Shown here: positions 1 through 64,000 of the stretch, in pieces
Position numbering within the stretch: the first letter of the stretch is position 1
Layout: the number at the start of each line of letters is the position of its first letter
Source: Rhizosphaericola mali
GTDB taxonomy: Bacteria > Bacteroidota > Bacteroidia > Chitinophagales > Chitinophagaceae
NCBI RefSeq assembly: GCF_004337365.2
Contig: NZ_CP044016.1
Coordinates: 4,135,507 to 4,199,506, forward strand
Length of the DNA: 64,000 nt
Reading direction: 5' to 3'
The notes under the pieces: model-generated
Told to the model about the DNA's origin: nothing
Seen by the model: the letters and a program-made list of their open reading frames with translations, nothing else
Databases searched by the model: none
Position numbers and translations under genes: made by a program

Positions 1-2
1 TT

Positions 3-494
<492 letters not shown>

Positions 495-524
495 TATTTA
501 TACAAACCACAACACATGAGAAGG

Positions 525-549
525 CCGCAGTCATCGACTGCGGTTTTTT
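525..549 (+). terminator. Rho-independent terminator after the GH97 gene
   Basis: A 7-bp GC-rich stem (CCGCAGT at 525-531 pairing with ACTGCGG at 537-543) is followed at once by a run of six T. It ends the GH97 transcript and separates it from the next gene. Confidence 0.9.
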
Positions 550-597
550 GTTTTAGGGTTAGTTTTTGTATATTTAATCAAGAAATAATTAGAGAAA

Positions 598-1989
598 ATG
601 AGAAAACTACTACTAGTAATTACAGGATTTTATTGTCTTTTGAATATTTGTTTTGCCCAAGACTCAGTCCCCAAATTGACAGGAAATATCAAAATTTCCA
701 TTAAAGAAGGTTCTATTGAATCTGATTTAAAATTGGAAAATATTCCACATTTAGAAGATTACTACATACGACTAAATAAAGGGATGAATGTATTAAACTG
801 GAAAAGCTTAGATGGTAAGGGGTTTTTATTACATGCTTCGGTGGAGTATGATAAAGATAGCTTCCAAACTGGAGAATCTATGGCTTACTACTTTCTAGAT
901 AATACCAGAAAAAGAAAATATTTACCTAATAATTTAGAAGTAAAATACGTTGGAAAATTCCCAGTAGTGAAGGATACTTTAAACGACAATTATATGTTGT
1001 CTGATTGGAAAGGTAATATTGCTTTTAATAGTTACTCTCTAAGAACGGACGGTGCCCAATCAAGTTGGTATCCCATTTTGTACGATATTAAGAAAGATTT
1101 GCCATATGATAATATTACCTATGATATAAATGTTAGTTGTATTGATTGTAAAGTATTATATGTAAATGGTAGTGCTCCTTTGAATTCTAATAAGGGGCAA
1201 TTTGAAAGCAAGAATCCAGTTCCAATTAACTTGTATTGTGGAGACTTTAAGTACAAAGAGATTGATTCCATTTATTTTTTAAATCCAGATTTAAATAAAA
1301 ATCAACTCGATAGCCTTGGCAGAGATATCGACAAGTATAAAAAATATTATCAGCAAACTTTTGCCATTCCTTACAAAGATGCATTTACATTAATCCATAC
1401 TACTCCTTTGAGTAAACGTAATGCTTGGAGCTTTGCATCTTTTCCAAGTGTCGTTAATATTGGTTTTGGTAAATATGGATTACAATTATATCTGGACTCT
1501 GCTAATAGATTAACGATTGCACACGAACTGGCTCATTATTATTTTGGAAATTATAGAAAATTCAATGATGTATTAGGTGATATGATGTTGGAAGGTTTTA
1601 CAGAATATACAGGAATGCAGCTCATGAGAAATCTGATTAGTCCTAATATTTATAATAAAATATTGACTCAAAAAATAAATATATTGAAAGATTTTCAAGC
1701 CGTTCCTTTTGGAAAAATAAAGGTGAGTAGTGATTTTCAAAATAGAGAATTATATGTTTACTATTACGCACCAGTTATTTTTACTGCAATTGAAAAAATC
1801 ATTGGAACAGACAATATGAATTCGTGGTTGAAAAATATTTTGAATAACAAAGAGAAAACTACAAACTACGCATTTCTATCCGGGACTTTGAAAAACGTAA
1901 TAGGAGAACAAAAATTTGCGGAAATTGAGTCTCAATTATTGACATCTGATATTTCAAAAAGTAACGCAATTGAGTTAATATCCAAATAA
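598..1989 (+). CDS. Secreted gluzincin-like metallopeptidase (M1-type zinc motif)
   Basis: This is a 463-residue protein with an N-terminal signal peptide (MRKLLLVITGFYCLLNICFA, cut before QDS). The zinc signature HELAH is followed after exactly 18 residues by a glutamate (LEGFTEY), the HExxH-x18-E spacing of M1 aminopeptidases. The preceding ~230 residues look beta-rich, as in the M1 N-terminal domain, but I see no clear GAMEN exopeptidase motif, so aminopeptidase activity is uncertain. The protein is much shorter than classical M1 enzymes (600-900 residues). It is flanked by terminators on both sides and appears monocistronic. Function is inferred only from the metal site. Confidence 0.7.
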   Translation: MRKLLLVITGFYCLLNICFAQDSVPKLTGNIKISIKEGSIESDLKLENIPHLEDYYIRLNKGMNVLNWKSLDGKGFLLHASVEYDKDSFQTGESMAYYFLDNTRKRKYLPNNLEVKYVGKFPVVKDTLNDNYMLSDWKGNIAFNSYSLRTDGAQSSWYPILYDIKKDLPYDNITYDINVSCIDCKVLYVNGSAPLNSNKGQFESKNPVPINLYCGDFKYKEIDSIYFLNPDLNKNQLDSLGRDIDKYKKYYQQTFAIPYKDAFTLIHTTPLSKRNAWSFASFPSVVNIGFGKYGLQLYLDSANRLTIAHELAHYYFGNYRKFNDVLGDMMLEGFTEYTGMQLMRNLISPNIYNKILTQKINILKDFQAVPFGKIKVSSDFQNRELYVYYYAPVIFTAIEKIIGTDNMNSWLKNILNNKEKTTNYAFLSGTLKNVIGEQKFAEIESQLLTSDISKSNAIELISK

Positions 1990-2012
1990 GGTATTTTCCC
2001 TTAAAATTAAAT

Positions 2013-2048
2013 AAAAAGGTCTTGTATGAAACCATACAAGACCTTTTT
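2013..2048. terminator. Bidirectional terminator between convergent genes
   Basis: A perfect 16-bp stem (2013-2028 with 2033-2048) with a 4-nt loop has an A-run at one end and a T-run at the other, so it works in both directions. It sits between the metallopeptidase gene (+) and the zinc-ribbon gene (-). Confidence 0.93.
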
Positions 2049-2073
2049 AAGTATTTGACAAGTTGTTTTAAAC

Positions 2074-2838
2074 TTATTTAGTTGCTTCGATTGAGTTGAA
2101 CAATTCTTCATCTACCAAGATACGTCCGCAGTTTTCGCAAATGATGATTTTTTTGCGTTGACGGATTTCACTTTGTTTTTGAGGAGGGATCGCGTTGAAA
2201 CAACCACCACAAGCATCACGCTCGATAGGTACAACTGCCAATCCATTTCTATAATTATTACGAATACGGTCGTAGGAGAAAATCAAACGTTGATCTACCA
2301 CGTGACGTGCTTCATCTTCATTTTCTTTCAATACAACTTCTTCTTTTTCTGTATCAGCGATGATTTTGTCTAATTCGCCCTTCTTCTGTTCCAAAACACC
2401 TTCTTTACCAGCGATTTGTTTTTTAACGTGATCTAAGTTGCCGCCTTTTTCTTCCAATTGTTCTTTGGCATCTTTGATATGACGTTCTGCTAATTTACCT
2501 TCTAATTGTTGATCTTCAATTTCTTTGTTGATCGCTTCAAATTCACGGTTGTTTTTAACAGATTCGCTTTGTTTTTCGTATTTTTTTACAAGTTCTTCAG
2601 CGGTTTTGATCGTATTGTTTTTACTTTCAATATATTCTGAGATTCCGTTGATTTCTTCTTCGATACGATTTTTTCGGTTAGTAAGACCAGCGAGTTCATC
2701 TTCAAGATCACTTACTTCCATTGGCAATTCACCACGTAAAGTGTGTAATTCGTCCAATTTGATATCGATTTTCTGTAATTTAATAAGACCAGAAAGCTTT
2801 TCTTCTACAGAGTAATCTTTTGTTTTTGCTGTTGCCAT
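2074..2838 (-). CDS. Coiled-coil protein with C-terminal C4 zinc ribbon
   Basis: The 254-residue product starts with about 190 residues of highly charged, heptad-like sequence (a long antiparallel coiled coil). It ends with a zinc ribbon made of two pairs, CGGC and CENC, about 24 residues apart. This is the architecture of the CT398/HP0958-like C4-type zinc-ribbon family, which binds nucleic acid or partner proteins; some members are linked to flagellar or RNA functions, but no such context exists here. It lies 18 bp downstream of the Nif3-like gene and is probably co-transcribed with it. The exact role is unknown. Confidence 0.82.
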   Translation of the reverse strand: MATAKTKDYSVEEKLSGLIKLQKIDIKLDELHTLRGELPMEVSDLEDELAGLTNRKNRIEEEINGISEYIESKNNTIKTAEELVKKYEKQSESVKNNREFEAINKEIEDQQLEGKLAERHIKDAKEQLEEKGGNLDHVKKQIAGKEGVLEQKKGELDKIIADTEKEEVVLKENEDEARHVVDQRLIFSYDRIRNNYRNGLAVVPIERDACGGCFNAIPPQKQSEIRQRKKIIICENCGRILVDEELFNSIEATK

Positions 2839-2856
2839 ATAATTTGAATAAACAAT

Positions 2857-3954
2857 TTATACAAAATAATAAACCGGATTTGTATTTGTTTCCGATTTTA
2901 AGACGGCAAAGGTACGAAATTTTGTATGCAAATAATCAAATAGTAAATCTATTGTATACTGTTCGCTTTCCCAATGTCCGATATCTGCAATTAAAATCTT
3001 ATTTTCCGCATCAAAGAATTCGTGATATTTTATATCCGAACTAATATAAATATCTGATTGTGAATTGATTGCGTCTTTAAATAAGAAACTACCTGCACCG
3101 CCACACAAAGCGACTTTTTTTATCTTTTTATTTATAAATTGTGTGTGTTTTATCACTTTTAAGTTAAATACATCTTTGACAATAGACAAAAATTCCTTTT
3201 CCTCCAAAGGTTCTTCCAATTCTCCCACCAAACCTGCTCCGACTTCGTTTAACGCATTGGACAATGGGAAAATATCATAAGCCACTTCTTCGTACGGATG
3301 ATTGCTTTTCAATGCAGCCAACAAGCTATATTCCAAATAAGCGGGAAAAATAACCTCAATTCTCGTTTCTCTTTCCGTATGCAAATGCCCAATTTCTCCT
3401 ACAAAAGGATTCGCTTTTTCATTCGCTTGAAATGTTCCATCGCCTTCCGTATTGAAACTCGCATGACTGTAATTACCGATATTGCCTGCGCCTGCGGCAA
3501 ATAATGCTTCACGCAGTTTTGGAGTATCTTTGACAGGTACAAATGTGACTAATTTCTTTAAAACTCCCGTTTTCGGTTGTAAGATTTGGCGATTTTTGAG
3601 TTGCAATTTGTCTGCAATGCGATCGTTGACGCCAGCCAACATATTATCCAAATTGGTGTGAATCGCGTAGATCGCTATATCATTTTTGATGGCAGCGATA
3701 ATCGTACGTTCTACATAATCTTTTCCATTGAGTTTTTTCAAACCTTTGAATACAATCGGATGATGTGCGACGATTAAGTTGCAACCTTTTGCTTTTGCCT
3801 CCTCGACGATCGATTCGATACAATCCAAAGTGGTTAAAATGCCGGTACATTCCCAATTGGCATTGCCGGTAATTAATCCGCAATTGTCATAACTTTCTTG
3901 ATAGGAGAGTGGCGCAATCGTTTCTAAATATTGAGTTATCTCTTTGATTTTCAT
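2857..3954 (-). CDS. Nif3-like dinuclear metal-centre protein (YqfO type)
   Basis: The 365-residue product has the NIF3 fold split by a CutA/PII-like insert, the long YqfO-like form. The N-terminal half shows DNCGLITG and VAHHPIVFKGLK, with metal-binding histidines, then HTNLDNMLAGVND. The C-terminal half carries CGGAGSF, SDIKYHEFFDA and DIGHWESE, which supply the remaining metal ligands. Family members form hexameric rings with two metals per subunit and are described as GTP cyclohydrolase I type 2-like, but their physiological reaction is poorly established. The insert spans about residues 125-230. It is paired with the downstream zinc-ribbon gene. Confidence 0.9.
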   Translation of the reverse strand: MKIKEITQYLETIAPLSYQESYDNCGLITGNANWECTGILTTLDCIESIVEEAKAKGCNLIVAHHPIVFKGLKKLNGKDYVERTIIAAIKNDIAIYAIHTNLDNMLAGVNDRIADKLQLKNRQILQPKTGVLKKLVTFVPVKDTPKLREALFAAGAGNIGNYSHASFNTEGDGTFQANEKANPFVGEIGHLHTERETRIEVIFPAYLEYSLLAALKSNHPYEEVAYDIFPLSNALNEVGAGLVGELEEPLEEKEFLSIVKDVFNLKVIKHTQFINKKIKKVALCGGAGSFLFKDAINSQSDIYISSDIKYHEFFDAENKILIADIGHWESEQYTIDLLFDYLHTKFRTFAVLKSETNTNPVYYFV

Positions 3955-4006
3955 TTATATATAAATACCAAGTTAATAGTAAAATGAATATTGATTTTTA
4001 GTATTG

Positions 4007-4028
4007 CCCTTCGCCTTTAGGAGAAGGG
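4007..4028 (-). repeat. Short GC-rich hairpin downstream of the GNAT gene
   Basis: CCCTTC at 4007-4012 pairs with GAAGGG at 4023-4028, extended inward by three more pairs after one mismatch. There is no T-run on either strand, so it is either a weak transcript end for the acetyltransferase gene or a dispersed palindromic unit. Confidence 0.5.
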
Positions 4029-4041
4029 TTGGAATGAGGAA

Positions 4042-4491
4042 TTATAGCAAAATCTTTTCAAAACAAACACTGTTGCTCACACCTACATATTGACCAAAAT
4101 TGGGAATTCTTTGAAAACCATTTTTTTCATATAAGCGAATGGCTTCTGGTTGTTTCAAGCCCGTTTCCAAGATCAATTTTTCAGCGGATAATTCTTTTGC
4201 CCAATTGGCTAATTCATTTAAAATTTGTCCGGCTAAACCTTTCCCACGAAATGTCGGATCGGTGAACATTCTTTTGATTTCAAATATTTGTGGAGCATAT
4301 TCTTTGATCGCACCACAAGCTACTGGCTGTTCATTTTCATACAAAACAACCACATTTTTGATCAAATCAACTTTGTTGAATTGTGCATAAAAGGCATGTT
4401 CTGCTCCATCTCTAATGGCTAAATCGGCATCCAAACTTTTTACTAATTGCAAAAAGTCAGGATGCGTAGAATCTGTGCGAATTATTTGCAT
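4042..4491 (-). CDS. GNAT family N-acetyltransferase
   Basis: A 149-residue single-domain GNAT protein. The acetyl-CoA binding motif A is visible as KRMFTDPTFRGKGLAGQILNEL, and the last third holds LILETGLKQPEAIRLYEKNGF, the usual beta5-alpha4 part. It should transfer an acetyl group from acetyl-CoA to a small-molecule or protein amine, but the substrate cannot be told. It starts 6 bp downstream of the mqnD stop and may be the last gene of a leftward transcript mqnB-phzF-mqnD-GNAT. Confidence 0.85.
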   Translation of the reverse strand: MQIIRTDSTHPDFLQLVKSLDADLAIRDGAEHAFYAQFNKVDLIKNVVVLYENEQPVACGAIKEYAPQIFEIKRMFTDPTFRGKGLAGQILNELANWAKELSAEKLILETGLKQPEAIRLYEKNGFQRIPNFGQYVGVSNSVCFEKILL

Positions 4492-4497
4492 AAATGA

Positions 4498-5349
4498 TTA
4501 AGCAACGGTTTGTAATTCTGCTGCAAAAATGCTTTCTTTTGAAATCTGATTTTCCGCATGCAAATTGTTGTACACATCCAAAACTTGGAAAATGGCTTTT
4601 TTACCTTTGTCACCCAAACTAAAAGAGAAGTTATTGACATACAAGTTGATGTGTTGACGCATCACCTCTTCTTCCATTTCTTGTGCATGCATTTTTACAT
4701 ATTCTGCCAATTGATCTTTGTGATGGATATACGCATATTCGATACTGTTGCGTATCAAATTATTCATCTTTTTCAATAATTTGAAAGGTTGATTACGTTT
4801 AGCAACGATACCGCCCAAAGGAATTGGTGCATGCGTTGTTTTTTCCCAATAATCACCCAAATCAATCAATTTTACCAAGCCTCTTTTTTGATAGGTAAAT
4901 CTATTTTCATGGATAATAACACCAAGACCTTTACCGTCTTTTACAAAATCTTCCACCTCGTTAAAGACGACAAATTCTTTATTTTTTGCATCTGGATATG
5001 CCAATGAAAATAGCAAATGTGCGGTCGTGTCCACACCAGGAATAGCAATCTGATGTGCGTGAACCTCCTCAGCAGCCATTGGATTGCTGGCAATCAATAA
5101 AGGACCAACGCCCATACCCAAAGCTCCACCACTATCCAAAACACAATATTCACTCAAAATACGTGGCAATACGCCATAACTAATCTTCGAAAAATCTAAT
5201 TTCCCCTCTTTTGCCCAATTATTTAAAGTCTGTACATCTTCCAGATGTAAATCAAATTCCAATCCGTCGGTATCTATTTTATGGTTGACGAGCGCGTCAA
5301 AGATAAAAGTGTCGTTGGGACATGGGCTAAAACCTAAACTAAGCTTCAT
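4498..5349 (-). CDS. mqnD: 1,4-dihydroxy-6-naphthoate synthase (menaquinone, futalosine route)
   Basis: The 283-residue protein opens with LSLGFSPCPNDTFIFDALV, and further on has GKLDFSKISYGVLP and DSGGALGMGVGPLLIAS. This is the pattern of MqnD, a periplasmic-binding-protein-like fold that converts cyclic dehypoxanthine futalosine to 1,4-dihydroxy-6-naphthoate in the cytoplasm. Length is typical. Together with the futalosine hydrolase two genes upstream it shows that this organism makes menaquinone through futalosine rather than the classical MenFDHCEB route. That menaquinone is the likely substrate of the respiratory complexes at the right end of the window. Confidence 0.95.
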   Translation of the reverse strand: MKLSLGFSPCPNDTFIFDALVNHKIDTDGLEFDLHLEDVQTLNNWAKEGKLDFSKISYGVLPRILSEYCVLDSGGALGMGVGPLLIASNPMAAEEVHAHQIAIPGVDTTAHLLFSLAYPDAKNKEFVVFNEVEDFVKDGKGLGVIIHENRFTYQKRGLVKLIDLGDYWEKTTHAPIPLGGIVAKRNQPFKLLKKMNNLIRNSIEYAYIHHKDQLAEYVKMHAQEMEEEVMRQHINLYVNNFSFSLGDKGKKAIFQVLDVYNNLHAENQISKESIFAAELQTVA

Positions 5350-5362
5350 TCTTTTATCGATT

Positions 5363-6157
5363 TTAAAGTGTAGGGAGCAAAAACTCCCCTTTTATTAATG
5401 TAATGGCTTCTCCGGAAAGAAAAACGCTGCCATTTTCTAATTTCAATTTTAATTCACCTCCTCGAGCTGAAGCTTGGTAGGCAAATAAAGTTGTCTTGCC
5501 CAATTTGTTTGCCCAAAAAGGTACCAAACAACAATGTGCAGAACCTGTCACTGGATCTTCATTAACCCCAACAGGAACGGCAAAAAAGCGAGAAACAAAA
5601 TCGTAAGGACTTTCGGAATCTCCTTTTGCGGTGATGATGGTGGCATATTTTTCCAATAGATGAAAATCTGGTTGGTATTGAATTACCTCTTTTGCAGACG
5701 ATAATTCTACAATATACTTAGCACTTTGCGCTTTAAAGATAGACGAATTTGGAAAGATATTTTGCAAATCTTCAGGAATGGAATCTTCTGTAATTGGGAT
5801 TGCCGGAAAGTCCAAACTGATCCAATTCTCTGATTTAGAAGCTTTTAAAATACCGCTAAGCGTCTTGAAATGTACAATTGTCTCTGATTTTTCCAAACCT
5901 AATTCCCATAAAATATGTGCACTTGCCAACGTCGCATGTCCGCATAAATCAATCTCAACTGAAGGTGTAAACCATTGTAAATTGTAAGCACCTTCCCCCG
6001 TTTTCAGTAAAAATGCGGTTTCGGATAAATTATTTTCCGCAGCAATGGCGAGTTTGATTTCGGATGGAATATCGTTTTCTAACAGACAAACGGCTGCCGG
6101 ATTACCTTTAAATGGTTGGTTGGTAAATGCATCTACTTGATATATGGGAAGTTTCAT
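5363..6157 (-). CDS. PhzF family isomerase/epimerase-like protein
   Basis: The 264-residue protein carries PIYQVDAFTNQPFKGNPAAVC at the N terminus, NLSETAFLL with the conserved catalytic-type glutamate, and DLCGHATLASAHIL. Near the end is EDPVTGSAHCCLVPFW. These are the hallmarks of the PhzF/YddE fold, two diaminopimelate-epimerase-like halves. Most members outside phenazine producers have no assigned substrate, and nothing here suggests phenazine synthesis. It sits between mqnD (14 bp) and mqnB (1 bp), so it is co-transcribed with menaquinone genes; whether that reflects a role in the pathway is unknown. Confidence 0.9.
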   Translation of the reverse strand: MKLPIYQVDAFTNQPFKGNPAAVCLLENDIPSEIKLAIAAENNLSETAFLLKTGEGAYNLQWFTPSVEIDLCGHATLASAHILWELGLEKSETIVHFKTLSGILKASKSENWISLDFPAIPITEDSIPEDLQNIFPNSSIFKAQSAKYIVELSSAKEVIQYQPDFHLLEKYATIITAKGDSESPYDFVSRFFAVPVGVNEDPVTGSAHCCLVPFWANKLGKTTLFAYQASARGGELKLKLENGSVFLSGEAITLIKGEFLLPTL

Positions 6158-6158
6158 T

Positions 6159-6806
6159 TTATAAATTTTGAAAGATTTTAAGCAATTCCGTATTCAAATT
6201 TCCAATAGAATTTTTAAAATCCCAATTTGATTTATCTCGATCGCCGACAAGATTGGAAATACTTCTTATTTGCATAAATGGAATTTGATATTGCAATGCG
6301 TTATAATGCAACGCCGCGCCTTCCATCGATTCAATAACAGGTTGATATTTAGATAAATAAGCATCCATTCTTAGGGAAGACGTCGTAATCTCATCAATTG
6401 TTATCGCTTTTGCTGTCGGTAGATTTGTCTTATTCCAATCTTTCAAATAAGGATTTATTAGCACGCCATCCGAATATGGAAATGCATTTTTATCAGCAAA
6501 TCCGAGATCAAAAATATCTTTCCAAATTCCATTTTCCTCGACGCCGGCATTGACAAATTGATCAGAATCTATCACAAAAACCTGTCCCAATGTCTTTTTT
6601 TTGTCAAATGTTCCAGCGATACCTGCCAAGATAATCAGGCCGGGAGTATTGATTGTCAATAACTTTTGCAAATGAAAACTTGCCTCTAACATGCCTATGC
6701 CTATCGTATGGAATTGAATTTCATGTGCTTCGATGGGATTCGTTTGTAACGCTTCTCGGAGCGGACGCGTCTCCATTTCTGTAGCGGAAGTGACCAAAAT
6801 TTGCAT
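6159..6806 (-). CDS. mqnB: Futalosine hydrolase
   Basis: A nucleoside-phosphorylase-like protein of 215 residues from the start MQILVTSATEMETRPL. A longer frame runs to 6848 but would overlap the divergent promoter and adds an atypical N terminus. LIILAGIAGTF, VIESMEGAALHYNAL and IRSISNLVGDR form the nucleoside-binding site. The enzyme removes hypoxanthine from futalosine to give dehypoxanthine futalosine, two steps before MqnD. It is the first gene of the leftward mqnB-phzF-mqnD group and is divergent from the pterin synthase genes. Confidence 0.92.
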   Translation of the reverse strand: MQILVTSATEMETRPLREALQTNPIEAHEIQFHTIGIGMLEASFHLQKLLTINTPGLIILAGIAGTFDKKKTLGQVFVIDSDQFVNAGVEENGIWKDIFDLGFADKNAFPYSDGVLINPYLKDWNKTNLPTAKAITIDEITTSSLRMDAYLSKYQPVIESMEGAALHYNALQYQIPFMQIRSISNLVGDRDKSNWDFKNSIGNLNTELLKIFQNL

Positions 6807-6836
6807 AAGCGAATATCGTATATTTTTTTGTTGTGT

Positions 6837-6844
6837 TACCTTTG
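6837..6844 (+). promoter_or_regulatory. Bacteroidota -7 box for the pterin synthase operon
   Basis: TACCTTTG matches the TAnnTTTG -7 consensus of the primary sigma factor in this phylum. It lies 20 bp before the ATG at 6864. No convincing -33 TTG is at the right distance. Confidence 0.55.
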
Positions 6845-6863
6845 CCAAAATTTTAGAGGCAAT

Positions 6864-7274
6864 ATGGTTTACCTAACGCGTTTGGAGCATTTTAATGCGG
6901 CGCATAAATTATACAATCCGAACTGGAGTTTAGAAAAAAATGAGTCCGTTTTTGGACCTTGTGCGAATGAAAATTTTCACGGTCATAATTATGAATTATT
7001 TGTAACGGTCAAAGGCAAGCCCGATCCAGATACAGGATTTGTCATGGATGTAAAAAAATTGAGCATATTGATACGTGAAAATGTGATCAAAAAAGTAGAT
7101 CATCGCAATCTCAATCTGGATGTAGATTTCTTAAAAGGACAAATGTGTAGCACGGAAAATGTGGTGATTGGATTTTGGAATATTTTGGCGCCATTGATGC
7201 CAGAAGGTGTACAATTGCATTGCTTGAAATTGTACGAAACGCCAAGAATCTATGTAGAATATTTTGGGGAATAA
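6864..7274 (+). CDS. 6-pyruvoyl-tetrahydropterin synthase / QueD family, copy 1
   Basis: The 136-residue PTPS-fold enzyme acts on 7,8-dihydroneopterin triphosphate. Zinc and catalytic residues are all visible: FNAAHKL (first His), [15 protein letters not shown] (catalytic Cys and two zinc His), DHRNLNLD (catalytic Asp/His), and LYETPRIYVEY near the end. The sequence resembles eukaryotic-type PTPS (STENV, DHxNLxLD) more than E. coli QueD. The start at 6864 was chosen because the extra 21 upstream codons would run through the promoter box. A paralogue follows 13 bp later and folE after that, giving a pterin operon. The product could be 6-carboxy-tetrahydropterin (queuosine) or 6-pyruvoyl-tetrahydropterin. 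Confidence 0.9.
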   Translation: MVYLTRLEHFNAAHKLYNPNWSLEKNESVFGPCANENFHGHNYELFVTVKGKPDPDTGFVMDVKKLSILIRENVIKKVDHRNLNLDVDFLKGQMCSTENVVIGFWNILAPLMPEGVQLHCLKLYETPRIYVEYFGE

Positions 7275-7287
7275 AAACTAAAAATGA

Positions 7288-7725
7288 ATGGCCAATCAAC
7301 TAGATAAAGTAGCAGTATTTCGAAAAGGACATTTCAATGCTGCGCATCGTCTAGCATTGCCGCAGTGGTCGGAGGAGGAAAATTTCGCCTATTTCGGACC
7401 TTGTAGTTATGCCAATTTTCATGGACATAATTATGAAATTATATTAAAAGTAGTCGGTACGCCCGATCCATTGACGGGTTATGTAATTGATTTGAAAATA
7501 TTGAATCAATATTTGGAAGAGGAAGTGTACAGCAGATTTGACCATAAAAATCTCAATTTGGATACGGATTTATTTCAACAGCAATTACCGACGGCAGAGA
7601 ATATTGTAAAAGTAATTTACCAATTGATAAGGGCAAGATTAAAGCCAGAATTAGCATTGCAAGTGAGATTATACGAAACTCCACGAAATTTTGTAGAATA
7701 TCCGGTAACGCTTGATTTTCAATAA
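7288..7725 (+). CDS. 6-pyruvoyl-tetrahydropterin synthase / QueD family, copy 2
   Basis: The 145-residue paralogue of the preceding gene keeps the same motifs: [31 protein letters not shown] and [11 protein letters not shown]. Both copies therefore retain zinc ligands, the catalytic cysteine and the Asp-His pair, so neither looks degenerate. The start at 7288 (MANQLDK) is used because the ATG four bases earlier is out of frame and quickly closed. The tandem arrangement and clear divergence suggest a duplication with separate products, one perhaps for queuosine and one for a tetrahydropterin cofactor or folate; this is inference. Confidence 0.9.
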
Positions 7726-7747
7726 AATATTAATAAGAATAGCAAAT

Positions 7748-8338
7748 ATGGCATATAGAAAAGTCGAACATTATGACGCGGAAATAACCAACGAACTGGC
7801 AAATAATTACCATAGTATTTTACAATCTTTGGGCGAAGATCCGGAAAGAGAAGGATTGGTAAAAACACCAGAAAGAGTGGCAAAAGCCATGCAGTTTTTG
7901 ACACAAGGTTATTCGCAAGATCCCGTGGCAATTTTGAATTCTGCAAAATTTACCGCACCCAAAAGTGAGATTGTTATCGTAAAAGATATTGAATTATACA
8001 GCCTTTGCGAACATCACATGTTGCCATTTATTGGAAAAGCGCATGTGGCATACATTCCCAATGGTTACATTACTGGCTTGAGTAAAATTGCGCGTGTTGT
8101 TGATGTATTTTCCCGTCGATTGCAAGTACAAGAGCGCTTAACAATGCAGATTATGAATGCGATAGAAGAGGCATTACAACCGCTCGGCGTAGCTGTTGTG
8201 GTAGAAGCAAATCATATGTGTATGATGATGCGTGGCGTAGAAAAACAAAACTCTTTGACCACAACTTCCACTTTCTGTGGCGCATTTGAAAACGAAGTTA
8301 CCCGCAATGAATTTTTGCGTTTATTGCAAATGAAATAA
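7748..8338 (+). CDS. folE: GTP cyclohydrolase I
   Basis: The 196-residue enzyme converts GTP to 7,8-dihydroneopterin triphosphate, the substrate of the two upstream PTPS enzymes and the entry to folate. Zinc ligands appear in [10 protein letters not shown] (Cys, His) and [12 protein letters not shown] (second Cys). [14 protein letters not shown] and RLQVQERLT are the conserved active-site and assembly segments. A longer frame starting at 7712 overlaps the previous gene and adds 12 unrelated residues, so [10 protein letters not shown] is taken as the start. A terminator follows, so this ends the pterin operon. Confidence 0.96.
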
Positions 8339-8345
8339 ATTTCTT

Positions 8346-8382
8346 AAATGCCAGCGTTTTGAAAAAATGCTGGCATTTTTTT
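8346..8382 (+). terminator. Rho-independent terminator after folE
   Basis: A 10-bp stem (8346-8355 with 8369-8378, core TGCCAGC/GCTGGCA) runs into a nine-T stretch at 8374-8382. It closes the PTPS-PTPS-folE transcript. Confidence 0.93.
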
Positions 8383-8398
8383 GTCTAAATGAATTGCT

Positions 8399-8830
8399 AT
8401 GCAGCTTGCCAAAATTATTGCTAATAATATCTTTTTAATTCTAAGTATTGCTTGTTTTACATTTTCCATATTTCATCCTTGTTATGGTACAGGTCCAGAT
8501 ATGCCAGAGCAAGAGCAAGGTTTGGGTTTATTGATATTCGGATGGATGGGTTTGATGATGGGAGCTCCTGGGATTGTTTGGCTTGCCAATCCTTTACTGA
8601 TATTGTCTTGGATTTTTAATAAAAAGAAAAATACATTGGCAATACTTTTTGGTGTTTCAGCGATTATTTGTGCTTTATATTTTTTCTCCATCAAAGAAAT
8701 ATTGGTTGATGAGGCCGGGCATAAATCAAAAATTACAAATTATTATTTAGGTTATTGGTATTGGGTAAGTAGTATGATTCTTAATTTGATTGATGCATTA
8801 ATTCAAAAGTATAGATTTCAGAAGTTATGA
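8399..8830 (+). CDS. Small integral membrane protein of unknown function
   Basis: The 143-residue protein has about four hydrophobic segments: residues 9-27, 43-60 (rich in Gly and Met, LLIFGWMGLMMGAPGIVW), about 79-96, and 118-134. Between the first two is a polar loop with PCYGTGPDMPEQEQG. I do not recognise a family. It begins 16 bp after the folE terminator and ends just before a long perfect palindrome, so it is probably a single-gene unit. Confidence 0.6.
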   Translation: MQLAKIIANNIFLILSIACFTFSIFHPCYGTGPDMPEQEQGLGLLIFGWMGLMMGAPGIVWLANPLLILSWIFNKKKNTLAILFGVSAIICALYFFSIKEILVDEAGHKSKITNYYLGYWYWVSSMILNLIDALIQKYRFQKL

Positions 8831-8835
8831 AATTA

Positions 8836-8889
8836 AGAATGCTTCACTTCGTATGTAATGACGTCATTACATACGAAGTGAAGCATTCT
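8836..8889. repeat. 54-nt perfect palindrome between convergent genes
   Basis: Left arm 8836-8862 is the exact reverse complement of right arm 8863-8888 plus 8889, 27 bp with no mismatches and no spacer; the centre is GAC|GTC. It lies 5 bp after the membrane-protein stop and 18 bp before the etfA stop. A T-run (8901-8907) follows only after 11 bp. It may end transcripts from both sides or bind a dimeric protein. Confidence 0.9.
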
Positions 8890-8907
8890 CAAGTATAGAA
8901 TATTTTT

Positions 8908-9864
8908 TTAATTCAAATTATTGACCGCTGCAGTTAAGCGAGGTAATATTTCAAATACATCTCCGACGATACCATAATCTGCCGCTTTGAAGAATGGCGC
9001 TTCAGGATCATTATTGATAACGACGATTACTTTACTTCTATTTACACCACCCAAATGTTGAATCGCACCTGAAATGCCAGCCGCAATATATAAATTAGGC
9101 GCAATTTGTTTACCAGTTTGACCTACGTGCTCGTGATGAGGACGCCATCCACTATCAGAAACGGGGCGACTGCAAGCCAAACCTGCATGCAAACTATGCG
9201 CTAAATCTTCTACTATTTTCCAATTTTCTGGACCTTTCAATCCGCGTCCACCACTTACGACGATAGACGCTTCGCTTAATGGAATTTCTCCTTTGACTAT
9301 ATCTACAGATTGAATGGTAACTTTTGATGCTTCCAAATTCAAACTTACTGCTTCTACATTGGCAGTCGCATCACTTGTTTTTACTTCAAAACTATTGCTT
9401 GATATAGAAATTACTTTAACCGCAGTATTGATTTTATACCATGCGAATGCTTTACCAGAATATACGGCTTTTTTCACTGAAAATCCATTTTCCAATTTTG
9501 GAAGACCGATCGCATTAGAAACGAAACCTGCTTTTAATTTGGCAGATAATCTTGGTGCAACACTATTAGAAAGGGTACCATCAGGGAAAACAATCGTATC
9601 GATATTTTTTTCAGTTACAAATTGTGCGATTGCAGCAGTTAAGGCTTGATTGTCTGCAGTATTGAAACCTGCATTGATGTCTTGAAAAATAGAACTAACG
9701 CCATATTTTCCCAAATCAGAAAGATTGTCCTCTACAGTTCCCAATATTAATGCGCTTACTTCCGTACCCAACGCATTGGCAAGTGCCGCGCTATACGCTA
9801 AAAGTTCGCCAGTAGATTTTTTTATTTGACCTTGTCCGTGGTCGATGATTGCTAATACAGACAT
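8908..9864 (-). CDS. etfA: Electron transfer flavoprotein subunit alpha
   Basis: The 318-residue protein carries the FAD-binding C-terminal domain: VVSGGRGLKGPENW, then LGCSRPVSDSGW-like ACSRPVSDSGWRPHHEHVGQTG, YIAAGISGAIQHLGG and INNDPEAPFFKAADYGIVGD. With EtfB it forms a soluble heterodimer that takes electrons from acyl-CoA dehydrogenases and passes them to the quinone pool through an ETF:quinone oxidoreductase not seen here. It is downstream of etfB with a 50-bp gap, in one leftward unit that probably ends at the palindrome. Confidence 0.97.
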   Translation of the reverse strand: MSVLAIIDHGQGQIKKSTGELLAYSAALANALGTEVSALILGTVEDNLSDLGKYGVSSIFQDINAGFNTADNQALTAAIAQFVTEKNIDTIVFPDGTLSNSVAPRLSAKLKAGFVSNAIGLPKLENGFSVKKAVYSGKAFAWYKINTAVKVISISSNSFEVKTSDATANVEAVSLNLEASKVTIQSVDIVKGEIPLSEASIVVSGGRGLKGPENWKIVEDLAHSLHAGLACSRPVSDSGWRPHHEHVGQTGKQIAPNLYIAAGISGAIQHLGGVNRSKVIVVINNDPEAPFFKAADYGIVGDVFEILPRLTAAVNNLN

Positions 9865-9914
9865 GTTGATAATATATTAAAGAGCGGATGCTCCGGATGT
9901 TCAATAAAATTTAA

Positions 9915-10658
9915 TTACAATACTTTTTCTACTTCGTGAAGGATTTTGATCAAATCCGCTTCTTGACCTGCTTCGAATAACTTCACGCCGTCTTTTGCTG
10001 CCGGCAATTCGAATGATTCGATCGTTGTGAAAGATTCTGTCGCTGTTGGTTCGACCACTTTTAGAGGTTTGGAACGCGCACCCATGATGCCACGCATATT
10101 TGGAATTCTTTGTTCGGCCATACCTTTTGTACATCCAATTACAAATGGAGTCGCTACTGCATCTTTTTCTTCACCACCTTCGATTTCACGTGTGATTGTT
10201 GCGTTATTCCCTTCCAATTCTAATTTGGTCGCCAAAGGCAAATAAGGTAATTGTAATAATTCCGCTAAAATAGCGCCGACAGATCCGCCGTTAAAATCAA
10301 TGGATTCTTTTCCCGTAAAAATAATATCGTAAGCGCCGGCTTGTGCGACGTTCGCAATTTCATTCGCAATTGTAAATGCATCTTTTGCTTCGCTATTTAT
10401 ACGAATCGCTTCATCGCCACCCAATGCCAATGCTTTACGTAAAATCGGATCAGATCCAGCATTGCCTACCGTTAAAATGTGTACGATCGTTGCGGGATCT
10501 TTTTCTTTTATTTCAATTGCTCTCACCAAAGAATACCATTCGTCATAAGGATTGATAATCCATTGTGTCGAAGACTCATCAGGCTGCGTATTATTTTCTT
10601 TGAAAGTAATTTTAGAAGTCGTGTCTGGCGTTTTGGATATTGCCACTAGAATTTTCAT
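9915..10658 (-). CDS. etfB: Electron transfer flavoprotein subunit beta
   Basis: The 247-residue protein starts MKILVAISKTPDTT, the usual ETF-beta N terminus; the longer frame to 10712 overlaps the promoter box and is rejected. It contains INPYDEWYSLVRAIEIKE, DIIFTGKESIDFNGGSVG and the AMP-binding-type region EGGEEKDAVATPFVIGC. It pairs with EtfA in beta-oxidation and amino-acid oxidation. A short hairpin (10687-10707) lies in the leader. Confidence 0.96.
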   Translation of the reverse strand: MKILVAISKTPDTTSKITFKENNTQPDESSTQWIINPYDEWYSLVRAIEIKEKDPATIVHILTVGNAGSDPILRKALALGGDEAIRINSEAKDAFTIANEIANVAQAGAYDIIFTGKESIDFNGGSVGAILAELLQLPYLPLATKLELEGNNATITREIEGGEEKDAVATPFVIGCTKGMAEQRIPNMRGIMGARSKPLKVVEPTATESFTTIESFELPAAKDGVKLFEAGQEADLIKILHEVEKVL

Positions 10659-10709
10659 TCTTAATTGTTTTAAAATGTAACGAGATGTCCTTGTGTGTTG
10701 TAAGGACGC

Positions 10710-10717
10710 CAAATATA
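10710..10717 (-). promoter_or_regulatory. Bacteroidota -7 box for etfBA
   Basis: Read on the minus strand the bases are TATATTTG, a match to TAnnTTTG, 51 bp upstream of the etfB start. No clear -33 element is seen. Confidence 0.5.
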
Positions 10718-10762
10718 AATCAAATACAAGGAAAGTCTATATCGAAATTGGGAATTTTTCAC

Positions 10763-10796
10763 AAAAAAATACTCCAGAAATAGAAATAACTGGAGT
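10763..10796 (-). terminator. Rho-independent terminator of the peroxiredoxin-like gene
   Basis: On the minus strand a 7-bp stem (10796-10790 with 10777-10771, ACTCCAG/CTGGAGT) is followed by A then seven T. It lies about 108 bp after the stop of the 10904-11566 gene. The 10797-10903 stretch between them holds nothing I can assign. Confidence 0.75.
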
Positions 10797-10903
10797 CGAA
10801 ATGTATGTAATGTAAGAGAGTATTATTTTCTAGACAGCACGCTTCCTCTAGGACCTATAAAGTCCGATTTTGCGGGGAAATGTAATATTGTCTTGGAATA
10901 TTT

Positions 10904-11566
10904 TTACGAGATCACTTTTCTAAGTTGTGCAGAGAAGTTTGTAGATGCGGCCTGATATACGCTTGTCAAAAGATTTCTGACAAATGCATGTGACGAAAAA
11001 TCTTTGTTAGTTGTTTTTAGAGAATAATCAATATAGTGATATATAACTGTACTTTTTAGATCAATTACATAAAATGCTGGTAGTGGAAGGTTTTCCTCTA
11101 CGCCTGACAACCAATCAGATAGATCGTTTTCTGTATCATATAAGCCAAATAGTTCTGCAATGAGATTTTCTTTGTCTTCGTAAATATTTAACTCTTTTTC
11201 ACTTCTTATTTTGAAGGAAAAATCTTTTTTACTGCCATTCGTGATTAATAGCAACTGTCCGCCCATCACTTGTACATCTGCTTCCAAACCTTTCCATATT
11301 GAAATGTCTTCAATTTTTTTGGTTGCATTGACAAATGCAACTACAAGAGGCTTAGAAGAATCCAAAAAATCTTGAAATTGAATGTCTTTTGGAAAATCTT
11401 TGATTTCAGATTTTAGACTGATAAATGCATCTTTTGCAAAATGAATTTGTGGTAAAGCGTCTTTCGATAATAATGGAAAAAAATTGTAGTTAGAAGATGT
11501 CAAACTACTGTGGTGTCCCAGTACTGGGTGCAACGACTGTTGCGCATTTGCGAAATTGGTAGACAT
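10904..11566 (-). CDS. Cysteine-free thioredoxin-fold (peroxiredoxin-like) protein
   Basis: The 220-residue protein has the layout of an AhpC/TSA-type thioredoxin fold: SKPLVVAFVNATKK where peroxiredoxins carry the beta strand before the catalytic Cys, a middle stretch QLLLITNGS, ELFGLYD, and then LPAFYVIDLKSTVIYHYID, the usual strand pair after the cis-proline. There is no cysteine anywhere in it, so it cannot act as a thiol peroxidase. It has no signal peptide. It is transcribed alone from a strong promoter with a leader of about 140 nt. A structural or binding role is possible, and the fold assignment itself is inferred from pattern only. Confidence 0.55.
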   Translation of the reverse strand: MSTNFANAQQSLHPVLGHHSSLTSSNYNFFPLLSKDALPQIHFAKDAFISLKSEIKDFPKDIQFQDFLDSSKPLVVAFVNATKKIEDISIWKGLEADVQVMGGQLLLITNGSKKDFSFKIRSEKELNIYEDKENLIAELFGLYDTENDLSDWLSGVEENLPLPAFYVIDLKSTVIYHYIDYSLKTTNKDFSSHAFVRNLLTSVYQAASTNFSAQLRKVIS

Positions 11567-11896
11567 AATAAATTGAATTTAGATTGTCAGGATTTTTTTT
11601 TCCTGGTGAAAATTGTTAAGTATATAAAAGGATTGAAGCTAGTATTAGCAGCAACAACAATAACACATTCGCATATGTGTATAGAATAAGTATGATTTAT
11701 TTCCTTTCATAGTGCAAACATAAAACTGCATTATTAATCTACCAAATTTATAGACTAATAAATTTAATTTTTTTTCAAAAAAAGGAAAATTTAGATAACG
11801 TTCAGACTAAAATTGTGTTATATCCTTGCAGATAGCGTTCTATTTCAAAGGAAAGAACTAAATTGCGCATCATCTTATTTTAAACAATTAATAGTT
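11567..11896. other. Divergent intergenic region between the peroxiredoxin-like gene and gnd
   Basis: This 330-bp AT-rich stretch holds the leftward promoter at 11715-11746, the ~140-nt leader of the leftward gene (with a 6-bp hairpin ACACAT/ATGTGT at 11663-11680), and a near-consensus box TATCCTTG at 11821-11828 that may serve gnd. No further ORF is supported. Confidence 0.6.
11715..11746 (-). promoter_or_regulatory. Full Bacteroidota promoter (TTTG-N20-TATGTTTG) for the peroxiredoxin-like gene
   Basis: On the minus strand TTTG at 11746-11743 is followed by 20 bp and TATGTTTG at 11722-11715. Both elements and the spacing fit the -33/-7 consensus. Transcription should start near 11708. Confidence 0.75.
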
Positions 11897-13309
11897 ATGA
11901 GTCAGAAATTTGATTTTGGCATGGTAGGTCTGGGCGTTATGGGCCGCAACTTATTATACAATATGGCGGATAACGGTTTCAGTGTTATCGGTTTTGATTT
12001 AGACGCGGAGAAAGGTAAAGAGTTGGAAAACGGTGCAACTCCAGGTACTACAGTGAAAGGTGTTACGACTTGGGAAGAATTTGTTAGCGACTTGGCTACT
12101 CCTAGAAAAATAACGATGCTTGTCCCTGCAGGTAAACCTGTAGATTCTGTTATAGAAAGCCTTTTGCCTTTGTTGGAAAAAGGTGATATCATTATTGATG
12201 GTGGTAATTCTCATTATGTTGATACAGTACGTCGTGTGAAATATCTTGAACCAAAAGGTATCCATTTCATGGGAATGGGTGTATCTGGTGGTGAAAGTGG
12301 TGCGCGTCGTGGCCCTAGTATCATGCCAGGTGGTGATAAAGAAGCTTTTGAAGTCATCAAACCATTATTGGAAGCAGTTTCTGCTAAAGTAAACGGTGAT
12401 CCTTGTACTGCATACATGGGTAAAGATGCTGCTGGTCACTATGTGAAAATGGTGCACAATGGTATTGAATACGCTATCATGCAATTGATTAGTGAAATCT
12501 ATGATTTATTGCATCGTGGATTGGGCGTTACAAATGACGAATTATATGAAATCTTCAAAGAATGGAACGAAGGCGAATTGAGTTCTTTCTTAGTAGAAAT
12601 CACTCGTGATATTTTCAAACAAAAAGATCCAGAAACTGGTGGCTATTTAGTTGATTATATTTTGGATAAAGCCGGTGCGAAAGGTACGGGTAAATGGACT
12701 TCTCAAGATGCAATGGATTCTGGCGTATCTATTCCTACAATTGACATCGCGGTTTCTTTGAGAACCATTTCTGCATACAAAGAAGAAAGAGCACAAGCTG
12801 CTAAATTATATGCTACTTCTCACACTCCTCTAAGTGTGGATAAGGCTGAATTTATCAAACAAGCTGGTGAAGCATTGTTCTTCGCAGTAATCATCAGTTA
12901 TGCACAAGGTCTTGCTTTATTAGTTAAAGCTTCTCAAGAATTGAGCATGGATATTCCTTTGAAAGATGTAGTTAAAATCTGGAGAGGTGGTTGTATCATC
13001 CGCTCTACCTTGTTAGAACAATATTATCAAGCATATTCTAAAAATCCAACATTGCCTAACATCTTGTTGGACGAAGATATCGCTGCATTGGCAAAATCAA
13101 AAGTTGCTAGTTTACGTGAAGTAGTTGCTCAAGCAGCGAAAAGCAGCATCGCCGCAGGTGGTTTGCAAACTGCATTGGCTTATTTCGATGCATACACAAC
13201 CGATCGTATGCCAACGAATTTGATCCAAGCGCAAAGAGATTTCTTCGGTTCTCATACTTATCAAAGAATTGATAAAGAAGGAACTTTCCATACACAATGG
13301 GGCAAATAA
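11897..13309 (+). CDS. gnd: 6-phosphogluconate dehydrogenase, decarboxylating
   Basis: The 470-residue enzyme oxidises 6-phosphogluconate to ribulose 5-phosphate and CO2 with NADP. Visible motifs are the Rossmann start FGMVGLGVMGRNL, IIDGGNSHYVDT, GMGVSGGESGARRGPSIMPGG (substrate-binding and catalytic segment) and KMVHNGIEYAIMQ with the catalytic Lys. The length equals that of the canonical dimeric enzyme. The start MSQKFDFG at 11897 is preferred over an upstream codon at 11813, which adds 28 unrelated residues. It leads the gnd-zwf-pgl cluster. Confidence 0.97.
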   Translation: MSQKFDFGMVGLGVMGRNLLYNMADNGFSVIGFDLDAEKGKELENGATPGTTVKGVTTWEEFVSDLATPRKITMLVPAGKPVDSVIESLLPLLEKGDIIIDGGNSHYVDTVRRVKYLEPKGIHFMGMGVSGGESGARRGPSIMPGGDKEAFEVIKPLLEAVSAKVNGDPCTAYMGKDAAGHYVKMVHNGIEYAIMQLISEIYDLLHRGLGVTNDELYEIFKEWNEGELSSFLVEITRDIFKQKDPETGGYLVDYILDKAGAKGTGKWTSQDAMDSGVSIPTIDIAVSLRTISAYKEERAQAAKLYATSHTPLSVDKAEFIKQAGEALFFAVIISYAQGLALLVKASQELSMDIPLKDVVKIWRGGCIIRSTLLEQYYQAYSKNPTLPNILLDEDIAALAKSKVASLREVVAQAAKSSIAAGGLQTALAYFDAYTTDRMPTNLIQAQRDFFGSHTYQRIDKEGTFHTQWGK

Positions 13310-13315
13310 TATATT

Positions 13316-13346
13316 GAAACGGCTGTGAAGCCGTTTCTCATTTTTT
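13316..13346 (+). terminator. Terminator-like hairpin between gnd and zwf
   Basis: A 9-bp stem (GAAACGGCT at 13316-13324 with AGCCGTTTC at 13329-13337) and a GTGA loop are followed by TCA and six T. Only 12 bp separate it from the zwf start, so it either uncouples or attenuates zwf expression. Confidence 0.8.
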
Positions 13347-13358
13347 AAAAAGAATAAC

Positions 13359-14894
13359 ATGGCTTCAAAAGTTATTAAAAAGACCAACCCAACCATCGTG
13401 TTCATTTTCGGTGGTAGCGGTGACTTAAACCATAGAAAATTAACTCCAGCATTGTACAATTTGTACGTTGATGGATTTTTAAACGATCAATTTAAAGTGT
13501 ATGGCTTGGGTCGTACAGATTATACGGATAAAAAATATCGCGATCACCTTTTGGAAGGTATTCAATTATTTTCCAGAAGAAAAGATGACGGTAAAGGACC
13601 TTGGAAAGAATTTTCTGAAAAAGTTCATTATCTAAAAATGGATGCTGGCGCAGGTACTGCGGAAGAGTATTCTATTTTGGATAAAGCCATTCAAGAAACG
13701 GAAAAAGAATGGAAAGTTGAGGCAGATGTGCTTTATTATTTGTCCGTAGGACCCAACTTATTCCCAATTATTGCAAAAGGAATCAGCACGATCAAATCTT
13801 CTCATAAAGAAGATAAAACAAGAATCGTTATCGAAAAACCATTCGGTCATGATCTTCAAACCGCTATGGATTTGAATAAATTGTTAGCTGGCTTATTCCA
13901 AGAAGATCAGATCTATCGTATCGATCACTATTTGGGTAAAGAAACTGTTCAAAATATCTTGGCTTTACGTTTTGCCAATACTTTATTTGAACCAATCTGG
14001 AATAATAAATATATCGATCACGTACAAATCACAGCTGCAGAAACCGTTGGTGTAGAAGATCGTGGTGGATATTATGATACATCCGGTGCATTACGTGATA
14101 TGATTCAAAATCACATTTTGCAAGTATTATGTATGGTTGCAATGGAAGCGCCGGTTTCTTTTGATGCGAACGAAATTCGTAACAAAAAGACGGACGTTTT
14201 GAAAGCAATCAAACGCTATACAAACGAAGAAGTAAAAGAAAATGTAGTTCGTGGTCAATACGGCGCAGGTTGGATGAAAGGTTCCAAAGTAAATGCTTAC
14301 AGAGAAGAAAAAGGTGTAGATCCTAATTCTGCTACGGAAACATATGCTGCGGTGAAATTCCAAATCGACAACTGGCGTTGGCAAGGAGTTCCTTTTTATG
14401 TAAGAAGTGGTAAATATTTAGCGGAAAAAACAACGTTGATTACTATTCATTTCAAACAAGCTCCTAATTATGCCTTCCCTGCGGAAGCGGTAGATGCTTG
14501 GAGACCTAACCGTCTAACATTGACTATCCAACCAGAAAATGATGTTCGTTTGTTATTCCAGGCAAAAAGACCGGGTCAAACGATGTCTTTGAATCCTGTA
14601 GAAATGGTTTTCAATTATGCGGATGCCTATAACGAACCACAACCAGAAGCATACGAAACATTACTTTTAGATGCAATGATGGGTAACTCTACACAGTTCA
14701 TGCGTAATGATCAAGTAGAAATTGCATGGAAAGTTGTAATGCCAATTTTGGATTCTTGGAATTCCAAAGTGCCGGTAAGTTTTCCTAACTATTCTCCAGG
14801 AAGTTGGGGACCAGAAGAAGCAGATGCTTTGATCGCTAAAGACGGAAGATCTTGGACCAATTCTCCTACGAAAAGTTCTAAGGATAAATTATAA
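13359..14894 (+). CDS. zwf: Glucose-6-phosphate 1-dehydrogenase
   Basis: The 511-residue enzyme oxidises glucose 6-phosphate to 6-phosphogluconolactone. The N-terminal nucleotide-binding segment is FGGSGDLNHRKLTPALYNLY; the active-site peptide is RIDHYLGKETVQNIL with the catalytic His-Lys pair; EKPFGHD and PFYVRSGKYL are also typical. The terminator-like hairpin on each side suggests it can be expressed at a level different from gnd and pgl. Confidence 0.97.
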   Translation: MASKVIKKTNPTIVFIFGGSGDLNHRKLTPALYNLYVDGFLNDQFKVYGLGRTDYTDKKYRDHLLEGIQLFSRRKDDGKGPWKEFSEKVHYLKMDAGAGTAEEYSILDKAIQETEKEWKVEADVLYYLSVGPNLFPIIAKGISTIKSSHKEDKTRIVIEKPFGHDLQTAMDLNKLLAGLFQEDQIYRIDHYLGKETVQNILALRFANTLFEPIWNNKYIDHVQITAAETVGVEDRGGYYDTSGALRDMIQNHILQVLCMVAMEAPVSFDANEIRNKKTDVLKAIKRYTNEEVKENVVRGQYGAGWMKGSKVNAYREEKGVDPNSATETYAAVKFQIDNWRWQGVPFYVRSGKYLAEKTTLITIHFKQAPNYAFPAEAVDAWRPNRLTLTIQPENDVRLLFQAKRPGQTMSLNPVEMVFNYADAYNEPQPEAYETLLLDAMMGNSTQFMRNDQVEIAWKVVMPILDSWNSKVPVSFPNYSPGSWGPEEADALIAKDGRSWTNSPTKSSKDKL

Positions 14895-14919
14895 TCATCG
14901 TTCTTTATAGATATTATGC

Positions 14920-14967
14920 AAAACCCTGTAAAGCTTGTATTTAAAGCAAATACAGGGTTTTATTTTT
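14920..14967 (+). terminator. Terminator-like hairpin between zwf and pgl
   Basis: An 11-bp stem (14920-14930 with 14951-14961, core CCCTGTA/TACAGGG) encloses a 20-nt loop and is followed by TTTTATTTTT. The next gene starts 21 bp later. Confidence 0.8.
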
Positions 14968-14987
14968 CAATTTTAAAGTAAGATTTT

Positions 14988-15713
14988 ATGAATATTCAAG
15001 TATCAAAAGATATAAAAGGATTGAGTGAAGATTTTGCAAAATGGTTGGTGGCTTATTCCAATGACGTTTTGGAAAAACAAGATATTTTTACCATCGCCTT
15101 ATCTGGTGGTAGCACGCCAAAGCTTTTACATGAACTGCTTGCGCAAGAGCCTTACAAAAGTCAAATTGATTGGAGTAAATGGCATTTTTTCATGGGAGAT
15201 GAAAGATTTGTACCAATTACAGATGATCGTAGCAATGCAAAAATGGCTTACGAAACTTTGTTAAATCATGTACCTGTAAAAACAGAACAAATTCACTTTT
15301 ACATCACGGAAAATATCAAACCAGAAGAATCTTCTAAAGTATATGAAGCGCTTTTGAAAGAATATTTTGCCGGAAAAGAAACGGGTTTGGATTTGGTAAT
15401 TTTGGGTATGGGAGATGATGGTCATACGCTTTCCCTTTTCCCAGGTCAACCAATTATCCATGAAACAGAAAAATGGGTAGATAGTTTTTGGCTAGAAGCG
15501 CAGGATATGTACAGAATTACCATGACGCATCCAGTGGCAAATCATGCAGCGAGAGTGGCGTTTTTGGTTTCTGGTGAAAAGAAAATTCCTGCATTGAAAG
15601 AGGTTATTAAAGGTGCTTACAATCCAGACAAATATCCATCTCAAATTATCCAACCAAATCCTGGTGAATTATTTTGGTTTATTGATGAGGCAGCAGCAGC
15701 AGGGTTGAAATAA
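14988..15713 (+). CDS. pgl: 6-phosphogluconolactonase (DevB type)
   Basis: The 241-residue protein hydrolyses 6-phosphogluconolactone to 6-phosphogluconate, the middle step between Zwf and Gnd. It shows FTIALSGGSTPKLLHELL (phosphate binding, sugar-phosphate isomerase-like), FFMGDERFVP and LGMGDDGHTLSLFPGQP. It completes the oxidative pentose phosphate branch, which yields NADPH and pentose phosphates. Confidence 0.95.
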   Translation: MNIQVSKDIKGLSEDFAKWLVAYSNDVLEKQDIFTIALSGGSTPKLLHELLAQEPYKSQIDWSKWHFFMGDERFVPITDDRSNAKMAYETLLNHVPVKTEQIHFYITENIKPEESSKVYEALLKEYFAGKETGLDLVILGMGDDGHTLSLFPGQPIIHETEKWVDSFWLEAQDMYRITMTHPVANHAARVAFLVSGEKKIPALKEVIKGAYNPDKYPSQIIQPNPGELFWFIDEAAAAGLK

Positions 15714-15736
15714 AATTTATTAAGCGAAAGATTGAC

Positions 15737-16696
15737 ATGGATTTTCAAAATGCCAAGTGGCAAGAATTTGCCAACAGACTTCAGAAAATATACAAACATA
15801 GAAGTAAAACTGCTCGAAGACAACAGATCTCTTGTTATCGGATTTATGACAATGATCTACCAAGTTTTCCATTTGTGATAGAAATCTATGGGGCAAATGC
15901 TTATGTTGCGGAATATCATCGTAATCACGGCATGGACGAAGCGACACATGAGGATTGGTTGAGTGATTGCATTCAATTAATTGCGCAGGTATTGGAAATG
16001 CAAGAGGAAAATGTGTACGTACGCCAACGTAAAAGAATGACACATCGCAATGAAAGTCAATATCAAAAATTGAATTACGATGGGGATGATTTTGATGTAC
16101 AAGAAGGGGGGTTAAATTTTATCGTCAATCTTTCGCAATATTTGGATACGGGTTTATTTTTAGATCATCGCGTAACCCGAAATATGGTGCACAATATGTC
16201 CAAAGACAAACGTGTACTTAATTTGTTCTGCTATACAAGTTCTTTTTCGGTCTATGCTGCAGCTGGTGGAGCAAGCGAGGTTGTTTCGGTAGATTTATCC
16301 AAAACCTATTTGAGTTGGTCCGAAAGGAATTTCAAATTGAATGATTTAGATAATGACTCCAAATACAAATTTATCCACCAGGACGTAATGCAATATCTAA
16401 AAACCTTGGGACCTGATAGTTTTGATATTATCGTTTTGGATCCTCCCACATTCAGCAATAGTAAGAGAATGAAGGATATTTTGGATATCCAAAGAGATCA
16501 TGCAGAATTAATCAATGATGCTTTACGTGCACTAGGAAAAGATGGCGTTTTAATATTCAGTACCAATTCACGCAAATTTGAATTGGAACAAGATGCAATT
16601 GTTGGTGCAAGTAGCATAAAAGACATCACCAAATTGACCACTCCATTTGATTTTGAAGGCAAATTATTCAGATGGTGCTATGAGATTAAAAAGTAG
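15737..16696 (+). CDS. RlmK-like 23S rRNA (guanine-N7) methyltransferase
   Basis: The 319-residue class I SAM methyltransferase resembles the C-terminal half of E. coli RlmL (RlmK, m7G2069). QYLDTGLFLDHRVTRNM leads into VLNLFCYTSSFSVYAAAGGA (SAM motif I), VVSVDLSKTYLSWSERNF (motif II) and IVLDPPTFSNSKRM (catalytic motif IV). It lacks the N-terminal THUMP plus RlmL module, so it is a stand-alone RlmK-type enzyme. It starts 23 bp after pgl and is probably read from the same transcript. RlmI (m5C1962) is a related alternative. Confidence 0.85.
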   Translation: MDFQNAKWQEFANRLQKIYKHRSKTARRQQISCYRIYDNDLPSFPFVIEIYGANAYVAEYHRNHGMDEATHEDWLSDCIQLIAQVLEMQEENVYVRQRKRMTHRNESQYQKLNYDGDDFDVQEGGLNFIVNLSQYLDTGLFLDHRVTRNMVHNMSKDKRVLNLFCYTSSFSVYAAAGGASEVVSVDLSKTYLSWSERNFKLNDLDNDSKYKFIHQDVMQYLKTLGPDSFDIIVLDPPTFSNSKRMKDILDIQRDHAELINDALRALGKDGVLIFSTNSRKFELEQDAIVGASSIKDITKLTTPFDFEGKLFRWCYEIKK

Positions 16697-16701
16697 GTTT
16701 A

Positions 16702-17892
16702 TTATTGAGCAATTTTATTCGCATATTCTTTTAATGGAGTTATAAATTTGCTTCGATCTTCAATATACATGTTCGTCATGAAAATTATCCCACAATTTTT
16801 ATTAAAGAGAATATTTGTACTTACTCCGGGATCATCTCCATCATGGCCGATAAAACCATCTGTATATAAATTCCAGAATATACCTTTCGTTCTAGTTGAC
16901 GTATTAAGATTTTCCGGGGAGGTATTAGGATAAAAAGCAGGTGAAAACATTAATTTCACAGAACTGTCACTTAATATCTTTGAATTTCCGTTCAACGAAT
17001 TAATCATTTCTATCTCATATTTACTTAACTCTTGAGCTGATGTTATTAGTCCTCCATCGGGATATGTAGTTAAAGAATAAAATGGTAAAGAGGAGTCTAA
17101 ATCTAAGTAGGGTAAAGCATGTTTTTTCATATTTACATCACTTAAATACCATCCTGAATTATACATCTTTAGTGGATGTAAAATATATTTTTTTGTGAAA
17201 TTTGCAAATGATATTCCTGCTTTGATTTCAATTAAATATGCCGCTAGTGCAGAAGCGATATTACTGTAATTATATCTTTCTCCGGGTTTACTTTTGTAAA
17301 AATTTCTACTGTTATATATTTCACCTTTTATATTTAGATAATTTTGTAAAAATGTTTCTAGAGATGTGTCTCTCAATCCTCCCGTATATCCATTTTCTCT
17401 CAAAATGGAGTAAGCTTTTTGATTAGTGCTATCTGTAATTGTAAATTTATAAGATTTATGATATACACTATCATTATCAATAATACTAGATGTATGGGTC
17501 GAAAGCTGTTTGATTGTTATTGGAATATTTGGGAAATTGGGATTAATAACTTTAAAAGGCAATATGTCGTTTATATTTGTTTCTAACGTAAAATATCCAA
17601 GTTCAATAGCTTTCATCAACGCAACTGCAATAAAGGTTTTACTTACAGAACCTATATTTTCTACTGTTTCTGTTGTGTAGGATATTCTTTTATAGTTGTC
17701 TGCAAACCCCCAACTTTTTTCATAAACAATCCCTTTTCTATTAGTTATTACTACAGTAAATCCTGGAATTTTTGTATTGATGAATGCTTGAGTTAATTTA
17801 TAATTTAAGCTGTCAATTTCTTCTCTTTGGGCGAATAGAGTTTTAAAACAAAGGATAATCAGAAAGTTTAGAATCAAAATTATCTTTTTCAT
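16702..17892 (-). CDS. Secreted serine hydrolase, beta-lactamase class C / DD-peptidase-like
   Basis: The 396-residue protein has a signal peptide (KKIILILNFLIILCFKTLFA) and the SxxK motif in NIGSVSKTFIAVALMKA, the Tyr-x-Asn motif in GERYNYSNIASALAAYLIE, and GHDGDDPGVSTN in place of the third (K/H)xG box. These define the beta-lactamase-related serine hydrolase family, which includes esterases, D-amino peptidases and true class C enzymes. No evidence points to antibiotic hydrolysis. It is convergent with the methyltransferase gene, 5 bp apart, and lies just downstream of apaG. Confidence 0.86.
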   Translation of the reverse strand: MKKIILILNFLIILCFKTLFAQREEIDSLNYKLTQAFINTKIPGFTVVITNRKGIVYEKSWGFADNYKRISYTTETVENIGSVSKTFIAVALMKAIELGYFTLETNINDILPFKVINPNFPNIPITIKQLSTHTSSIIDNDSVYHKSYKFTITDSTNQKAYSILRENGYTGGLRDTSLETFLQNYLNIKGEIYNSRNFYKSKPGERYNYSNIASALAAYLIEIKAGISFANFTKKYILHPLKMYNSGWYLSDVNMKKHALPYLDLDSSLPFYSLTTYPDGGLITSAQELSKYEIEMINSLNGNSKILSDSSVKLMFSPAFYPNTSPENLNTSTRTKGIFWNLYTDGFIGHDGDDPGVSTNILFNKNCGIIFMTNMYIEDRSKFITPLKEYANKIAQ

Positions 17893-17908
17893 TTTTAAAA
17901 GTAAATTT

Positions 17909-18295
17909 TTAATTCATTTTTAGAGGAGCTACCAATTCAAAAGCTGGGATTTTGACTTCGAATAAGTGCTGATTATCCAAATTTTCAAAGTTGTAGTAGC
18001 CTAGCATTCTTCCCATTTCGGAATTAAGATTGCAACCGCTCATGTATTGAAATGTGTTGCCTCCGTTGATCACTGGTTGCAAGCCGACGACGCCTTCACC
18101 TTGTACTTCACGGCGTTCATTATTACTGTCAAATATATACCATTGACGGCTGAGTAATTTTACGGAAAAAGAATTGAGGTTTTCGATCGTAATTCTATAG
18201 GAAAATATAAACTCATGCGCCAAAGGATTGCTTTGGCCATTTTGGTAAAAAGTTTCAACACTTATCTTGATACCTTCTGAGATTAAAGAGTTCAT
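17909..18295 (-). CDS. apaG: ApaG (DUF525) protein
   Basis: The 128-residue single-domain protein matches ApaG: ISVETFYQNGQSNP, FSYRITIENLNSFSVKLLSRQWYIFDSN, VQGEGVVGLQPVINGG and FQYMSGCNLNSEMGRMLGYY. This immunoglobulin-like fold is linked to cobalt/magnesium resistance and to phosphate or dinucleotide binding, but its reaction is not settled. The length is typical. It lies 16 bp upstream of the serine hydrolase. Confidence 0.93.
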   Translation of the reverse strand: MNSLISEGIKISVETFYQNGQSNPLAHEFIFSYRITIENLNSFSVKLLSRQWYIFDSNNERREVQGEGVVGLQPVINGGNTFQYMSGCNLNSEMGRMLGYYNFENLDNQHLFEVKIPAFELVAPLKMN

Positions 18296-18347
18296 ATTTG
18301 ATAAAGGATTTTGATGTCCTTACGAAGATAAGTAAACTGAATAAAAC

Positions 18348-18373
18348 AAAAAAAGCGCTTTTTCAAGCGCTTT
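18348..18373 (-). terminator. Rho-independent terminator of the YdeI-like gene
   Basis: On the minus strand a 9-bp stem (AAAGCGCTT/AAGCGCTTT, 18373-18365 with 18360-18352) with a GAAA loop ends in a T-run. It lies 4 bp after the stop at 18378. Confidence 0.9.
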
Positions 18374-18377
18374 AATT

Positions 18378-19058
18378 TTATTTTTCTAATGGATTGGTTT
18401 TACCCGCCAATAGTTTTTCTAGCATTTCTTCCAATCTTCTTTCTTTCACTTCTTCTTTTTTTGCGCCTCGAATCCAAGTCACATATTCTTTTTGATTGAT
18501 AGAAGGAAGAGATACGAAGAATTCTCTTGCTTTGTCATGTTTTTTGAAAAGCATATTAATTTCTGTTGGTAAGACAGAAAGCTTTTTTTCAAATTTTCTA
18601 CCCTCAGACTGGTCAGAATCTATTTCTGCCAATACCAATTCACCATCTTCTTCCAAAGAAACTTCTTCCGCTTTAGGAAGAGAAAACAAGATGGCTTTCC
18701 ACACATTATCCAATTCCAACTCTTCACCAGGGCCGTATCCCTTATTGATTAACACATCCCAAGTACAACTTTTATTCAAATCAGTAACGATTTTACTACT
18801 TGTTTTTGGGAAAGAAATCCACAATTTGCTTTCTCCATGTAATGCAGGAAATACCTCTTTTAAAATAGCGCACAATTGATTGTTATTGATTGCAAAAATT
18901 AATGCAAAATCAATCTTTTTACGCTTCAATAAAGGGGTTACATTTTTGGAAAAAGAAAGTTTGACAAATTGTTTTTCAATAGAGGAAGGTAAGCCTTGAA
19001 TTAAAATAGTTTTATCACTTTCGAGCTGTAATTTATCCAGAAAACTTTGATTAGACAT
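18378..19058 (-). CDS. YdeI/OmpD-associated family protein
   Basis: The 226-residue cytosolic protein ends with AREFFVSLPSINQKEYVTWIRGAKKEEVKERRLEEMLEKL, the signature of the bacteriocin-protection YdeI/OmpD-associated domain. The first ~130 residues (IQGLPSSIEKQF, LWISFPKT, WDVLINKGYGPGEELELD) resemble a DUF3052-like N-terminal module. The biochemical role is unknown. It has its own terminator and a 132-bp upstream gap. Confidence 0.75.
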   Translation of the reverse strand: MSNQSFLDKLQLESDKTILIQGLPSSIEKQFVKLSFSKNVTPLLKRKKIDFALIFAINNNQLCAILKEVFPALHGESKLWISFPKTSSKIVTDLNKSCTWDVLINKGYGPGEELELDNVWKAILFSLPKAEEVSLEEDGELVLAEIDSDQSEGRKFEKKLSVLPTEINMLFKKHDKAREFFVSLPSINQKEYVTWIRGAKKEEVKERRLEEMLEKLLAGKTNPLEK

Positions 19059-19125
19059 TCTTAGCTTTTAATTAAGATTAAACATTCAGAGTGCAAAATT
19101 ACGAAATTTCCAGCACAGGATAAAG

Positions 19126-19155
19126 AAAAAACTCCGACTTTTTGCAAAAAGTCGG
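19126..19155 (-). terminator. Rho-independent terminator of the M48 lipoprotein gene
   Basis: On the minus strand CCGACTTTTT (19155-19146) pairs with AAAAAGTCGG (19143-19134), followed by AGT and six T. It lies 35 bp after the stop at 19191. Confidence 0.85.
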
Positions 19156-19190
19156 CGGATATTACTAAAAAAATGTTATAAAATACAAAA

Positions 19191-19997
19191 TTATTTTATG
19201 GGTTTGTAGTATCTGAGTGCCTCTGGCATCTCTTTTTCTAGTGCTGCAATTCTGGTTGCGTCCGATGGATGACTACTTAATAGGGCAGGAGTGCTGCTGC
19301 CATTACTCAATGCGGCCATTCTTTTCCAAAATGGAATCGCTACCTGTGGATTATATCCTGCCATCGCTGCGAATATTAATCCATAATGGTCCGCTTCTAA
19401 TTCATCTTTTCTGCTAAAATGCATCATTCCAACTTGAGTGCCAGCTCCGTATAAAGAATTAAATAAAGTTTTTGCAGTAGGATTGGAGCTTAGTGCAACG
19501 CCTCCGAGAGATTGTAAGCCAGATGCTACAAGTTGTTGGCTATATTGTTCTTTTCCATGTTCTGCAACCGCATGTGTAATCTCGTGTCCCAAAACGATAG
19601 CAAGGGATGCTTCATTTTGCGTTACGGGTAATAAACCAGTGTAGACTACCACTTTTCCGCCGGGCATACACCATGCGTTTACTTCTTTGCTATCAACTAG
19701 ATTAAATTCCCATTGATATCCTGCTAGTGGATTGCCTTTACCAAGTGAACTGTAATATTGTGTGATGGCATTTGCGATTCTAGAACCTACGCGCTTTACC
19801 ATTTCAACATCTTTGTTTGTTGATAGAGTGACTACTTTGTTTTGAGAAAGAAATTGTTTGTATTGTGTCAAAGCCATAGATTCCATCTCCTGATTGGAAA
19901 CAAGAGATAGTTGACTTCTTCCTGTAATTGCATTGGTGGAGCAACCAGATACAATGCCTGCAAATAGCAGTATGAATGGTACAATTTTTTTTAACAT
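19191..19997 (-). CDS. M48 family metallopeptidase, lipoprotein
   Basis: From the start MLKKIVPFILLFAGIVSGCS the protein has 268 residues and a lipobox (VSGC), so it should be lipid-anchored. The zinc site is VLGHEITHAVAEHGKEQ (HExxH) with the third ligand in RKDELEADHYGL. GCMPGG-type WCMPGGKVVVYTG precedes it. This is the Oma1/BepA-like periplasmic M48 group, typically engaged in outer-membrane protein quality control. The 10 codons upstream of the chosen ATG (MLYPTYLFKY) are rejected because the signal peptide starts at the second Met. Confidence 0.92.
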   Translation of the reverse strand: MLKKIVPFILLFAGIVSGCSTNAITGRSQLSLVSNQEMESMALTQYKQFLSQNKVVTLSTNKDVEMVKRVGSRIANAITQYYSSLGKGNPLAGYQWEFNLVDSKEVNAWCMPGGKVVVYTGLLPVTQNEASLAIVLGHEITHAVAEHGKEQYSQQLVASGLQSLGGVALSSNPTAKTLFNSLYGAGTQVGMMHFSRKDELEADHYGLIFAAMAGYNPQVAIPFWKRMAALSNGSSTPALLSSHPSDATRIAALEKEMPEALRYYKPIK

Positions 19998-20057
19998 ATA
20001 TTTGAATAAATAGGTAGGATATAACAATCAATTGTTATACCAAACAAATATAATCTA

Positions 20058-20096
20058 CAAAAAAATAGAGCTGAGTTAACTCAGCTCTATTTTTTA
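20058..20096 (-). terminator. Terminator overlapping the plsY stop codon
   Basis: A stem of at least 10 bp (TAGAGCTGAG at 20066-20075 with CTCAGCTCTA at 20080-20089) is extended by A/T pairs on both sides, with a TTAA loop. The plsY TAA lies inside the outer stem. It can work in both directions. Confidence 0.9.
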
Positions 20097-20771
20097 TATT
20101 TCAGTATTATTAGACTTATTCTTTCGCTCTTCTTTTCTACGATCTCGACCTTTGAATATCGGCACTTTATTTTCTGTTCCTTTTAATAAGCGGTTAATAT
20201 TTTTCTGATGGGTTAGTATAACTACCAAAGCTACTGCTATGGAAAATATCCTATACGATTTGATATCGTCATTAAAAATAAACAATATTAAAACGGTAAA
20301 TGCAATACTTGAAAGAATAGAACTCAATGATACAAAACGAGTTAAGAATAAAACTAAAATGAATACGCCAGTGCAACAAAGTGCTACTTCCGGTTGAATA
20401 GCGATAATCATCCCAAATAGTGTTGCAACACCTTTTCCTCCTTTGAAATGAGCCCAGATAGGAAAGATATGTCCTAGCACGGCCGCAATTCCCAAACCAA
20501 TCATCAAATTGGTACGAATCATTTCGTGTTCAGGACCTAAGTATCTTGGAATTAATATGTATAATGATGTGGCAACAATACCTTTAACCATATCGACCAC
20601 CATTACAAACGTGCCCCATTTAGGACCCAAAATTCTATATGTATTGGTTGCACCTGCATTACCGCTACCAAATTCTCTAATATCAAAATTGAAGAATCTT
20701 TTACTAACCCAAACTGAGGTCGGAATCGAGCCGATTAAATAAGCAAGTACAATTAATAAAGCCTCTTTCAT
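20094..20771 (-). CDS. plsY: Acyl-phosphate:glycerol-3-phosphate acyltransferase
   Basis: The 225-residue membrane enzyme makes lysophosphatidic acid from acyl phosphate and glycerol 3-phosphate, the first step of phospholipid synthesis. AYLIGSIPTSVWVSK, REFGSGNAGATNTYRILG (motif 1 with Ser/Arg) and HIFPIWAHFKGGKGVAT (motif 2) are conserved, within about five membrane segments. A basic tail (RRKEERKNKSNN) is cytosolic. pssA elsewhere in the window acts later in the same pathway. Confidence 0.95.
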   Translation of the reverse strand: MKEALLIVLAYLIGSIPTSVWVSKRFFNFDIREFGSGNAGATNTYRILGPKWGTFVMVVDMVKGIVATSLYILIPRYLGPEHEMIRTNLMIGLGIAAVLGHIFPIWAHFKGGKGVATLFGMIIAIQPEVALCCTGVFILVLFLTRFVSLSSILSSIAFTVLILFIFNDDIKSYRIFSIAVALVVILTHQKNINRLLKGTENKVPIFKGRDRRKEERKNKSNNTEI

Positions 20772-20884
20772 TTATCTTTTTTGGTGAAAAACGTTTCCAA
20801 AGATAGGAAATTTAAATAATATGCACATTTTCTCTTTCACGATGTGAATAATAAAAGTAAAAGGATTACAATAATTTGCCAAAA

Positions 20885-21706
20885 TTATTTTTGGTACAAA
20901 ACAGAAATCCATTGGCGACGCGCTTGTGTATTACAATGTCTCCAGCCAGATTGATTTGCTTTTTCTTGAATCGTAGATTCATCTTCTGCCAATAAACCAC
21001 TTAGCAAAATAAATCCCTCTTTTTTGACTTTTTTATCCAAATCTTGCCAATTGTCCAAAATAATATTGCGATTGATATTTGCCAAAATAATATCAAAATT
21101 TTCACTGGGAAATGCTATAATAGAAGAGGCTAATTGCACTTCAATGCTTTTGCAATCGTTTTTCTGTACATTTTCTTCTGTATTATCAATGCTCCAAGGA
21201 TCATTGTCGATGGCGATGATTTCTTTTGCTCCTAATTTCTCCGCCAAAATGGCTAAAATCCCTGTTCCTGTTCCGAAATCTAGTACTTTTTTGCCAGTAA
21301 AATTCAAATTTTGCATTTGGGCGATCATCATATACGTCGTTGCATGATGTCCCGTGCCGAAACTCATTTTAGGAGTTATTCTGATTTCGTATTGTACATT
21401 TTCGATGGGCAAATGAAAATCAGCACGAATCCCCACAAAATCATCTACTTGTATAGGTTCAAAATTTGATTCCCATAATGCATTCCAGTTTTGCTCCTCA
21501 ATTGTATTGATTTGATAGGAAAAATGGTTTGTTTCAGAAATAGTTTTCAATACATCTTCCTCATAATCAAGGGCATCGATGTAGGCTTTCAAGTCTGTAT
21601 CTGTTTGTTCAAAACCGTCAAAGCCAATATTGCTCAATAATCCAATATATAAATCCACCAACGAATCGTCTTGTACTGGAATGAGAATCTCTTTATAATT
21701 TTTCAT
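20885..21706 (-). CDS. prmA: Ribosomal protein L11 methyltransferase
   Basis: The 273-residue protein has an N-terminal substrate-recognition domain (about 1-100) and a SAM-binding domain with ITPKMSFGTGHHATTYMMI, VLDFGTGTGILAILAEKLGA (motif I) and ILANINRNIIL (the NPPY-like catalytic motif). PrmA trimethylates ribosomal protein L11. It starts 2 bp after the MlaE permease gene and is likely translated from the same leftward mRNA. Confidence 0.93.
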   Translation of the reverse strand: MKNYKEILIPVQDDSLVDLYIGLLSNIGFDGFEQTDTDLKAYIDALDYEEDVLKTISETNHFSYQINTIEEQNWNALWESNFEPIQVDDFVGIRADFHLPIENVQYEIRITPKMSFGTGHHATTYMMIAQMQNLNFTGKKVLDFGTGTGILAILAEKLGAKEIIAIDNDPWSIDNTEENVQKNDCKSIEVQLASSIIAFPSENFDIILANINRNIILDNWQDLDKKVKKEGFILLSGLLAEDESTIQEKANQSGWRHCNTQARRQWISVLYQK

Positions 21707-21708
21707 AT

Positions 21709-22452
21709 TTATTGTAAAATAAAACTTGTTATAATGTAATCAAATATGATCAACACAATACAATTTAAAGTAATGCTATAGGTTGATCTTTTACTTAAAT
21801 CTTTAACTGTCCCAGAAAAGGAATACCCACAAAAACCTGCAATTGTAGAAATAAGAATGGAAAAAATAAGAGACTTTATTACAAGCATTTCTACACTTAA
21901 ATTTTGAAAATTGAATTGTAAGCCGATTAAATATTGTGCTGCTGGTATCAAGTTAGTTGCATAGCACAGAAACCAACCTCCTAATAAACTTACAATTATA
22001 GAAATAATCAATAGACAAGGGATCATAATAAATGAGGCTAATACAAAGGGAAATACGATAAATGATGCTGTATTTATTCCCATCGTTTCTAAGGCATCGA
22101 CCTGTTCGTTCATTTTGAGATTCCCTACGTAAAATGTCATTCTAAAACCAACGACGCAAGCAATTAAAGCAGACATTCCTGTAGGGGTTAATTCCAACAA
22201 TAGAATTTCTCTAGTAACCATTCCGACCATATAAGGAGGTACAACTGGATTGTCGATCATTTTTTCACAAACCATTACCATCACCATTCCCATGCAAAAG
22301 GAAATAATGATGATGATCGGTAAAGTCTGCACACCGACGATATAGCAGGATTGGATAAATCGTTTCCAAAGCATACCAAAATTCTCCGGGCGACGAAGCA
22401 TCCGGCGAAACATAATCATATATGCTCCTAAATCTTCAAAAAAACGTTTCAT
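21709..22452 (-). CDS. mlaE: MlaE-type ABC transporter permease
   Basis: The 247-residue form starts MKRFFEDLGAYMIM. The frame extends to 22497, but a TAnnTTTG box at 22495-22502 overlaps that upstream start, so 22452 (or 22455) is favoured. The DUF140 pattern is clear: IVGVQTLPIIIIISFCMGMVMVMV, REILLLELTPTGMSALIACVVGFRMTFYVGNLKMNEQVDALETMGI. It has about five membrane segments. MlaE is the permease of the phospholipid transport system that keeps outer-membrane lipid asymmetry. No MlaF ATPase or MlaD partner lies next to it. Confidence 0.9.
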   Translation of the reverse strand: MKRFFEDLGAYMIMFRRMLRRPENFGMLWKRFIQSCYIVGVQTLPIIIIISFCMGMVMVMVCEKMIDNPVVPPYMVGMVTREILLLELTPTGMSALIACVVGFRMTFYVGNLKMNEQVDALETMGINTASFIVFPFVLASFIMIPCLLIISIIVSLLGGWFLCYATNLIPAAQYLIGLQFNFQNLSVEMLVIKSLIFSILISTIAGFCGYSFSGTVKDLSKRSTYSITLNCIVLIIFDYIITSFILQ

Positions 22453-22494
22453 CATAATTTGCAACCCCTTCAGTTCAACTATTGTATCAATGAA

Positions 22495-22502
22495 CAAAGG
22501 TA
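22495..22502 (-). promoter_or_regulatory. Bacteroidota -7 box for mlaE-prmA
   Basis: On the minus strand the bases read TACCTTTG, a TAnnTTTG match, 42 bp upstream of the chosen mlaE start. It decides against the longer ORF start. Confidence 0.6.
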
Positions 22503-22544
22503 AGTAATCAAAATTTGGAATGAACGCGGTATTTAAACATTTGT

Positions 22545-24044
22545 TTAAAATAAGTGCAGCCCAGTATTCATTAGAAGGTTATAAAGAATACCAAAAAACA
22601 AGAAATACATCAAGGATATAGCAAAGTAGCGCAATATCGGTTGATAAAATTTTTTAAATGGCACCAAAATAATAATATTGAATAACAAAGATCCAAATGC
22701 TACTACGAAATTAAGCAAAGCCAAAAAGCCAATAAAAATAATGGCAAATAGTGCTGGTCGAAATACAATACCCGAAAACAATCCATAGAGCATCCCACAA
22801 CAGCCGGCTATTAAAATGGTCCAAAGTGCATATTTGATTCCCAATTTGCAATTGAGTTTGAAATAAATACGATTAGACAGTTTTTCTGATTTTTTTAGTT
22901 TAGGCTTGTCAGTTTTGTATCGTTGTTTTTTCCATCTAGGTTGCCAGATAATAAATCCGGTTATAAATAAGGCTAAAGGAATTAATCCGCCTAACATAGC
23001 CAAAATCCTCGTAGGCATTCCGCCAAACGTTCCATAATGTAAAGGCATCAACCAACTTAAAATAGCATTACCAATATTGGGAAATTCTCTACTAGTCATG
23101 AGTATTTTACCAGAATATTGATCTATGACAGCCATCTCTCTATTGCCTTCTTCGTTGCCTCCGGATGATTTTAAGTCCAATCGATAAGCGCCGAGCGAAT
23201 CGCTGGGCAACGCAATACCCATAGCTTTACTTTGGGGAAAAGCAATAGCTCCCTTTTGAATTGCTTGCTCCAATGTCTGCGGCGATTTTCCCTTAATGTA
23301 TGTAGATTGTTTGGAATAAATTTCTGATGCAATATTGGGCGATTTTCCACTGAGTAAAAACGCTAATCCAACAATAGGTAAATAAAATGTGATACAAAAA
23401 CCAGTTAAGGAAAGTATAGTAACAATTGGAGCGGAGTAAAATCCCAATATATTATGCCAATCATAATTTTGACGTTTCCAATGCGCTCCTTTCTTAACAG
23501 TAAGGACTGATTTAAGATTTTTCCACTGTTTGGGTATCCAAAGACGTAAACCACTTATGGTCAGGATTAACAAGATCAAAGATGCAATTCCCGTTACATA
23601 TTGTCCATAAGATTCAATAAGTAAAGACGTATGTATACGCATTACTACATTGATAAATCCACTTTCATACAACCTTTTTCCACATATATCTCCGTTAAAT
23701 GGATTGACAAAATATTGTTTTTGCTCACCATAACTGTAAAATATATAGGTTGATGTAGGATTTTCATTGGGCTGATAGATATAATTAACCGCAATTTTGG
23801 GATGCTCTTTGTGAAAAATCTGATAGACGGCATCAGGGGAAAGACGTTTTTGAGAAGAAAGAACTTCAAATAATTTTGGATTCAGTGCTTTGTCAATTTC
23901 GTCTCTAAATACTAAAATGCTTCCTGTCAATGCGATGATGGCAATAATACTCCCAGCAATTATACCAAGATATAAATGCCATTTACCATACCAGGATTTT
24001 TGATGACGATCCCAGCTGCGAAAAAACTTCCATTTTTTACCCAT
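22545..24044 (-). CDS. PepSY domain membrane protein with C-terminal membrane extension
   Basis: The 499-residue protein begins with a cytosolic stretch rich in Trp/Arg and HLYLGIIAGSIIAIIALTGSILVFRDEID, the first helix of the PepSY_TM family (PiuB-like, tied to iron or siderophore uptake). Periplasmic PepSY parts follow, with further helices at about 150-170 (RIHTSLL before it), 200-235 and 345-365. The core ends near residue 375 (IIWQPRWKKQRYK). About 100 more residues with three or four helices follow, which is longer than the usual family. It overlaps a 31-codon ORF upstream. Confidence 0.85.
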   Translation of the reverse strand: MGKKWKFFRSWDRHQKSWYGKWHLYLGIIAGSIIAIIALTGSILVFRDEIDKALNPKLFEVLSSQKRLSPDAVYQIFHKEHPKIAVNYIYQPNENPTSTYIFYSYGEQKQYFVNPFNGDICGKRLYESGFINVVMRIHTSLLIESYGQYVTGIASLILLILTISGLRLWIPKQWKNLKSVLTVKKGAHWKRQNYDWHNILGFYSAPIVTILSLTGFCITFYLPIVGLAFLLSGKSPNIASEIYSKQSTYIKGKSPQTLEQAIQKGAIAFPQSKAMGIALPSDSLGAYRLDLKSSGGNEEGNREMAVIDQYSGKILMTSREFPNIGNAILSWLMPLHYGTFGGMPTRILAMLGGLIPLALFITGFIIWQPRWKKQRYKTDKPKLKKSEKLSNRIYFKLNCKLGIKYALWTILIAGCCGMLYGLFSGIVFRPALFAIIFIGFLALLNFVVAFGSLLFNIIILVPFKKFYQPILRYFAISLMYFLFFGILYNLLMNTGLHLF

Positions 24045-24132
24045 TCTTTTCCTTATAGAAAAATCTCATCTGCATAAAGATGAAATAAAGACCTATAAAA
24101 ATCCCAGCTATATATTCGTGTGAATATTCCAT
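24037..24132 (-). CDS. 31-residue predicted small membrane protein
   Basis: The ORF starts MEYSHEYIAGIFIGLYFIFM, with one hydrophobic segment (residues 8-20) and a basic end (RFFYKEKNG). An AGAGGAAA stretch directly before its ATG is a good ribosome-binding site, unusual in this phylum. Its stop overlaps the PepSY start (AATGGGTAA) by 8 bp, which suggests translational coupling. It may be a small accessory subunit of the PepSY protein or only a coupling leader. Confidence 0.5.
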   Translation of the reverse strand: MEYSHEYIAGIFIGLYFIFMQMRFFYKEKNG

Positions 24133-24201
24133 TTTCCTCTAATCTTTTTACAAAATTGGAGAAAAATGAAGGATTTGTTATTACGAAATGCGGAAATTTA
24201 C

Positions 24202-24939
24202 TTATTGGGAAATAATTGTAGACGATACGGTATAAATGCCACCTTGTCCATTAGCAACACCCTTTAGATATATTGTATATACTCCTCTTGATTGAAAATT
24301 GAGCGTAGATCTACTTATTAAGACTGTTGAGTCAATTGCTTTCAAATAATTAACATGCCATACACCTGAAGGAATTTGGAAAAATGCGGTTCTGCTACTA
24401 TAGGTTTCTTGGTCATTAAAATATCTATTCAACGAAGGCCACAATGTGTCTGCCCTAGCAGTACGCCCATCTTGTGAAAATACAAAATTCACAATCGGAG
24501 TGAAAGGTGCTAAGTCTATGATACGAATTTTACAAGTATCGATATTGGGAATTGTGGTATTATCATTGAGAATTACAGATGATACAGCATCACTTACCAA
24601 TGAGCTATCTGCAATATTCACAACTGGAGCTAAATACATTGAGTAGTTAACTCCAGATTGCAACTGCTGAATTCCATTCACCAAGTCTGTTGAACTACCA
24701 GTTTCGTTAATTTTTATGGAATAAATTTTTGGTTCTCCATAAGCATATGAGGTAGATGAGTCATAAGTTAAACTACTAACTAATTTATTATCATTCGTGT
24801 AGATATCATATGTATGCCCTGGATAAGCGTTGGTAAATTTCATCGCTGTCAGTGCAGGGACAGATGAATCATTTTTTGAACATGAAATTAGGAATATGAA
24901 CAAACCTAAAGCAATAAATAATAATGTTGTAATTCTCAT
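24202..24939 (-). CDS. DUF4397-like lipoprotein
   Basis: The 245-residue protein has a lipoprotein signal (LFIFLISCSK), followed by two Ig-like repeats typical of DUF4397: AMKFTNAYPGHTYDIYTNDNKL and CKIRIIDLAPFTPIVNFVFSQDG, each a strand set with an aspartate/alanine-rich turn. A final segment, QSRGVYTIYLKGV, completes the fold. It is probably displayed on the cell surface or in the periplasm. Its function is unknown. It is transcribed leftward toward the PepSY unit, 69 bp from the small ORF. Confidence 0.75.
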   Translation of the reverse strand: MRITTLLFIALGLFIFLISCSKNDSSVPALTAMKFTNAYPGHTYDIYTNDNKLVSSLTYDSSTSYAYGEPKIYSIKINETGSSTDLVNGIQQLQSGVNYSMYLAPVVNIADSSLVSDAVSSVILNDNTTIPNIDTCKIRIIDLAPFTPIVNFVFSQDGRTARADTLWPSLNRYFNDQETYSSRTAFFQIPSGVWHVNYLKAIDSTVLISRSTLNFQSRGVYTIYLKGVANGQGGIYTVSSTIISQ

Positions 24940-25004
24940 TTTAAAGGTTCAAAATTAATACAGTTTTATTTATCCGAAATTTTTTTCATGAAAATGCAAC
25001 AATA

Positions 25005-26435
25005 TTAACATTCGCTCAGACTTAATGGGACGTGTACCGCTAGACCTCCATCGGAAGTTTCTTTGTATTTACTATTCATGTCCAATGCTGTTTCCCACAT
25101 CGTACGTACGACTTTATCCAAAGATACTTTTGCATAATCTGGACCAGATTGCAGTGCCAATTGGGATGCAGTAATCGCTTTTATAGCTCCCATCGTGTTA
25201 CGCTCGATACAGGGAACTTGGACCAAACCGCCTATTGGATCACAAGTCAATCCAAGATGATGCTCCATCGCTATCTCTGCTGCCATCAATGCTTGTTTTT
25301 GTGTACCACCAAGAGATTCTGTTAGAGCTCCTGCTGCCATTGCTGACGAAACGCCGATCTCTGCTTGACAACCGCCCATTGCTGCGGAAATTGTAGCGCC
25401 TTTTTTGAAAATACTTCCTATTTCAGATGCTGTTAAAAGGAAATTCACAATTTTTTCCTCTGAATCTCCACCACAGAAAAGAATGTAATATTGCAAAACC
25501 GCAGGAATTACACCTGCTGCGCCATTGGTTGGAGCCGTAACTACACGTCCAAAAGAGGCGTTTTCTTCATTTACCGCTAACGCAAAACAACTGATCCAAT
25601 CCAAAACAGCATTGAAATCCTTCGGTAGATTTTTGATGGCATCCATCCACTCTTCATAATTGGAATATTTCGCACCATTCATCAATCGCTTATTTAACTC
25701 AAATGCACGCCGACGTACATGCAATCCTCCGGGCAATTCGCCTTTTGTATGGCAACCGCGATAGATACATTCTTTCATCGTCTGCCAGATACGAAGGACG
25801 CCATCCACCGTTTTTTTCTCATCTCGCCAGGTCAATTCATTTTCCATGACAATTTCGTGAATGGTCATACCCGTTTTGATACACCAAAATTGTAAATCTT
25901 TGGAATTATCTATGGGAAATGGCAAGTCGACTGGGCGTGTTGTAGTAAAATCATCATCGCCCTCTTGCACCACAAATCCTCCACCGATAGAATACCAAGT
26001 ATCACTGAACTTTTCTCCATTTTTCAAATCAATCAAAAATGTCAAAGCATTGGGATGAAACGGCAAAGATTCACTATATAAAAAGACGATATCTTTTTCT
26101 GGATCAAAGGCTATTTTTTCTTCCCCACCCAAAAGCATTTCTTTGTCTACTTTCAATTTTTCAATCGTAGGGAAGATATTGTTGACATCTGTGGTTTCAG
26201 GATTTTCTCCTAAAAGTCCCATTTGTACGGCGATATCCGTTCCGTGGCCATGTCCAGTTTTCGCAAGAGAGCCATATAGATACACATGCAAACCGATAAT
26301 ATTTTCCAATCCAAATTTTTTCTTAGCTTTTGCAACGAATAAAAGCGCGGCTCTCCAAGGTCCCAATGTATGCGAACTAGAAGGTCCAACGCCTATTTTA
26401 AACATATCAAATACGGAAATCGATTCTCTGGGCAT
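25005..26435 (-). CDS. sdaA: L-serine ammonia-lyase (iron-sulfur, single chain)
   Basis: From [23 protein letters not shown] the enzyme has 476 residues; a longer frame to 26543 adds 36 residues that cover a promoter box and are not family-like. It fuses the beta domain (N-terminal half) and alpha domain. Cluster ligands and active-site segments are [47 protein letters not shown] and [18 protein letters not shown]. It deaminates serine to pyruvate through a [4Fe-4S] cluster. It is divergent from the sigma factor gene. Confidence 0.95.
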
Positions 26436-26456
26436 GCGCTTTTGTGGTAATTTGCT

Positions 26457-26464
26457 CAAAGATA
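26457..26464 (-). promoter_or_regulatory. Bacteroidota -7 box for sdaA
   Basis: On the minus strand the bases read TATCTTTG, an exact TAnnTTTG match, 21 bp upstream of the ATG at 26435. It supports the shorter sdaA start. Confidence 0.6.
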
Positions 26465-26566
26465 AATCGCTTTGGAGAATAAAGCTGTTAACAAAATGGA
26501 CAAAATATTTTTTAACAGGCAACCGTTTTTCATTTTCCTGCATTTAATGATTAGAAAACGAAAAAA

Positions 26567-27118
26567 TTGAACGAAGAACAGCTAATACACCATTGTAAAT
26601 CAGGAAAAAGACTGGCGCAAAAACAATTATTTGAATTGTATGCGAATGGAGTGATGGTAATTTGTTTTCGTTATGTCAAAGATCGAGTTGATGCAGAGGA
26701 GTTGATGTTGAATTCCTTTACGCAATTTTTCAAAAAAATGGATTTTTTCAATTATCGTGGTGCGGGATCTGTCAGTGCTTATTTGAAAAAAATTGCCATC
26801 AACGAATCTCTTCAATTTTTACGCAGCAAAAAAAGTATTTATCTACATAGCGAATTGACAGACGTAGTGGAGGATAACTCAGAAGATAGTTTGGATAAAA
26901 TGTCCGCCAAGGAAATCATGGATTGTTTGATGACTTTGCCAGATGGTTATCGTACGATTTTCAATCTATATGTATTAGAGTCATGGACGCATGAGGAGAT
27001 TGCGCAATCCTTGCAAATCTCAACTGGGACATCCAAATCACAACTGAGCAAAGCACGAAAAATGATGCAAAAAATATTAACTGAAAATAAGAGATATGGA
27101 ACAGAGAAATTGGGATGA
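26567..27118 (+). CDS. ECF-type RNA polymerase sigma factor (TTG start)
   Basis: The 183-residue sigma-70 family protein has region 2 at about residues 8-75 (KDRVDAEELMLNSFTQFFKKM, AYLKKIAINESLQFLR) and region 4 at about 120-172 (LPDGYRTIFNLYVLESWTHEEIAQSLQISTGTSKSQLSKARKMM). The only start that retains region 2 is TTG at 26567; the nearby ATG at 26547 is out of frame and no in-frame ATG precedes. No Shine-Dalgarno is seen. Its end overlaps the next gene by 23 bp, as usual for sigma/anti-sigma pairs. Confidence 0.9.
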   Translation: MNEEQLIHHCKSGKRLAQKQLFELYANGVMVICFRYVKDRVDAEELMLNSFTQFFKKMDFFNYRGAGSVSAYLKKIAINESLQFLRSKKSIYLHSELTDVVEDNSEDSLDKMSAKEIMDCLMTLPDGYRTIFNLYVLESWTHEEIAQSLQISTGTSKSQLSKARKMMQKILTENKRYGTEKLG

Positions 27119-27800
27119 TCAGTTAAGAGCGAAATTGGACAATTATGAATTGCCTGATTTTGATAAGGAAAATAGTTGGAAAAGACTAGATGCACGTTTG
27201 GATAAAAAACCATCTAAACGAACCTATTTCTATTGGGCTGCCGCATCTGTTGGGGTTATCTTTTGTATATTTTTGGGCGCATATTTTTTGAAAGAAAAAG
27301 AGCAAAGCGAATCCCCAATAGCACATATCTCCACAAATATTATTGAAACACAATCGATCCCAAAATTAGTAAAAACAGATTTGGCTGAAAAGGCTCAGAA
27401 GCCAGCATTGATAGAAGAGGAAAATAGAAATGAGGCGGTGATAAATAGTCAGACCGTTAAAGCCGATAAGAAAAATCAAGTGAAAATTTCTTCCAAAAAT
27501 TTGGAAAATCAATTGGTTAAAATTGAAAATCCAACTATTGCTGTTTTACCGGCAAAGTTACATGACGATAGTATGAAGATTTTCGCATCGCAAATGGATG
27601 TTTTTGCAAAAATGAACGTCAAAAGAAAAGCTAAACTTAAAATAATTAATGCCTCTTCATTGGAAGGTTCAATTGAAGAATTGCCATTAACACCTACAAA
27701 ATACAAAAGCATACAATTCTCCGTTGGCAGTAATTTGAATATTGAAAACGGACCCTCTTCCAACTCTAAACCCTTAAACCTAACCCTATTTAAAAATTAG
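27096..27800 (+). CDS. Single-pass membrane protein, probable anti-sigma factor
   Basis: The 234-residue protein has a cytosolic N-terminal part (residues 1-45, NWDDQLRAKLDNYELPDFDKENSWKRLDARL), one membrane helix at about 46-67 (FYWAAASVGVIFCIFLGAYFL), and a Lys/Glu/Asn-rich periplasmic tail of ~165 residues. No zinc motif is visible. Overlap with the sigma gene, the topology and the acidic N-terminal segment suggest an anti-sigma role, although I recognise no FecR or zinc-anti-sigma domain. Confidence 0.6.
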   Translation: MEQRNWDDQLRAKLDNYELPDFDKENSWKRLDARLDKKPSKRTYFYWAAASVGVIFCIFLGAYFLKEKEQSESPIAHISTNIIETQSIPKLVKTDLAEKAQKPALIEEENRNEAVINSQTVKADKKNQVKISSKNLENQLVKIENPTIAVLPAKLHDDSMKIFASQMDVFAKMNVKRKAKLKIINASSLEGSIEELPLTPTKYKSIQFSVGSNLNIENGPSSNSKPLNLTLFKN

Positions 27801-27803
27801 CGA

Positions 27804-28982
27804 ATGAAACATTTTTTTACCGTCCTTGCATACATCATCATGTGTGCAACTGGAAAAGCTATTGCCCAAACAAAATTAAAGACCATCAATATTCAAAAAG
27901 CACTTTTAACAGAAGAACCATTTAAAAAAGAGGGTCGAGATATTTATAAACAGATAAAAATTAAATTAAATAAAGGAGAATCTTTGGCAATCACAGGAGT
28001 ATACCAATCAGATTTTGTATATGTTAATAATTTAGATTCTTTGATCCATGCAATAAGAGCAAATGTAGAACTTTTTAAGGATTCTTTTTCGGATCCGATG
28101 TCAGGAAAACGTATGGATATATTGGCAATGCCAGATGAGACGACGCGTGTAGGAGTTAGAAATACAGCACCGACGAATAATAGTTATTTTGTAATTAATA
28201 AAAATCAAGAAGCTGGTGTAGTTAAGGTTAATCAAGACACGTTGGATTATATCTTTTTCTTGAATGATACGACCAAGTTTAGAAGGAAATCTATTTATCC
28301 AAGTTTTGATAGATATGTAACGGTGCGTTGGATAATGGATGATGTAAACAAACTATCATTACCAAGTGCGGTTATAATAGATTCTATTCAAAATGCGATT
28401 GAGAAGTTTATTGTAAAATCACGTTACAAAAATGAAAATTTTGGATATGCCAATTATAGTGTTGTTGATGATACTCTTAAAAAAGATAACCAATATAAAA
28501 GTGATCGTATCCATGCGTGGCAAGATGCAATTATTGTAGGTAATACTGATTTTAATTTTCAAAACTATAAAAATCTATTTGTGCCATCATTTTCCGCAGG
28601 CTTTTATTATTGTTTTGGTAATAGGAATAGCCAATTTTTTGATAATCATACTATAAATCAAATAGGTGTAAATATAGAGAGTTTGTTAACTTTTCAGAGG
28701 GAGAATGGCAAATTAAATACCTATAAAAATTTATTTTTAAATATTCGATATAGATCAGTCGATACAGATAACAAAGATAAATTTAAACTTAATACCGATA
28801 TTTCATTGGGATATTTAATATATAATAAATCCGAAAGTTTAATAGATAAAAACACTTTTAAATTTGCCGTAACCACAGTTAGTTATAAGAATTTATCTAT
28901 CCAACCTCAGGTGTTTTTTAATTTTAGTAAGAGTAAAAACAGTAATTTTTTACCGTCTATAAATCTCAAATTATCTCTATAA
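27804..28982 (+). CDS. Secreted protein, probable outer-membrane beta-barrel C-terminal part
   Basis: The 392-residue protein has a signal peptide (HFFTVLAYIIMCATGKAIA, cut before QTK). Residues ~25-230 form an alpha/beta region without a known motif. From ~245 onward alternating strands with aromatic ends (FVPSFSAGFYYCFGNRN, LLTFQRENGK, FLNIRYRSV, DISLGYLIY) and a final LKLSL end look like a small outer-membrane barrel. It starts 3 bp after the anti-sigma-like gene, so it is probably controlled by this sigma system. No known family is claimed. Confidence 0.6.
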   Translation: MKHFFTVLAYIIMCATGKAIAQTKLKTINIQKALLTEEPFKKEGRDIYKQIKIKLNKGESLAITGVYQSDFVYVNNLDSLIHAIRANVELFKDSFSDPMSGKRMDILAMPDETTRVGVRNTAPTNNSYFVINKNQEAGVVKVNQDTLDYIFFLNDTTKFRRKSIYPSFDRYVTVRWIMDDVNKLSLPSAVIIDSIQNAIEKFIVKSRYKNENFGYANYSVVDDTLKKDNQYKSDRIHAWQDAIIVGNTDFNFQNYKNLFVPSFSAGFYYCFGNRNSQFFDNHTINQIGVNIESLLTFQRENGKLNTYKNLFLNIRYRSVDTDNKDKFKLNTDISLGYLIYNKSESLIDKNTFKFAVTTVSYKNLSIQPQVFFNFSKSKNSNFLPSINLKLSL

Positions 28983-29549
28983 AAAATGACCATTTACCAA
29001 CCCAGTAATACTTCCTAATATGGCGCCGCAAATCAATTCTAACCAAGAATGTCGTTGTAGCATTTTACGAGAAATCAATATGAGAAAAGCAAATAAGAGC
29101 ATGGGAATCCCCCATGCTTTTGCGTAATGAAGCAAAATGAAAGCGATGTAAAAATTGATACCAGCGTGTAAGGAAGCTTTTATCCTAAGATTCAACAACC
29201 CAAAAAATAGCAACATCAGTAAAAAACAGAGACAACTTAATACTAAAGGAGTTTGACCTTGTGTAAAATAAAAATAAAAGGTCAAGGCAAGCATCAGTCC
29301 AATGGCAAAAGGATAAAAGCCTTTGCGCTCTTGTTGATTTGATACATCAAAATTGGCAAATTTTCCCCGACGCATTTTGACTAAATTATATAGAGTAATG
29401 GGAATAGTTACCCCAAAAATAATGATACCCGATATCCAATTGGCTTGGCGCGACGAGAGTAATTGATGTGTCAAAAAAATAACTAAAACGGAAATTGTCA
29501 AAAGTGGATGACCAATTATCGATATAACTCTTGCCAATTTTGTTTTCAT
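28977..29549 (-). CDS. PAP2-like integral membrane protein
   Basis: The 190-residue form starts MKTKLARVISIIGHPLLTI; an in-frame Met lies seven codons earlier. It has about six membrane helices. LRIKASLHAGINFY and SRKMLQRHSWLELICGAILG resemble the second and third phosphatidic acid phosphatase boxes (SRxxxxxHxxxE/D), but the first KxxxxxxRP box is not clear, so catalysis is doubtful. The 3' end overlaps the convergent gene by 6 bp. Confidence 0.6.
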   Translation of the reverse strand: MKTKLARVISIIGHPLLTISVLVIFLTHQLLSSRQANWISGIIIFGVTIPITLYNLVKMRRGKFANFDVSNQQERKGFYPFAIGLMLALTFYFYFTQGQTPLVLSCLCFLLMLLFFGLLNLRIKASLHAGINFYIAFILLHYAKAWGIPMLLFAFLILISRKMLQRHSWLELICGAILGSITGLVNGHFL

Positions 29550-29570
29550 ATAACAAAAATACATAGCCAT

Positions 29571-29601
29571 AAAAAAGCCTGCAAATCAATTGCAGGCTTT
29601 T
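29571..29601 (-). terminator. Rho-independent terminator of the Gly/His-rich gene
   Basis: An 11-bp stem (AAAAGCCTGCA at 29573-29583 with TGCAGGCTTTT at 29591-29601) ends in six T when read leftward. It lies 20 bp after the stop at 29622. Confidence 0.9.
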
Positions 29602-29621
29602 GATACATTTCTAATAAATTA

Positions 29622-30089
29622 TTAATGGCGACCATGTCCATTTCCTCTATCGTGTCCGTTATTTCCGTGCCCATTATTATTTCTTCCTGGTCCTCCATGA
29701 ACGAAATTATTATTGGGTCTTATCGGTTGTTGTCTACCGTGATAAGAAGCATATTTACCATAATTAGCGCGGTCTCTAGTATTCATTAAGTAAGGTTTGC
29801 CGCCACGATTAACAGGCACTTTGTACACATTGTACATATTGTATTGTCTATATCTGCTAGGTAGATTTCTTACATAAACCCATTGATTACCATTAGGATA
29901 AATGTACATCGCACGAGCGACATCAAAATATACATTCATTTCAGGAATGAAATAAAATGGAGTAGATACATTTCCTACGGGTGCCCACGCAGGCTGATTT
30001 CCGATATTGATACTTACACTCACTTGCGCGTTAGACTTTACTGCAAAGCCAAGTGCGAATATTGCTGCAAATAGAATTGACTTTTTCAT
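29622..30089 (-). CDS. Secreted protein with Asn/Gly/His-rich tail, copy A
   Basis: The 155-residue protein has a signal peptide (MKKSILFAAIFALGFAVKSNA). A conserved core follows: QVSVSINIGNQPAWAP, YYFIPEMNVYFDVARAMYIYPNG and WVYVRNLPSRYRQYNMY, then a low-complexity tail of Asn, Gly and His. The core is shared with the next gene upstream (VSFGISIGSPVY, YYYFPDINCYFDASINQYIY, WMYSRGIPPMY), so the two are tandem paralogues. They are probably exported. The function is unknown; the His-rich tail could bind metal. Confidence 0.7.
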   Translation of the reverse strand: MKKSILFAAIFALGFAVKSNAQVSVSINIGNQPAWAPVGNVSTPFYFIPEMNVYFDVARAMYIYPNGNQWVYVRNLPSRYRQYNMYNVYKVPVNRGGKPYLMNTRDRANYGKYASYHGRQQPIRPNNNFVHGGPGRNNNGHGNNGHDRGNGHGRH

Positions 30090-30118
30090 TGTTGTTTGTT
30101 TTAAATATGTTCAATAAT

Positions 30119-30685
30119 TTATCTTCTCCATCCATCATGACCTCCGCCGTGGCCACGCATGTCACCACCACCATGATTACCACGGAAATCACCTCCACCA
30201 AAGTTGCCTCCTCCGTAGTTGCCTCTGCCAAAGCCACCTCCACGTGGACCTCCATTCATATAACCACCTCTTGGACCTCCGACCATTGGTCTACCACCTC
30301 CATAAATTTGTCTACCACCGCCATACATTGGGATGCCACGACCTCTAAATTGATTGTAATTCATTGGCACCATTCTGCCTCGTCCGAAATTGTATCCAGA
30401 ATACATGGGCGGAATTCCTCTTGAGTACATCCATCTATTTTGGTTAAAATAAATATATTGGTTGATGCTCGCATCAAAATAACAATTGATATCAGGGAAA
30501 TAATAATAAGCGGCAGGGTTACCACCAGGTATCCAAGTTGGTGCTGGGGCCATCATCGGTTGAGGCGCCATATATACTGGACTACCAATACTTATGCCAA
30601 AGCTTACTTGTGCCTTTGAAGTGTTGATTGAGAATATACCCAAACCAAGTGCGAGTGTATACATTAATTTTTTCATGATTTTCAT
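30119..30685 (-). CDS. Secreted Gly-rich protein, copy B
   Basis: The 188-residue paralogue of the downstream gene has a signal peptide ending in TSKA, then the same FPDxNxYFD / YIYF / W(M/V)Y core. The C-terminal ~80 residues are almost all Gly, Arg, Asn, Phe and Tyr (repeats such as GGGRQIYGGGRP and GRGNYGGGNFGGGDF). This low-complexity tail is unlike copy A in composition. Either the first Met (MKIMKKL) or the fourth-codon Met can start it. The pair forms one leftward unit, 29 bp apart. Confidence 0.7.
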   Translation of the reverse strand: MKIMKKLMYTLALGLGIFSINTSKAQVSFGISIGSPVYMAPQPMMAPAPTWIPGGNPAAYYYFPDINCYFDASINQYIYFNQNRWMYSRGIPPMYSGYNFGRGRMVPMNYNQFRGRGIPMYGGGRQIYGGGRPMVGGPRGGYMNGGPRGGGFGRGNYGGGNFGGGDFRGNHGGGDMRGHGGGHDGWRR

Positions 30686-30819
30686 TTTTAAAGTTTTAAA
30701 TAAAATCTATAAACCTTAGATGAAAAAATATGCCAAAAGTTACTTTTTGAATAAATTGTAGATGAACAAACCATTTCCTTCGGTAAAAATTAAATTGTGT
30801 TAATAGACTCTAAAATTAA

Positions 30820-30851
30820 TTGTGGCAATAAAGCATTTGTAAATAATTTTG
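30820..30851 (+). promoter_or_regulatory. Bacteroidota promoter (TTG-N21-TAATTTTG) of the TRIC-like gene
   Basis: TTG at 30820-30822 is followed after 21 bp by TAATTTTG at 30844-30851. The ATG is 17 bp downstream, so the leader is about 10 nt. Confidence 0.65.
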
Positions 30852-30867
30852 CACACGATCAATCGAT

Positions 30868-31467
30868 ATGAGCACACTTGACGTTATTGTTTACATTACC
30901 ATATTTGTTGCAGCTTGTACTGGAGCACTAAAGGCTAGAGCATTTCACATGGACATTTTTGGTGGACTTGTTATGGCGCTTGTGATGTCATTTGGTGGCG
31001 GTAGTATCCGTGAGATACTCATGGGCAATAAGGTAAAATGGTTGAATGACTATGCAGCATTTGTCTTAGTTGGTTCTGCCGTTGTAATTACATTTATATT
31101 TAAAAGAAGAATTATCAAGTATCGTAAGATTATCTTTTTTACTGATGCTGTAACACTGGGATTATTTACTGTTATTGGTATTGAGTCAGGATTTGATAAT
31201 GGTTTGGCGAAGCCATTTGCAATTATGATGGGAGTAATTACGGCTACATTTGGTGGGTTAATTGCAGATATAATCAGTAATACAGTGCCTACTTTATTGA
31301 AAAAAGGAGAAATGTATGCGACCGCAAGTGCCATTGGAGGGGCGATCTATATATTAAATCCTTATTTCGGAATGGATAAAAATACCAATATGATTATTTG
31401 TATCGTCTTAATTGTATTTATCCGAATCCTGTCGAAATGGAAAAAATTAATGCTACCTGAGATTTAA
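30868..31467 (+). CDS. TRIC/UPF0126 family membrane channel
   Basis: The 199-residue protein has seven likely membrane helices in two inverted triplets. ALVMSFGGGSIREILMG and GVITATFGGLIADIISN are the two conserved Gly-rich kinks that mark the trimeric intracellular cation channel family (prokaryotic TRIC, formerly UPF0126). The role in bacteria is thought to be potassium conductance. The start MSTLDVIVYI follows a good promoter. It is a single gene. Confidence 0.88.
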   Translation: MSTLDVIVYITIFVAACTGALKARAFHMDIFGGLVMALVMSFGGGSIREILMGNKVKWLNDYAAFVLVGSAVVITFIFKRRIIKYRKIIFFTDAVTLGLFTVIGIESGFDNGLAKPFAIMMGVITATFGGLIADIISNTVPTLLKKGEMYATASAIGGAIYILNPYFGMDKNTNMIICIVLIVFIRILSKWKKLMLPEI

Positions 31468-31534
31468 TTTAGAAAATTTCGAATGTTTTTTTATATTTAT
31501 TTGTTAAATGCGAACATTCGTTATGATTAACCTA

Positions 31535-31542
31535 TAAATTTG
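31535..31542 (+). promoter_or_regulatory. Bacteroidota -7 box for mqo
   Basis: TAAATTTG matches TAnnTTTG and lies 18 bp before the mqo ATG at 31561. It overlaps the alternative TTG start at 31540, arguing against that start. Confidence 0.6.
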
Positions 31543-31560
31543 CGTAATAAGCTAGGAGAT

Positions 31561-33060
31561 ATGAATAATAATTTCGATGCTACGCCAGATGTCGTTCTAA
31601 TTGGCGCAGGAATAATGAGTGCAACCTTAGGAACCTTCTTGAAAGAATTAGATCCAACTCTTAAGATTCAACTATTTGAAAGACTTGAAACCGCGTCCGA
31701 AGAAAGTTCTGATGCGTGGAATAATGCTGGTACGGGACATTCCGCACTATGTGAATTGAACTACACACCTGAGAAGTCAGATGGGACGATTGACACTTCT
31801 AAGGCAATCAACATTATAGAACAATTTGAGGTAAGCAAGCAATTTTGGTCTTATTTGATAGATCATAATAAATTGTGTGCTCCTGGCGATTTTATTCATA
31901 GTACGCCACACATGAGTTTTGTATGGGGAGAGGACAATGTAGATTACCTTAAAAGAAGGTATGAAGCCATGCAAAAATATCAATTATTCAAAGGAATGGA
32001 ATTCTCTACAAACCATGATCAACTAAAGCAATGGATTCCTTTGATGATGGAAGGTCGTAATCCTAGTCAGCCTATTGCAGCAACACACATGAAATTGGGC
32101 ACTGATGTTAACTTTGGAGCTTTAACACGCAGCTTGATTGATGAATTGCAAAAACGTGACGTAGGTGTTAATTTCAAATTTGAAGTGGAAGATATTAAGC
32201 GTCGAGAAGATGGAAAATGGAAAGTTTCCGTTAGGAATCAAGAGACGGGTATTAAACATATTTTGATAACTAAGTTTGTATTTATTGGAGCTGGTGGCGG
32301 TTCACTTTATCTTTTGCAAAAATCAGGTATTCCAGAAGGAAAAGGTTTCGGTGGATTTCCAGTAGGTGGTCAATGGTTGGTTTGCGATAATGAAAATGTG
32401 ATCAATCAGCACCAAGCAAAAGTGTATGGAAAAGCCTCTGTGGGTGCACCTCCTATGAGTGTGCCGCATTTAGATACGAGAATTATTGATGGAAAAAGAG
32501 CACTGCTTTTCGGACCATATGCTGGATTTTCAACCAAATTTTTGAAAAAAGGATCTTATTTGGATTTATTCAAAACGATTAAGTTGAATAATATCCTACC
32601 TATGATGAAAGTTGGATTGACCAATTTTTCATTGGTAAAATATCTAATACAACAATTGAAGTTGTCATTCTCTCAGAGAGTGGAAGCATTGGAAGATTTT
32701 GTGCCAAATGCGAAGGAGGAAGATTGGAGGGTAGAAGTTGCAGGACAGAGAGTTCAAGTGATCAAAAAAGATGCGGTAAAAGGCGGCATCTTGCAATTCG
32801 GTACGGAAGTCGTTACGAGTGCTGATGGTTCTATTTCTGCTTTGTTAGGTGCATCTCCAGGAGCCTCGACATCCGTCTCTATTATGCTTAAATTATTGAA
32901 TAAATGTTTTCCGGATAAAATGGAAGGTGATTGGAATGCAAAAATCAAAGAAATCATTCCTTCTTACGGCAAAAAATTGGATGCGGATAATCAATTGTGC
33001 AATGAAATACGTAATTGGACAACCAGAACTTTAGATCTAAACTGGAAACAACCATCCTAG
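31561..33060 (+). CDS. mqo: Malate:quinone oxidoreductase
   Basis: The 499-residue FAD enzyme oxidises malate to oxaloacetate and reduces the quinone pool on the inner membrane. [21 protein letters not shown] is the FAD-binding fold; [28 protein letters not shown] and the C-terminal [18 protein letters not shown] are typical of Mqo. An AGGAGAT ribosome-binding site precedes the ATG, rare in this phylum. A menaquinone-based chain at 53-64 kb would reoxidise the product. Confidence 0.96.
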
Positions 33061-33079
33061 AAAGAAATGTATAGCGCAG

Positions 33080-33131
33080 ATTTTGTCAAGACAAATTCCT
33101 TTTACCTATTTTGAATTTGTTTTGACAAAAT
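33080..33131. repeat. Long AT-rich hairpin between mqo and infA
   Basis: Arms 33080-33098 and 33113-33131 (19 bp, one G-T wobble) contain TTGTC/GACAA and enclose a 14-nt loop. No T-run follows. It is probably a transcript end or 3' stabiliser for mqo. Confidence 0.7.
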
Positions 33132-33247
33132 AAAGAAATAAACAAAAGTGGATAAATTTTTCACTTATTCAAATTGCTGATAATCAATCATTTGTAAAAT
33201 AAAAAATAAAAATTATCAGTTTTTTTCCTAATTGTAGTAATATTTTA

Positions 33248-33255
33248 TATCTTTG
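33248..33255 (+). promoter_or_regulatory. Bacteroidota -7 box for the infA-alpha operon
   Basis: TATCTTTG matches TAnnTTTG, 16 bp before infA. A T-rich stretch at 33221-33227 lies 20 bp upstream in place of the -33 element. Confidence 0.6.
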
Positions 33256-33271
33256 CGCTCCCAAAAATTAT

Positions 33272-33490
33272 ATGGCAAAACAACCACTCATAAAGCAAGA
33301 CGGTGTGATCGTAGAAGCATTAAGTAATGCAATGTTTCGCGTGAAGCTGGAAAATGGACATGAAATTATCGCAACTATCTCTGGTAAAATGCGTATGCAC
33401 TATATCAGAATACTTCCTGGCGATAAAGTGGGCGTGGAAATGAGTCCTTATGACTTATCTCGTGGTCGTATTATCTTTAGGTATAAATAA
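33272..33490 (+). CDS. infA: Translation initiation factor IF-1
   Basis: The 72-residue S1/OB-fold protein ([46 protein letters not shown]) occupies the A site during initiation. It opens the ribosomal gene group and has its own promoter. In many relatives it follows secY and map; here the preceding gene is mqo. Confidence 0.98.
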
Positions 33491-33561
33491 TATTATTAAA
33501 TTCAGCTTAGGCCTTGTCGGCTGCGAGCAATTTGGTTTTTTTTAAATAAATAATTTCAGTC

Positions 33562-33678
33562 ATGAAAGTAAGAGCATCAGTGAAGAAACGTAGCGCCGAC
33601 TGCAAGATTGTTCGCAGAAAAGGTAAGCTATATATTATCAACAAAAAGAATCCTCGCTTTAAAATGCGTCAAGGATAG
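33562..33678 (+). CDS. rpmJ: Ribosomal protein L36 (zinc-less form)
   Basis: The 38-residue protein reads [19 protein letters not shown] and ends FKMRQG. It keeps only one cysteine (residue 14) of the C-C-C-H zinc ribbon of classical L36, so it is the C-minus form that does not bind zinc. The length is exact for the family. It is too short for usual ORF cut-offs. Confidence 0.97.
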
Positions 33679-33744
33679 TTTTTAAAGATAATCAACAGCA
33701 AGAAGCAAAATTAATATTAAACAACAGTAAATCTTATATAGAAT

Positions 33745-34125
33745 ATGGCACGTATTGCCGGTATAGACTTACCTAAGAATAAAAGAGGCGAAATAGGATT
33801 GACTTATATCTTCGGTATCGGTCGTTCTACAGCTAAATACATACTTGATAAAGCAGGTATCGATGTAAACAAAAAAGTAAATGAATGGAACGATGATGAG
33901 CAAACTGCCATCCGTAACATCATTACTGGAGAAATCAAAGTAGAAGGTGCATTGCGCTCTGAAGTTCAAATGAGCATCAAACGTTTATTGGATATCGCTT
34001 GCTACCGTGGTCTTCGTCACCGTAAAGGTTTGCCTTTACGTGGTCAACGTACTCGTACTAATAGCCGTACAAGAAAAGGTAAACGTAAGACCGTTGCAGG
34101 TAAGAAGAAAGCAGCTAAGAAATAG
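33745..34125 (+). CDS. rpsM: 30S ribosomal protein S13
   Basis: The 126-residue protein shows [33 protein letters not shown] and the C-terminal [18 protein letters not shown], both typical of S13 at the head of the small subunit. The Lys-rich tail reaches the P site. It is followed by a 12-bp hairpin before rpsK. Confidence 0.98.
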
Positions 34126-34143
34126 TTAACTTACAATAACTGG

Positions 34144-34175
34144 TAGCCAAATTTCTACAAAACGAGATTTGGCTA
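34144..34175 (+). repeat. Hairpin in the rpsM-rpsK junction
   Basis: A 12-bp stem with one G-T wobble (34144-34155 with 34164-34175, core TAGCCAAAT/ATTTGGCTA) is followed by TTGGATTTTT. It looks like a partial terminator or processing site. Confidence 0.65.
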
Positions 34176-34277
34176 TTGGATTTTTGTGTTTATAAAAGTC
34201 GCTGGATCGTTTTCTAATAATTTCTTTAGAAAGCAGGAGGGACTAAAATTTTAGAAGATTACCTCAAACATTAACAA

Positions 34278-34685
34278 ATGGCAAAAGGAAAACAGCAGGT
34301 AAGTGCGAAAGCCGCTGCGAAAAAAAGAGTTGTAAAAGTAGATACACACGGCGATGCGCACGTAACGGCTACTTTTAACAATATCATCATTGCATTGACT
34401 AACAAACAAGGTCAAGTTATTAGCTGGTCATCAGCTGGTAAAATGGGATTCAGAGGATCCAAAAAGAATACTCCATACGCTGCGCAAGTAGCTGCGCAAG
34501 ATGCTGCTAAAGTAGCTTTCGACGCAGGTCTTCGTAAAGTAGACGTGTATGTAAAAGGACCAGGTGCAGGTAGAGAAGGTGCTATCCGTTCTTTATCTCA
34601 AAGTGGTATCGAAGTAGCTATCATTAAAGATATTACTCCATTACCTCACAACGGTTGTCGTCCTCCTAAAAAGAGAAGAGTTTAA
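34278..34685 (+). CDS. rpsK: 30S ribosomal protein S11
   Basis: The 135-residue protein contains [56 protein letters not shown] and the C-terminal [16 protein letters not shown], the S11 signature. It binds 16S rRNA at the platform. Confidence 0.98.
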
Positions 34686-34699
34686 TCTATATAATTTTG

Positions 34700-34779
34700 A
34701 GCAAAGGGCTTGTTCCTTTGCTTCATCTATTTTAATAAAGGGTAGCTTATTCATTTTTGATTTTTATCGATAAGCCACC
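34700..34779 (+). repeat. Two hairpins in the rpsK-rpsD junction
   Basis: AGCAAAGG/CCTTTGCT forms an 8-bp stem at 34700-34722. A second 10-bp stem with one mismatch lies at 34741-34750 and 34770-34779, 25 bp upstream of rpsD. The second could be an S4-binding leader; that is inference. Confidence 0.55.
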
Positions 34780-34803
34780 GACACTAAAAAATCATATAAT
34801 ATT

Positions 34804-35409
34804 ATGGCACGTTACACAGGTCCTAAGACCAAAATCGATCGTATCTTCGGAGAACCTATTCTTGGTAATGGTAAATATTTGGGTAAAAATCCAAATCCTC
34901 CAGGACAACATGGCGCTAACCGCAAAAGAAAACAATTAGGTGAATATGCTTTGCAGTTGAAAGAAAAACAAAAAGCAAAATATACTTATGGTGTTTTAGA
35001 ACGTCAATTCCGTTCTACATTTGATGAAGCTTCTCGCCGTAAAGGTGTTACAGGTGACAACTTGATCCAATTATTGGAAGCTCGTTTGGATAATACAGTT
35101 TACCGTTTAGGTATCGTATCATCTCGTCCTGCTGCTCGTCAATTAGTAAGCCACAAACACATCACTGTTAATGGTGAAGTTGTAAACATTCCTTCTTTCA
35201 GATTGAAAGCTGGTGATATCATTGGTTTGAAACCAAAAAGTGATGACAACAGTGCTGTAACTAGCATGATCAAAGGAAAAAATCCTAAAATCAACTGGTT
35301 AGATTGGAATGAAACTGAAAAGAAAGGAACATTTATCGCTTACCCAGAAAGAGAAAATGTACCAGAAAACATTAAAGTACAACTTATCGTTGAGTTGTAT
35401 TCTAAATAA
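34804..35409 (+). CDS. rpsD: 30S ribosomal protein S4
   Basis: The 201-residue protein starts ARYTGPKTKIDRIFGEPILG and carries the S4 RNA-binding domain at about residues 90-155 (RLDNTVYRLGIVSSRPAARQLVSHKHITVNG). The N-terminal zinc-binding cysteines of some S4 proteins are absent. S4 is the usual autoregulator of this operon. Confidence 0.98.
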   Translation: MARYTGPKTKIDRIFGEPILGNGKYLGKNPNPPGQHGANRKRKQLGEYALQLKEKQKAKYTYGVLERQFRSTFDEASRRKGVTGDNLIQLLEARLDNTVYRLGIVSSRPAARQLVSHKHITVNGEVVNIPSFRLKAGDIIGLKPKSDDNSAVTSMIKGKNPKINWLDWNETEKKGTFIAYPERENVPENIKVQLIVELYSK

Positions 35410-35417
35410 ACCTTACT

Positions 35418-35443
35418 AATTCCCGGATTCATTTTCGGGAATT
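35418..35443 (+). repeat. Hairpin in the rpsD-rpoA junction
   Basis: AATTCCCG at 35418-35425 pairs with CGGGAATT at 35436-35443; a T-rich stretch starts a few bases later. It may act as a weak terminator or processing site ahead of rpoA. Confidence 0.6.
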
Positions 35444-35511
35444 ATTTCGTTCTTTTTCGTCAATTCATCCTTTTTGAAATAAAAGGTAAAATATAAAAAA
35501 CAAGTTTTAAC

Positions 35512-36510
35512 ATGGCCATATTAAGCTTTCAGAAGCCAGACAAAATCATTCTGCAAAAAGCAACAGATTTTGAAGGACAGTTTGAGTTCAGACCATTAGA
35601 GCCAGGCTTTGGCCTTACCGTAGGTAATGCATTACGTCGCGTATTGCTAAGCTCATTGGAAGGGTATGCTATTACAGGTGTTAAGATTGAAGGTGTAGAT
35701 CATGAATTCGCAACAATTCATGGTGTTACGGAAGATATGACTGAAATGATCTTGAATTTTAAACAAGTTCGTTTTAAGAAAATCACCGAACAAGAAGTAA
35801 CTTCTGAAAAAGTAGTTCTTTCTTTAAAAAATAAAACTGCATTCACTGCAGGAGATTTAGGCGAAGCTACTGCTAGCTTTGAAGTAATGAATCCTGATTT
35901 GGTTATTTGTACAATGGATGTATCTGCTAAAATCGATATCGAATTAACTATCGGTAAAGGTCGTGGATATGTACCAGCTGACGAAAATGTGGTTGAAGAT
36001 GCTCCATTTGGTTACATCGCGATCGACTCTATCTATACTCCTATCAAAAATGTAAAATTTTCGGTAGAAAACTATCGTGTAGAACAACGTACTGACTATG
36101 AAAAATTGTTGTTAGATGTTGTTACTGACGGTACTATACATCCTGAAGAAGCAGTGAAACAAGCATCTCGTATTATGATCCAACACTTGATGATCATTAC
36201 AGATGAAAATATCACTTTCGATAATAAGGAAGATAAAAAAGAAGATGTAGTTGACGAACAAGTATTGCAATTACGTAAAGTATTGAAAACTCCATTGGAG
36301 GATTTAGATCTTTCTGTAAGAGCATTCAACTGTTTGAAAGCTGCAAAAATTAACTCATTGAGTGAATTAGTTCAATACGAACAAGAAGATTTGATGAAGT
36401 TCAGAAACTTCGGTCAAAAATCTTTGAACGAAATTGAGCAAGTTCTTCACGACAGAGGTCTACATTTCGGTATGGACTTAGCTCGTCTAGGAGTTGATGA
36501 TATTGATTAA
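35512..36510 (+). CDS. rpoA: DNA-directed RNA polymerase subunit alpha
   Basis: The 332-residue protein has the N-terminal dimerisation domain (about 1-230; FEFRPLEPGFGLTVGNALRRVLLSSLEGYAI), an acidic linker (EDKKEDVVDEQ), and the C-terminal domain from about 255 (LDLSVRAFNCLKAAKINSLSELVQYEQEDLMKFRNFGQKSLNEIE). The last part contacts UP elements and activators. Confidence 0.98.
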   Translation: MAILSFQKPDKIILQKATDFEGQFEFRPLEPGFGLTVGNALRRVLLSSLEGYAITGVKIEGVDHEFATIHGVTEDMTEMILNFKQVRFKKITEQEVTSEKVVLSLKNKTAFTAGDLGEATASFEVMNPDLVICTMDVSAKIDIELTIGKGRGYVPADENVVEDAPFGYIAIDSIYTPIKNVKFSVENYRVEQRTDYEKLLLDVVTDGTIHPEEAVKQASRIMIQHLMIITDENITFDNKEDKKEDVVDEQVLQLRKVLKTPLEDLDLSVRAFNCLKAAKINSLSELVQYEQEDLMKFRNFGQKSLNEIEQVLHDRGLHFGMDLARLGVDDID

Positions 36511-36525
36511 TATTTTTATTCATAT

Positions 36526-36556
36526 GATGCTGTAATTCCTGGCACGGTACAGTATC
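36526..36556 (+). repeat. Hairpin in the rpoA-rplQ junction
   Basis: GATGCTGTA at 36526-36534 pairs with TACAGTATC at 36548-36556 with one G-T wobble, 14 bp before rplQ. There is no T-run. Confidence 0.5.
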
Positions 36557-36570
36557 TTAAAATTTAAGCC

Positions 36571-37146
36571 ATGCGTCACGGAGATAAAATCAACAATCTT
36601 GGCCGTACTAAAGCTCACAGAGAAGCTTTATTAGCTAATTTAGCTAGCCAATTGATCACCAAAAAACGTATCGTAACTACTTTAGCTAAAGCAAAAGCAT
36701 TACGTAAATACGTTGAACCATTGATCACAAAGACTAAAAAGAATGATAGCGTAAATGCAATCAGTCACAATCACCGTCTTGTATTTAGTTATTTGAAAGA
36801 CAAATTAGCTGTTAAAGAATTATTTACAGTTGTAGGTCCAAAAATCGCTACTCGTCCCGGTGGATATACTCGTATTATCAAATTAGGTATTCGTGTAGGT
36901 GATAACGCAGAAACTGCAATGATCGAATTAGTTGATTTCAATGAAATTTACGGTAATTCTATCGCTACATCTTCTGATGATTCAGCTAAGAAAACACGTC
37001 GTAGCCGTCGTAGTACTAAATCTACTAAAGATGAAACTACAGCAGCTGCTGATGCAAATGAAATCTCTGATGCTACAGTAGTAGAAGAATCTGCTCCAGT
37101 AGAAGAGAAAAAAGCGGAAGAAACAAAAGAAGAAGGTGCGGAATAG
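36571..37146 (+). CDS. rplQ: 50S ribosomal protein L17 with acidic C-terminal extension
   Basis: The first ~120 residues are L17 proper ([58 protein letters not shown]). About 65 extra residues follow, first basic ([14 protein letters not shown]), then acidic and Ala/Glu-rich ([15 protein letters not shown]). Extended L17 is seen in this phylum. It is the last gene of the operon. Confidence 0.97.
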
Positions 37147-37166
37147 TATCTAAATAACTTCGTAAG

Positions 37167-37197
37167 AAAAGGGAAACTCATTGAGCTTCCCTTTTTT
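37167..37197. terminator. Terminator after rplQ
   Basis: AAAAGGGAA at 37167-37175 pairs with TTCCCTTTT at 37187-37195, with an inner CTC/GAG stem and a T-run to 37197. The A-run on the other side lets it serve the convergent GLPGLI gene as well. Confidence 0.85.
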
Positions 37198-37201
37198 AAT
37201 G

Positions 37202-37975
37202 CTATAGTTGTAGATTTTTTAAGATAAGATTTCTTGCCGTATTACCTCGATTTTTTAATGGATCCATTAAATCTGCGACCATTTCCTTAGTCGTAAATAT
37301 TTTTCCCTTTTGTGGGTATTTTAAATCTTCTTTACTGGGTGTAAGCACAGTTATCTTGGTTGCAAACCAACTTATGTGATCGTAAGGTAATGCCACCCCT
37401 AGAATCATTCCTGGAAGCCCATTAAATATTTCTGGTCCGCCTTGTGTTGGAATTTGGTCTGTGTAAAATGCAACTACATAAATTGAGTCCATAATTAATG
37501 CATTGGCTCTTTTGCAAATAATACCCGCAATTTCTTTGGTTTCTGAAGTAAGTTTCCATTTTATATTTTGAATGGAATCTTTTAATAGATAACCATTTTC
37601 AAATAAATGAGCATTTCTTATTTGTTGCTTATTTTGCAGATCCATGTAAACTGTATTTTCTACGTTGGCACTTATGAAATATGGTGTTGCATCTTTATTA
37701 ATAATATCTGGGTCAGACATATAGTTGGTTATATTTTTGTCGAAATATAAAATCCAATTGGTAGTTGCAAAATGATTTTCTGGCTTTTTGTATCTGTCTA
37801 GATAATCTTCTACCCAATTGCCTTGCTCATCTTTCAATAACATTGATAGGCAATAATAAACATTATCTTTTCGCTCAAAATTTATCTTACCCGAAGTTAA
37901 AAAAGTTGCTTTTTGAGCATTGAGGTTTAAGCAGAATAGAAATATAAGTATAAAGAGTCCTACTATATTTTTCAT
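37202..37975 (-). CDS. GLPGLI family protein
   Basis: The 257-residue exported protein (signal KNIVGLFILIFLFCLNLNA) contains the family-naming motif in GPEIFNGLPGMILGVALP, and WKLTSETKEIAGIICKRA before it. GLPGLI proteins are Bacteroidota-specific and regularly encoded next to TonB-dependent receptor-like proteins, as here (5 bp downstream of the 932-residue barrel). The function is unknown. Confidence 0.92.
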   Translation of the reverse strand: MKNIVGLFILIFLFCLNLNAQKATFLTSGKINFERKDNVYYCLSMLLKDEQGNWVEDYLDRYKKPENHFATTNWILYFDKNITNYMSDPDIINKDATPYFISANVENTVYMDLQNKQQIRNAHLFENGYLLKDSIQNIKWKLTSETKEIAGIICKRANALIMDSIYVVAFYTDQIPTQGGPEIFNGLPGMILGVALPYDHISWFATKITVLTPSKEDLKYPQKGKIFTTKEMVADLMDPLKNRGNTARNLILKNLQL

Positions 37976-37980
37976 AAAAT

Positions 37981-40779
37981 TTATTTAGAATTAGTTATTG
38001 AACCAGTAAAATTCCATGTAAGTGATAGTAAAAAGTATCGTCTAATCGTCGCATTAATACTTTGAGAAATGGTGTTATTGTTTTGAGAACGTTGAATTCC
38101 CTTATTTTGATTCAAGATATCAAATCCATAAAGCTTTAATAGAAGATTCTGTTTTTTGAAAAATTTCTTACCAATCCATCCATTTAATAATGCAAGGCTT
38201 GTTTGAGGTAGTGTGGCCGTTTTTTCTTTCCATTGGTATTCAAGATCTGAGTGGATTTGAAAGTTTAATGGCAGATAAACGTCGAGTTCTGGATTGAGTG
38301 ATAAACCCCAATATTTGCTATTACTTGAGCTTTGGATACTAAATGAGTTCGTTGTATAATTAGGACCTACACGTAAACTAGCATCAAATAAACTATCTAC
38401 AGATTTAGAAACGTTCATATATAACGTATAATTGGCACTTTTAGAAACGTTTTGTACGTTATTAGTGAAATTGATACTCCTAGTGAAATAAGTGCTAGGG
38501 CTGAATCCATATCTGAGGTTTTTAAATTTTTTGGATTTTAAATATACCCCAGTGTAAAAGTTTAAATTATAATTGCCATTAACGTTAATATATTGATATG
38601 TATTTTTTCCAGAAGTATCCGTGTAAGTATTTGTTGTTATTTGATTTTTAGTATTGCCATAATTCATATAAAAATAGAAATCTCTATCAGTAAGCATTTT
38701 ATAATCGGAATAATTTACGGTGTAATTATTACGAAAAGATGGTTTCAAATTTGCATTTCCAACGAATAAATTTAAAGGGTCATTGTTTGTTGTTATTGGC
38801 TGTATCTGGTCTAGGGTTGGTTGATTAGTTGTACCGTTATATCTTATAGAGAGTCGTTTCTGTGTTGTAAATGAATAATTTAAATTCGCACTGGGATTCC
38901 AATTGATAAAATTTCTTTTTCGATCAATATTGTTAAAAAGGTTTTTTTGATCCATTGAAATGCCAAGAACATTTGTTCCAAGATTAAATTGAACTTTCTT
39001 CTTTTTGTAATTGAAAAATATACCACCTTTATTCACAAATTGATCATAGGAATATCGATTGCTATAAGTGCTATCTAATACATCATATACTAAAGCATCA
39101 TTTCCTTGATTGTAGGAAAGCTTGTCAGAATGACTATTATTTATGGTTATTCCATAATTAAAAACTAAGCTTGAAAATTTTGATAATGGCTCCGAGTAAA
39201 TCGCTTTGGCATTTAATGCGTAAGCATTTGTATTTACTGTCTTGTATTGGTTAACATCTATGGTACTATCTAATTCATCTAAATTGTTGTAAAATTCATT
39301 GTGTGATTTAACATAGCCAGTACTTAAATTTTTATTATAAGCATAATCTAAGGCAATACTAAGAGTCCTACCCACTTTACTAAATTTGTGCTTGAATAAT
39401 CCACCTACATCAAATTTGTTGTTATCGCCAATAAGAGTATTGATATTTTGACCCATATTTAATTTTGTTAAGTCTTCTCTTTGGGTTAAGGTATTCGTAC
39501 TAGAAAAGGTATTGATATGCTTAAATGTACCAGAGCTGATAATATTGAAACTATTAGATGTATCAATGTCCCAATTTAATTTAGCATCTACTTTATTTCT
39601 TAATGATTTATTTTCTGTATTTACTTGTGTTGTAGAGTAATTTATTGTGGTAGGCAGATTGTTTTGAACCTTCGACGTGGAAAGACCTGCGACGCTTAAT
39701 TTACTCATTTTATAATTAGAATTAAGTCCAACTTTATTGTCATTCCATTTATTTGAATAATGAGCACCTGCTGTTTGAGCAAGAGGAATCCCGTTGCCTT
39801 CGTATTGCCCATTCCAAGAATCGTCATCCATTCCAAAATAAGTAATAACATTCCCGTCCTCACTAATAACGGAATTGCCATTTCCTCCTCCATATTGATC
39901 TGCATCATCCCATGAAAGACCTACTCGTCCTGTATTGCTCGCTGTTCCATACACCGCGATTTTTTCCTTCCCTTTGAATTTATTGAACATCCCTTGATTT
40001 TCATGTGATCCTCGTGTGCCACCGCCCAAAGACAGCTTACCAAAATAGCCATTTTTTTTATCCTCCTTAAGTTTGATATTTACTGTTTTGTCTTTTACTC
40101 CATCATCAATACCTGTAAAAGCTGCTTGATCGCTCGACTTATCATACAATTGTACCTTATCCACCATATCGGCTCGGAGATTTTGTGTTACTAGTGTTGG
40201 GTCGTCACCGAAAAATTCTTCACCATCAACTAAGACTTTTTTTACAGCTTGTCCATTGGCTGTTATTTTTCCATTTTTATCAATTTGGAACCCTGGCATT
40301 TTTTTCAATAAATCTTCTACAGAAGCATTTGCTTGTACACGAAAGCTATCTGCGATGAATTCGGTTGTATCGCCTTTCAATTTCATCCCACTTACTTTCT
40401 GTCTTACTGTTACGTCATCTAAAAGTCTGGATTTTGGAAAAAGGTCAATCGAACCGAGTTCAATATTTTTTCCTTCCGGATGTATAGATTGGTAGAAGTC
40501 AACATAGTTGGGGTAAGAAACAAGTATGAATTGAGATAACGTATCATTCAAAGGAAGATGAAAAATGCCATTTTCATCAGATCGAGTACTCGCAAGTATG
40601 ATGGAGTCTTTTGATGAAAGAAGCACGATGGATGCATTTTGCATGTTACCAATCACAATACTGTCATTAATCTGACCCGTAATAGTTTTTTGGCTATACA
40701 AAAAATTCACTATACAAATGAATGTAAAAGTGATAGATAGTTTTTTCTTGATGTTAGTCCCAGGGTGTCGGTAAGGCAT
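37981..40779 (-). CDS. TonB-dependent receptor-like outer-membrane beta-barrel protein
   Basis: The 932-residue protein has a signal peptide and then a carboxypeptidase-regulatory-like domain (residues ~30-115, KTITGQINDSIVIGNMQNASIVLLS). A plug domain follows at about 125-230 (VEDLLKKMPGFQIDKNGKITANGQAVKKVLVDGEEFFGDDPTLVTQNL), then a large barrel ending in LLSLTWNF. It belongs to the outer-membrane beta-barrel family tied to GLPGLI proteins. The cargo is not known. The AT-rich leader shows no TAnnTTTG box. Confidence 0.9.
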   Translation of the reverse strand: MPYRHPGTNIKKKLSITFTFICIVNFLYSQKTITGQINDSIVIGNMQNASIVLLSSKDSIILASTRSDENGIFHLPLNDTLSQFILVSYPNYVDFYQSIHPEGKNIELGSIDLFPKSRLLDDVTVRQKVSGMKLKGDTTEFIADSFRVQANASVEDLLKKMPGFQIDKNGKITANGQAVKKVLVDGEEFFGDDPTLVTQNLRADMVDKVQLYDKSSDQAAFTGIDDGVKDKTVNIKLKEDKKNGYFGKLSLGGGTRGSHENQGMFNKFKGKEKIAVYGTASNTGRVGLSWDDADQYGGGNGNSVISEDGNVITYFGMDDDSWNGQYEGNGIPLAQTAGAHYSNKWNDNKVGLNSNYKMSKLSVAGLSTSKVQNNLPTTINYSTTQVNTENKSLRNKVDAKLNWDIDTSNSFNIISSGTFKHINTFSSTNTLTQREDLTKLNMGQNINTLIGDNNKFDVGGLFKHKFSKVGRTLSIALDYAYNKNLSTGYVKSHNEFYNNLDELDSTIDVNQYKTVNTNAYALNAKAIYSEPLSKFSSLVFNYGITINNSHSDKLSYNQGNDALVYDVLDSTYSNRYSYDQFVNKGGIFFNYKKKKVQFNLGTNVLGISMDQKNLFNNIDRKRNFINWNPSANLNYSFTTQKRLSIRYNGTTNQPTLDQIQPITTNNDPLNLFVGNANLKPSFRNNYTVNYSDYKMLTDRDFYFYMNYGNTKNQITTNTYTDTSGKNTYQYINVNGNYNLNFYTGVYLKSKKFKNLRYGFSPSTYFTRSINFTNNVQNVSKSANYTLYMNVSKSVDSLFDASLRVGPNYTTNSFSIQSSSNSKYWGLSLNPELDVYLPLNFQIHSDLEYQWKEKTATLPQTSLALLNGWIGKKFFKKQNLLLKLYGFDILNQNKGIQRSQNNNTISQSINATIRRYFLLSLTWNFTGSITNSK

Positions 40780-40817
40780 CTTAGTTCAATTAGGTAGATT
40801 GAAACTAAGTGATAATG

Positions 40818-40848
40818 CTAATAAAATATCTAGAAACTATTTTATTAG
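40818..40848. repeat. Perfect 10-bp AT-rich inverted repeat
   Basis: CTAATAAAAT at 40818-40827 is the reverse complement of ATTTTATTAG at 40839-40848, with an 11-nt spacer. It lies between the barrel gene start and the ABC exporter stop. It may be a terminator without T-run or an operator. Confidence 0.6.
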
Positions 40849-40875
40849 TTAAAGTTTAACATATCTAAATTAAAC

Positions 40876-42657
40876 TTATGCTTTGTTTACTAATTCTTCT
40901 ATATATCTTTCCCCGATTTGTTGACGCCACATCGCATAATATAAACCTTTCATGTCCAGTAGTTCTATATGAGAACCTTGTTCAACAATTTGACCTTTTT
41001 CTAATACATAGATGCAATCTGCATACATAATGGTAGATAGGCGATGCGCAATCATCACGGTAATGTTTTCTCTTTTACTAGAAATATCTCGAATCGTATG
41101 TGAAATTTCTTCTTCTGTGATAGAATCTAAGGCCGACGTCGCTTCGTCAAATATCATTAATCGAGGTTGACGTAAAAGTGCGCGGGCAATACTTAAACGT
41201 TGTCTTTCTCCTCCAGAAAGTTTCAAACCACTCTCTCCAATGACTGTTTCTAACCCGTTTTCTGCTCTAGAAAGGATGGATTGGCATGCAGCTTTAACCA
41301 AAACTTCTTGAATCATATCATCTGTTGCAGATGGATTAACAAACAATAAATTTTCTTTAATTGTGCCAGAAAATAACTGGGTATCTTGTGTTACGAAGCC
41401 TATTTGATGACGCAAATCATCAAAATCGATAATATCGTCCGCAAAACCATTATAGCGTATATGTCCTTCATTAGGGTGATATAGACCAACCAATAATTTA
41501 ACTAAAGTAGTCTTACCCGCACCAGACGGACCAACAAATGCAATAGTTTCCCCTTTTTTTACTTCAAACGAAATTTCATTTATCGCGGATTGATTGGCCG
41601 ATTGATGTTGAAATTTTACTTTTTCAAATTTCATCACATCAATGTCTCCTATTGCTGGAGGGTTGCTAGGTCTTTCCTCGATCTTATGACTGTATAATTC
41701 GGATAAATTATTCAACGAGGCTTCCGCTTCGCGATACGACATGATAATATTCCCAAGTTCTTGCAATGGTCCAAATATGAAGAAGGAATAAAATTGCATC
41801 ATCATCATTTGTCCCACTGTAATCTGATTTCTAAATACAAAAAACAATAAGGCAAACATGATACATTGCTGTAGAAAATTGACAAAAGTTCCTTGCACAA
41901 AACTGACAGAACGAATGCTTTTGACTTTTTTCAATTCAAGTTGTAGAATTTTTAAAGTTGTGGAATTGAGTCTTCTTATTTCTTGTTGAGTTAACCCTAG
42001 ACTTTTTACTAATTCTATATTTCTCAATGATTCTGTGGTGGAACCAGCAAGTGCGTTGGTTTCTCTCACTATGCTCTTTTGGATAAATTTTACTTTTCTA
42101 CTTAGTACGCTTGTTAACCAAGCTAATATAATAGCACCTACTAAATAAATAAATGGAAGCATGGGGCTCAGACGGTAGGCAACGATGACGACAAACACGA
42201 TTCCTACCAATGTTGCAAATAATACATTGATAAAACTAGTGATAAATTTTTCGCAATCGGCACGTACTTTTAATAAAATTGATAATGTTTCGCCACTTCT
42301 TTGATCTTCAAAATCTTGATAGGGCAATCTCAACGCGTGTTGTAAGCCATCCGTATAAAGTTTGGCACCAAATTTTTGAATGATAACATTGACTACATAA
42401 TCTTGAAACGCTTTGGCTATTCTTGATACCATAGCAACACCAATAATCATAAATAATCCTTTGGTAATGCCTTGATAAAATTCATTATCCAAATGATTAT
42501 TTCGGAAATGAGCAGCCTTATTTGCATAAGGATCAATCAATAAATTACCAAGAATATAAGGATTGAGTAAGGAGAAGACTTGATTAATCGCTGCCAGAAT
42601 CAGAGCAAAGAAAATCAACCATTTATGTTTACTTAAATATTGGAATAATAGCTTCAT
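40876..42657 (-). CDS. ABC exporter, fused permease and ATPase (MsbA/lipid-exporter type)
   Basis: The 593-residue half-transporter has six membrane helices in the first ~320 residues and an ATPase domain after about 345. Walker A GPSGAGKTT, signature LSGGERQR, Walker B LMIFDEATSALD and the H-loop IAHRLST are intact. The closest type is lipid or drug exporters such as MsbA. The start at 42657 (MKLLFQYLSKHK) is chosen because a promoter box overlaps the longer frame. Confidence 0.93.
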   Translation of the reverse strand: MKLLFQYLSKHKWLIFFALILAAINQVFSLLNPYILGNLLIDPYANKAAHFRNNHLDNEFYQGITKGLFMIIGVAMVSRIAKAFQDYVVNVIIQKFGAKLYTDGLQHALRLPYQDFEDQRSGETLSILLKVRADCEKFITSFINVLFATLVGIVFVVIVAYRLSPMLPFIYLVGAIILAWLTSVLSRKVKFIQKSIVRETNALAGSTTESLRNIELVKSLGLTQQEIRRLNSTTLKILQLELKKVKSIRSVSFVQGTFVNFLQQCIMFALLFFVFRNQITVGQMMMMQFYSFFIFGPLQELGNIIMSYREAEASLNNLSELYSHKIEERPSNPPAIGDIDVMKFEKVKFQHQSANQSAINEISFEVKKGETIAFVGPSGAGKTTLVKLLVGLYHPNEGHIRYNGFADDIIDFDDLRHQIGFVTQDTQLFSGTIKENLLFVNPSATDDMIQEVLVKAACQSILSRAENGLETVIGESGLKLSGGERQRLSIARALLRQPRLMIFDEATSALDSITEEEISHTIRDISSKRENITVMIAHRLSTIMYADCIYVLEKGQIVEQGSHIELLDMKGLYYAMWRQQIGERYIEELVNKA

Positions 42658-42678
42658 ACATTTCAAAAATAGAAGTGG

Positions 42679-42686
42679 CAAAGTTA
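42679..42686 (-). promoter_or_regulatory. Bacteroidota -7 box for the ABC exporter
   Basis: On the minus strand the bases read TAACTTTG, a TAnnTTTG match, 21 bp upstream of the chosen ATG. Confidence 0.6.
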
Positions 42687-42716
42687 CGTATAATTATAGC
42701 AGGTTGTATATAAACG

Positions 42717-42743
42717 AAAAGGAATAGGCAAGTAGCCTATTCC
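42717..42743 (-). terminator. Probable terminator of the beta-helix lipoprotein gene
   Basis: An 8-bp stem (GGAATAGG at 42721-42728 with CCTATTCC at 42736-42743) is followed on the minus strand by only four T. Confidence 0.6.
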
Positions 42744-42771
42744 TATATATAAAAAACGAAAAATGAAAAAC

Positions 42772-44295
42772 TTAATTTTTACTGATAGAACCGCCAATTT
42801 GAGTCAATACGCTGCTGGTTGTGAAAGTCGTACCACTTGTTCCTTTAGAATAAGTACCGCTTGTATATAATCCATTGAAATTAGTACCATCTGATACACT
42901 TCCTCCGGTATAAACGGTGTAGGAAGTGCTGGATTTTAACTTGGAACTTGCATATATCAATGTACTGTACGATATTGGCGCAAGGAATGTCATTGCTTCC
43001 GTTCCGTCTGCAGCTTCTATATGCACAATAGTACTCGCAGAACCGCTTCCCATTACAACAGAATTGATTGTAGATACACTCGTACTTGGTCCACTTGTCG
43101 CACCACCAATCCCAACAATCATTCCTCCTGTTAATTTAAAGGTTCTTGCATCGCAGTCAAAGCTTGCCTCAGGTGCTTTGGAGCCAACGGCTACAACTTT
43201 TCCTCCAGTGATGGTAAACGTACCATTGGAATCCATTGCATCATTATCTGTGCTGTAAGAATAAATATAGCCTCCATTAATATATATAGCTGTTTCCGCA
43301 TTTATTCCATCATCAGAAGTATTGGTGACAATATAGCCATCGTTAATAGTTAAAATACTTTTACTTTCAATACCTTCATTGGCGCTAGATTTTACATAAA
43401 GACTACCTCCGTTAATTGTTACATAAGGAGTGATCGTATTATCACTGTCAGTATAAGATGCTGTAATCCCCTTGCCTACGCTAGAGATGTTTATTGTACC
43501 ATCATTTATCACAACATAACCTTCATCTACCTGTATTCCATCATCAGACGCTGTAAGATTTAATGTACCGTTATCCATGATGAATGCGTCATTGGTATGA
43601 ATTGCATCCTTTGTTGCACTGCTCACCGTAATACTTCCTGCTCTTACTCTAATATAATCATCACTACAAATTGCATGCTTATAATTTCCTTTAACAGTAA
43701 GACTACCAGAACCACTAAATATCAATTGACCTTCACTGAAAATCGTACCTTTTTGATCTTCATCATTGGTTGCCGTTGCATAAGTGGAGCCATCTGTTAA
43801 TGTGTTGGTTGTTCCAGAAGCTAATACTATGAAGCCTCGTTTTTTGGATTGAATATTGAGCGCTGGACCATCTGAGTTCGTAATGGATGCACCACTTAAA
43901 GTCAATTCATATTTATTATCACTATATAGTTTTACAGAACCATCACTTGTGGTTCCTGAAACAACATAAGCTACCCCAGAAACAGTGGAGGTAATAGTAA
44001 CATCAGAACCGCTCGTTGTAATCGTTACACCACTAGAAGCTAATGGGTTGGTAATCGTTACAGTGCTACCAAAAGTTATGGTTACAGTATTGGAAAATGT
44101 TGAATTTTCTAGGGAATCATCTGCGTTTACGGCTGTTTCGGTAGATCCTTCTGCTGTGCCTGTTGTGTAGGTGCTATCAATTGTACCCGAAGTCGTAGAT
44201 GAGGACGTATCGGAAGCCACTACATCATCTTTGGAGCAACTCGTATAAATGAAAAATAAGGTTAAGGGAAATAATAATTTAGATAGGTTTTGCAT
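42772..44295 (-). CDS. Lipoprotein with Cthe_2159-like carbohydrate-binding beta-helix
   Basis: The 507-residue protein has a lipobox (FIYTSCSK), then a Ser/Thr/Gly-rich linker (residues ~25-70) and a right-handed beta-helix of repeated turns: DAIHTNDAFIMDNGTLNL, DGIQVDEGYVVINDGTINI, EGIESKSILTINDGYIV, DGINAETAIYINGGYIY, DAMDSNGTFTITGGKVV. Acidic residues at turn ends may bind calcium. The pattern fits the Cthe_2159/DUF4353 group that binds acidic polysaccharide. It probably sits on the outer surface. Sugar specificity is unknown. Confidence 0.85.
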   Translation of the reverse strand: MQNLSKLLFPLTLFFIYTSCSKDDVVASDTSSSTTSGTIDSTYTTGTAEGSTETAVNADDSLENSTFSNTVTITFGSTVTITNPLASSGVTITTSGSDVTITSTVSGVAYVVSGTTSDGSVKLYSDNKYELTLSGASITNSDGPALNIQSKKRGFIVLASGTTNTLTDGSTYATATNDEDQKGTIFSEGQLIFSGSGSLTVKGNYKHAICSDDYIRVRAGSITVSSATKDAIHTNDAFIMDNGTLNLTASDDGIQVDEGYVVINDGTINISSVGKGITASYTDSDNTITPYVTINGGSLYVKSSANEGIESKSILTINDGYIVTNTSDDGINAETAIYINGGYIYSYSTDNDAMDSNGTFTITGGKVVAVGSKAPEASFDCDARTFKLTGGMIVGIGGATSGPSTSVSTINSVVMGSGSASTIVHIEAADGTEAMTFLAPISYSTLIYASSKLKSSTSYTVYTGGSVSDGTNFNGLYTSGTYSKGTSGTTFTTSSVLTQIGGSISKN

Positions 44296-44509
44296 AACTC
44301 GACTATTGTGGTTTTGGAAAATAATTCTATGACAAAACTAAATGTAAATGATTTATTCTATTAAACAGGTATAGATGAATGAACTTATTCTGTAGATTAA
44401 CTTTTTCCGTATTTCATAAATGCAATTTCCAATCTCGTAAATGAAAAGTGAATAGCATTTATACATTTGCATTAGAGAAACATCCACATACATCGCAAAT
44501 ATCAAAAGC

Positions 44510-44545
44510 CCGGGACTCCGTTTTTTTTCAAAAATAGAGTCCCGG
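44510..44545. repeat. Isolated GC-rich hairpin in the divergent region
   Basis: CCGGGACTC at 44510-44518 pairs with GAGTCCCGG at 44537-44545. The loop contains a T-run and an A-run. On the minus strand it is followed by GCTTTTG, a weak terminator tail. Confidence 0.7.
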
Positions 44546-44649
44546 CACTATTTTAAAAAGCAAGGAATTAATTCTGTTAAAATTGCACTATAACGTCCCT
44601 CATAACTACAGAATCATGTGATTGTATTATTTTTTCCCAAAAACCTAAT

Positions 44650-44657
44650 TAAGTTTG
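44650..44657 (+). promoter_or_regulatory. Bacteroidota -7 box for pssA
   Basis: TAAGTTTG matches TAnnTTTG, 85 bp before the pssA ATG, giving a leader of about 80 nt with a small hairpin. Confidence 0.5.
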
Positions 44658-44742
44658 CACATACGTAATAATGGTTATATTGCATCTTATAACTACAATG
44701 CGTCACCTATGGTGAGACATTTCGAAATATTTTAAATACTGA

Positions 44743-45522
44743 ATGAAACATATAGCAAACGGATTTACCTTACTTAATTTAATATTTGGCGGACTTGCTA
44801 TAATAGCCGTATTGCAAAGTGGCTTGACCACCACCATGGATGATAACGGACTTACATATATAATTTTACCAGAAAAAATATATTTAGCTTCGGTGTTTAT
44901 TGGTTGTGCTGCAATTATTGATTTTCTAGATGGGTTCGTTGCTCGATTATTAAAGATCTCTTCTCCAATGGGTATGCAATTAGACTCACTCGCAGATGTT
45001 GTGAGTTTTGGTGTTGCTCCAGGAATGATCGTTTTTCAATTTTTAAGATTAGCGTATTCAAAAGGAGAGGGTGGGTTAGATGTAAATGAATTAGCGTTGG
45101 TTCCTGCTCTTTTATTACCTGCATTTGGTGCCGTTCGTTTGGCACGTTTTAATCTCGACTCTTCGCATTCTCCTTATTTCAAAGGAGTACCAATACCTGC
45201 AGTGGGCTTATTAATTGCTTCATTTCCTTTGATTTATTGGCATACGCAAAGCGTGTATGTAATTCAAATATTTACCAATCCAATTTTTTGGTATGCATCT
45301 ATTGCTATTTTATGCTTTCTGATGGTAAGTACAACGCCAATGTTGAGTTTGAAAATGAAATGTTTTGCTATTAAGAAAGATTGGCCACTAATTGCGTTGA
45401 TGTTGATAGCGATCATTTCAGGTATTTTGACGGAATGGTTAGCTGTACCAATTGTGTTTATTGCCTATTTGATTTTTTCCTTAACGACTATCAAAAAGAA
45501 GAATTTAAGCGAGTCTCTTTAG
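44743..45522 (+). CDS. pssA: CDP-diacylglycerol-serine O-phosphatidyltransferase
   Basis: The 259-residue multi-pass enzyme makes phosphatidylserine, precursor of phosphatidylethanolamine. The CDP-alcohol phosphatidyltransferase motif DG-x2-AR-x8-G-x3-D-x3-D is complete in DFLDGFVARLLKISSPMGMQLDSLAD. MKHIANGFTLLNLIFGGLAI is the usual N terminus. rsmI follows 24 bp later. Confidence 0.95.
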   Translation: MKHIANGFTLLNLIFGGLAIIAVLQSGLTTTMDDNGLTYIILPEKIYLASVFIGCAAIIDFLDGFVARLLKISSPMGMQLDSLADVVSFGVAPGMIVFQFLRLAYSKGEGGLDVNELALVPALLLPAFGAVRLARFNLDSSHSPYFKGVPIPAVGLLIASFPLIYWHTQSVYVIQIFTNPIFWYASIAILCFLMVSTTPMLSLKMKCFAIKKDWPLIALMLIAIISGILTEWLAVPIVFIAYLIFSLTTIKKKNLSESL

Positions 45523-45546
45523 TTTTCACATTAATCATATTTCCAC

Positions 45547-46218
45547 ATGCTTTATTTAGTTCCGACACCCATCGGTAATTTGAAAGATGTAACGCTACGT
45601 GCATTAGAAATTTTGCAAAGCGTTGATGTTATTTTATGTGAAGACACGCGCACATCGTCCAAATTTTTACAACATTATTCTATCCAAAAGCCTTTGGTTC
45701 CATATCACATGCACAACGAGCATAAAGTTGTAAGCAATTTGGTGGACGAGATGGCTATGGGAAAAAATATGGCATTGATCACCGATGCAGGCACGCCAGG
45801 TGTTTCTGATCCTGCATTTTTGATCGTACGAGAATGCATTAAAAAAGACGTCAAAGTGGAGTCTCTTCCAGGTGCGACGGCATTTGTTCCTGCTTTAGTC
45901 AATAGTGGCTTGCCGACCAATCGTTTTTGTTTCGAAGGATTTTTGCCACCCAAAAAAGGTCGTATGACCTTATTAAAAAAGTTGGCGGTAGAAGAGCGTA
46001 CGATGATTATATACGAAAGCCCCATGCGCCTAGTCAAGACTTTGAAGGAATTTATTACCTATTTTGGGGCAGAACGCCAATGTAGTGTTAGCCGAGAAAT
46101 CACGAAAATGTTCGAAGAAACAAAACGCGGTACTCTGGAAGAAGTGAGCGCTTATTTCCAAGAAAAAACGGTAAAAGGTGAAATCGTAATTGTACTAGAA
46201 GGATTTGAAGAGAAATAA
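45547..46218 (+). CDS. rsmI: 16S rRNA (cytidine-1402-2'-O)-methyltransferase
   Basis: The 223-residue tetrapyrrole-methylase-fold enzyme carries LYLVPTPIGNLKDVTLRAL, CEDTRTSSKFL, ITDAGTPGVSDPAF and SLPGATAFVPAL, the RsmI signature. It is convergent with the SRPBCC gene, one base between the stops. Confidence 0.96.
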   Translation: MLYLVPTPIGNLKDVTLRALEILQSVDVILCEDTRTSSKFLQHYSIQKPLVPYHMHNEHKVVSNLVDEMAMGKNMALITDAGTPGVSDPAFLIVRECIKKDVKVESLPGATAFVPALVNSGLPTNRFCFEGFLPPKKGRMTLLKKLAVEERTMIIYESPMRLVKTLKEFITYFGAERQCSVSREITKMFEETKRGTLEEVSAYFQEKTVKGEIVIVLEGFEEK

Positions 46219-46219
46219 A

Positions 46220-46729
46220 TTATTCTCCTTCCGATGTTTTCTTCAATTTATCCAAAGACTTTTCCATAGAGGGGCCGAGGATTTTTTCATTTAAAGTCGC
46301 ACCGATTCTTTGCCAAGGATACCAATCTAATTTTTGTGTAAAATACCATTGTACCGTGTATGCATTGGGAACGGAAGTACTTGGTATGATGGTAAATCCA
46401 CTCATTTGAGGATTTCCTCTTGTTCCTGCCCACTCTGTATTGATATGAATACTATCAATTTTGGTAATCGTAACGCGACTTTTGGCAATCTGCGCAGACG
46501 CATTGACGCCTTGTGTATTTTTTGTAAAAAAGGCGATTTGAACAGATGTGTCAATCATCCACTTATGCCAATTATTTATATCCGAAATGTTCTTTTCTAT
46601 ACTGTCCTTTGGCGCTTGAATATCCACTTGACGGATGACCGTAACATGGGAAGAAAAAAGCATACCAACTGCCGTAATCAATCCAAATAATACTAAAATA
46701 CTTATAATTGCGAAACGAATTCCTTTCAT
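46220..46729 (-). CDS. Membrane-anchored SRPBCC family protein
   Basis: The 169-residue protein has an N-terminal membrane helix or signal (residues 5-26) and a helix-grip SRPBCC domain: VIRQVDIQAPKDSIEKNISDINNWHKWM, GTRGNPQMSGF, VQWYFTQKLDWYPWQRIGA, then ILGPSMEKSLDKLKK. Such domains bind hydrophobic ligands. No substrate is inferred. It starts 9 bp after the ABC-2 permease and is likely co-transcribed. Confidence 0.8.
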   Translation of the reverse strand: MKGIRFAIISILVLFGLITAVGMLFSSHVTVIRQVDIQAPKDSIEKNISDINNWHKWMIDTSVQIAFFTKNTQGVNASAQIAKSRVTITKIDSIHINTEWAGTRGNPQMSGFTIIPSTSVPNAYTVQWYFTQKLDWYPWQRIGATLNEKILGPSMEKSLDKLKKTSEGE

Positions 46730-46738
46730 ATTTCTATT

Positions 46739-47845
46739 TTATTCCCAACGAAATAATTTGATAGCGATAGCATAAACAATAATACCCCAAATCGTAAGAT
46801 TCAATAAATCTGGCCAACAGGCAAATAAACTTGCACCTTCAAATGCAATATTTCTCATTGCATTATTGAAATGTGTTAACGGTAAAAAATTACAAAATGT
46901 TTGTAGCCATTGTGGAAATGACTCAATTGAGAAAAATGTACCTGCCAATAAAAATTGAGGCATAGTGAAAATATTTGCCAATGGGGGCACCGCACTTTCG
47001 GTCTTGGCAACGCTGCCTACAATAAAGCCACAACCCATGAAAATAACTAAGGAGAAAAAACTTAAGAGCATAATTTCCAAAAAGGTAATCCAGCCATGAA
47101 TTAGCGTAAAATGAAAAGCAAATACACCAACTGCTATAATGATTACCGCTGTGACCATTTGAAATATTACTCTACTCAATGCCTCTCCCAATACGATATA
47201 GGTTCTAGAAATCGGCGTTGCAAAAAATCTTTTCAAAACTAATTGCTGACGCAAATTGAAAAATAAAAATGCCACACCAAATATACCAGCCGCCAATAAG
47301 GAAAATCCCATCATACCAGGAAGTATAAAATCAATGGTTCTGTATACTCTACCAGGAAGTACGTTTACTTCTTTTTCAACTGTTGCGACAGTTGCGGCAT
47401 TGGGATACAATGTGCGATCCATTTTATCAATTTCTGCATTGAGCATGGTTTTCAATACGGAAATATTTTGTGTGGATACGGCATGAGATGTGGTAATGCT
47501 GATGGTTTCTGGAGCTTTGGGATCATTCGATTTTTTGATAGAAATAATTCCTACAATACGTCCTTTTTGAACATCTTCTAACGTTGCTTCTTTGCTTTTT
47601 TCAACGATATCAAAAGTCGCAGCATTTTTTATTTGAAAATAAATAGGATTGAGTGTGTCACTCTGATGATCTACAGCAATTTTGAGTGAAATTTTATTCG
47701 TATCACCCATAAATCCAAATACAAGAATGAATACCAAAGGAAATCCAATGCTAAACATAATCGAAGACGGACTTCTTAACATGGATTGTAATCCTGCTCG
47801 GGTGATTGCGAGCATCGCTCTAAATTGATTGTATTTTCCTGCCAT
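46739..47845 (-). CDS. ABC-2 type transporter permease
   Basis: The 368-residue protein has an N-terminal helix (SIMFSIGFPLVFILVFGFMG), a periplasmic domain of ~130 residues and five C-terminal helices, including ILPGMMGFSLLAAGIFGVAF and LQTFCNFLPLTHFNNAMR. This is the ABC-2/YhfP-like permease layout. It lacks an ATPase next to it on the same strand; the divergent ATPase gene belongs to the LolD type, which pairs with a different permease class. Confidence 0.88.
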   Translation of the reverse strand: MAGKYNQFRAMLAITRAGLQSMLRSPSSIMFSIGFPLVFILVFGFMGDTNKISLKIAVDHQSDTLNPIYFQIKNAATFDIVEKSKEATLEDVQKGRIVGIISIKKSNDPKAPETISITTSHAVSTQNISVLKTMLNAEIDKMDRTLYPNAATVATVEKEVNVLPGRVYRTIDFILPGMMGFSLLAAGIFGVAFLFFNLRQQLVLKRFFATPISRTYIVLGEALSRVIFQMVTAVIIIAVGVFAFHFTLIHGWITFLEIMLLSFFSLVIFMGCGFIVGSVAKTESAVPPLANIFTMPQFLLAGTFFSIESFPQWLQTFCNFLPLTHFNNAMRNIAFEGASLFACWPDLLNLTIWGIIVYAIAIKLFRWE

Positions 47846-47867
47846 ATTACTTCTTGCTAACCGTGCG

Positions 47868-47875
47868 CAAAAGTA
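47868..47875 (-). promoter_or_regulatory. Bacteroidota -7 box for the ABC-2 permease
   Basis: On the minus strand the bases read TACTTTTG, a TAnnTTTG match, 22 bp upstream of the ATG. Confidence 0.6.
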
Positions 47876-47967
47876 AGAACTATCTTTTCTAATCTTTTAA
47901 AAAATGTTTACGATGTATTTTTGCCAAAGTTTGGATATGGATTTTCCTGATTTGTAAAGGATTATAT

Positions 47968-47975
47968 TAGGTTTG
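47968..47975 (+). promoter_or_regulatory. Bacteroidota -7 box for the LolD-like ATPase gene
   Basis: TAGGTTTG matches TAnnTTTG and ends 11 bp before the ATG at 47987 (17 bp before the in-frame ATG at 47993), giving a very short leader. Confidence 0.6.
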
Positions 47976-47986
47976 CATTAAAATAA

Positions 47987-48658
47987 ATGTACATGCTTCA
48001 AGCAGAAGGTATTCATAAGTTTTATGGGGAATTGGAAGTTTTAAAAGGAGTAGACCTCACCATTCAAAAAGGAGAGATTGTTTCTATTATAGGTTCTTCT
48101 GGTGCAGGTAAAAGTACCTTGTTACATATTTTAGGATCTTTGGATGCCGCTGATGAAGGTTCCGTTCAGTTAAATGATGTTGTTATTACCCAATTGAAAG
48201 GAAAGAAATTGGCGGACTTTAGGAATAAAAACATTGGTTTCGTTTTCCAATTTCACCATTTGTTACCCGAATTTTCAGCTTTGGAAAATGTTTGTATTCC
48301 AGGTTGGATTGCAGGAAGAAAGAAAAAGGAAGTTGAAGATGATGCCAAAAGTCTTTTGACAAAATTGGGATTGGCAGAAAAGATGGATAACAAACCTTCT
48401 CAATTGAGTGGCGGACAACAACAGAGAGTTGCCGTGGCGAGGGCTTTGATCAATAAACCTGCAATCGTGTTTGCTGACGAACCAACTGGAAATTTGGATA
48501 GTAAAAATGCGAAAGAACTACACAACCTATTCGTTCAATTAAGAAATGAATTTGAACAAACCTTTTTGATCGTAACACATAATGAAGAATTAGCTAGCAT
48601 GAGCAATCGTGTTTTGCATATGAAAGATGGAAGAATTATCAATGAACAGATTAATTAG
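47987..48658 (+). CDS. LolD-like ABC transporter ATPase (lipoprotein release)
   Basis: The 223-residue ATPase has Walker A GSSGAGKST, a Q-loop in FVFQFHHLLPEFSALENV, signature LSGGQQQR and Walker B IVFADEPTGNLD, closest to LolD/MacB ATPases. LolD drives extraction of lipoproteins from the inner membrane with LolC/E, which are not adjacent. Its 3' end overlaps the cobalamin adenosyltransferase gene by 4 bp. Confidence 0.9.
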   Translation: MYMLQAEGIHKFYGELEVLKGVDLTIQKGEIVSIIGSSGAGKSTLLHILGSLDAADEGSVQLNDVVITQLKGKKLADFRNKNIGFVFQFHHLLPEFSALENVCIPGWIAGRKKKEVEDDAKSLLTKLGLAEKMDNKPSQLSGGQQQRVAVARALINKPAIVFADEPTGNLDSKNAKELHNLFVQLRNEFEQTFLIVTHNEELASMSNRVLHMKDGRIINEQIN

Positions 48659-49221
48659 ACATTTGGAGTCCATTTAATTTCTTCGACATTCATTTTCTTA
48701 GCTACAAATCGGCCCAAAACGAATAGATAATCGCTCAATCTATTCAAATAACACAATAGATTTCCCACATTAACAACATTTTCATTTTCAGACAAATGAA
48801 CTAATTCTCTTTCGGCTCGGCGACAAACAGCGCGAGCAATGTGAATTTCGGATACGGTTGGATGACCACCTGGTAATATGAAATGTGTCATTTGGGGTAA
48901 GGTTTCCTCCATCGTATCAATTGCCAATTCTAAGACCTTGATATTATCTTCTGATAATTCTGGAATGGGAGTGTGATTTTTTTTCTTAGGGTCCAGTGTT
49001 ACCCAAGCTCCTATACAAAATATATCATTTTGAATTGATCTTAATAGATTCGATATTTCACTGTATTGTATATTAAGATCAGAGATCATTCCAATATGTG
49101 CATTCAATTCATCCAAGTCTCCACATACTTGAATTCGCTCATTTGACTTCGATACACGGGAGCCTCCGATGAGCCCTGTGGTTCCTTTATCGCCTGTTTT
49201 GGTATAAATTTTAAAAGCCAT
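48655..49221 (-). CDS. Cob(I)alamin adenosyltransferase, PduO type
   Basis: The 188-residue protein starts MAFKIYTKTGDKGTTGLIGGSRVSKSN; 20 extra upstream codons are possible but would place charged residues ahead of the ATP-binding N terminus. DLDELNAHIGM, HFILPGGHPTVSEIHIARAVCRRAERELV and YLNRLSDYLFVLGR are typical of the trimeric PduO/MMAB enzyme that makes adenosylcobalamin from cob(I)alamin and ATP. Confidence 0.93.
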   Translation of the reverse strand: MAFKIYTKTGDKGTTGLIGGSRVSKSNERIQVCGDLDELNAHIGMISDLNIQYSEISNLLRSIQNDIFCIGAWVTLDPKKKNHTPIPELSEDNIKVLELAIDTMEETLPQMTHFILPGGHPTVSEIHIARAVCRRAERELVHLSENENVVNVGNLLCYLNRLSDYLFVLGRFVAKKMNVEEIKWTPNV

Positions 49222-49326
49222 ATTTTTTTTCAAAAATAATTCATTTTTTAAATCATTGATAAATAGTTGTTTATGCGTCATTTAATAGAGAAGTGAAAAT
49301 TATTTTAAAAATAATAAATACAAATG

Positions 49327-49357
49327 TTTGTTAGTTTAAATAAAGCTATTATCTTTG
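49327..49357 (+). promoter_or_regulatory. Full Bacteroidota promoter (TTTG-N19-TATCTTTG)
   Basis: TTTG at 49327-49330, 19 bp, then TATCTTTG at 49350-49357. Both elements are exact. Transcription should start at about 49363, and no ORF follows before the terminator at 49480-49515. Confidence 0.8.
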
Positions 49358-49362
49358 TGTTA

Positions 49363-49515
49363 TCAAAGTAAGAAAACGAGCTTGCTTTGTACGATTGCCT
49401 GCCTCTAACGATTGATTGATTCGATTGCCTCCGGCCTGATTAACCGGAATTGCCTATGAGAATGTGTGTGTAGAATGCGAAGGTCTTCCCTCAGTAAAAA
49501 GGTAAGACCTTTTTC
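49363..49515 (+). ncRNA. Candidate small RNA or attenuated leader of about 150 nt
   Basis: The unit runs from the predicted start site to a Rho-independent terminator. It opens with a 9-bp hairpin (49364-49372 with 49381-49389, one G-U pair), then has three copies of ATTGCCT (49394, 49424, 49449), a small TCCGG/CCGGA hairpin, and the terminator. It does not look like tmRNA, SRP RNA, RNase P RNA or a riboswitch class that I can name. It could be free RNA or the attenuated leader of the AsmA-like gene 106 bp downstream. Confidence 0.6.
49480..49515 (+). terminator. Rho-independent terminator of the candidate RNA
   Basis: AAGGTCTT at 49480-49487 pairs with AAGACCTT at 49504-49511, followed by a T-rich run to about 49519. 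Confidence 0.85.
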
Positions 49516-49620
49516 TTTTGCATAATTTGGTATAAATCATAGCGTTACTACTTACTAAATGAAAAAGATGCTTTAATTTCAGTATTTAATTATTCTAAGT
49601 TCTGATAAAAGATAATAGCC

Positions 49621-52152
49621 ATGACCTCAAGAGCATCTAAAATATGGAAGCGTATTGGTATTATATTCGGTAGTGTTATCGTTTTGATAGTTCTCGTACT
49701 TTCGATTGGTAGCTGGTACATTTCTTCCCATAAAGAGAAAATAAAAAACTTAATTGTGGAAGAAGTAAGAAAGAAGGTACATGGTACTTTTGAGATGGGA
49801 GATTTGAGTGTCAGCATCTGGAGGGATTTTCCACGATTACAAGTCGGTATTACGAATGTTATTTTAAAAGATTCTATTATACAAAAGCCAATTATTCAGA
49901 TAGGACATCTTTATACGAATGTCAATGTGTTAAAGTTATTGTTTGGTAAGGCTAAAATAAATCAACTGAATATTGAAGATGGACAAATACAGCTTTTAAC
50001 GAATAAAGATGGTTACACAAATACATCTATATTTAATAATAATGATACTACAAGTAAAAATGAATCCTCTGATAAGAAAGAAACAGAGCTACCAATAAAT
50101 TCGATTAATTTAAGAAATGTCCAGTTTGTTCTAGATGATCAACATGGCAATAAATTTTATGGAATAAAAATTATTAGACTAAAGGGCGAGTTTACAAAGC
50201 CAGATTCCAATTATGCTATACGTTTAAATATGGATACCTATATACAAGGGATGGGTTTTGTTACAAAAAATGGATTCTTTTTTCGAAAAAAATATTTATC
50301 TGCCAATTGGAAAGAAATGCACTTCAATCCTCGTAATGGAGATTTGACTTTTGCGTCATCACCCGTATTTATTGATCATCATATTTTTAATATTGGAGGT
50401 GGATTTAATTTTAGCGCTGATTCCGCAACATCCAAACTAGATCTGACTGTACAAAGTTCACAGACGACGTTTAAAGATTGTGCAAGTATTTTGGCAGATA
50501 ATATTCAGCATTCTCTTTCCTTATACAAATTAGAAGGTCCCATAGATGTGGAGGCAACATTAAAGGGGTCATTAAAGCAATCAACACCTACTATTCATTT
50601 AAGAGCCTCGGCTCCAAATAATACGATTAAATTACCTTCAGATGTGATCTTGGATAGTGTACGATTTGTGGGTTATTACAATAATCAATTAGATGTAAAA
50701 AAGGAACCTACTGATCCTAATTCAGGTATATCGTTTAAAGGTTTTGGCGCGAGTTGGAATGGCGTTCCTTTGATTGGTGATAAAATACATGTGGTTAATT
50801 TGAGTATTCCTATTATCAATTTAAAAATACATTCGGAAGGAGAATTATCCAATCTTAATAGTCAATTTAACCTAGTAAGTTTAAAATTTTTGGGCGGACA
50901 TGCAAGACTAGATATTGGCTACGATGGGCGCGCAGAATCTGTAAATGATATTATCCAAAATTTTGCCGGAAAATTAGTGGTATCTAACGGCAAAGCAGTA
51001 TATGTTCCTAAAGGATTAAAGTTTGAGGAATGTAATGGTGCAATTATATTTGGAAGCAATGCTTTAACTGTGAACAATCTTACCGCTTCACTAAATGGAA
51101 ATAAAGTTTATGTAAATATAAAGGGGAAAGCAAGCGATTTAAATGCAAAAAATCCAGTTAAGAGCTGGTTAATTTGTGATGTACATGCGCCAACATTAAA
51201 CTTGGCTTACTTTAAAAGTTTATTTGGTTCTACATCCAGCAGTGCAACTTCATCCTCCAATAAATCTAGGCCCAAATCTACCAAAACAAATTCAAGTCAA
51301 TTAGGTAGTGCATCTTTAAATATAGATGATATATTGGAAAAGGGAGATTTCAATTTAAATCTAAGATCAGAAAATATTATTTACAATAATTTCAAAGCGA
51401 CCAATTTGATTAGTAAAATTCGATTTTCCAATAATAGCTGGACGTTAGGACAATTTTCTTTGAATCACGCGGAAGGAAAAATGAATTTGCATGGAACTGT
51501 TATACCAATCTCTGCAACAAGAAATAATGCAGATTTTGTACTAGACTTCAATAAAGTAAATATCCAAAAGCTTTTTTATGGCTTTAATAATTTTGGTATT
51601 GATAATATTTCTTATAAAAATATAAAAGGATTATTTACATCTAATTTAAATCTGAGTACAGTAATCAATAATGATGGTAATATTATTCCTAGAACGACCG
51701 TAGGTTGGATTAATTTTAATCTAAGTAATGGAGAGTTGATCAATTTTCCCCCCTTGTTGTCGATTCAGAAATATGTATTTAAAAATAGAGATTTGAATGA
51801 TGTGAAATTTGCTACAATAACAAATAAGATAAAAGTAGACAAGGGGGATTTTTATATCAATAAAATGGAAATCGCATCCACAGTATTAAGATTATTTGTC
51901 AATGGGATTTACAGTCCGAATGGTAATACGGATCTAAGTATTCAAGTTCCGTTTGCGTCTTTAATAAAAAAGAAGAGTAAACAAGAGTCCTTGGAAAAGA
52001 CAGGTGATCCCGAGAAAGCTGGAGCTAGCGTATATTTAAGAGCCACCAACAAAGATGGTGGCCCGATAGGCGTCAAATTAGATGTTTTTAAAAAATTACG
52101 CAAAGATGAAATTTCAGAAAGAATGGCCAAAGAAGGAATTTTACAAAACTAA
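49621..52152 (+). CDS. AsmA-like protein with large periplasmic domain
   Basis: The 843-residue protein has an N-terminal helix (ASKIWKRIGIIFGSVIVLIVLVLSIG, about 5-30) and a long beta-rich periplasmic region of repeated strands; GTFEMGDLSVSIWRDFPRLQVGITNVILKD is the AsmA N-terminal pattern, and a Ser/Thr/Lys linker lies near residues 540-560. The last ~150 residues (VGWINFNLSNGELINFPPLLSIQKYVFKNR) form the AsmA C-terminal domain. AsmA/TamB-like proteins are bridge-type lipid carriers between membranes. It overlaps purN by 4 bp at its 3' end. Confidence 0.85.
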   Translation: MTSRASKIWKRIGIIFGSVIVLIVLVLSIGSWYISSHKEKIKNLIVEEVRKKVHGTFEMGDLSVSIWRDFPRLQVGITNVILKDSIIQKPIIQIGHLYTNVNVLKLLFGKAKINQLNIEDGQIQLLTNKDGYTNTSIFNNNDTTSKNESSDKKETELPINSINLRNVQFVLDDQHGNKFYGIKIIRLKGEFTKPDSNYAIRLNMDTYIQGMGFVTKNGFFFRKKYLSANWKEMHFNPRNGDLTFASSPVFIDHHIFNIGGGFNFSADSATSKLDLTVQSSQTTFKDCASILADNIQHSLSLYKLEGPIDVEATLKGSLKQSTPTIHLRASAPNNTIKLPSDVILDSVRFVGYYNNQLDVKKEPTDPNSGISFKGFGASWNGVPLIGDKIHVVNLSIPIINLKIHSEGELSNLNSQFNLVSLKFLGGHARLDIGYDGRAESVNDIIQNFAGKLVVSNGKAVYVPKGLKFEECNGAIIFGSNALTVNNLTASLNGNKVYVNIKGKASDLNAKNPVKSWLICDVHAPTLNLAYFKSLFGSTSSSATSSSNKSRPKSTKTNSSQLGSASLNIDDILEKGDFNLNLRSENIIYNNFKATNLISKIRFSNNSWTLGQFSLNHAEGKMNLHGTVIPISATRNNADFVLDFNKVNIQKLFYGFNNFGIDNISYKNIKGLFTSNLNLSTVINNDGNIIPRTTVGWINFNLSNGELINFPPLLSIQKYVFKNRDLNDVKFATITNKIKVDKGDFYINKMEIASTVLRLFVNGIYSPNGNTDLSIQVPFASLIKKKSKQESLEKTGDPEKAGASVYLRATNKDGGPIGVKLDVFKKLRKDEISERMAKEGILQN

Positions 52153-52721
52153 TTGCGGGATAAAATATACTCCAAAATAACTTCAGGAAAATTGGCATGT
52201 TCTAATTGATGAATCTTTTGTGCTAAACTTTCTGGGGTATCTGCCTCATTAACAAGACATTTTGCTTGGAAAAGATGCTTGCCATTATCATATACTTCAT
52301 CCACAAGATGAATAGTAATGCCACTTTCGGATTCTTTATTTGCAATAACTGCTTCATGTACAAAATGGCCATACATACCATTCCCTCCATATTTTGGCAA
52401 AAGCGAAGGGTGTATATTGATAATACGCTCAGAAAATGCTTGAACCAATTTTGCTGGAATTTTCCACAAGAAACCTGCTAAAATTAAATAATCAAATTTT
52501 TCTAATTCTGGAATGTAAGCGTCACCTTTCTTGAAACGAGCAGATTCCAAAATTAAAGTCGGCACATTATATGCTTTAGCATATTCCAATACACCTGCAT
52601 TTGAATTATTAGTAGCAATTAATCCAACAGAGACTGATTCGCTATTTTTTAAATAAGAAAGAATATTTGCTGCATTACTACCTGTGCCGCTTGCCAAAAT
52701 GGCTAATTTGATAAATTTCAT
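52149..52721 (-). CDS. purN: Phosphoribosylglycinamide formyltransferase
   Basis: The 190-residue enzyme transfers the formyl group of 10-formyl-THF to GAR in purine synthesis. The catalytic trio is visible: Asn and His in INIHPSLLPKYGG, Asp in HLVDEVYDNG. KLAILASGTGSNAANILSYL binds phosphate. The start at 52721 (MKFIKLAI) is chosen over one five codons upstream, which has no family match. Confidence 0.94.
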   Translation of the reverse strand: MKFIKLAILASGTGSNAANILSYLKNSESVSVGLIATNNSNAGVLEYAKAYNVPTLILESARFKKGDAYIPELEKFDYLILAGFLWKIPAKLVQAFSERIINIHPSLLPKYGGNGMYGHFVHEAVIANKESESGITIHLVDEVYDNGKHLFQAKCLVNEADTPESLAQKIHQLEHANFPEVILEYILSRN

Positions 52722-52895
52722 GTTGCAAAAATGCATATTTATTTATTAGATTTTAAGTAAAAAATGACAAATGGTACTATTGTGAAAAAATATAGGACTA
52801 TTTGCAATAAAGAAAACCAAAACAGAGAATTTTAAACGTAAATCTTCCTGCTCAAAAAAGAATTTCTGAATTTAGTGAAAAAAAATTTAAAAAGG

Positions 52896-52928
52896 TTGCA
52901 GTTTTGTCAACTTCGTGTCATATTTTTG
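52896..52928 (+). promoter_or_regulatory. Bacteroidota promoter of the act-cox operon
   Basis: TTG at 52896-52898 and TATTTTTG at 52921-52928 are 22 bp apart, a little wide. The leader to the actA ATG is about 40 nt. It is the only promoter-like element before the long respiratory operon. Confidence 0.6.
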
Positions 52929-52974
52929 CGGCGTTAGGGATATTTTTCCACATTCCATTAACTGAATTGTGAAT

Positions 52975-54237
52975 ATGATTCATTTTAAAAATTTCATAAG
53001 TAAGTTCGGCGTAGTACTGAGTTTGGTTTTGTTATTATCCAGTTCAAGTCTATTTGCTCAAGACGGTAAGGCGTTATTTCAAGCCAATTGTGCTTCATGT
53101 CATGCCTTAGACAAAGTTTTAACAGGTCCTGCATTAAGAGGAGTCGAAGATCGTTGGCCCAGTAGAGCTGATATACACTCTTGGGTTCTAAACAGTGCAG
53201 CTGTATTAAAGTCAGGTAACAAGTATGCAAACAATTTGTTTAACCAATATGGCAAGGTAAGCATGACAGCTTTCCAAGGTACATTGGATACAAAACAGAT
53301 TGATGCCATCTTAGATTACATTAAGACGGCTCCACAACCTAAAGCAGATAATGGTGCTGGTGGTGCAGCGGATGCGAGTGCACAAGGTGATGGTTCTGAC
53401 AACAGTTTATTTTATGGTATTATTACTGTAGTATTAGCTATTGTAGTATTAATCTTAATTCAAGTTAATACAAACTTGAAAAGAGTTGCTGAAAAGAAAG
53501 CTGGTGAACCTCAATTACAAACACCAACTCCTTGGTATAGAAAGAAATCAGTTTTGGTTTTCTTAGTAGTAATTGTATTCTTAGGATTTGGATATTGTTT
53601 AGCTAAAAATGCGATAGGTCTAGGACATTATCAAAATTATGAGCCTAAACAACCGATATTCTACTCACACAAGGTACACGCAGGTGTAAATCAGATAAAT
53701 TGCCAATACTGTCACATAGGCGTATATCAAGGCAAACAAGCAACTATTCCCGCTGTGAATATTTGTATGAACTGTCACAAGGCAATTAAAGAATACACTG
53801 GAGCTCCATTGAAAGATGAAGAAGGGAACGATATCAACGGTACAGCTGAAATTCAAAAATTGTATGCTTACGCTGGATACGATCCAAGCAAAGATGGTAC
53901 TAATTGGGATGCTTCTAAAGCGAAACCAATCGCTTGGACAAGAATTCACAACTTACCTGATCACGTTTACTTCAATCACTCTCAACACGTAAAAGTTGGA
54001 CAAGTAGCTTGTCAAACTTGCCACGGAGAAATTCAAAATATGAATGAAGTAAAACAATTTGCTCCTTTGACAATGGGATGGTGTATCAACTGTCACAGAA
54101 CTACAAAAGTTCAGTTCAAAGACAATGGTTTCTATAGCATGTACGAAAAATATCACGATGAATTAAAGAGTGGCAAAATTGATTCTGTTACAGTATTCAT
54201 GATTGGAGGTACAGAATGTCAAAAATGTCACTATTAA
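52975..54237 (+). CDS. actA: Alternative complex III subunit ActA, mono- plus pentaheme cytochrome c
   Basis: The 420-residue protein has a signal peptide or N-terminal anchor, a monoheme cytochrome domain (CASCH at about residues 39-43), two membrane helices (about 145-165 and 190-212), then five more CxxCH sites (CQYCH, CMNCH, CQTCH, CINCH, CQKCH). ActA is the heme subunit of the menaquinol:cytochrome c oxidoreductase that replaces bc1. A GTG two codons upstream is less likely than the ATG at 52975. It opens the actABCDEF-cox operon. Confidence 0.93.
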   Translation: MIHFKNFISKFGVVLSLVLLLSSSSLFAQDGKALFQANCASCHALDKVLTGPALRGVEDRWPSRADIHSWVLNSAAVLKSGNKYANNLFNQYGKVSMTAFQGTLDTKQIDAILDYIKTAPQPKADNGAGGAADASAQGDGSDNSLFYGIITVVLAIVVLILIQVNTNLKRVAEKKAGEPQLQTPTPWYRKKSVLVFLVVIVFLGFGYCLAKNAIGLGHYQNYEPKQPIFYSHKVHAGVNQINCQYCHIGVYQGKQATIPAVNICMNCHKAIKEYTGAPLKDEEGNDINGTAEIQKLYAYAGYDPSKDGTNWDASKAKPIAWTRIHNLPDHVYFNHSQHVKVGQVACQTCHGEIQNMNEVKQFAPLTMGWCINCHRTTKVQFKDNGFYSMYEKYHDELKSGKIDSVTVFMIGGTECQKCHY

Positions 54238-54301
54238 GACAGGATTTAATAGTAGAAAAGAGAAGAATTAATTTTTAAAAAATTTTCAAATTCCGATATA
54301 A

Positions 54302-57300
54302 ATGGAGAACAGAAAGTACTGGCAAAACTTTGGTGAAAAGAATGATTCAGAGGCATTTAAGGCATCTGTAAAGGATGAGTTTCCCAAAGAAAAGGAACAG
54401 CAAATACCTTTTGACGAAAGTAAGGGGTTATTGAGTTCAGTTACTCCCCGTAGAGATTTTTTGAAATATTTAGGTTTCAGTACTGCAGCAGCAGCAGTTG
54501 CCGCAAGTTGCGAAACTCCAATAAATAAATCTATCCCATTTGCTAACAAACCAGAAGATATCGTTCCTGGTCAAGCAAATTATTATGCAACTACTTATGC
54601 TCAAGACGGGGACGTTACGAGTGTAATTGCAAAAGTTAGAGACGGTCGTCCTATCAAATTAGAAGGTAATGAATTGTCTCCTCTTACAAAAGGTGGTACA
54701 TCAGCTAGAATTCAAGCGGCTGTATTAGACTTATATGATACTAACAGATTAAGATTCCCAACAATTTCCTCTAAAGAATCAACATTCGCAGCCGTTGATA
54801 AAGCTGTTGCAAGTGATTTAGTTTCTTTAGGTGGCAAACCAGTTGTAATCTTAACTTCTTCTATTACATCTCCATCTTCTAAAACTGTTATTGATCAGTT
54901 TATTGCAAAATATCCAGGTAGCCGCCAAGTTACTTATGATGCCGTATCTTATTCTGGTTTATTATTAGCTAATGAAGCAACTTTTGGTAAAAGAGCAATT
55001 CCTGCATATCATTTTGAAAATGCGGATGTAATTGTTTCTTTAAATAGTGATTTCTTAGGTACTTGGTTAACTCCAGTTGAGTTTTCAAAACAATATGCAG
55101 TTGGAAAGAAAATAGATGAGAAAAATCCTAAAATGAGCAAGCACTTTCAATTTGAAAGTATTTTGAGCATGACAGGAGCAAATGCTGACGAAAGATTTAT
55201 TCAAAAACCATCTGAAGAAGGCTTAGTTGTTGCTGCTCTTTATGCAGCTGTAACTGGAGGATCAATCAGTGGTATTTCAGATGCAAAATTAAAAGCAGGT
55301 ATTCAAAAAGCTGCCAAAGCGCTTATTGCTAAAAAGGGTAAATCTTTAGTTGTAAGTGGTAGCAATGATACAAATATTCAAATAATTGTAAATGCCATCA
55401 ATCAAACGGTTGGTGCGTATGGTACTACTATTGATTGGGCTACACCAATTAATAATCGCCAAGGTATAGATAATGAATTTGTACAATTAGTTCAACAATT
55501 AAATAGTGGATCTGTTGGTGCATTGTTTGTTATTGGAGCAAATCCTGCATATTCTTGGTATAATGCAGAGCAATTTATTGCTGGTGTTAAGAAAACTCCT
55601 TTGACAGTTTCATTTGCTGAAAAAATTGATGAAACTGCTGAATTGTGTAAATATCAAATTCCTTCTAACCATTTCTTGGAAAGTTGGGATGATCAAGAAG
55701 CTAAATTGGGATATATTTCCTTTACGCAACCAACCATCAACCCATTGTTCAAAACTCGTCAATGGCAAGACAGCTTGTTGAAATGGGCAGGAAATCCAGT
55801 TTCTTATGCTGATTTCTTAAAACAATCTTGGATTACCAAATTAGGTGGTGAACCAGCTTGGGCTAAGGTATTGCAAGATGGTGTTATCAATCCTGCTGCT
55901 GCTCCTTTAGCTGCTGCGGCATTTAATGGCGCTGCTGTTGCTGCTGCCGTAAGTGCTTCTTCTACTTCTGTAAACGGTGGTAAATATCAAGTTCAACTTT
56001 ATCAAAAAGTTTCTATAGGTGAAGGTCAAGGTGCTGGTAATCCTTGGTTACAAGAAATGCCTGATCCCGTTACTCGTGCAACTTGGGATAACTATGCGAT
56101 CATTTCTCCTGCATTAGCTAAAACATTATTCAACATTGATTTGAATGATAATGGTAGTGCGGATGATTATGAAGTACATCCTGATAAACATGTTGTAAAA
56201 GTTACTGTTAACGGTAAATCAATTGACTTACCAGCAATTATAATTCCTGGTACAGAAGCAAATACAATTGGTATTGCGGTTGGATTTGGACGTTCTGAAA
56301 AATTAGGAAAAACTGCTGCTGGAGTTGGTAAAAATGCTTATGTTTTAGCTTCTCTAGTGGGTGGTAATGTTTCTTATAAAGCGACAAGTGCTGATCTTGC
56401 TGATACGGGTAGTTTATATCCAGTAGCTTTTGTTCAAACGCATAATATCTACGATACTCCTCAGGGTAAACGTGTAGAAATTATGAAAGAATTGACTTTA
56501 GCTGATTTCAAAAAAGATCCTAAACATATTTTCGAAGATAGAGAGCATGAATTTGAAGAGTTTGGTGGTGTTGAAAATTTCGAAAAACAAGGTACTATTT
56601 ATCCATATTATGAAAAACCAGGTATTCACTGGTCTATGAGTGTGGATTTAAATAGCTGTACTGGTTGTGGTGCTTGTGTAGTAGCATGTCAAGCTGAAAA
56701 CAATATAGCAGTTGTAGGTAAGAGTGAAGTTGCTCGTTTCCACGATATGGAATGGTTAAGAATTGACCGTTACTATAGTGGTGATTTAGAAAATCCACAA
56801 GTTGTATTCCAACCGTTGATGTGTCAACATTGTGATAATGCACCTTGTGAGAACGTTTGTCCTGTTAACGCAACGAACCACAGTACTGAAGGTTTAAACC
56901 AAATGGCTTATAACAGATGTATTGGTACAAGATATTGTGCAAATAACTGTCCATATAAAGTACGTCGTTTCAACTGGGCTGATTATACTGGAGCTGATAG
57001 CTTCCCAGATAACCAAGACCAACAAGTTGTTGGTGTATTAGATCCTGCTGTTCATCAAATGAACGATGATTTGACAAGAATGGTTCTAAATCCAGACGTA
57101 ACAGTTCGTTCTCGTGGTGTAATGGAAAAATGTTCTTTCTGTGTTCAAAGATTACAAGAAGGTAAACTTACAGCGAAGAGAGAAGGTCGTCCTTTGAAAT
57201 CTGGAGAAAACAACGAATGGGATGTTAGGACAGCATGTCAACAATCTTGCCCTAGTGATTGTATCGTATTTGGTAATGTTAATGATCCAAAAAGTGCAAT

Positions 57301-57430
57301 CTCTCAAGTTAGACACGAAAATCCACTTCGTTTATTCTATTCCTTGGAACAATTACACATTATGCCTAATGTGAATTATTTAACTAAGGTTAGAAATCGT
57401 GATGAAATCACAATCGAAGAAGAAGCATAA
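54302..57430 (+). CDS. actB: Alternative complex III subunit ActB, molybdopterin-oxidoreductase-like with ferredoxin domain
   Basis: The 1042-residue protein has a Tat-type signal after a 48-residue cytosolic extension (TPRRDFLKYLGFS at 49-61). The first ~750 residues resemble a molybdopterin oxidoreductase, usually without bound cofactor in this complex. A four-cluster ferredoxin domain follows (CTGCGACVVAC, CQHCDNAPCENVC, CIGTRYCANNC, CSFC plus CQQSCPSDC). Iron-sulfur clusters carry electrons to ActA. Confidence 0.95.
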   Translation: MENRKYWQNFGEKNDSEAFKASVKDEFPKEKEQQIPFDESKGLLSSVTPRRDFLKYLGFSTAAAAVAASCETPINKSIPFANKPEDIVPGQANYYATTYAQDGDVTSVIAKVRDGRPIKLEGNELSPLTKGGTSARIQAAVLDLYDTNRLRFPTISSKESTFAAVDKAVASDLVSLGGKPVVILTSSITSPSSKTVIDQFIAKYPGSRQVTYDAVSYSGLLLANEATFGKRAIPAYHFENADVIVSLNSDFLGTWLTPVEFSKQYAVGKKIDEKNPKMSKHFQFESILSMTGANADERFIQKPSEEGLVVAALYAAVTGGSISGISDAKLKAGIQKAAKALIAKKGKSLVVSGSNDTNIQIIVNAINQTVGAYGTTIDWATPINNRQGIDNEFVQLVQQLNSGSVGALFVIGANPAYSWYNAEQFIAGVKKTPLTVSFAEKIDETAELCKYQIPSNHFLESWDDQEAKLGYISFTQPTINPLFKTRQWQDSLLKWAGNPVSYADFLKQSWITKLGGEPAWAKVLQDGVINPAAAPLAAAAFNGAAVAAAVSASSTSVNGGKYQVQLYQKVSIGEGQGAGNPWLQEMPDPVTRATWDNYAIISPALAKTLFNIDLNDNGSADDYEVHPDKHVVKVTVNGKSIDLPAIIIPGTEANTIGIAVGFGRSEKLGKTAAGVGKNAYVLASLVGGNVSYKATSADLADTGSLYPVAFVQTHNIYDTPQGKRVEIMKELTLADFKKDPKHIFEDREHEFEEFGGVENFEKQGTIYPYYEKPGIHWSMSVDLNSCTGCGACVVACQAENNIAVVGKSEVARFHDMEWLRIDRYYSGDLENPQVVFQPLMCQHCDNAPCENVCPVNATNHSTEGLNQMAYNRCIGTRYCANNCPYKVRRFNWADYTGADSFPDNQDQQVVGVLDPAVHQMNDDLTRMVLNPDVTVRSRGVMEKCSFCVQRLQEGKLTAKREGRPLKSGENNEWDVRTACQQSCPSDCIVFGNVNDPKSAISQVRHENPLRLFYSLEQLHIMPNVNYLTKVRNRDEITIEEEA

Positions 57431-57485
57431 TTTATTAGCTTTATATAATTGAGTATAAAATTTAATTGGTAATAAACAGAACTCG

Positions 57486-58928
57486 ATGTCATTATTTAAA
57501 TACGAATCAGAAGTCAGGGAGCCTTTGGTGAAGGGTAACAAAACTTATCATCAAATTACCGAAGATATTATCAGCCCCATCGAAGTAAAGCCTACAAAAC
57601 TATGGTATGTTGGTTTTGTATTAGCGATATGTTTACTTGGGTTTGGTGTAGTCAGCGTATATGAAGAGGTAGTTTATGGTATTGGCCAGTGGAACCTAAA
57701 TAAAACCGTTGGTTGGGGTTGGGATATTACTAACTTCGTATGGTGGGTAGGTATTGGCCATGCTGGTACATTGATCTCCGCTATCTTGTTATTGTTCCGT
57801 CAAGGATGGAGAACAGGTGTGAATAGAGCAGCTGAAGCAATGACAATCTTCGCCGTTATGTGTGCAGGTCAGTTTCCAATTTTCCACATGGGGCGTGTAT
57901 GGATGGCGATGTTTGTAATGCCTTATCCAAATACAAGAGGTTCTTTATGGCCTAACTTTGAATCTCCATTACTTTGGGACGTATTTGCGATCTCTACTTA
58001 CTTTACTGTTTCTTTATTATTTTGGTATTCTGGTTTATTACCTGATTTCGCAACAGTAAGAGACCGTGCTAAAACTAAATTACGTAGATTATTATATGGT
58101 GCTGCTGCATTTGGTTGGACTGGTTCTACTAAACACTGGCAAAGACATGAATCTCTTTCATTAGTGTTAGCTGGTTTGTCAACTCCATTGGTACTTTCAG
58201 TACACACAATTGTATCTTTTGACTTTGCAACATCTGTTATACCTGGTTGGCATACTGCCATCTTCCCTCCTTACTTCGTAGCGGGTGCGGTATTCTCTGG
58301 ATTTGCCATGGTGCAGACGCTTCTTTTAATGGTTCGCCATTTATTAGGATTGCAAGATTATATTACAATGGGGCATATTGAGGCGATGAATAAAGTCATT
58401 GTTTTGACAGCATCAATTGTTGGTTGTGCATACTTAACAGAATTGTTCATGGCATGGTACTCTCAAAATAAATATGAAGGTTACGCTTTCTTCTATAGCC
58501 GTGTTAACTTGTTTAGTCCTTATGGTTGGTCTTATTGGGGTATGATGAGTTGTAACGTTATTGTTCCTCAGATATTCTGGTTCAAGAAAATTAGAAGAAA
58601 TATCTTTATTACCTTCTTCATGAGTATCTTGATTAACGTAGGTATGTGGTTTGAACGTTTTGTAATTATCGTTACTTCTATCTATCGTGACTATCTTCCA
58701 TCTTCTTGGACAATTTACTATAGTCCATCTATTTGGGAACTTGGGTTCTACTTAGGTACGTTTGGATTATTCTTTACATGTTTCTTCTTATTTGCTAAAT
58801 ACTTCCCTACAATTGCGGTAGCTGAAATCAAATCTGTTCTTAAAACTACTGGTGATAATTACCATGAAAAAATGGTACCAGTTGAAACATTGGAACCTGA
58901 AGATTTCGCTCACAAATACGCACATTAG
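57486..58928 (+). CDS. actC: Alternative complex III subunit ActC, NrfD/PsrC-like membrane protein
   Basis: The 480-residue protein has about ten membrane helices. WWVGIGHAGTLISAILLLFRQGWR and HMGRVWMAMFVMPYPNTRG lie in the quinol-binding bundle of the NrfD fold, as does DFATSVIPGWHTAIFPPYFVAGAV. ActC binds menaquinol and is a possible proton pathway. It follows actB by 55 bp. Confidence 0.95.
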   Translation: MSLFKYESEVREPLVKGNKTYHQITEDIISPIEVKPTKLWYVGFVLAICLLGFGVVSVYEEVVYGIGQWNLNKTVGWGWDITNFVWWVGIGHAGTLISAILLLFRQGWRTGVNRAAEAMTIFAVMCAGQFPIFHMGRVWMAMFVMPYPNTRGSLWPNFESPLLWDVFAISTYFTVSLLFWYSGLLPDFATVRDRAKTKLRRLLYGAAAFGWTGSTKHWQRHESLSLVLAGLSTPLVLSVHTIVSFDFATSVIPGWHTAIFPPYFVAGAVFSGFAMVQTLLLMVRHLLGLQDYITMGHIEAMNKVIVLTASIVGCAYLTELFMAWYSQNKYEGYAFFYSRVNLFSPYGWSYWGMMSCNVIVPQIFWFKKIRRNIFITFFMSILINVGMWFERFVIIVTSIYRDYLPSSWTIYYSPSIWELGFYLGTFGLFFTCFFLFAKYFPTIAVAEIKSVLKTTGDNYHEKMVPVETLEPEDFAHKYAH

Positions 58929-58987
58929 TAAGAGATTTATTTAAATAAGATATTAAAATTAATTTGGTAAGCTAAAAGCTCGAATAT

Positions 58988-59584
58988 ATGTCTAAAAAGA
59001 AGTTTGTTGTAGCTTGTTATGATGATGATGATCAATTGTTTCCTGCGATTAAAAAGTGCAGAGAAGCTGGTTATAAAATTCATGATATTTATACTCCATT
59101 TCCTGTTCATGGTTTAGATCATGCACTTGGGATGAGAGAGACAAGTTTGCATACTGCCGGTTTTATTTATGGTATTACTGGTACGACTACGGCTTTGTCT
59201 TGTATGACTTGGATTTTAACTTCAGATTGGCCTCAGATTTATGATGGTAAACCACATTTTGCTTTGCCTGCATTTATCCCTATCACATTTGAGCTTACAG
59301 TAATGTTCGCTGCTGTAGGTATGGTAATGACTTTTATGTGGCTTTGTAAAATGGCTCCGGGTGTTAAAAAACATCATTTTGATCTAAGAGCTACGGATGA
59401 TTTATTCGTTATGCCGATTGAATGTACATCTAAAACGAATGTTGATGATTTGCAATCGTTTTTAAAGAGCACTGGAGCGATGAAGGTTAATGTTCAAGAA
59501 GCTGAAACTGAATGGTGGTGGGGTAGATATGATGTTGATGATGAACCTCATTTGATTCAAGATGTTCCAGTTGACGCCGCTTAA
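58988..59584 (+). CDS. actD: Alternative complex III subunit ActD (DUF3341)
   Basis: The 198-residue protein opens with a DUF3341 domain (VVACYDDDDQLFPAIKKCREAGYKIHDIYTPFPVHGLDHALGMRETSL), then has two membrane helices at about 55-75 and 98-118 and a C-terminal cytosolic part. It is a structural subunit of the complex, placed between actC and actE as usual. Confidence 0.94.
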   Translation: MSKKKFVVACYDDDDQLFPAIKKCREAGYKIHDIYTPFPVHGLDHALGMRETSLHTAGFIYGITGTTTALSCMTWILTSDWPQIYDGKPHFALPAFIPITFELTVMFAAVGMVMTFMWLCKMAPGVKKHHFDLRATDDLFVMPIECTSKTNVDDLQSFLKSTGAMKVNVQEAETEWWWGRYDVDDEPHLIQDVPVDAA

Positions 59585-59646
59585 TATTTTTGATAATTAG
59601 ATAATTGTGTTAAGTTATTACACTATAGAAGTATAATTATTTACTG

Positions 59647-60312
59647 ATGAAGAAATTTTCTGTAATAGCATTTGTAGGTTTAGCAGGTATTGGCCTTGTA
59701 AGTTGCAGCGACAATAATCGCAAACCTCATAGAGTATATATGCCAGATATGTTTTATAGCAGAGCTTATGAAACGTATGGTCAAAGAGATTCTTCTGTAT
59801 TTACAGAAAATCCTAATGATGCTGGTGAAAAAGTATTTTATAATAATCAACCAGTGAGTGGTACTATTTCCAGAGGAGAGGATATGCCTTTTGACATACC
59901 GAAGGATAAACCGGGAGATACTACAAACTATGTAGTGGCAAAGGCTTTTCAAAATCCTGAGCCTGCATTAGATACTAAGACTCATGCAGAAACAGAAAGA
60001 TTATACTTAATCTATTGTGGTATCTGTCACGGAGCTAAGTTAGATGGTAATGGTCCTTTATACAAAGGTGGAGATGGACCTTTTCCTGCTAAGCCAGCAG
60101 ATTTTATTGCTGGAGCTAAATATTTAGCAATGCCTGATGGACAGATGTTCTACTCTGTTACTTATGGATTTAATATGATGGGTAGTTATGCATCTCAATT
60201 ATCAAGAAAACAACGTTGGGATATTATCCATTATATTAAAGGTAAACAAGCTGAAGCTACTAAACCAGCAGCTACCGCAACATCAGATAGCAGTGCTGTC
60301 GCTAAAAAATAA
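59647..60312 (+). CDS. actE: Alternative complex III subunit ActE, monoheme cytochrome c lipoprotein
   Basis: The 221-residue protein has a lipobox (GLVSCSD) and one heme site, YCGICHGAKLDGNGPLY, with a likely axial Met in YGFNMMGSYASQL. As a lipid-anchored cytochrome it is a candidate electron exit toward the oxidase. The C terminus is Ala/Thr-rich. Confidence 0.94.
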   Translation: MKKFSVIAFVGLAGIGLVSCSDNNRKPHRVYMPDMFYSRAYETYGQRDSSVFTENPNDAGEKVFYNNQPVSGTISRGEDMPFDIPKDKPGDTTNYVVAKAFQNPEPALDTKTHAETERLYLIYCGICHGAKLDGNGPLYKGGDGPFPAKPADFIAGAKYLAMPDGQMFYSVTYGFNMMGSYASQLSRKQRWDIIHYIKGKQAEATKPAATATSDSSAVAKK

Positions 60313-60354
60313 GAAAGTCGATTAAAATAATATTTGTTTTTTAAAGATCATAAT

Positions 60355-61584
60355 ATGTCTACATTAAAATTGCAATTTGAAGTACCTTCTAAAATGAAAT
60401 CGTGGTCTATCGGTTTGATTGTGGTTGGTTTAATTGCTGTAATACTTGGTTTCGTAACTAAGGGATCTTCCAAGGAAGCAAGTCTAAGTACTCAATTTTG
60501 GGGTACTCTGATGTATAATAGCATATTTTTCCTTTTGGTATGTAATGCTGCTATGTTTTTTATTTGTGCTACTACATTAGCAATGGGCGGTTGGCAGCAA
60601 AGTTTTAAAAGAGTTGCTGAGGCAATCTCTGCAGTTGTTCCAATTTTCGCTGTATTAACTGGTTTACTTTTAATTGGTTTTGTTTTAACTGGCAACTATC
60701 ATATATACGAATGGTTAAATAAGGATTTTGTTAATAGCCATGAAGCTGTTAAAGGTAAATCTGGATTTTTAAGCCCTGGATTCTTTATTGTTTGGACTTT
60801 ATTGACATTGGGTCTTTGGGTTATTTTAGGTAAAAATATGCGTAAGATATCTTCTGAAGCAGATGAAAAGCCATTTGGTTTTGAAGAAGGTAGAAAATAT
60901 ATTTTCAGAAATACGGTTGCTGCGGCGTTATTCATTGTATGGTTTGCACTTACCGTAGGTTCTGTTACTCCATGGTTCTGGATGATGAGTATCGATGCTG
61001 GTTGGTATAGTACGATGTACAGTTGGTATACTTTTGCGTCTTCTTTTGTTTCTGGTGTTGCATTAATTATTCTCTTCGTTATATACTTGAAGAATAAAGG
61101 ATATTTAGAATATACGAACCAAGAACACTTACATGATTTAGGTAAATTTATGTTTGCATTCTCTATTTTCTGGACTTACCTTTGGTTTGCTCAATATATG
61201 TTGTTATGGTATGCAAATATCCCTGAAGAAACGATTTATTTCAAGAAAAGAATCCAAACTGAGTATAAAGGTGTTTTCTTCTTGATGTTAGTTATCAACT
61301 TTGTATGTCCTATTTTAATCTTGATGAAGCGTTCTGCAAAGCGTAATTACACGGTATTGACATTCATGGCTGTATTGATCATATTTGGTCACTGGTTAGA
61401 TTTTTACCAAATGATTATGGCTAGTCTTTGCAATAGTGAGATTACTTTAGGTTGGTTAGATTTTGGTGTAGCAGCTTTATATGTAGGGATGATTATATTC
61501 TTTGTTGGTAAAAATTTAGAGAAGAAACCATTAATTCCTAGATATCATCCATTCTTGAAAGAAAGTATTATTCACCATACTTAA
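60355..61584 (+). CDS. actF: Alternative complex III subunit ActF
   Basis: The 409-residue membrane protein is a paralogue of ActC (NrfD-like) with about ten helices; AISAVVPIFAVLTGLLLIGFVLTGNYHIYEWLN and FAFSIFWTYLWFAQYMLLWYANIPEET are characteristic. The start MSTLKLQFEVP at 60355 is preferred; a TTG seven codons earlier is possible. cox subunit II follows after 91 bp. Confidence 0.93.
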   Translation: MSTLKLQFEVPSKMKSWSIGLIVVGLIAVILGFVTKGSSKEASLSTQFWGTLMYNSIFFLLVCNAAMFFICATTLAMGGWQQSFKRVAEAISAVVPIFAVLTGLLLIGFVLTGNYHIYEWLNKDFVNSHEAVKGKSGFLSPGFFIVWTLLTLGLWVILGKNMRKISSEADEKPFGFEEGRKYIFRNTVAAALFIVWFALTVGSVTPWFWMMSIDAGWYSTMYSWYTFASSFVSGVALIILFVIYLKNKGYLEYTNQEHLHDLGKFMFAFSIFWTYLWFAQYMLLWYANIPEETIYFKKRIQTEYKGVFFLMLVINFVCPILILMKRSAKRNYTVLTFMAVLIIFGHWLDFYQMIMASLCNSEITLGWLDFGVAALYVGMIIFFVGKNLEKKPLIPRYHPFLKESIIHHT

Positions 61585-61675
61585 TCTTTAAAAGAAAGAT
61601 TATTGGTTCTTAGTAATTTTGATTATTTTTTGAGCGTCTTTATTTAGTTTACTATAAAGAGATAAATTCTATTAC

Positions 61676-62752
61676 ATGTTATTGTCAATTGCGGTTATTT
61701 TATTGATTCTACTGGTAATATTCCAGATTTCTAAAGCGAGTGAATATGTTTCTATTCTTCGTGGAGAAGACAAGTCCTTCAAGCAAAGTAATAAGGTAAA
61801 TGGTTTTCTGATGATTACTTTTTTAGTTTTTGGTTTGATTGCAGTGTATTGGTGCAATAAGATTTTATATCCAAAAACAAATCTTCATCTTGGATCTTCT
61901 AGCATTGAAGGTGAACAAGTAGATACAATGCTTTGGATAACTATTATTATCACAGGAATTGTTTTTATAGTAACCCAAATATTATTATTTTGGTTTGCAT
62001 TTAGATATCAACATAAAGAAGGTAATACTTCCTATTTCTACCCTCACAATAGTAAACTAGAAATAGTATGGACTACTGTACCTACAATTGTACTTGCTAT
62101 TTTGATTGTATTTGGATTAAGAAGTTGGTCTTTATTTACTGGAGATGCTCCTAAAGATGCTATGCAAATTGAAGTTACAGGTAAACAATTTGGTTGGATT
62201 TTTAGATATCCAGGTAAAGATGGTGTTTTTGGTGAAAAATATTTTAAAGATATTGATGAAGGTAATAGTAATCCTTTGGGTTTAATTTGGAAGGATAGTG
62301 CGGCATTAGGTCAAAAAGCTGATCCTGCTACTATGGACGATATTATTGCTCAATCTACTGTATATATTGTTAAGAATAAACCAGTTAAGTTTATTATTAA
62401 CTCAAGAGATGTTATACATGATTTTGGTTTGTCTTGGTTCAGAATGAAGATGGATGCAGTTCCTGGTACACCTACTACAATGTGGTTTACACCTAAGTAT
62501 ACTACTAAAGAAATGATTCAGCGTACTGGTAATCCTGATTTTCAATATGAAGTTTCATGTGATCAATTATGTGGTAATGGTCACTACTCTATGAAAGGTA
62601 CAATTGTTGTGGTTACACAAGCTGAATATGATGAATGGTTAGCTAAACAAAAACCTGCTTATTATGCAGCGTTCCCTGATAAAGAACCAAAAGAAGCTCC
62701 TGCAGCTACAGATTCTTCTTCTGCAAAGGCAGCAACAACAGCGAAATTATAG
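61676..62752 (+). CDS. coxB: Cytochrome c oxidase subunit II, no heme c domain
   Basis: The 358-residue protein has two N-terminal helices that are extra to the family, two more hairpin helices, and a periplasmic CuA domain with SCDQLCGNGHYSMKG (Cys, Cys, His, Met ligands) and the upstream ligand region in NSRDVIHDFGLSWF. No CxxCH occurs, so this is an aa3-type, not caa3. It must take electrons from an outside heme c. Confidence 0.95.
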   Translation: MLLSIAVILLILLVIFQISKASEYVSILRGEDKSFKQSNKVNGFLMITFLVFGLIAVYWCNKILYPKTNLHLGSSSIEGEQVDTMLWITIIITGIVFIVTQILLFWFAFRYQHKEGNTSYFYPHNSKLEIVWTTVPTIVLAILIVFGLRSWSLFTGDAPKDAMQIEVTGKQFGWIFRYPGKDGVFGEKYFKDIDEGNSNPLGLIWKDSAALGQKADPATMDDIIAQSTVYIVKNKPVKFIINSRDVIHDFGLSWFRMKMDAVPGTPTTMWFTPKYTTKEMIQRTGNPDFQYEVSCDQLCGNGHYSMKGTIVVVTQAEYDEWLAKQKPAYYAAFPDKEPKEAPAATDSSSAKAATTAKL

Positions 62753-62800
62753 TTTTAATAAAAGTATTTTACAAAGGATAGATTCTAAAGGTTTTATAAT

Positions 62801-64000
62801 ATGAGTAATGAATTAGTATTAAATCCGGGAGTTGATATAGCTGGAGATGCACATGCTCATGAGCATCATCACCATCAACCTTTTATCACAAAGTATATTT
62901 TTAGTTTTGATCATAAGATGATCGCTAAACAATATTTATTAAGTGGTATTTTCTGGGCCATTATTGGTGGTTTGATGTCTTTGGTTTTCCGTTTGCAACT
63001 TGGATTTCCAGATCAAGCATTTCCATTATTAGAAGAGGTATTAGGTAAAAAATGGGCGCCAGGTGGACATATTAATGCGGATGCCTATTATAGTTTGATT
63101 ACAATTCATGGAACTGTATTATTGTTCTTTGTATTAACTGGTGGATTAAGTGGAACTTTTGCAAATTTCTTAATTCCTTTACAAATTGGAGCAAGAGATA
63201 TGGCTTCTCCTTTGATGAATATGTTGAGCTATTGGTTCTTCTTTTTATCTGGGTTAATTATGTTATGTTCATTATTTTTAGAAACAGGACCTTTTGCAGG
63301 TGGTTGGCAAGCATATCCTCCATTAAGTGCTTTGGGTGATGCTTCTAAAGGTTCCAAAGCGGGTATGGATTATTGGACTACAGCTATGGTACTTTTCGTT
63401 GTTTCTCAGTTGTTAGGTGGTCTTAATTATATTTCGACTGTCTTGAATATGAGAACAAAAGGTATGAGTATGACAAGAATGCCGCTTACTATTTGGGGAT
63501 TAATGTTCCAAGCAGTTTTAGGTGTATTATCTTTCCCTGTATTAACGGCTGGTTTTGTATTACTTATTTTTGATAGACACTTTGGAACTAGTTTCTATTT
63601 ATCTGATATTTTTGTAAATGGTGTTGGTGCTCTTTCTCATGAAGGTGGTAATGCTATTCTTTATCAACATTTATTCTGGTTCTTAGGTCATCCTGAAGTT
63701 TACATTGTAATTCTTCCAGCGATGGGTCTAGTATCTGAAGTAATGTCTGTAAATGCACGTAAGCCAATCTTTGGTTATACTGCAATGATTGGATCCATGG
63801 CTGCGATTGTTGTATTAGCATTCTTAGTATGGGCGCATCACATGTTTGTAACAGGTTTAAATCCATTCCTCGGATCAATATTCGTATTGTTAACGTTGTT
63901 GATTGCTATTCCTTCTGCGATTAAAGCCTTTAACTGGATTACAACACTTTGGAGAGGAAATAACATTTTCCGTCCTGGTATGTTATTCGCAATCGGTTTT
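62801..64000 (+). CDS. coxA: Cytochrome c oxidase subunit I (cut by window end)
   Basis: The frame is open for 400 codons to the window end. The N terminus is His-rich (DAHAHEHHHH). TIHGTVLLFF holds a heme a ligand, WFLGHPEVYIVILPAMG gives the CuB His and the cross-linked Tyr, and WAHHMFVTG the two other CuB His. It has the heme-copper core and reduces O2 to water with proton pumping. The missing 3' part should follow immediately. Confidence 0.95.
   Translation, partial: MSNELVLNPGVDIAGDAHAHEHHHHQPFITKYIFSFDHKMIAKQYLLSGIFWAIIGGLMSLVFRLQLGFPDQAFPLLEEVLGKKWAPGGHINADAYYSLITIHGTVLLFFVLTGGLSGTFANFLIPLQIGARDMASPLMNMLSYWFFFLSGLIMLCSLFLETGPFAGGWQAYPPLSALGDASKGSKAGMDYWTTAMVLFVVSQLLGGLNYISTVLNMRTKGMSMTRMPLTIWGLMFQAVLGVLSFPVLTAGFVLLIFDRHFGTSFYLSDIFVNGVGALSHEGGNAILYQHLFWFLGHPEVYIVILPAMGLVSEVMSVNARKPIFGYTAMIGSMAAIVVLAFLVWAHHMFVTGLNPFLGSIFVLLTLLIAIPSAIKAFNWITTLWRGNNIFRPGMLFAIGF

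Follow-up and report, generated by a model that had tools for sequence, protein, structure and literature searches.

A predicted small RNA gene, conserved in one congener, upstream of an AsmA-like gene of Rhizosphaericola mali

Introduction

In the genome of Rhizosphaericola mali (Chitinophagaceae), an initial annotation made from the DNA letters described a promoter-to-terminator unit without an open reading frame at positions 49327-49515 of the analysed window (i.e., the whole stretch of DNA considered, with a length of 64,000 nt). The unit lies between a divergent cob(I)alamin adenosyltransferase gene (48655..49281, minus strand; PF01923, TIGR00636) and an AsmA-like protein gene (49621..52152, plus strand; PF05170, E 3.6e-17). 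The question raised by this locus is whether it encodes a functional RNA and, if so, whether this RNA is a free regulator or a leader that attenuates the AsmA-like gene. All the parts first described, namely the promoter, the hairpin, the repeats, the ORF-free stretch and the terminator-like hairpin, are present at the locus.

Results

Promoter and extent of the predicted RNA

The unit starts with a Bacteroidota-type promoter on the plus strand (49327..49357), in which TTTG at 49327-49330 is followed by 19 nt and by TATCTTTG at 49350-49357. As the initial annotation stated, the match is exact, and it is the sole exact copy in the window on both strands, where 30 simulated first-order Markov sequences contained 0.1 copies on average and 1 at most. 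It fits the Bacteroidota housekeeping sigma consensus given in an excerpt of PMC7366714, with TTTG near -33 and TAnnTTTG near -7. Given the looser form TTTG-N19-TANNTTTG is observed twice against 0.8 expected in the window, the promoter match is weak by itself, and its conservation is the better evidence: ATGTTTGTTAGTTT and TTATCTTTGTGTTATCAAAG are kept in the congener, with a spacer of 21.

The predicted small RNA has about 150 nt (49361..49515, plus strand), and is supported by its conservation in the congener and by a fold z of -2.26, with 3 of 200 shuffles equally stable. Judging from the promoter position, its 5' end would fall near 49362-49364. No ORF of at least 40 aa overlaps 49361-49515 on either strand, in line with the claim that the unit holds no credible ORF.

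Hairpins and terminator

A 9-bp hairpin had been placed at the expected start of the RNA, and one is found there (49364..49389, plus strand; arms 49364-49372/49381-49389) in both the MFE and centroid folds and in the two-sequence alignment, the start itself being predicted. Its loop shares AACGAG with the congener RNA, and its stem shows one U-G/U-A variation between the two species and no double change. Within the conserved core, a possible 7-bp hairpin formed by CGATTGA/TCGATTG, G-U pairs included (49409..49427, plus strand), appears in the MFE, centroid and two-sequence consensus folds; its sequence is invariant in the congener, whose own MFE pairs the segment otherwise. It is followed by a CCGG-N9-CCGG hairpin (49431..49447, plus strand), supported by the folds and the alignment and flanked on both sides by ATTGC, with the same stem bases and a different loop in the congener.

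The unit ends with an intrinsic-terminator-like hairpin (49480..49514, plus strand), recovered by the folds, whose arms (49480-49491/49500-49511) are 92% complementary and precede a T run, which agrees with the Rho-independent terminator first described. In the congener, the outer stem is kept, and the inner stem bases are changed with pairing retained. A simple consensus terminator scanner reported nothing in 49200-49800, probably because an inner mismatch interrupts the stem and the scanner's rules permit only loops of 3-8.

When two helices were tested on an alignment fitted to the window structure, 24 of 24 lettered cells were paired, against at most 50% in slid controls; with two sequences only, a one-sided change is seen in one pair and a two-sided change in none. 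This pairing is support for the structure rather than proof of it. The congener RNA's own MFE agrees with the window RNA in the 5' hairpin and the terminator, and its middle is paired otherwise. Conservation of the stems, which the initial annotation expected of a genuine RNA, is seen for the 5' hairpin, the CCGG stem and the terminator, but not throughout the middle of the congener fold.

Conservation in the congener

The congener is the only other sampled genome of the genus, which is represented by two genomes, and is 81% complete. A blastn search found the unit in 2 of 59 relatives, i.e., the window's own genome and the congener (78% identity, E 1.2e-34), where promoter, hairpins, core and terminator stand in the same order. 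The two RNAs are identical in 122 of 158 alignment columns, gaps counted (77%), and their alignment scores 124, where the best of 200 shuffles reaches 13.

The surroundings present a different picture. The spacer between the RNA and the AsmA-like gene, which as cut spans 104 and 213 nt in the two species, reaches an alignment score of 1, no better than shuffled sequences (mean 3.3). The AsmA-like proteins share 49% identity over 836 aligned residues, and at fourfold-type sites (conserved G, A, V, T, P and L codons) 44 of 166 third positions are identical, which is near random. The RNA is hence much better conserved than its surroundings in these two genomes. This contrast is the strongest evidence of a functional unit, and conservation so far above AsmA third positions and the spacer points to a selected RNA gene.

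Repeats and conserved core

The core GATTGCCTGCCTCTAACGATTGATTGATTCGATTGC (49393..49428, plus strand) contains the first two ATTGC copies and has 35 of 36 bases identical in the congener; two copies of CGATTGCCT are spaced 30 nt apart within the RNA, and the block CGATTGATTGATTCGATTGC is unchanged between these two genomes of near-random fourfold-type sites. The initial annotation had reported three ATTGCCT repeats, which are indeed exact in the window at 49394, 49424 and 49449 (the third copy spanning 49449..49455, plus strand). ATTGCCT occurs 18 times in the window against 11.9 expected, a count reached by 4 of 100 shuffles; for three copies inside 62 nt, a rough post hoc calculation puts the expectation at about 0.0002 per window. 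In the congener, the three copies read ATTGCCT, ATTGCAC and ATTGCTT. The two species share ATTGC at three aligned positions, and copies two and three alter outside it; hence, the conserved repeat is ATTGC three times, and the longer ATTGCCT does not persist as a conserved motif.

One copy had also been noted to run into CCTCC, the anti-Shine-Dalgarno core. CCTCC is present at 49428 in the window RNA and absent from the congener RNA, and mimicry of the anti-Shine-Dalgarno sequence was rejected because CCTCC is not conserved.

Taxonomic range

A structured model of the RNA (R3), whose search filters lose weak matches, retrieved 2 of 394 family genomes at E <=0.01, namely the window's own genome and the congener. 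With a sequence-only model (R1) and E <=0.1, matches were obtained in 16 of 244 family genomes, of which the best after the first two has E 0.0024 (genome G218); the window's genome and the congener have one match to the RNA each. Allowing at most 3 mismatches, a 22-mer matched 17 places, spread over 16 of the 244 family genomes. Of these places, 15 fall outside the two genomes of the genus; every one of them has 3 mismatches (the reversed control gave 1 place), and they were taken as chance; the one of them examined, the G218 match, sits in apparent coding sequence by reading. A 19-mer scan of GTDB contigs returned 9 stretches, among which the congener holds the sole true copy by eye, and no match to the RNA was found in viral contigs or in plasmids.

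The initial annotation could match the unit to no known RNA class, and the Rfam 15 families gave no match in the window at gathering score. A lax Rfam scan of the unit gave four sub-threshold matches, led by a ctRNA model at the terminator stem (22.9 bits with a cut-off of 50, E 0.0068). The check proposed at the outset, a covariance model built from relatives together with an Rfam search, recovers the congener, with no match elsewhere among the 394 family genomes under these filters and no Rfam family at cut-off.

6S RNA was considered and rejected: RF00013 was found in 0 of 12 genomes, and RF01685 exceeded its cut-off in 0 of 39, so that both models miss this genome and the searched relatives. 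6S RNA is reported in Bacteroides in an excerpt of PMC7366714, and the 6S RNA of Chitinophagaceae may be too diverged for RF00013 and RF01685. Given the structured model finds 2 of 394 genomes, the AsmA orthologues inspected in nine other genera lack the unit by reading, and neither Rfam nor the 6S models match, the RNA appears confined to one genus as far as seen.

Candidate targets

Searched with the reverse complement of CGATTGCCT, the genome yielded a LysR-type regulator gene (chromosome C1:3465045-3465941; L103:1473-2372) that carries one AGGCAATCG site at +29 and another at +59; their 30-nt spacing equals that of the two CGATTGCCT copies in the RNA. The chance of a same-strand pair at this spacing is about 5e-5, in a post hoc test devised after seeing the match, and 9e-5, likewise post hoc, after correction for the excess of 9-mer repeats at a 30-nt distance in a 464-kb sample. 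Pairing of the RNA core with -50..+100 of this gene reaches -41.6 kcal/mol (the best of 348 sampled starts reaches -33.6), and with -50..+50, which includes the first site only, -36.7 (best of 348 sampled starts, -31.3). A Gumbel fit predicts that the LysR energy would be reached by chance in about 5.5 of 3953 genes, or about 4 for the longer stretch; genome-wide, the modelled energy is not exceptional. In two genera that lack the RNA, LysR relatives pair at -19.7 and -21.2. The gene was not found in the congener, whose genome is 81% complete. The LysR-type mRNA is, on these predictions, a candidate target only.

The LysR gene uses AAG GCA ATC G for each of its two Lys-Ala-Ile triplets, which are separated by 30 nt. 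At the corresponding places, relatives from two other genera encode Asp-Thr-Ile and Lys-Ala-Ala, and one of these relatives has GCAATC elsewhere nearby. The gene falls into no assigned LysR subfamily, all 25 models listed, MetR included, scoring below their cut-offs.

Across gene starts generally, the RNA core pairs scarcely more strongly than its reversed letters, with means of -15.4 and -14.5 and best values of -31.3 and -31.7, respectively. There are 24 AGGCAATCG sites in the window's genome, two of them the RNA itself, and 32 in genome G001, against 10 and 26 for the reversed control; 12 of 15 loci of the window's genome (13 sites), those found on one strand, were examined. The locus pairs L075/L081 and L111/L119, which surround search matches, are seemingly duplicated (near-identical stretches, same ORF start). 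AGGCAGGCAATC with one mismatch has 8 sites in the window's genome and 22 in G001, self included, with controls of 5 and 8, and at <=1 mismatch no non-self site falls 100 nt or less from the start of any of the listed ORFs with at least 100 aa.

The complement of the 19-mer, at 3 mismatches, has 8 non-self sites in the window's genome and none for the reversed control: one just upstream of a start codon (L144), two inside ORFs and five antisense to ORFs. This apparent excess is not firm because permuted 19-mer patterns often equal it, 19 of 40 doing as well at <=4 mismatches and 5 of 40 at <=5 in the 464-kb sample. At L144 (C1:137087-137105, minus strand), 12 bases perfectly complementary to the core lie shortly before the ATG of an ORF that encodes 409 aa with a hydrophobic N-terminus; 6 of 348 sampled starts pair as strongly.

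Discussion

A trans-acting antisense RNA as the favoured reading

We consider it probable that the unit is a stand-alone non-coding RNA gene, whose RNA would act in trans as an antisense sRNA. It has the general features of an intergenic sRNA, i.e., its own promoter, no ORF, an intrinsic terminator and conservation, and the repeated short motifs between hairpins, the protective 5' hairpin and the terminator favour a trans-acting antisense role. Under the proposed mechanism, the housekeeping-type promoter would produce an RNA of about 150 nt that begins at a stabilising or protective 5' hairpin and ends at the intrinsic terminator. Between the hairpins, it would present the short ATTGC-containing segments GAUUGCCUGCCU, CGAUUGC and AUUGCYUAUGA, together with the invariant AACGAUUGAUUGAUUCGAUUGC; these segments would pair with GCAAU-containing stretches near the starts of target mRNAs, lowering their translation or stability. 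Transcription, action in trans and repression are what we infer from this arrangement. Of the two readings in the initial annotation, the free regulatory RNA is the best supported as a prediction, being conserved in one congener and matching no Rfam family at cut-off, although the CCTCC and the three full ATTGCCT copies cited for the unit are not conserved.

A pure trans role leaves the linkage to AsmA in both genomes unexplained. In the other initial reading, the RNA would be a 5' leader of the AsmA-like gene and would usually end at the terminator, until a signal (a ligand, a protein or a ribosome on a mini-ORF) permitted readthrough. We regard this as rather unlikely, yet it keeps some weight because in both genomes an orthologous AsmA gene follows the RNA directly and in the same orientation (47% identity over query residues 3-426, E 2.4e-117), with a differing gene upstream, CorA-like by eye in the congener. 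No exact TTTG-N18-21-TANNTTTG is found between the terminator and AsmA in the window, and a mini-ORF ATGAGAATGTGTGTGTAG (49456-49473) stops 6 nt before the terminator arm. The congener too has a short ATG-to-TAG stretch before its terminator by eye, but the peptides differ (MRMCV and MKIVRV, by eye). If the 3' arm is withheld, upstream RNA offers a pairing partner for a portion of the terminator 5' arm in each species; these alternative partners differ between the species, however, and no shared antiterminator was found. The spacer, as described above, is not conserved in length or sequence.

Furthermore, such a unit is absent upstream of all nine AsmA orthologues (E below 1e-30) examined from other genera, a result that rests on reading about 450 upstream bases of each and on the blastn search. 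A promoter pattern with spacers of 18-20, also applied there, misses even the congener's own promoter (21). Pairing of the RNA core with the AsmA start is unremarkable (231 of 348 sampled starts are as strong), though a leader need not pair. Linkage and co-orientation speak for the attenuating leader, and the lack of a shared antiterminator and of a conserved spacer speaks against it. The sRNA and leader roles could coexist.

CsrB-type RNAs sequester an RNA-binding protein via repeated motifs, and the repeated (G)AUUG(C) motifs could likewise bind several copies of such a protein. GATTG occurs four times and ATTGC three times in the window RNA (five and three times in the congener RNA), and the invariant block is longer than a seed usually requires; the repeat number is nevertheless low, and some repeats may be base-paired. 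We give this explanation a small probability.

A genus-specific dual function is less probable still: the terminated AsmA leader would be freed as a trans-acting sRNA whose two CGATTGCCT copies clamp the two AGGCAATCG sites in the coding region of the LysR mRNA, and, if true, envelope (AsmA) expression would be coupled to a LysR-type regulator. It is very improbable that the conserved stretch represents a DNA element or an overlooked tiny ORF instead of a functional RNA, given conservation covers the promoter, hairpins with changed loops and the terminator in proper order, and the aligned ATG at 49456 opens merely 5-6 codons in either species.

Comparison with known systems

Considering the favoured trans-acting sRNA, the predicted RNA would represent a new family of a kind, the intergenic sRNA, that is already known. 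No description of it was found in titles and abstract starts, among the matches listed, of the open-licence literature on small RNAs of Bacteroidetes and Chitinophagaceae, on R. mali and on RbpB/FopS. The Bacteroidota regulatory RNAs met in this literature come from gut Bacteroides, with none for Chitinophagaceae among the matches listed. A strongly conserved predicted RNA gene with defined boundaries, in a cultured soil species, is a tractable case with one named candidate target; if it is merely one more orphan sRNA, its interest is modest.

The RNA resembles 6S RNA (RF00013) and 6S-Flavo (RF01685) in its length range and in having its own promoter. In 6S RNA, the 5' and 3' ends are joined in one closing stem, whereas here they form separate hairpins, and neither model matches. 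Repeated-seed sRNAs, such as LhrC of Listeria, carry several copies of one short motif per RNA, as is the case here, yet motif, phylum and structure differ.

GibS and FopS are also intergenic sRNAs of Bacteroidota. According to an excerpt of PMC11697453, GibS of Bacteroides engages one target with two seeds, and FopS of Bacteroides thetaiotaomicron combines canonical sigma-ABfr promoters, a single-stranded seed and a Rho-independent terminator. FopS is described there as a multicopy RNA of about 65-70 nt with 14 members, whereas the present RNA has about 150 nt, one match per genome, a hairpin first and no Rfam match; as far as the descriptions in that excerpt go (PMC11697453), these features set it apart from FopS.
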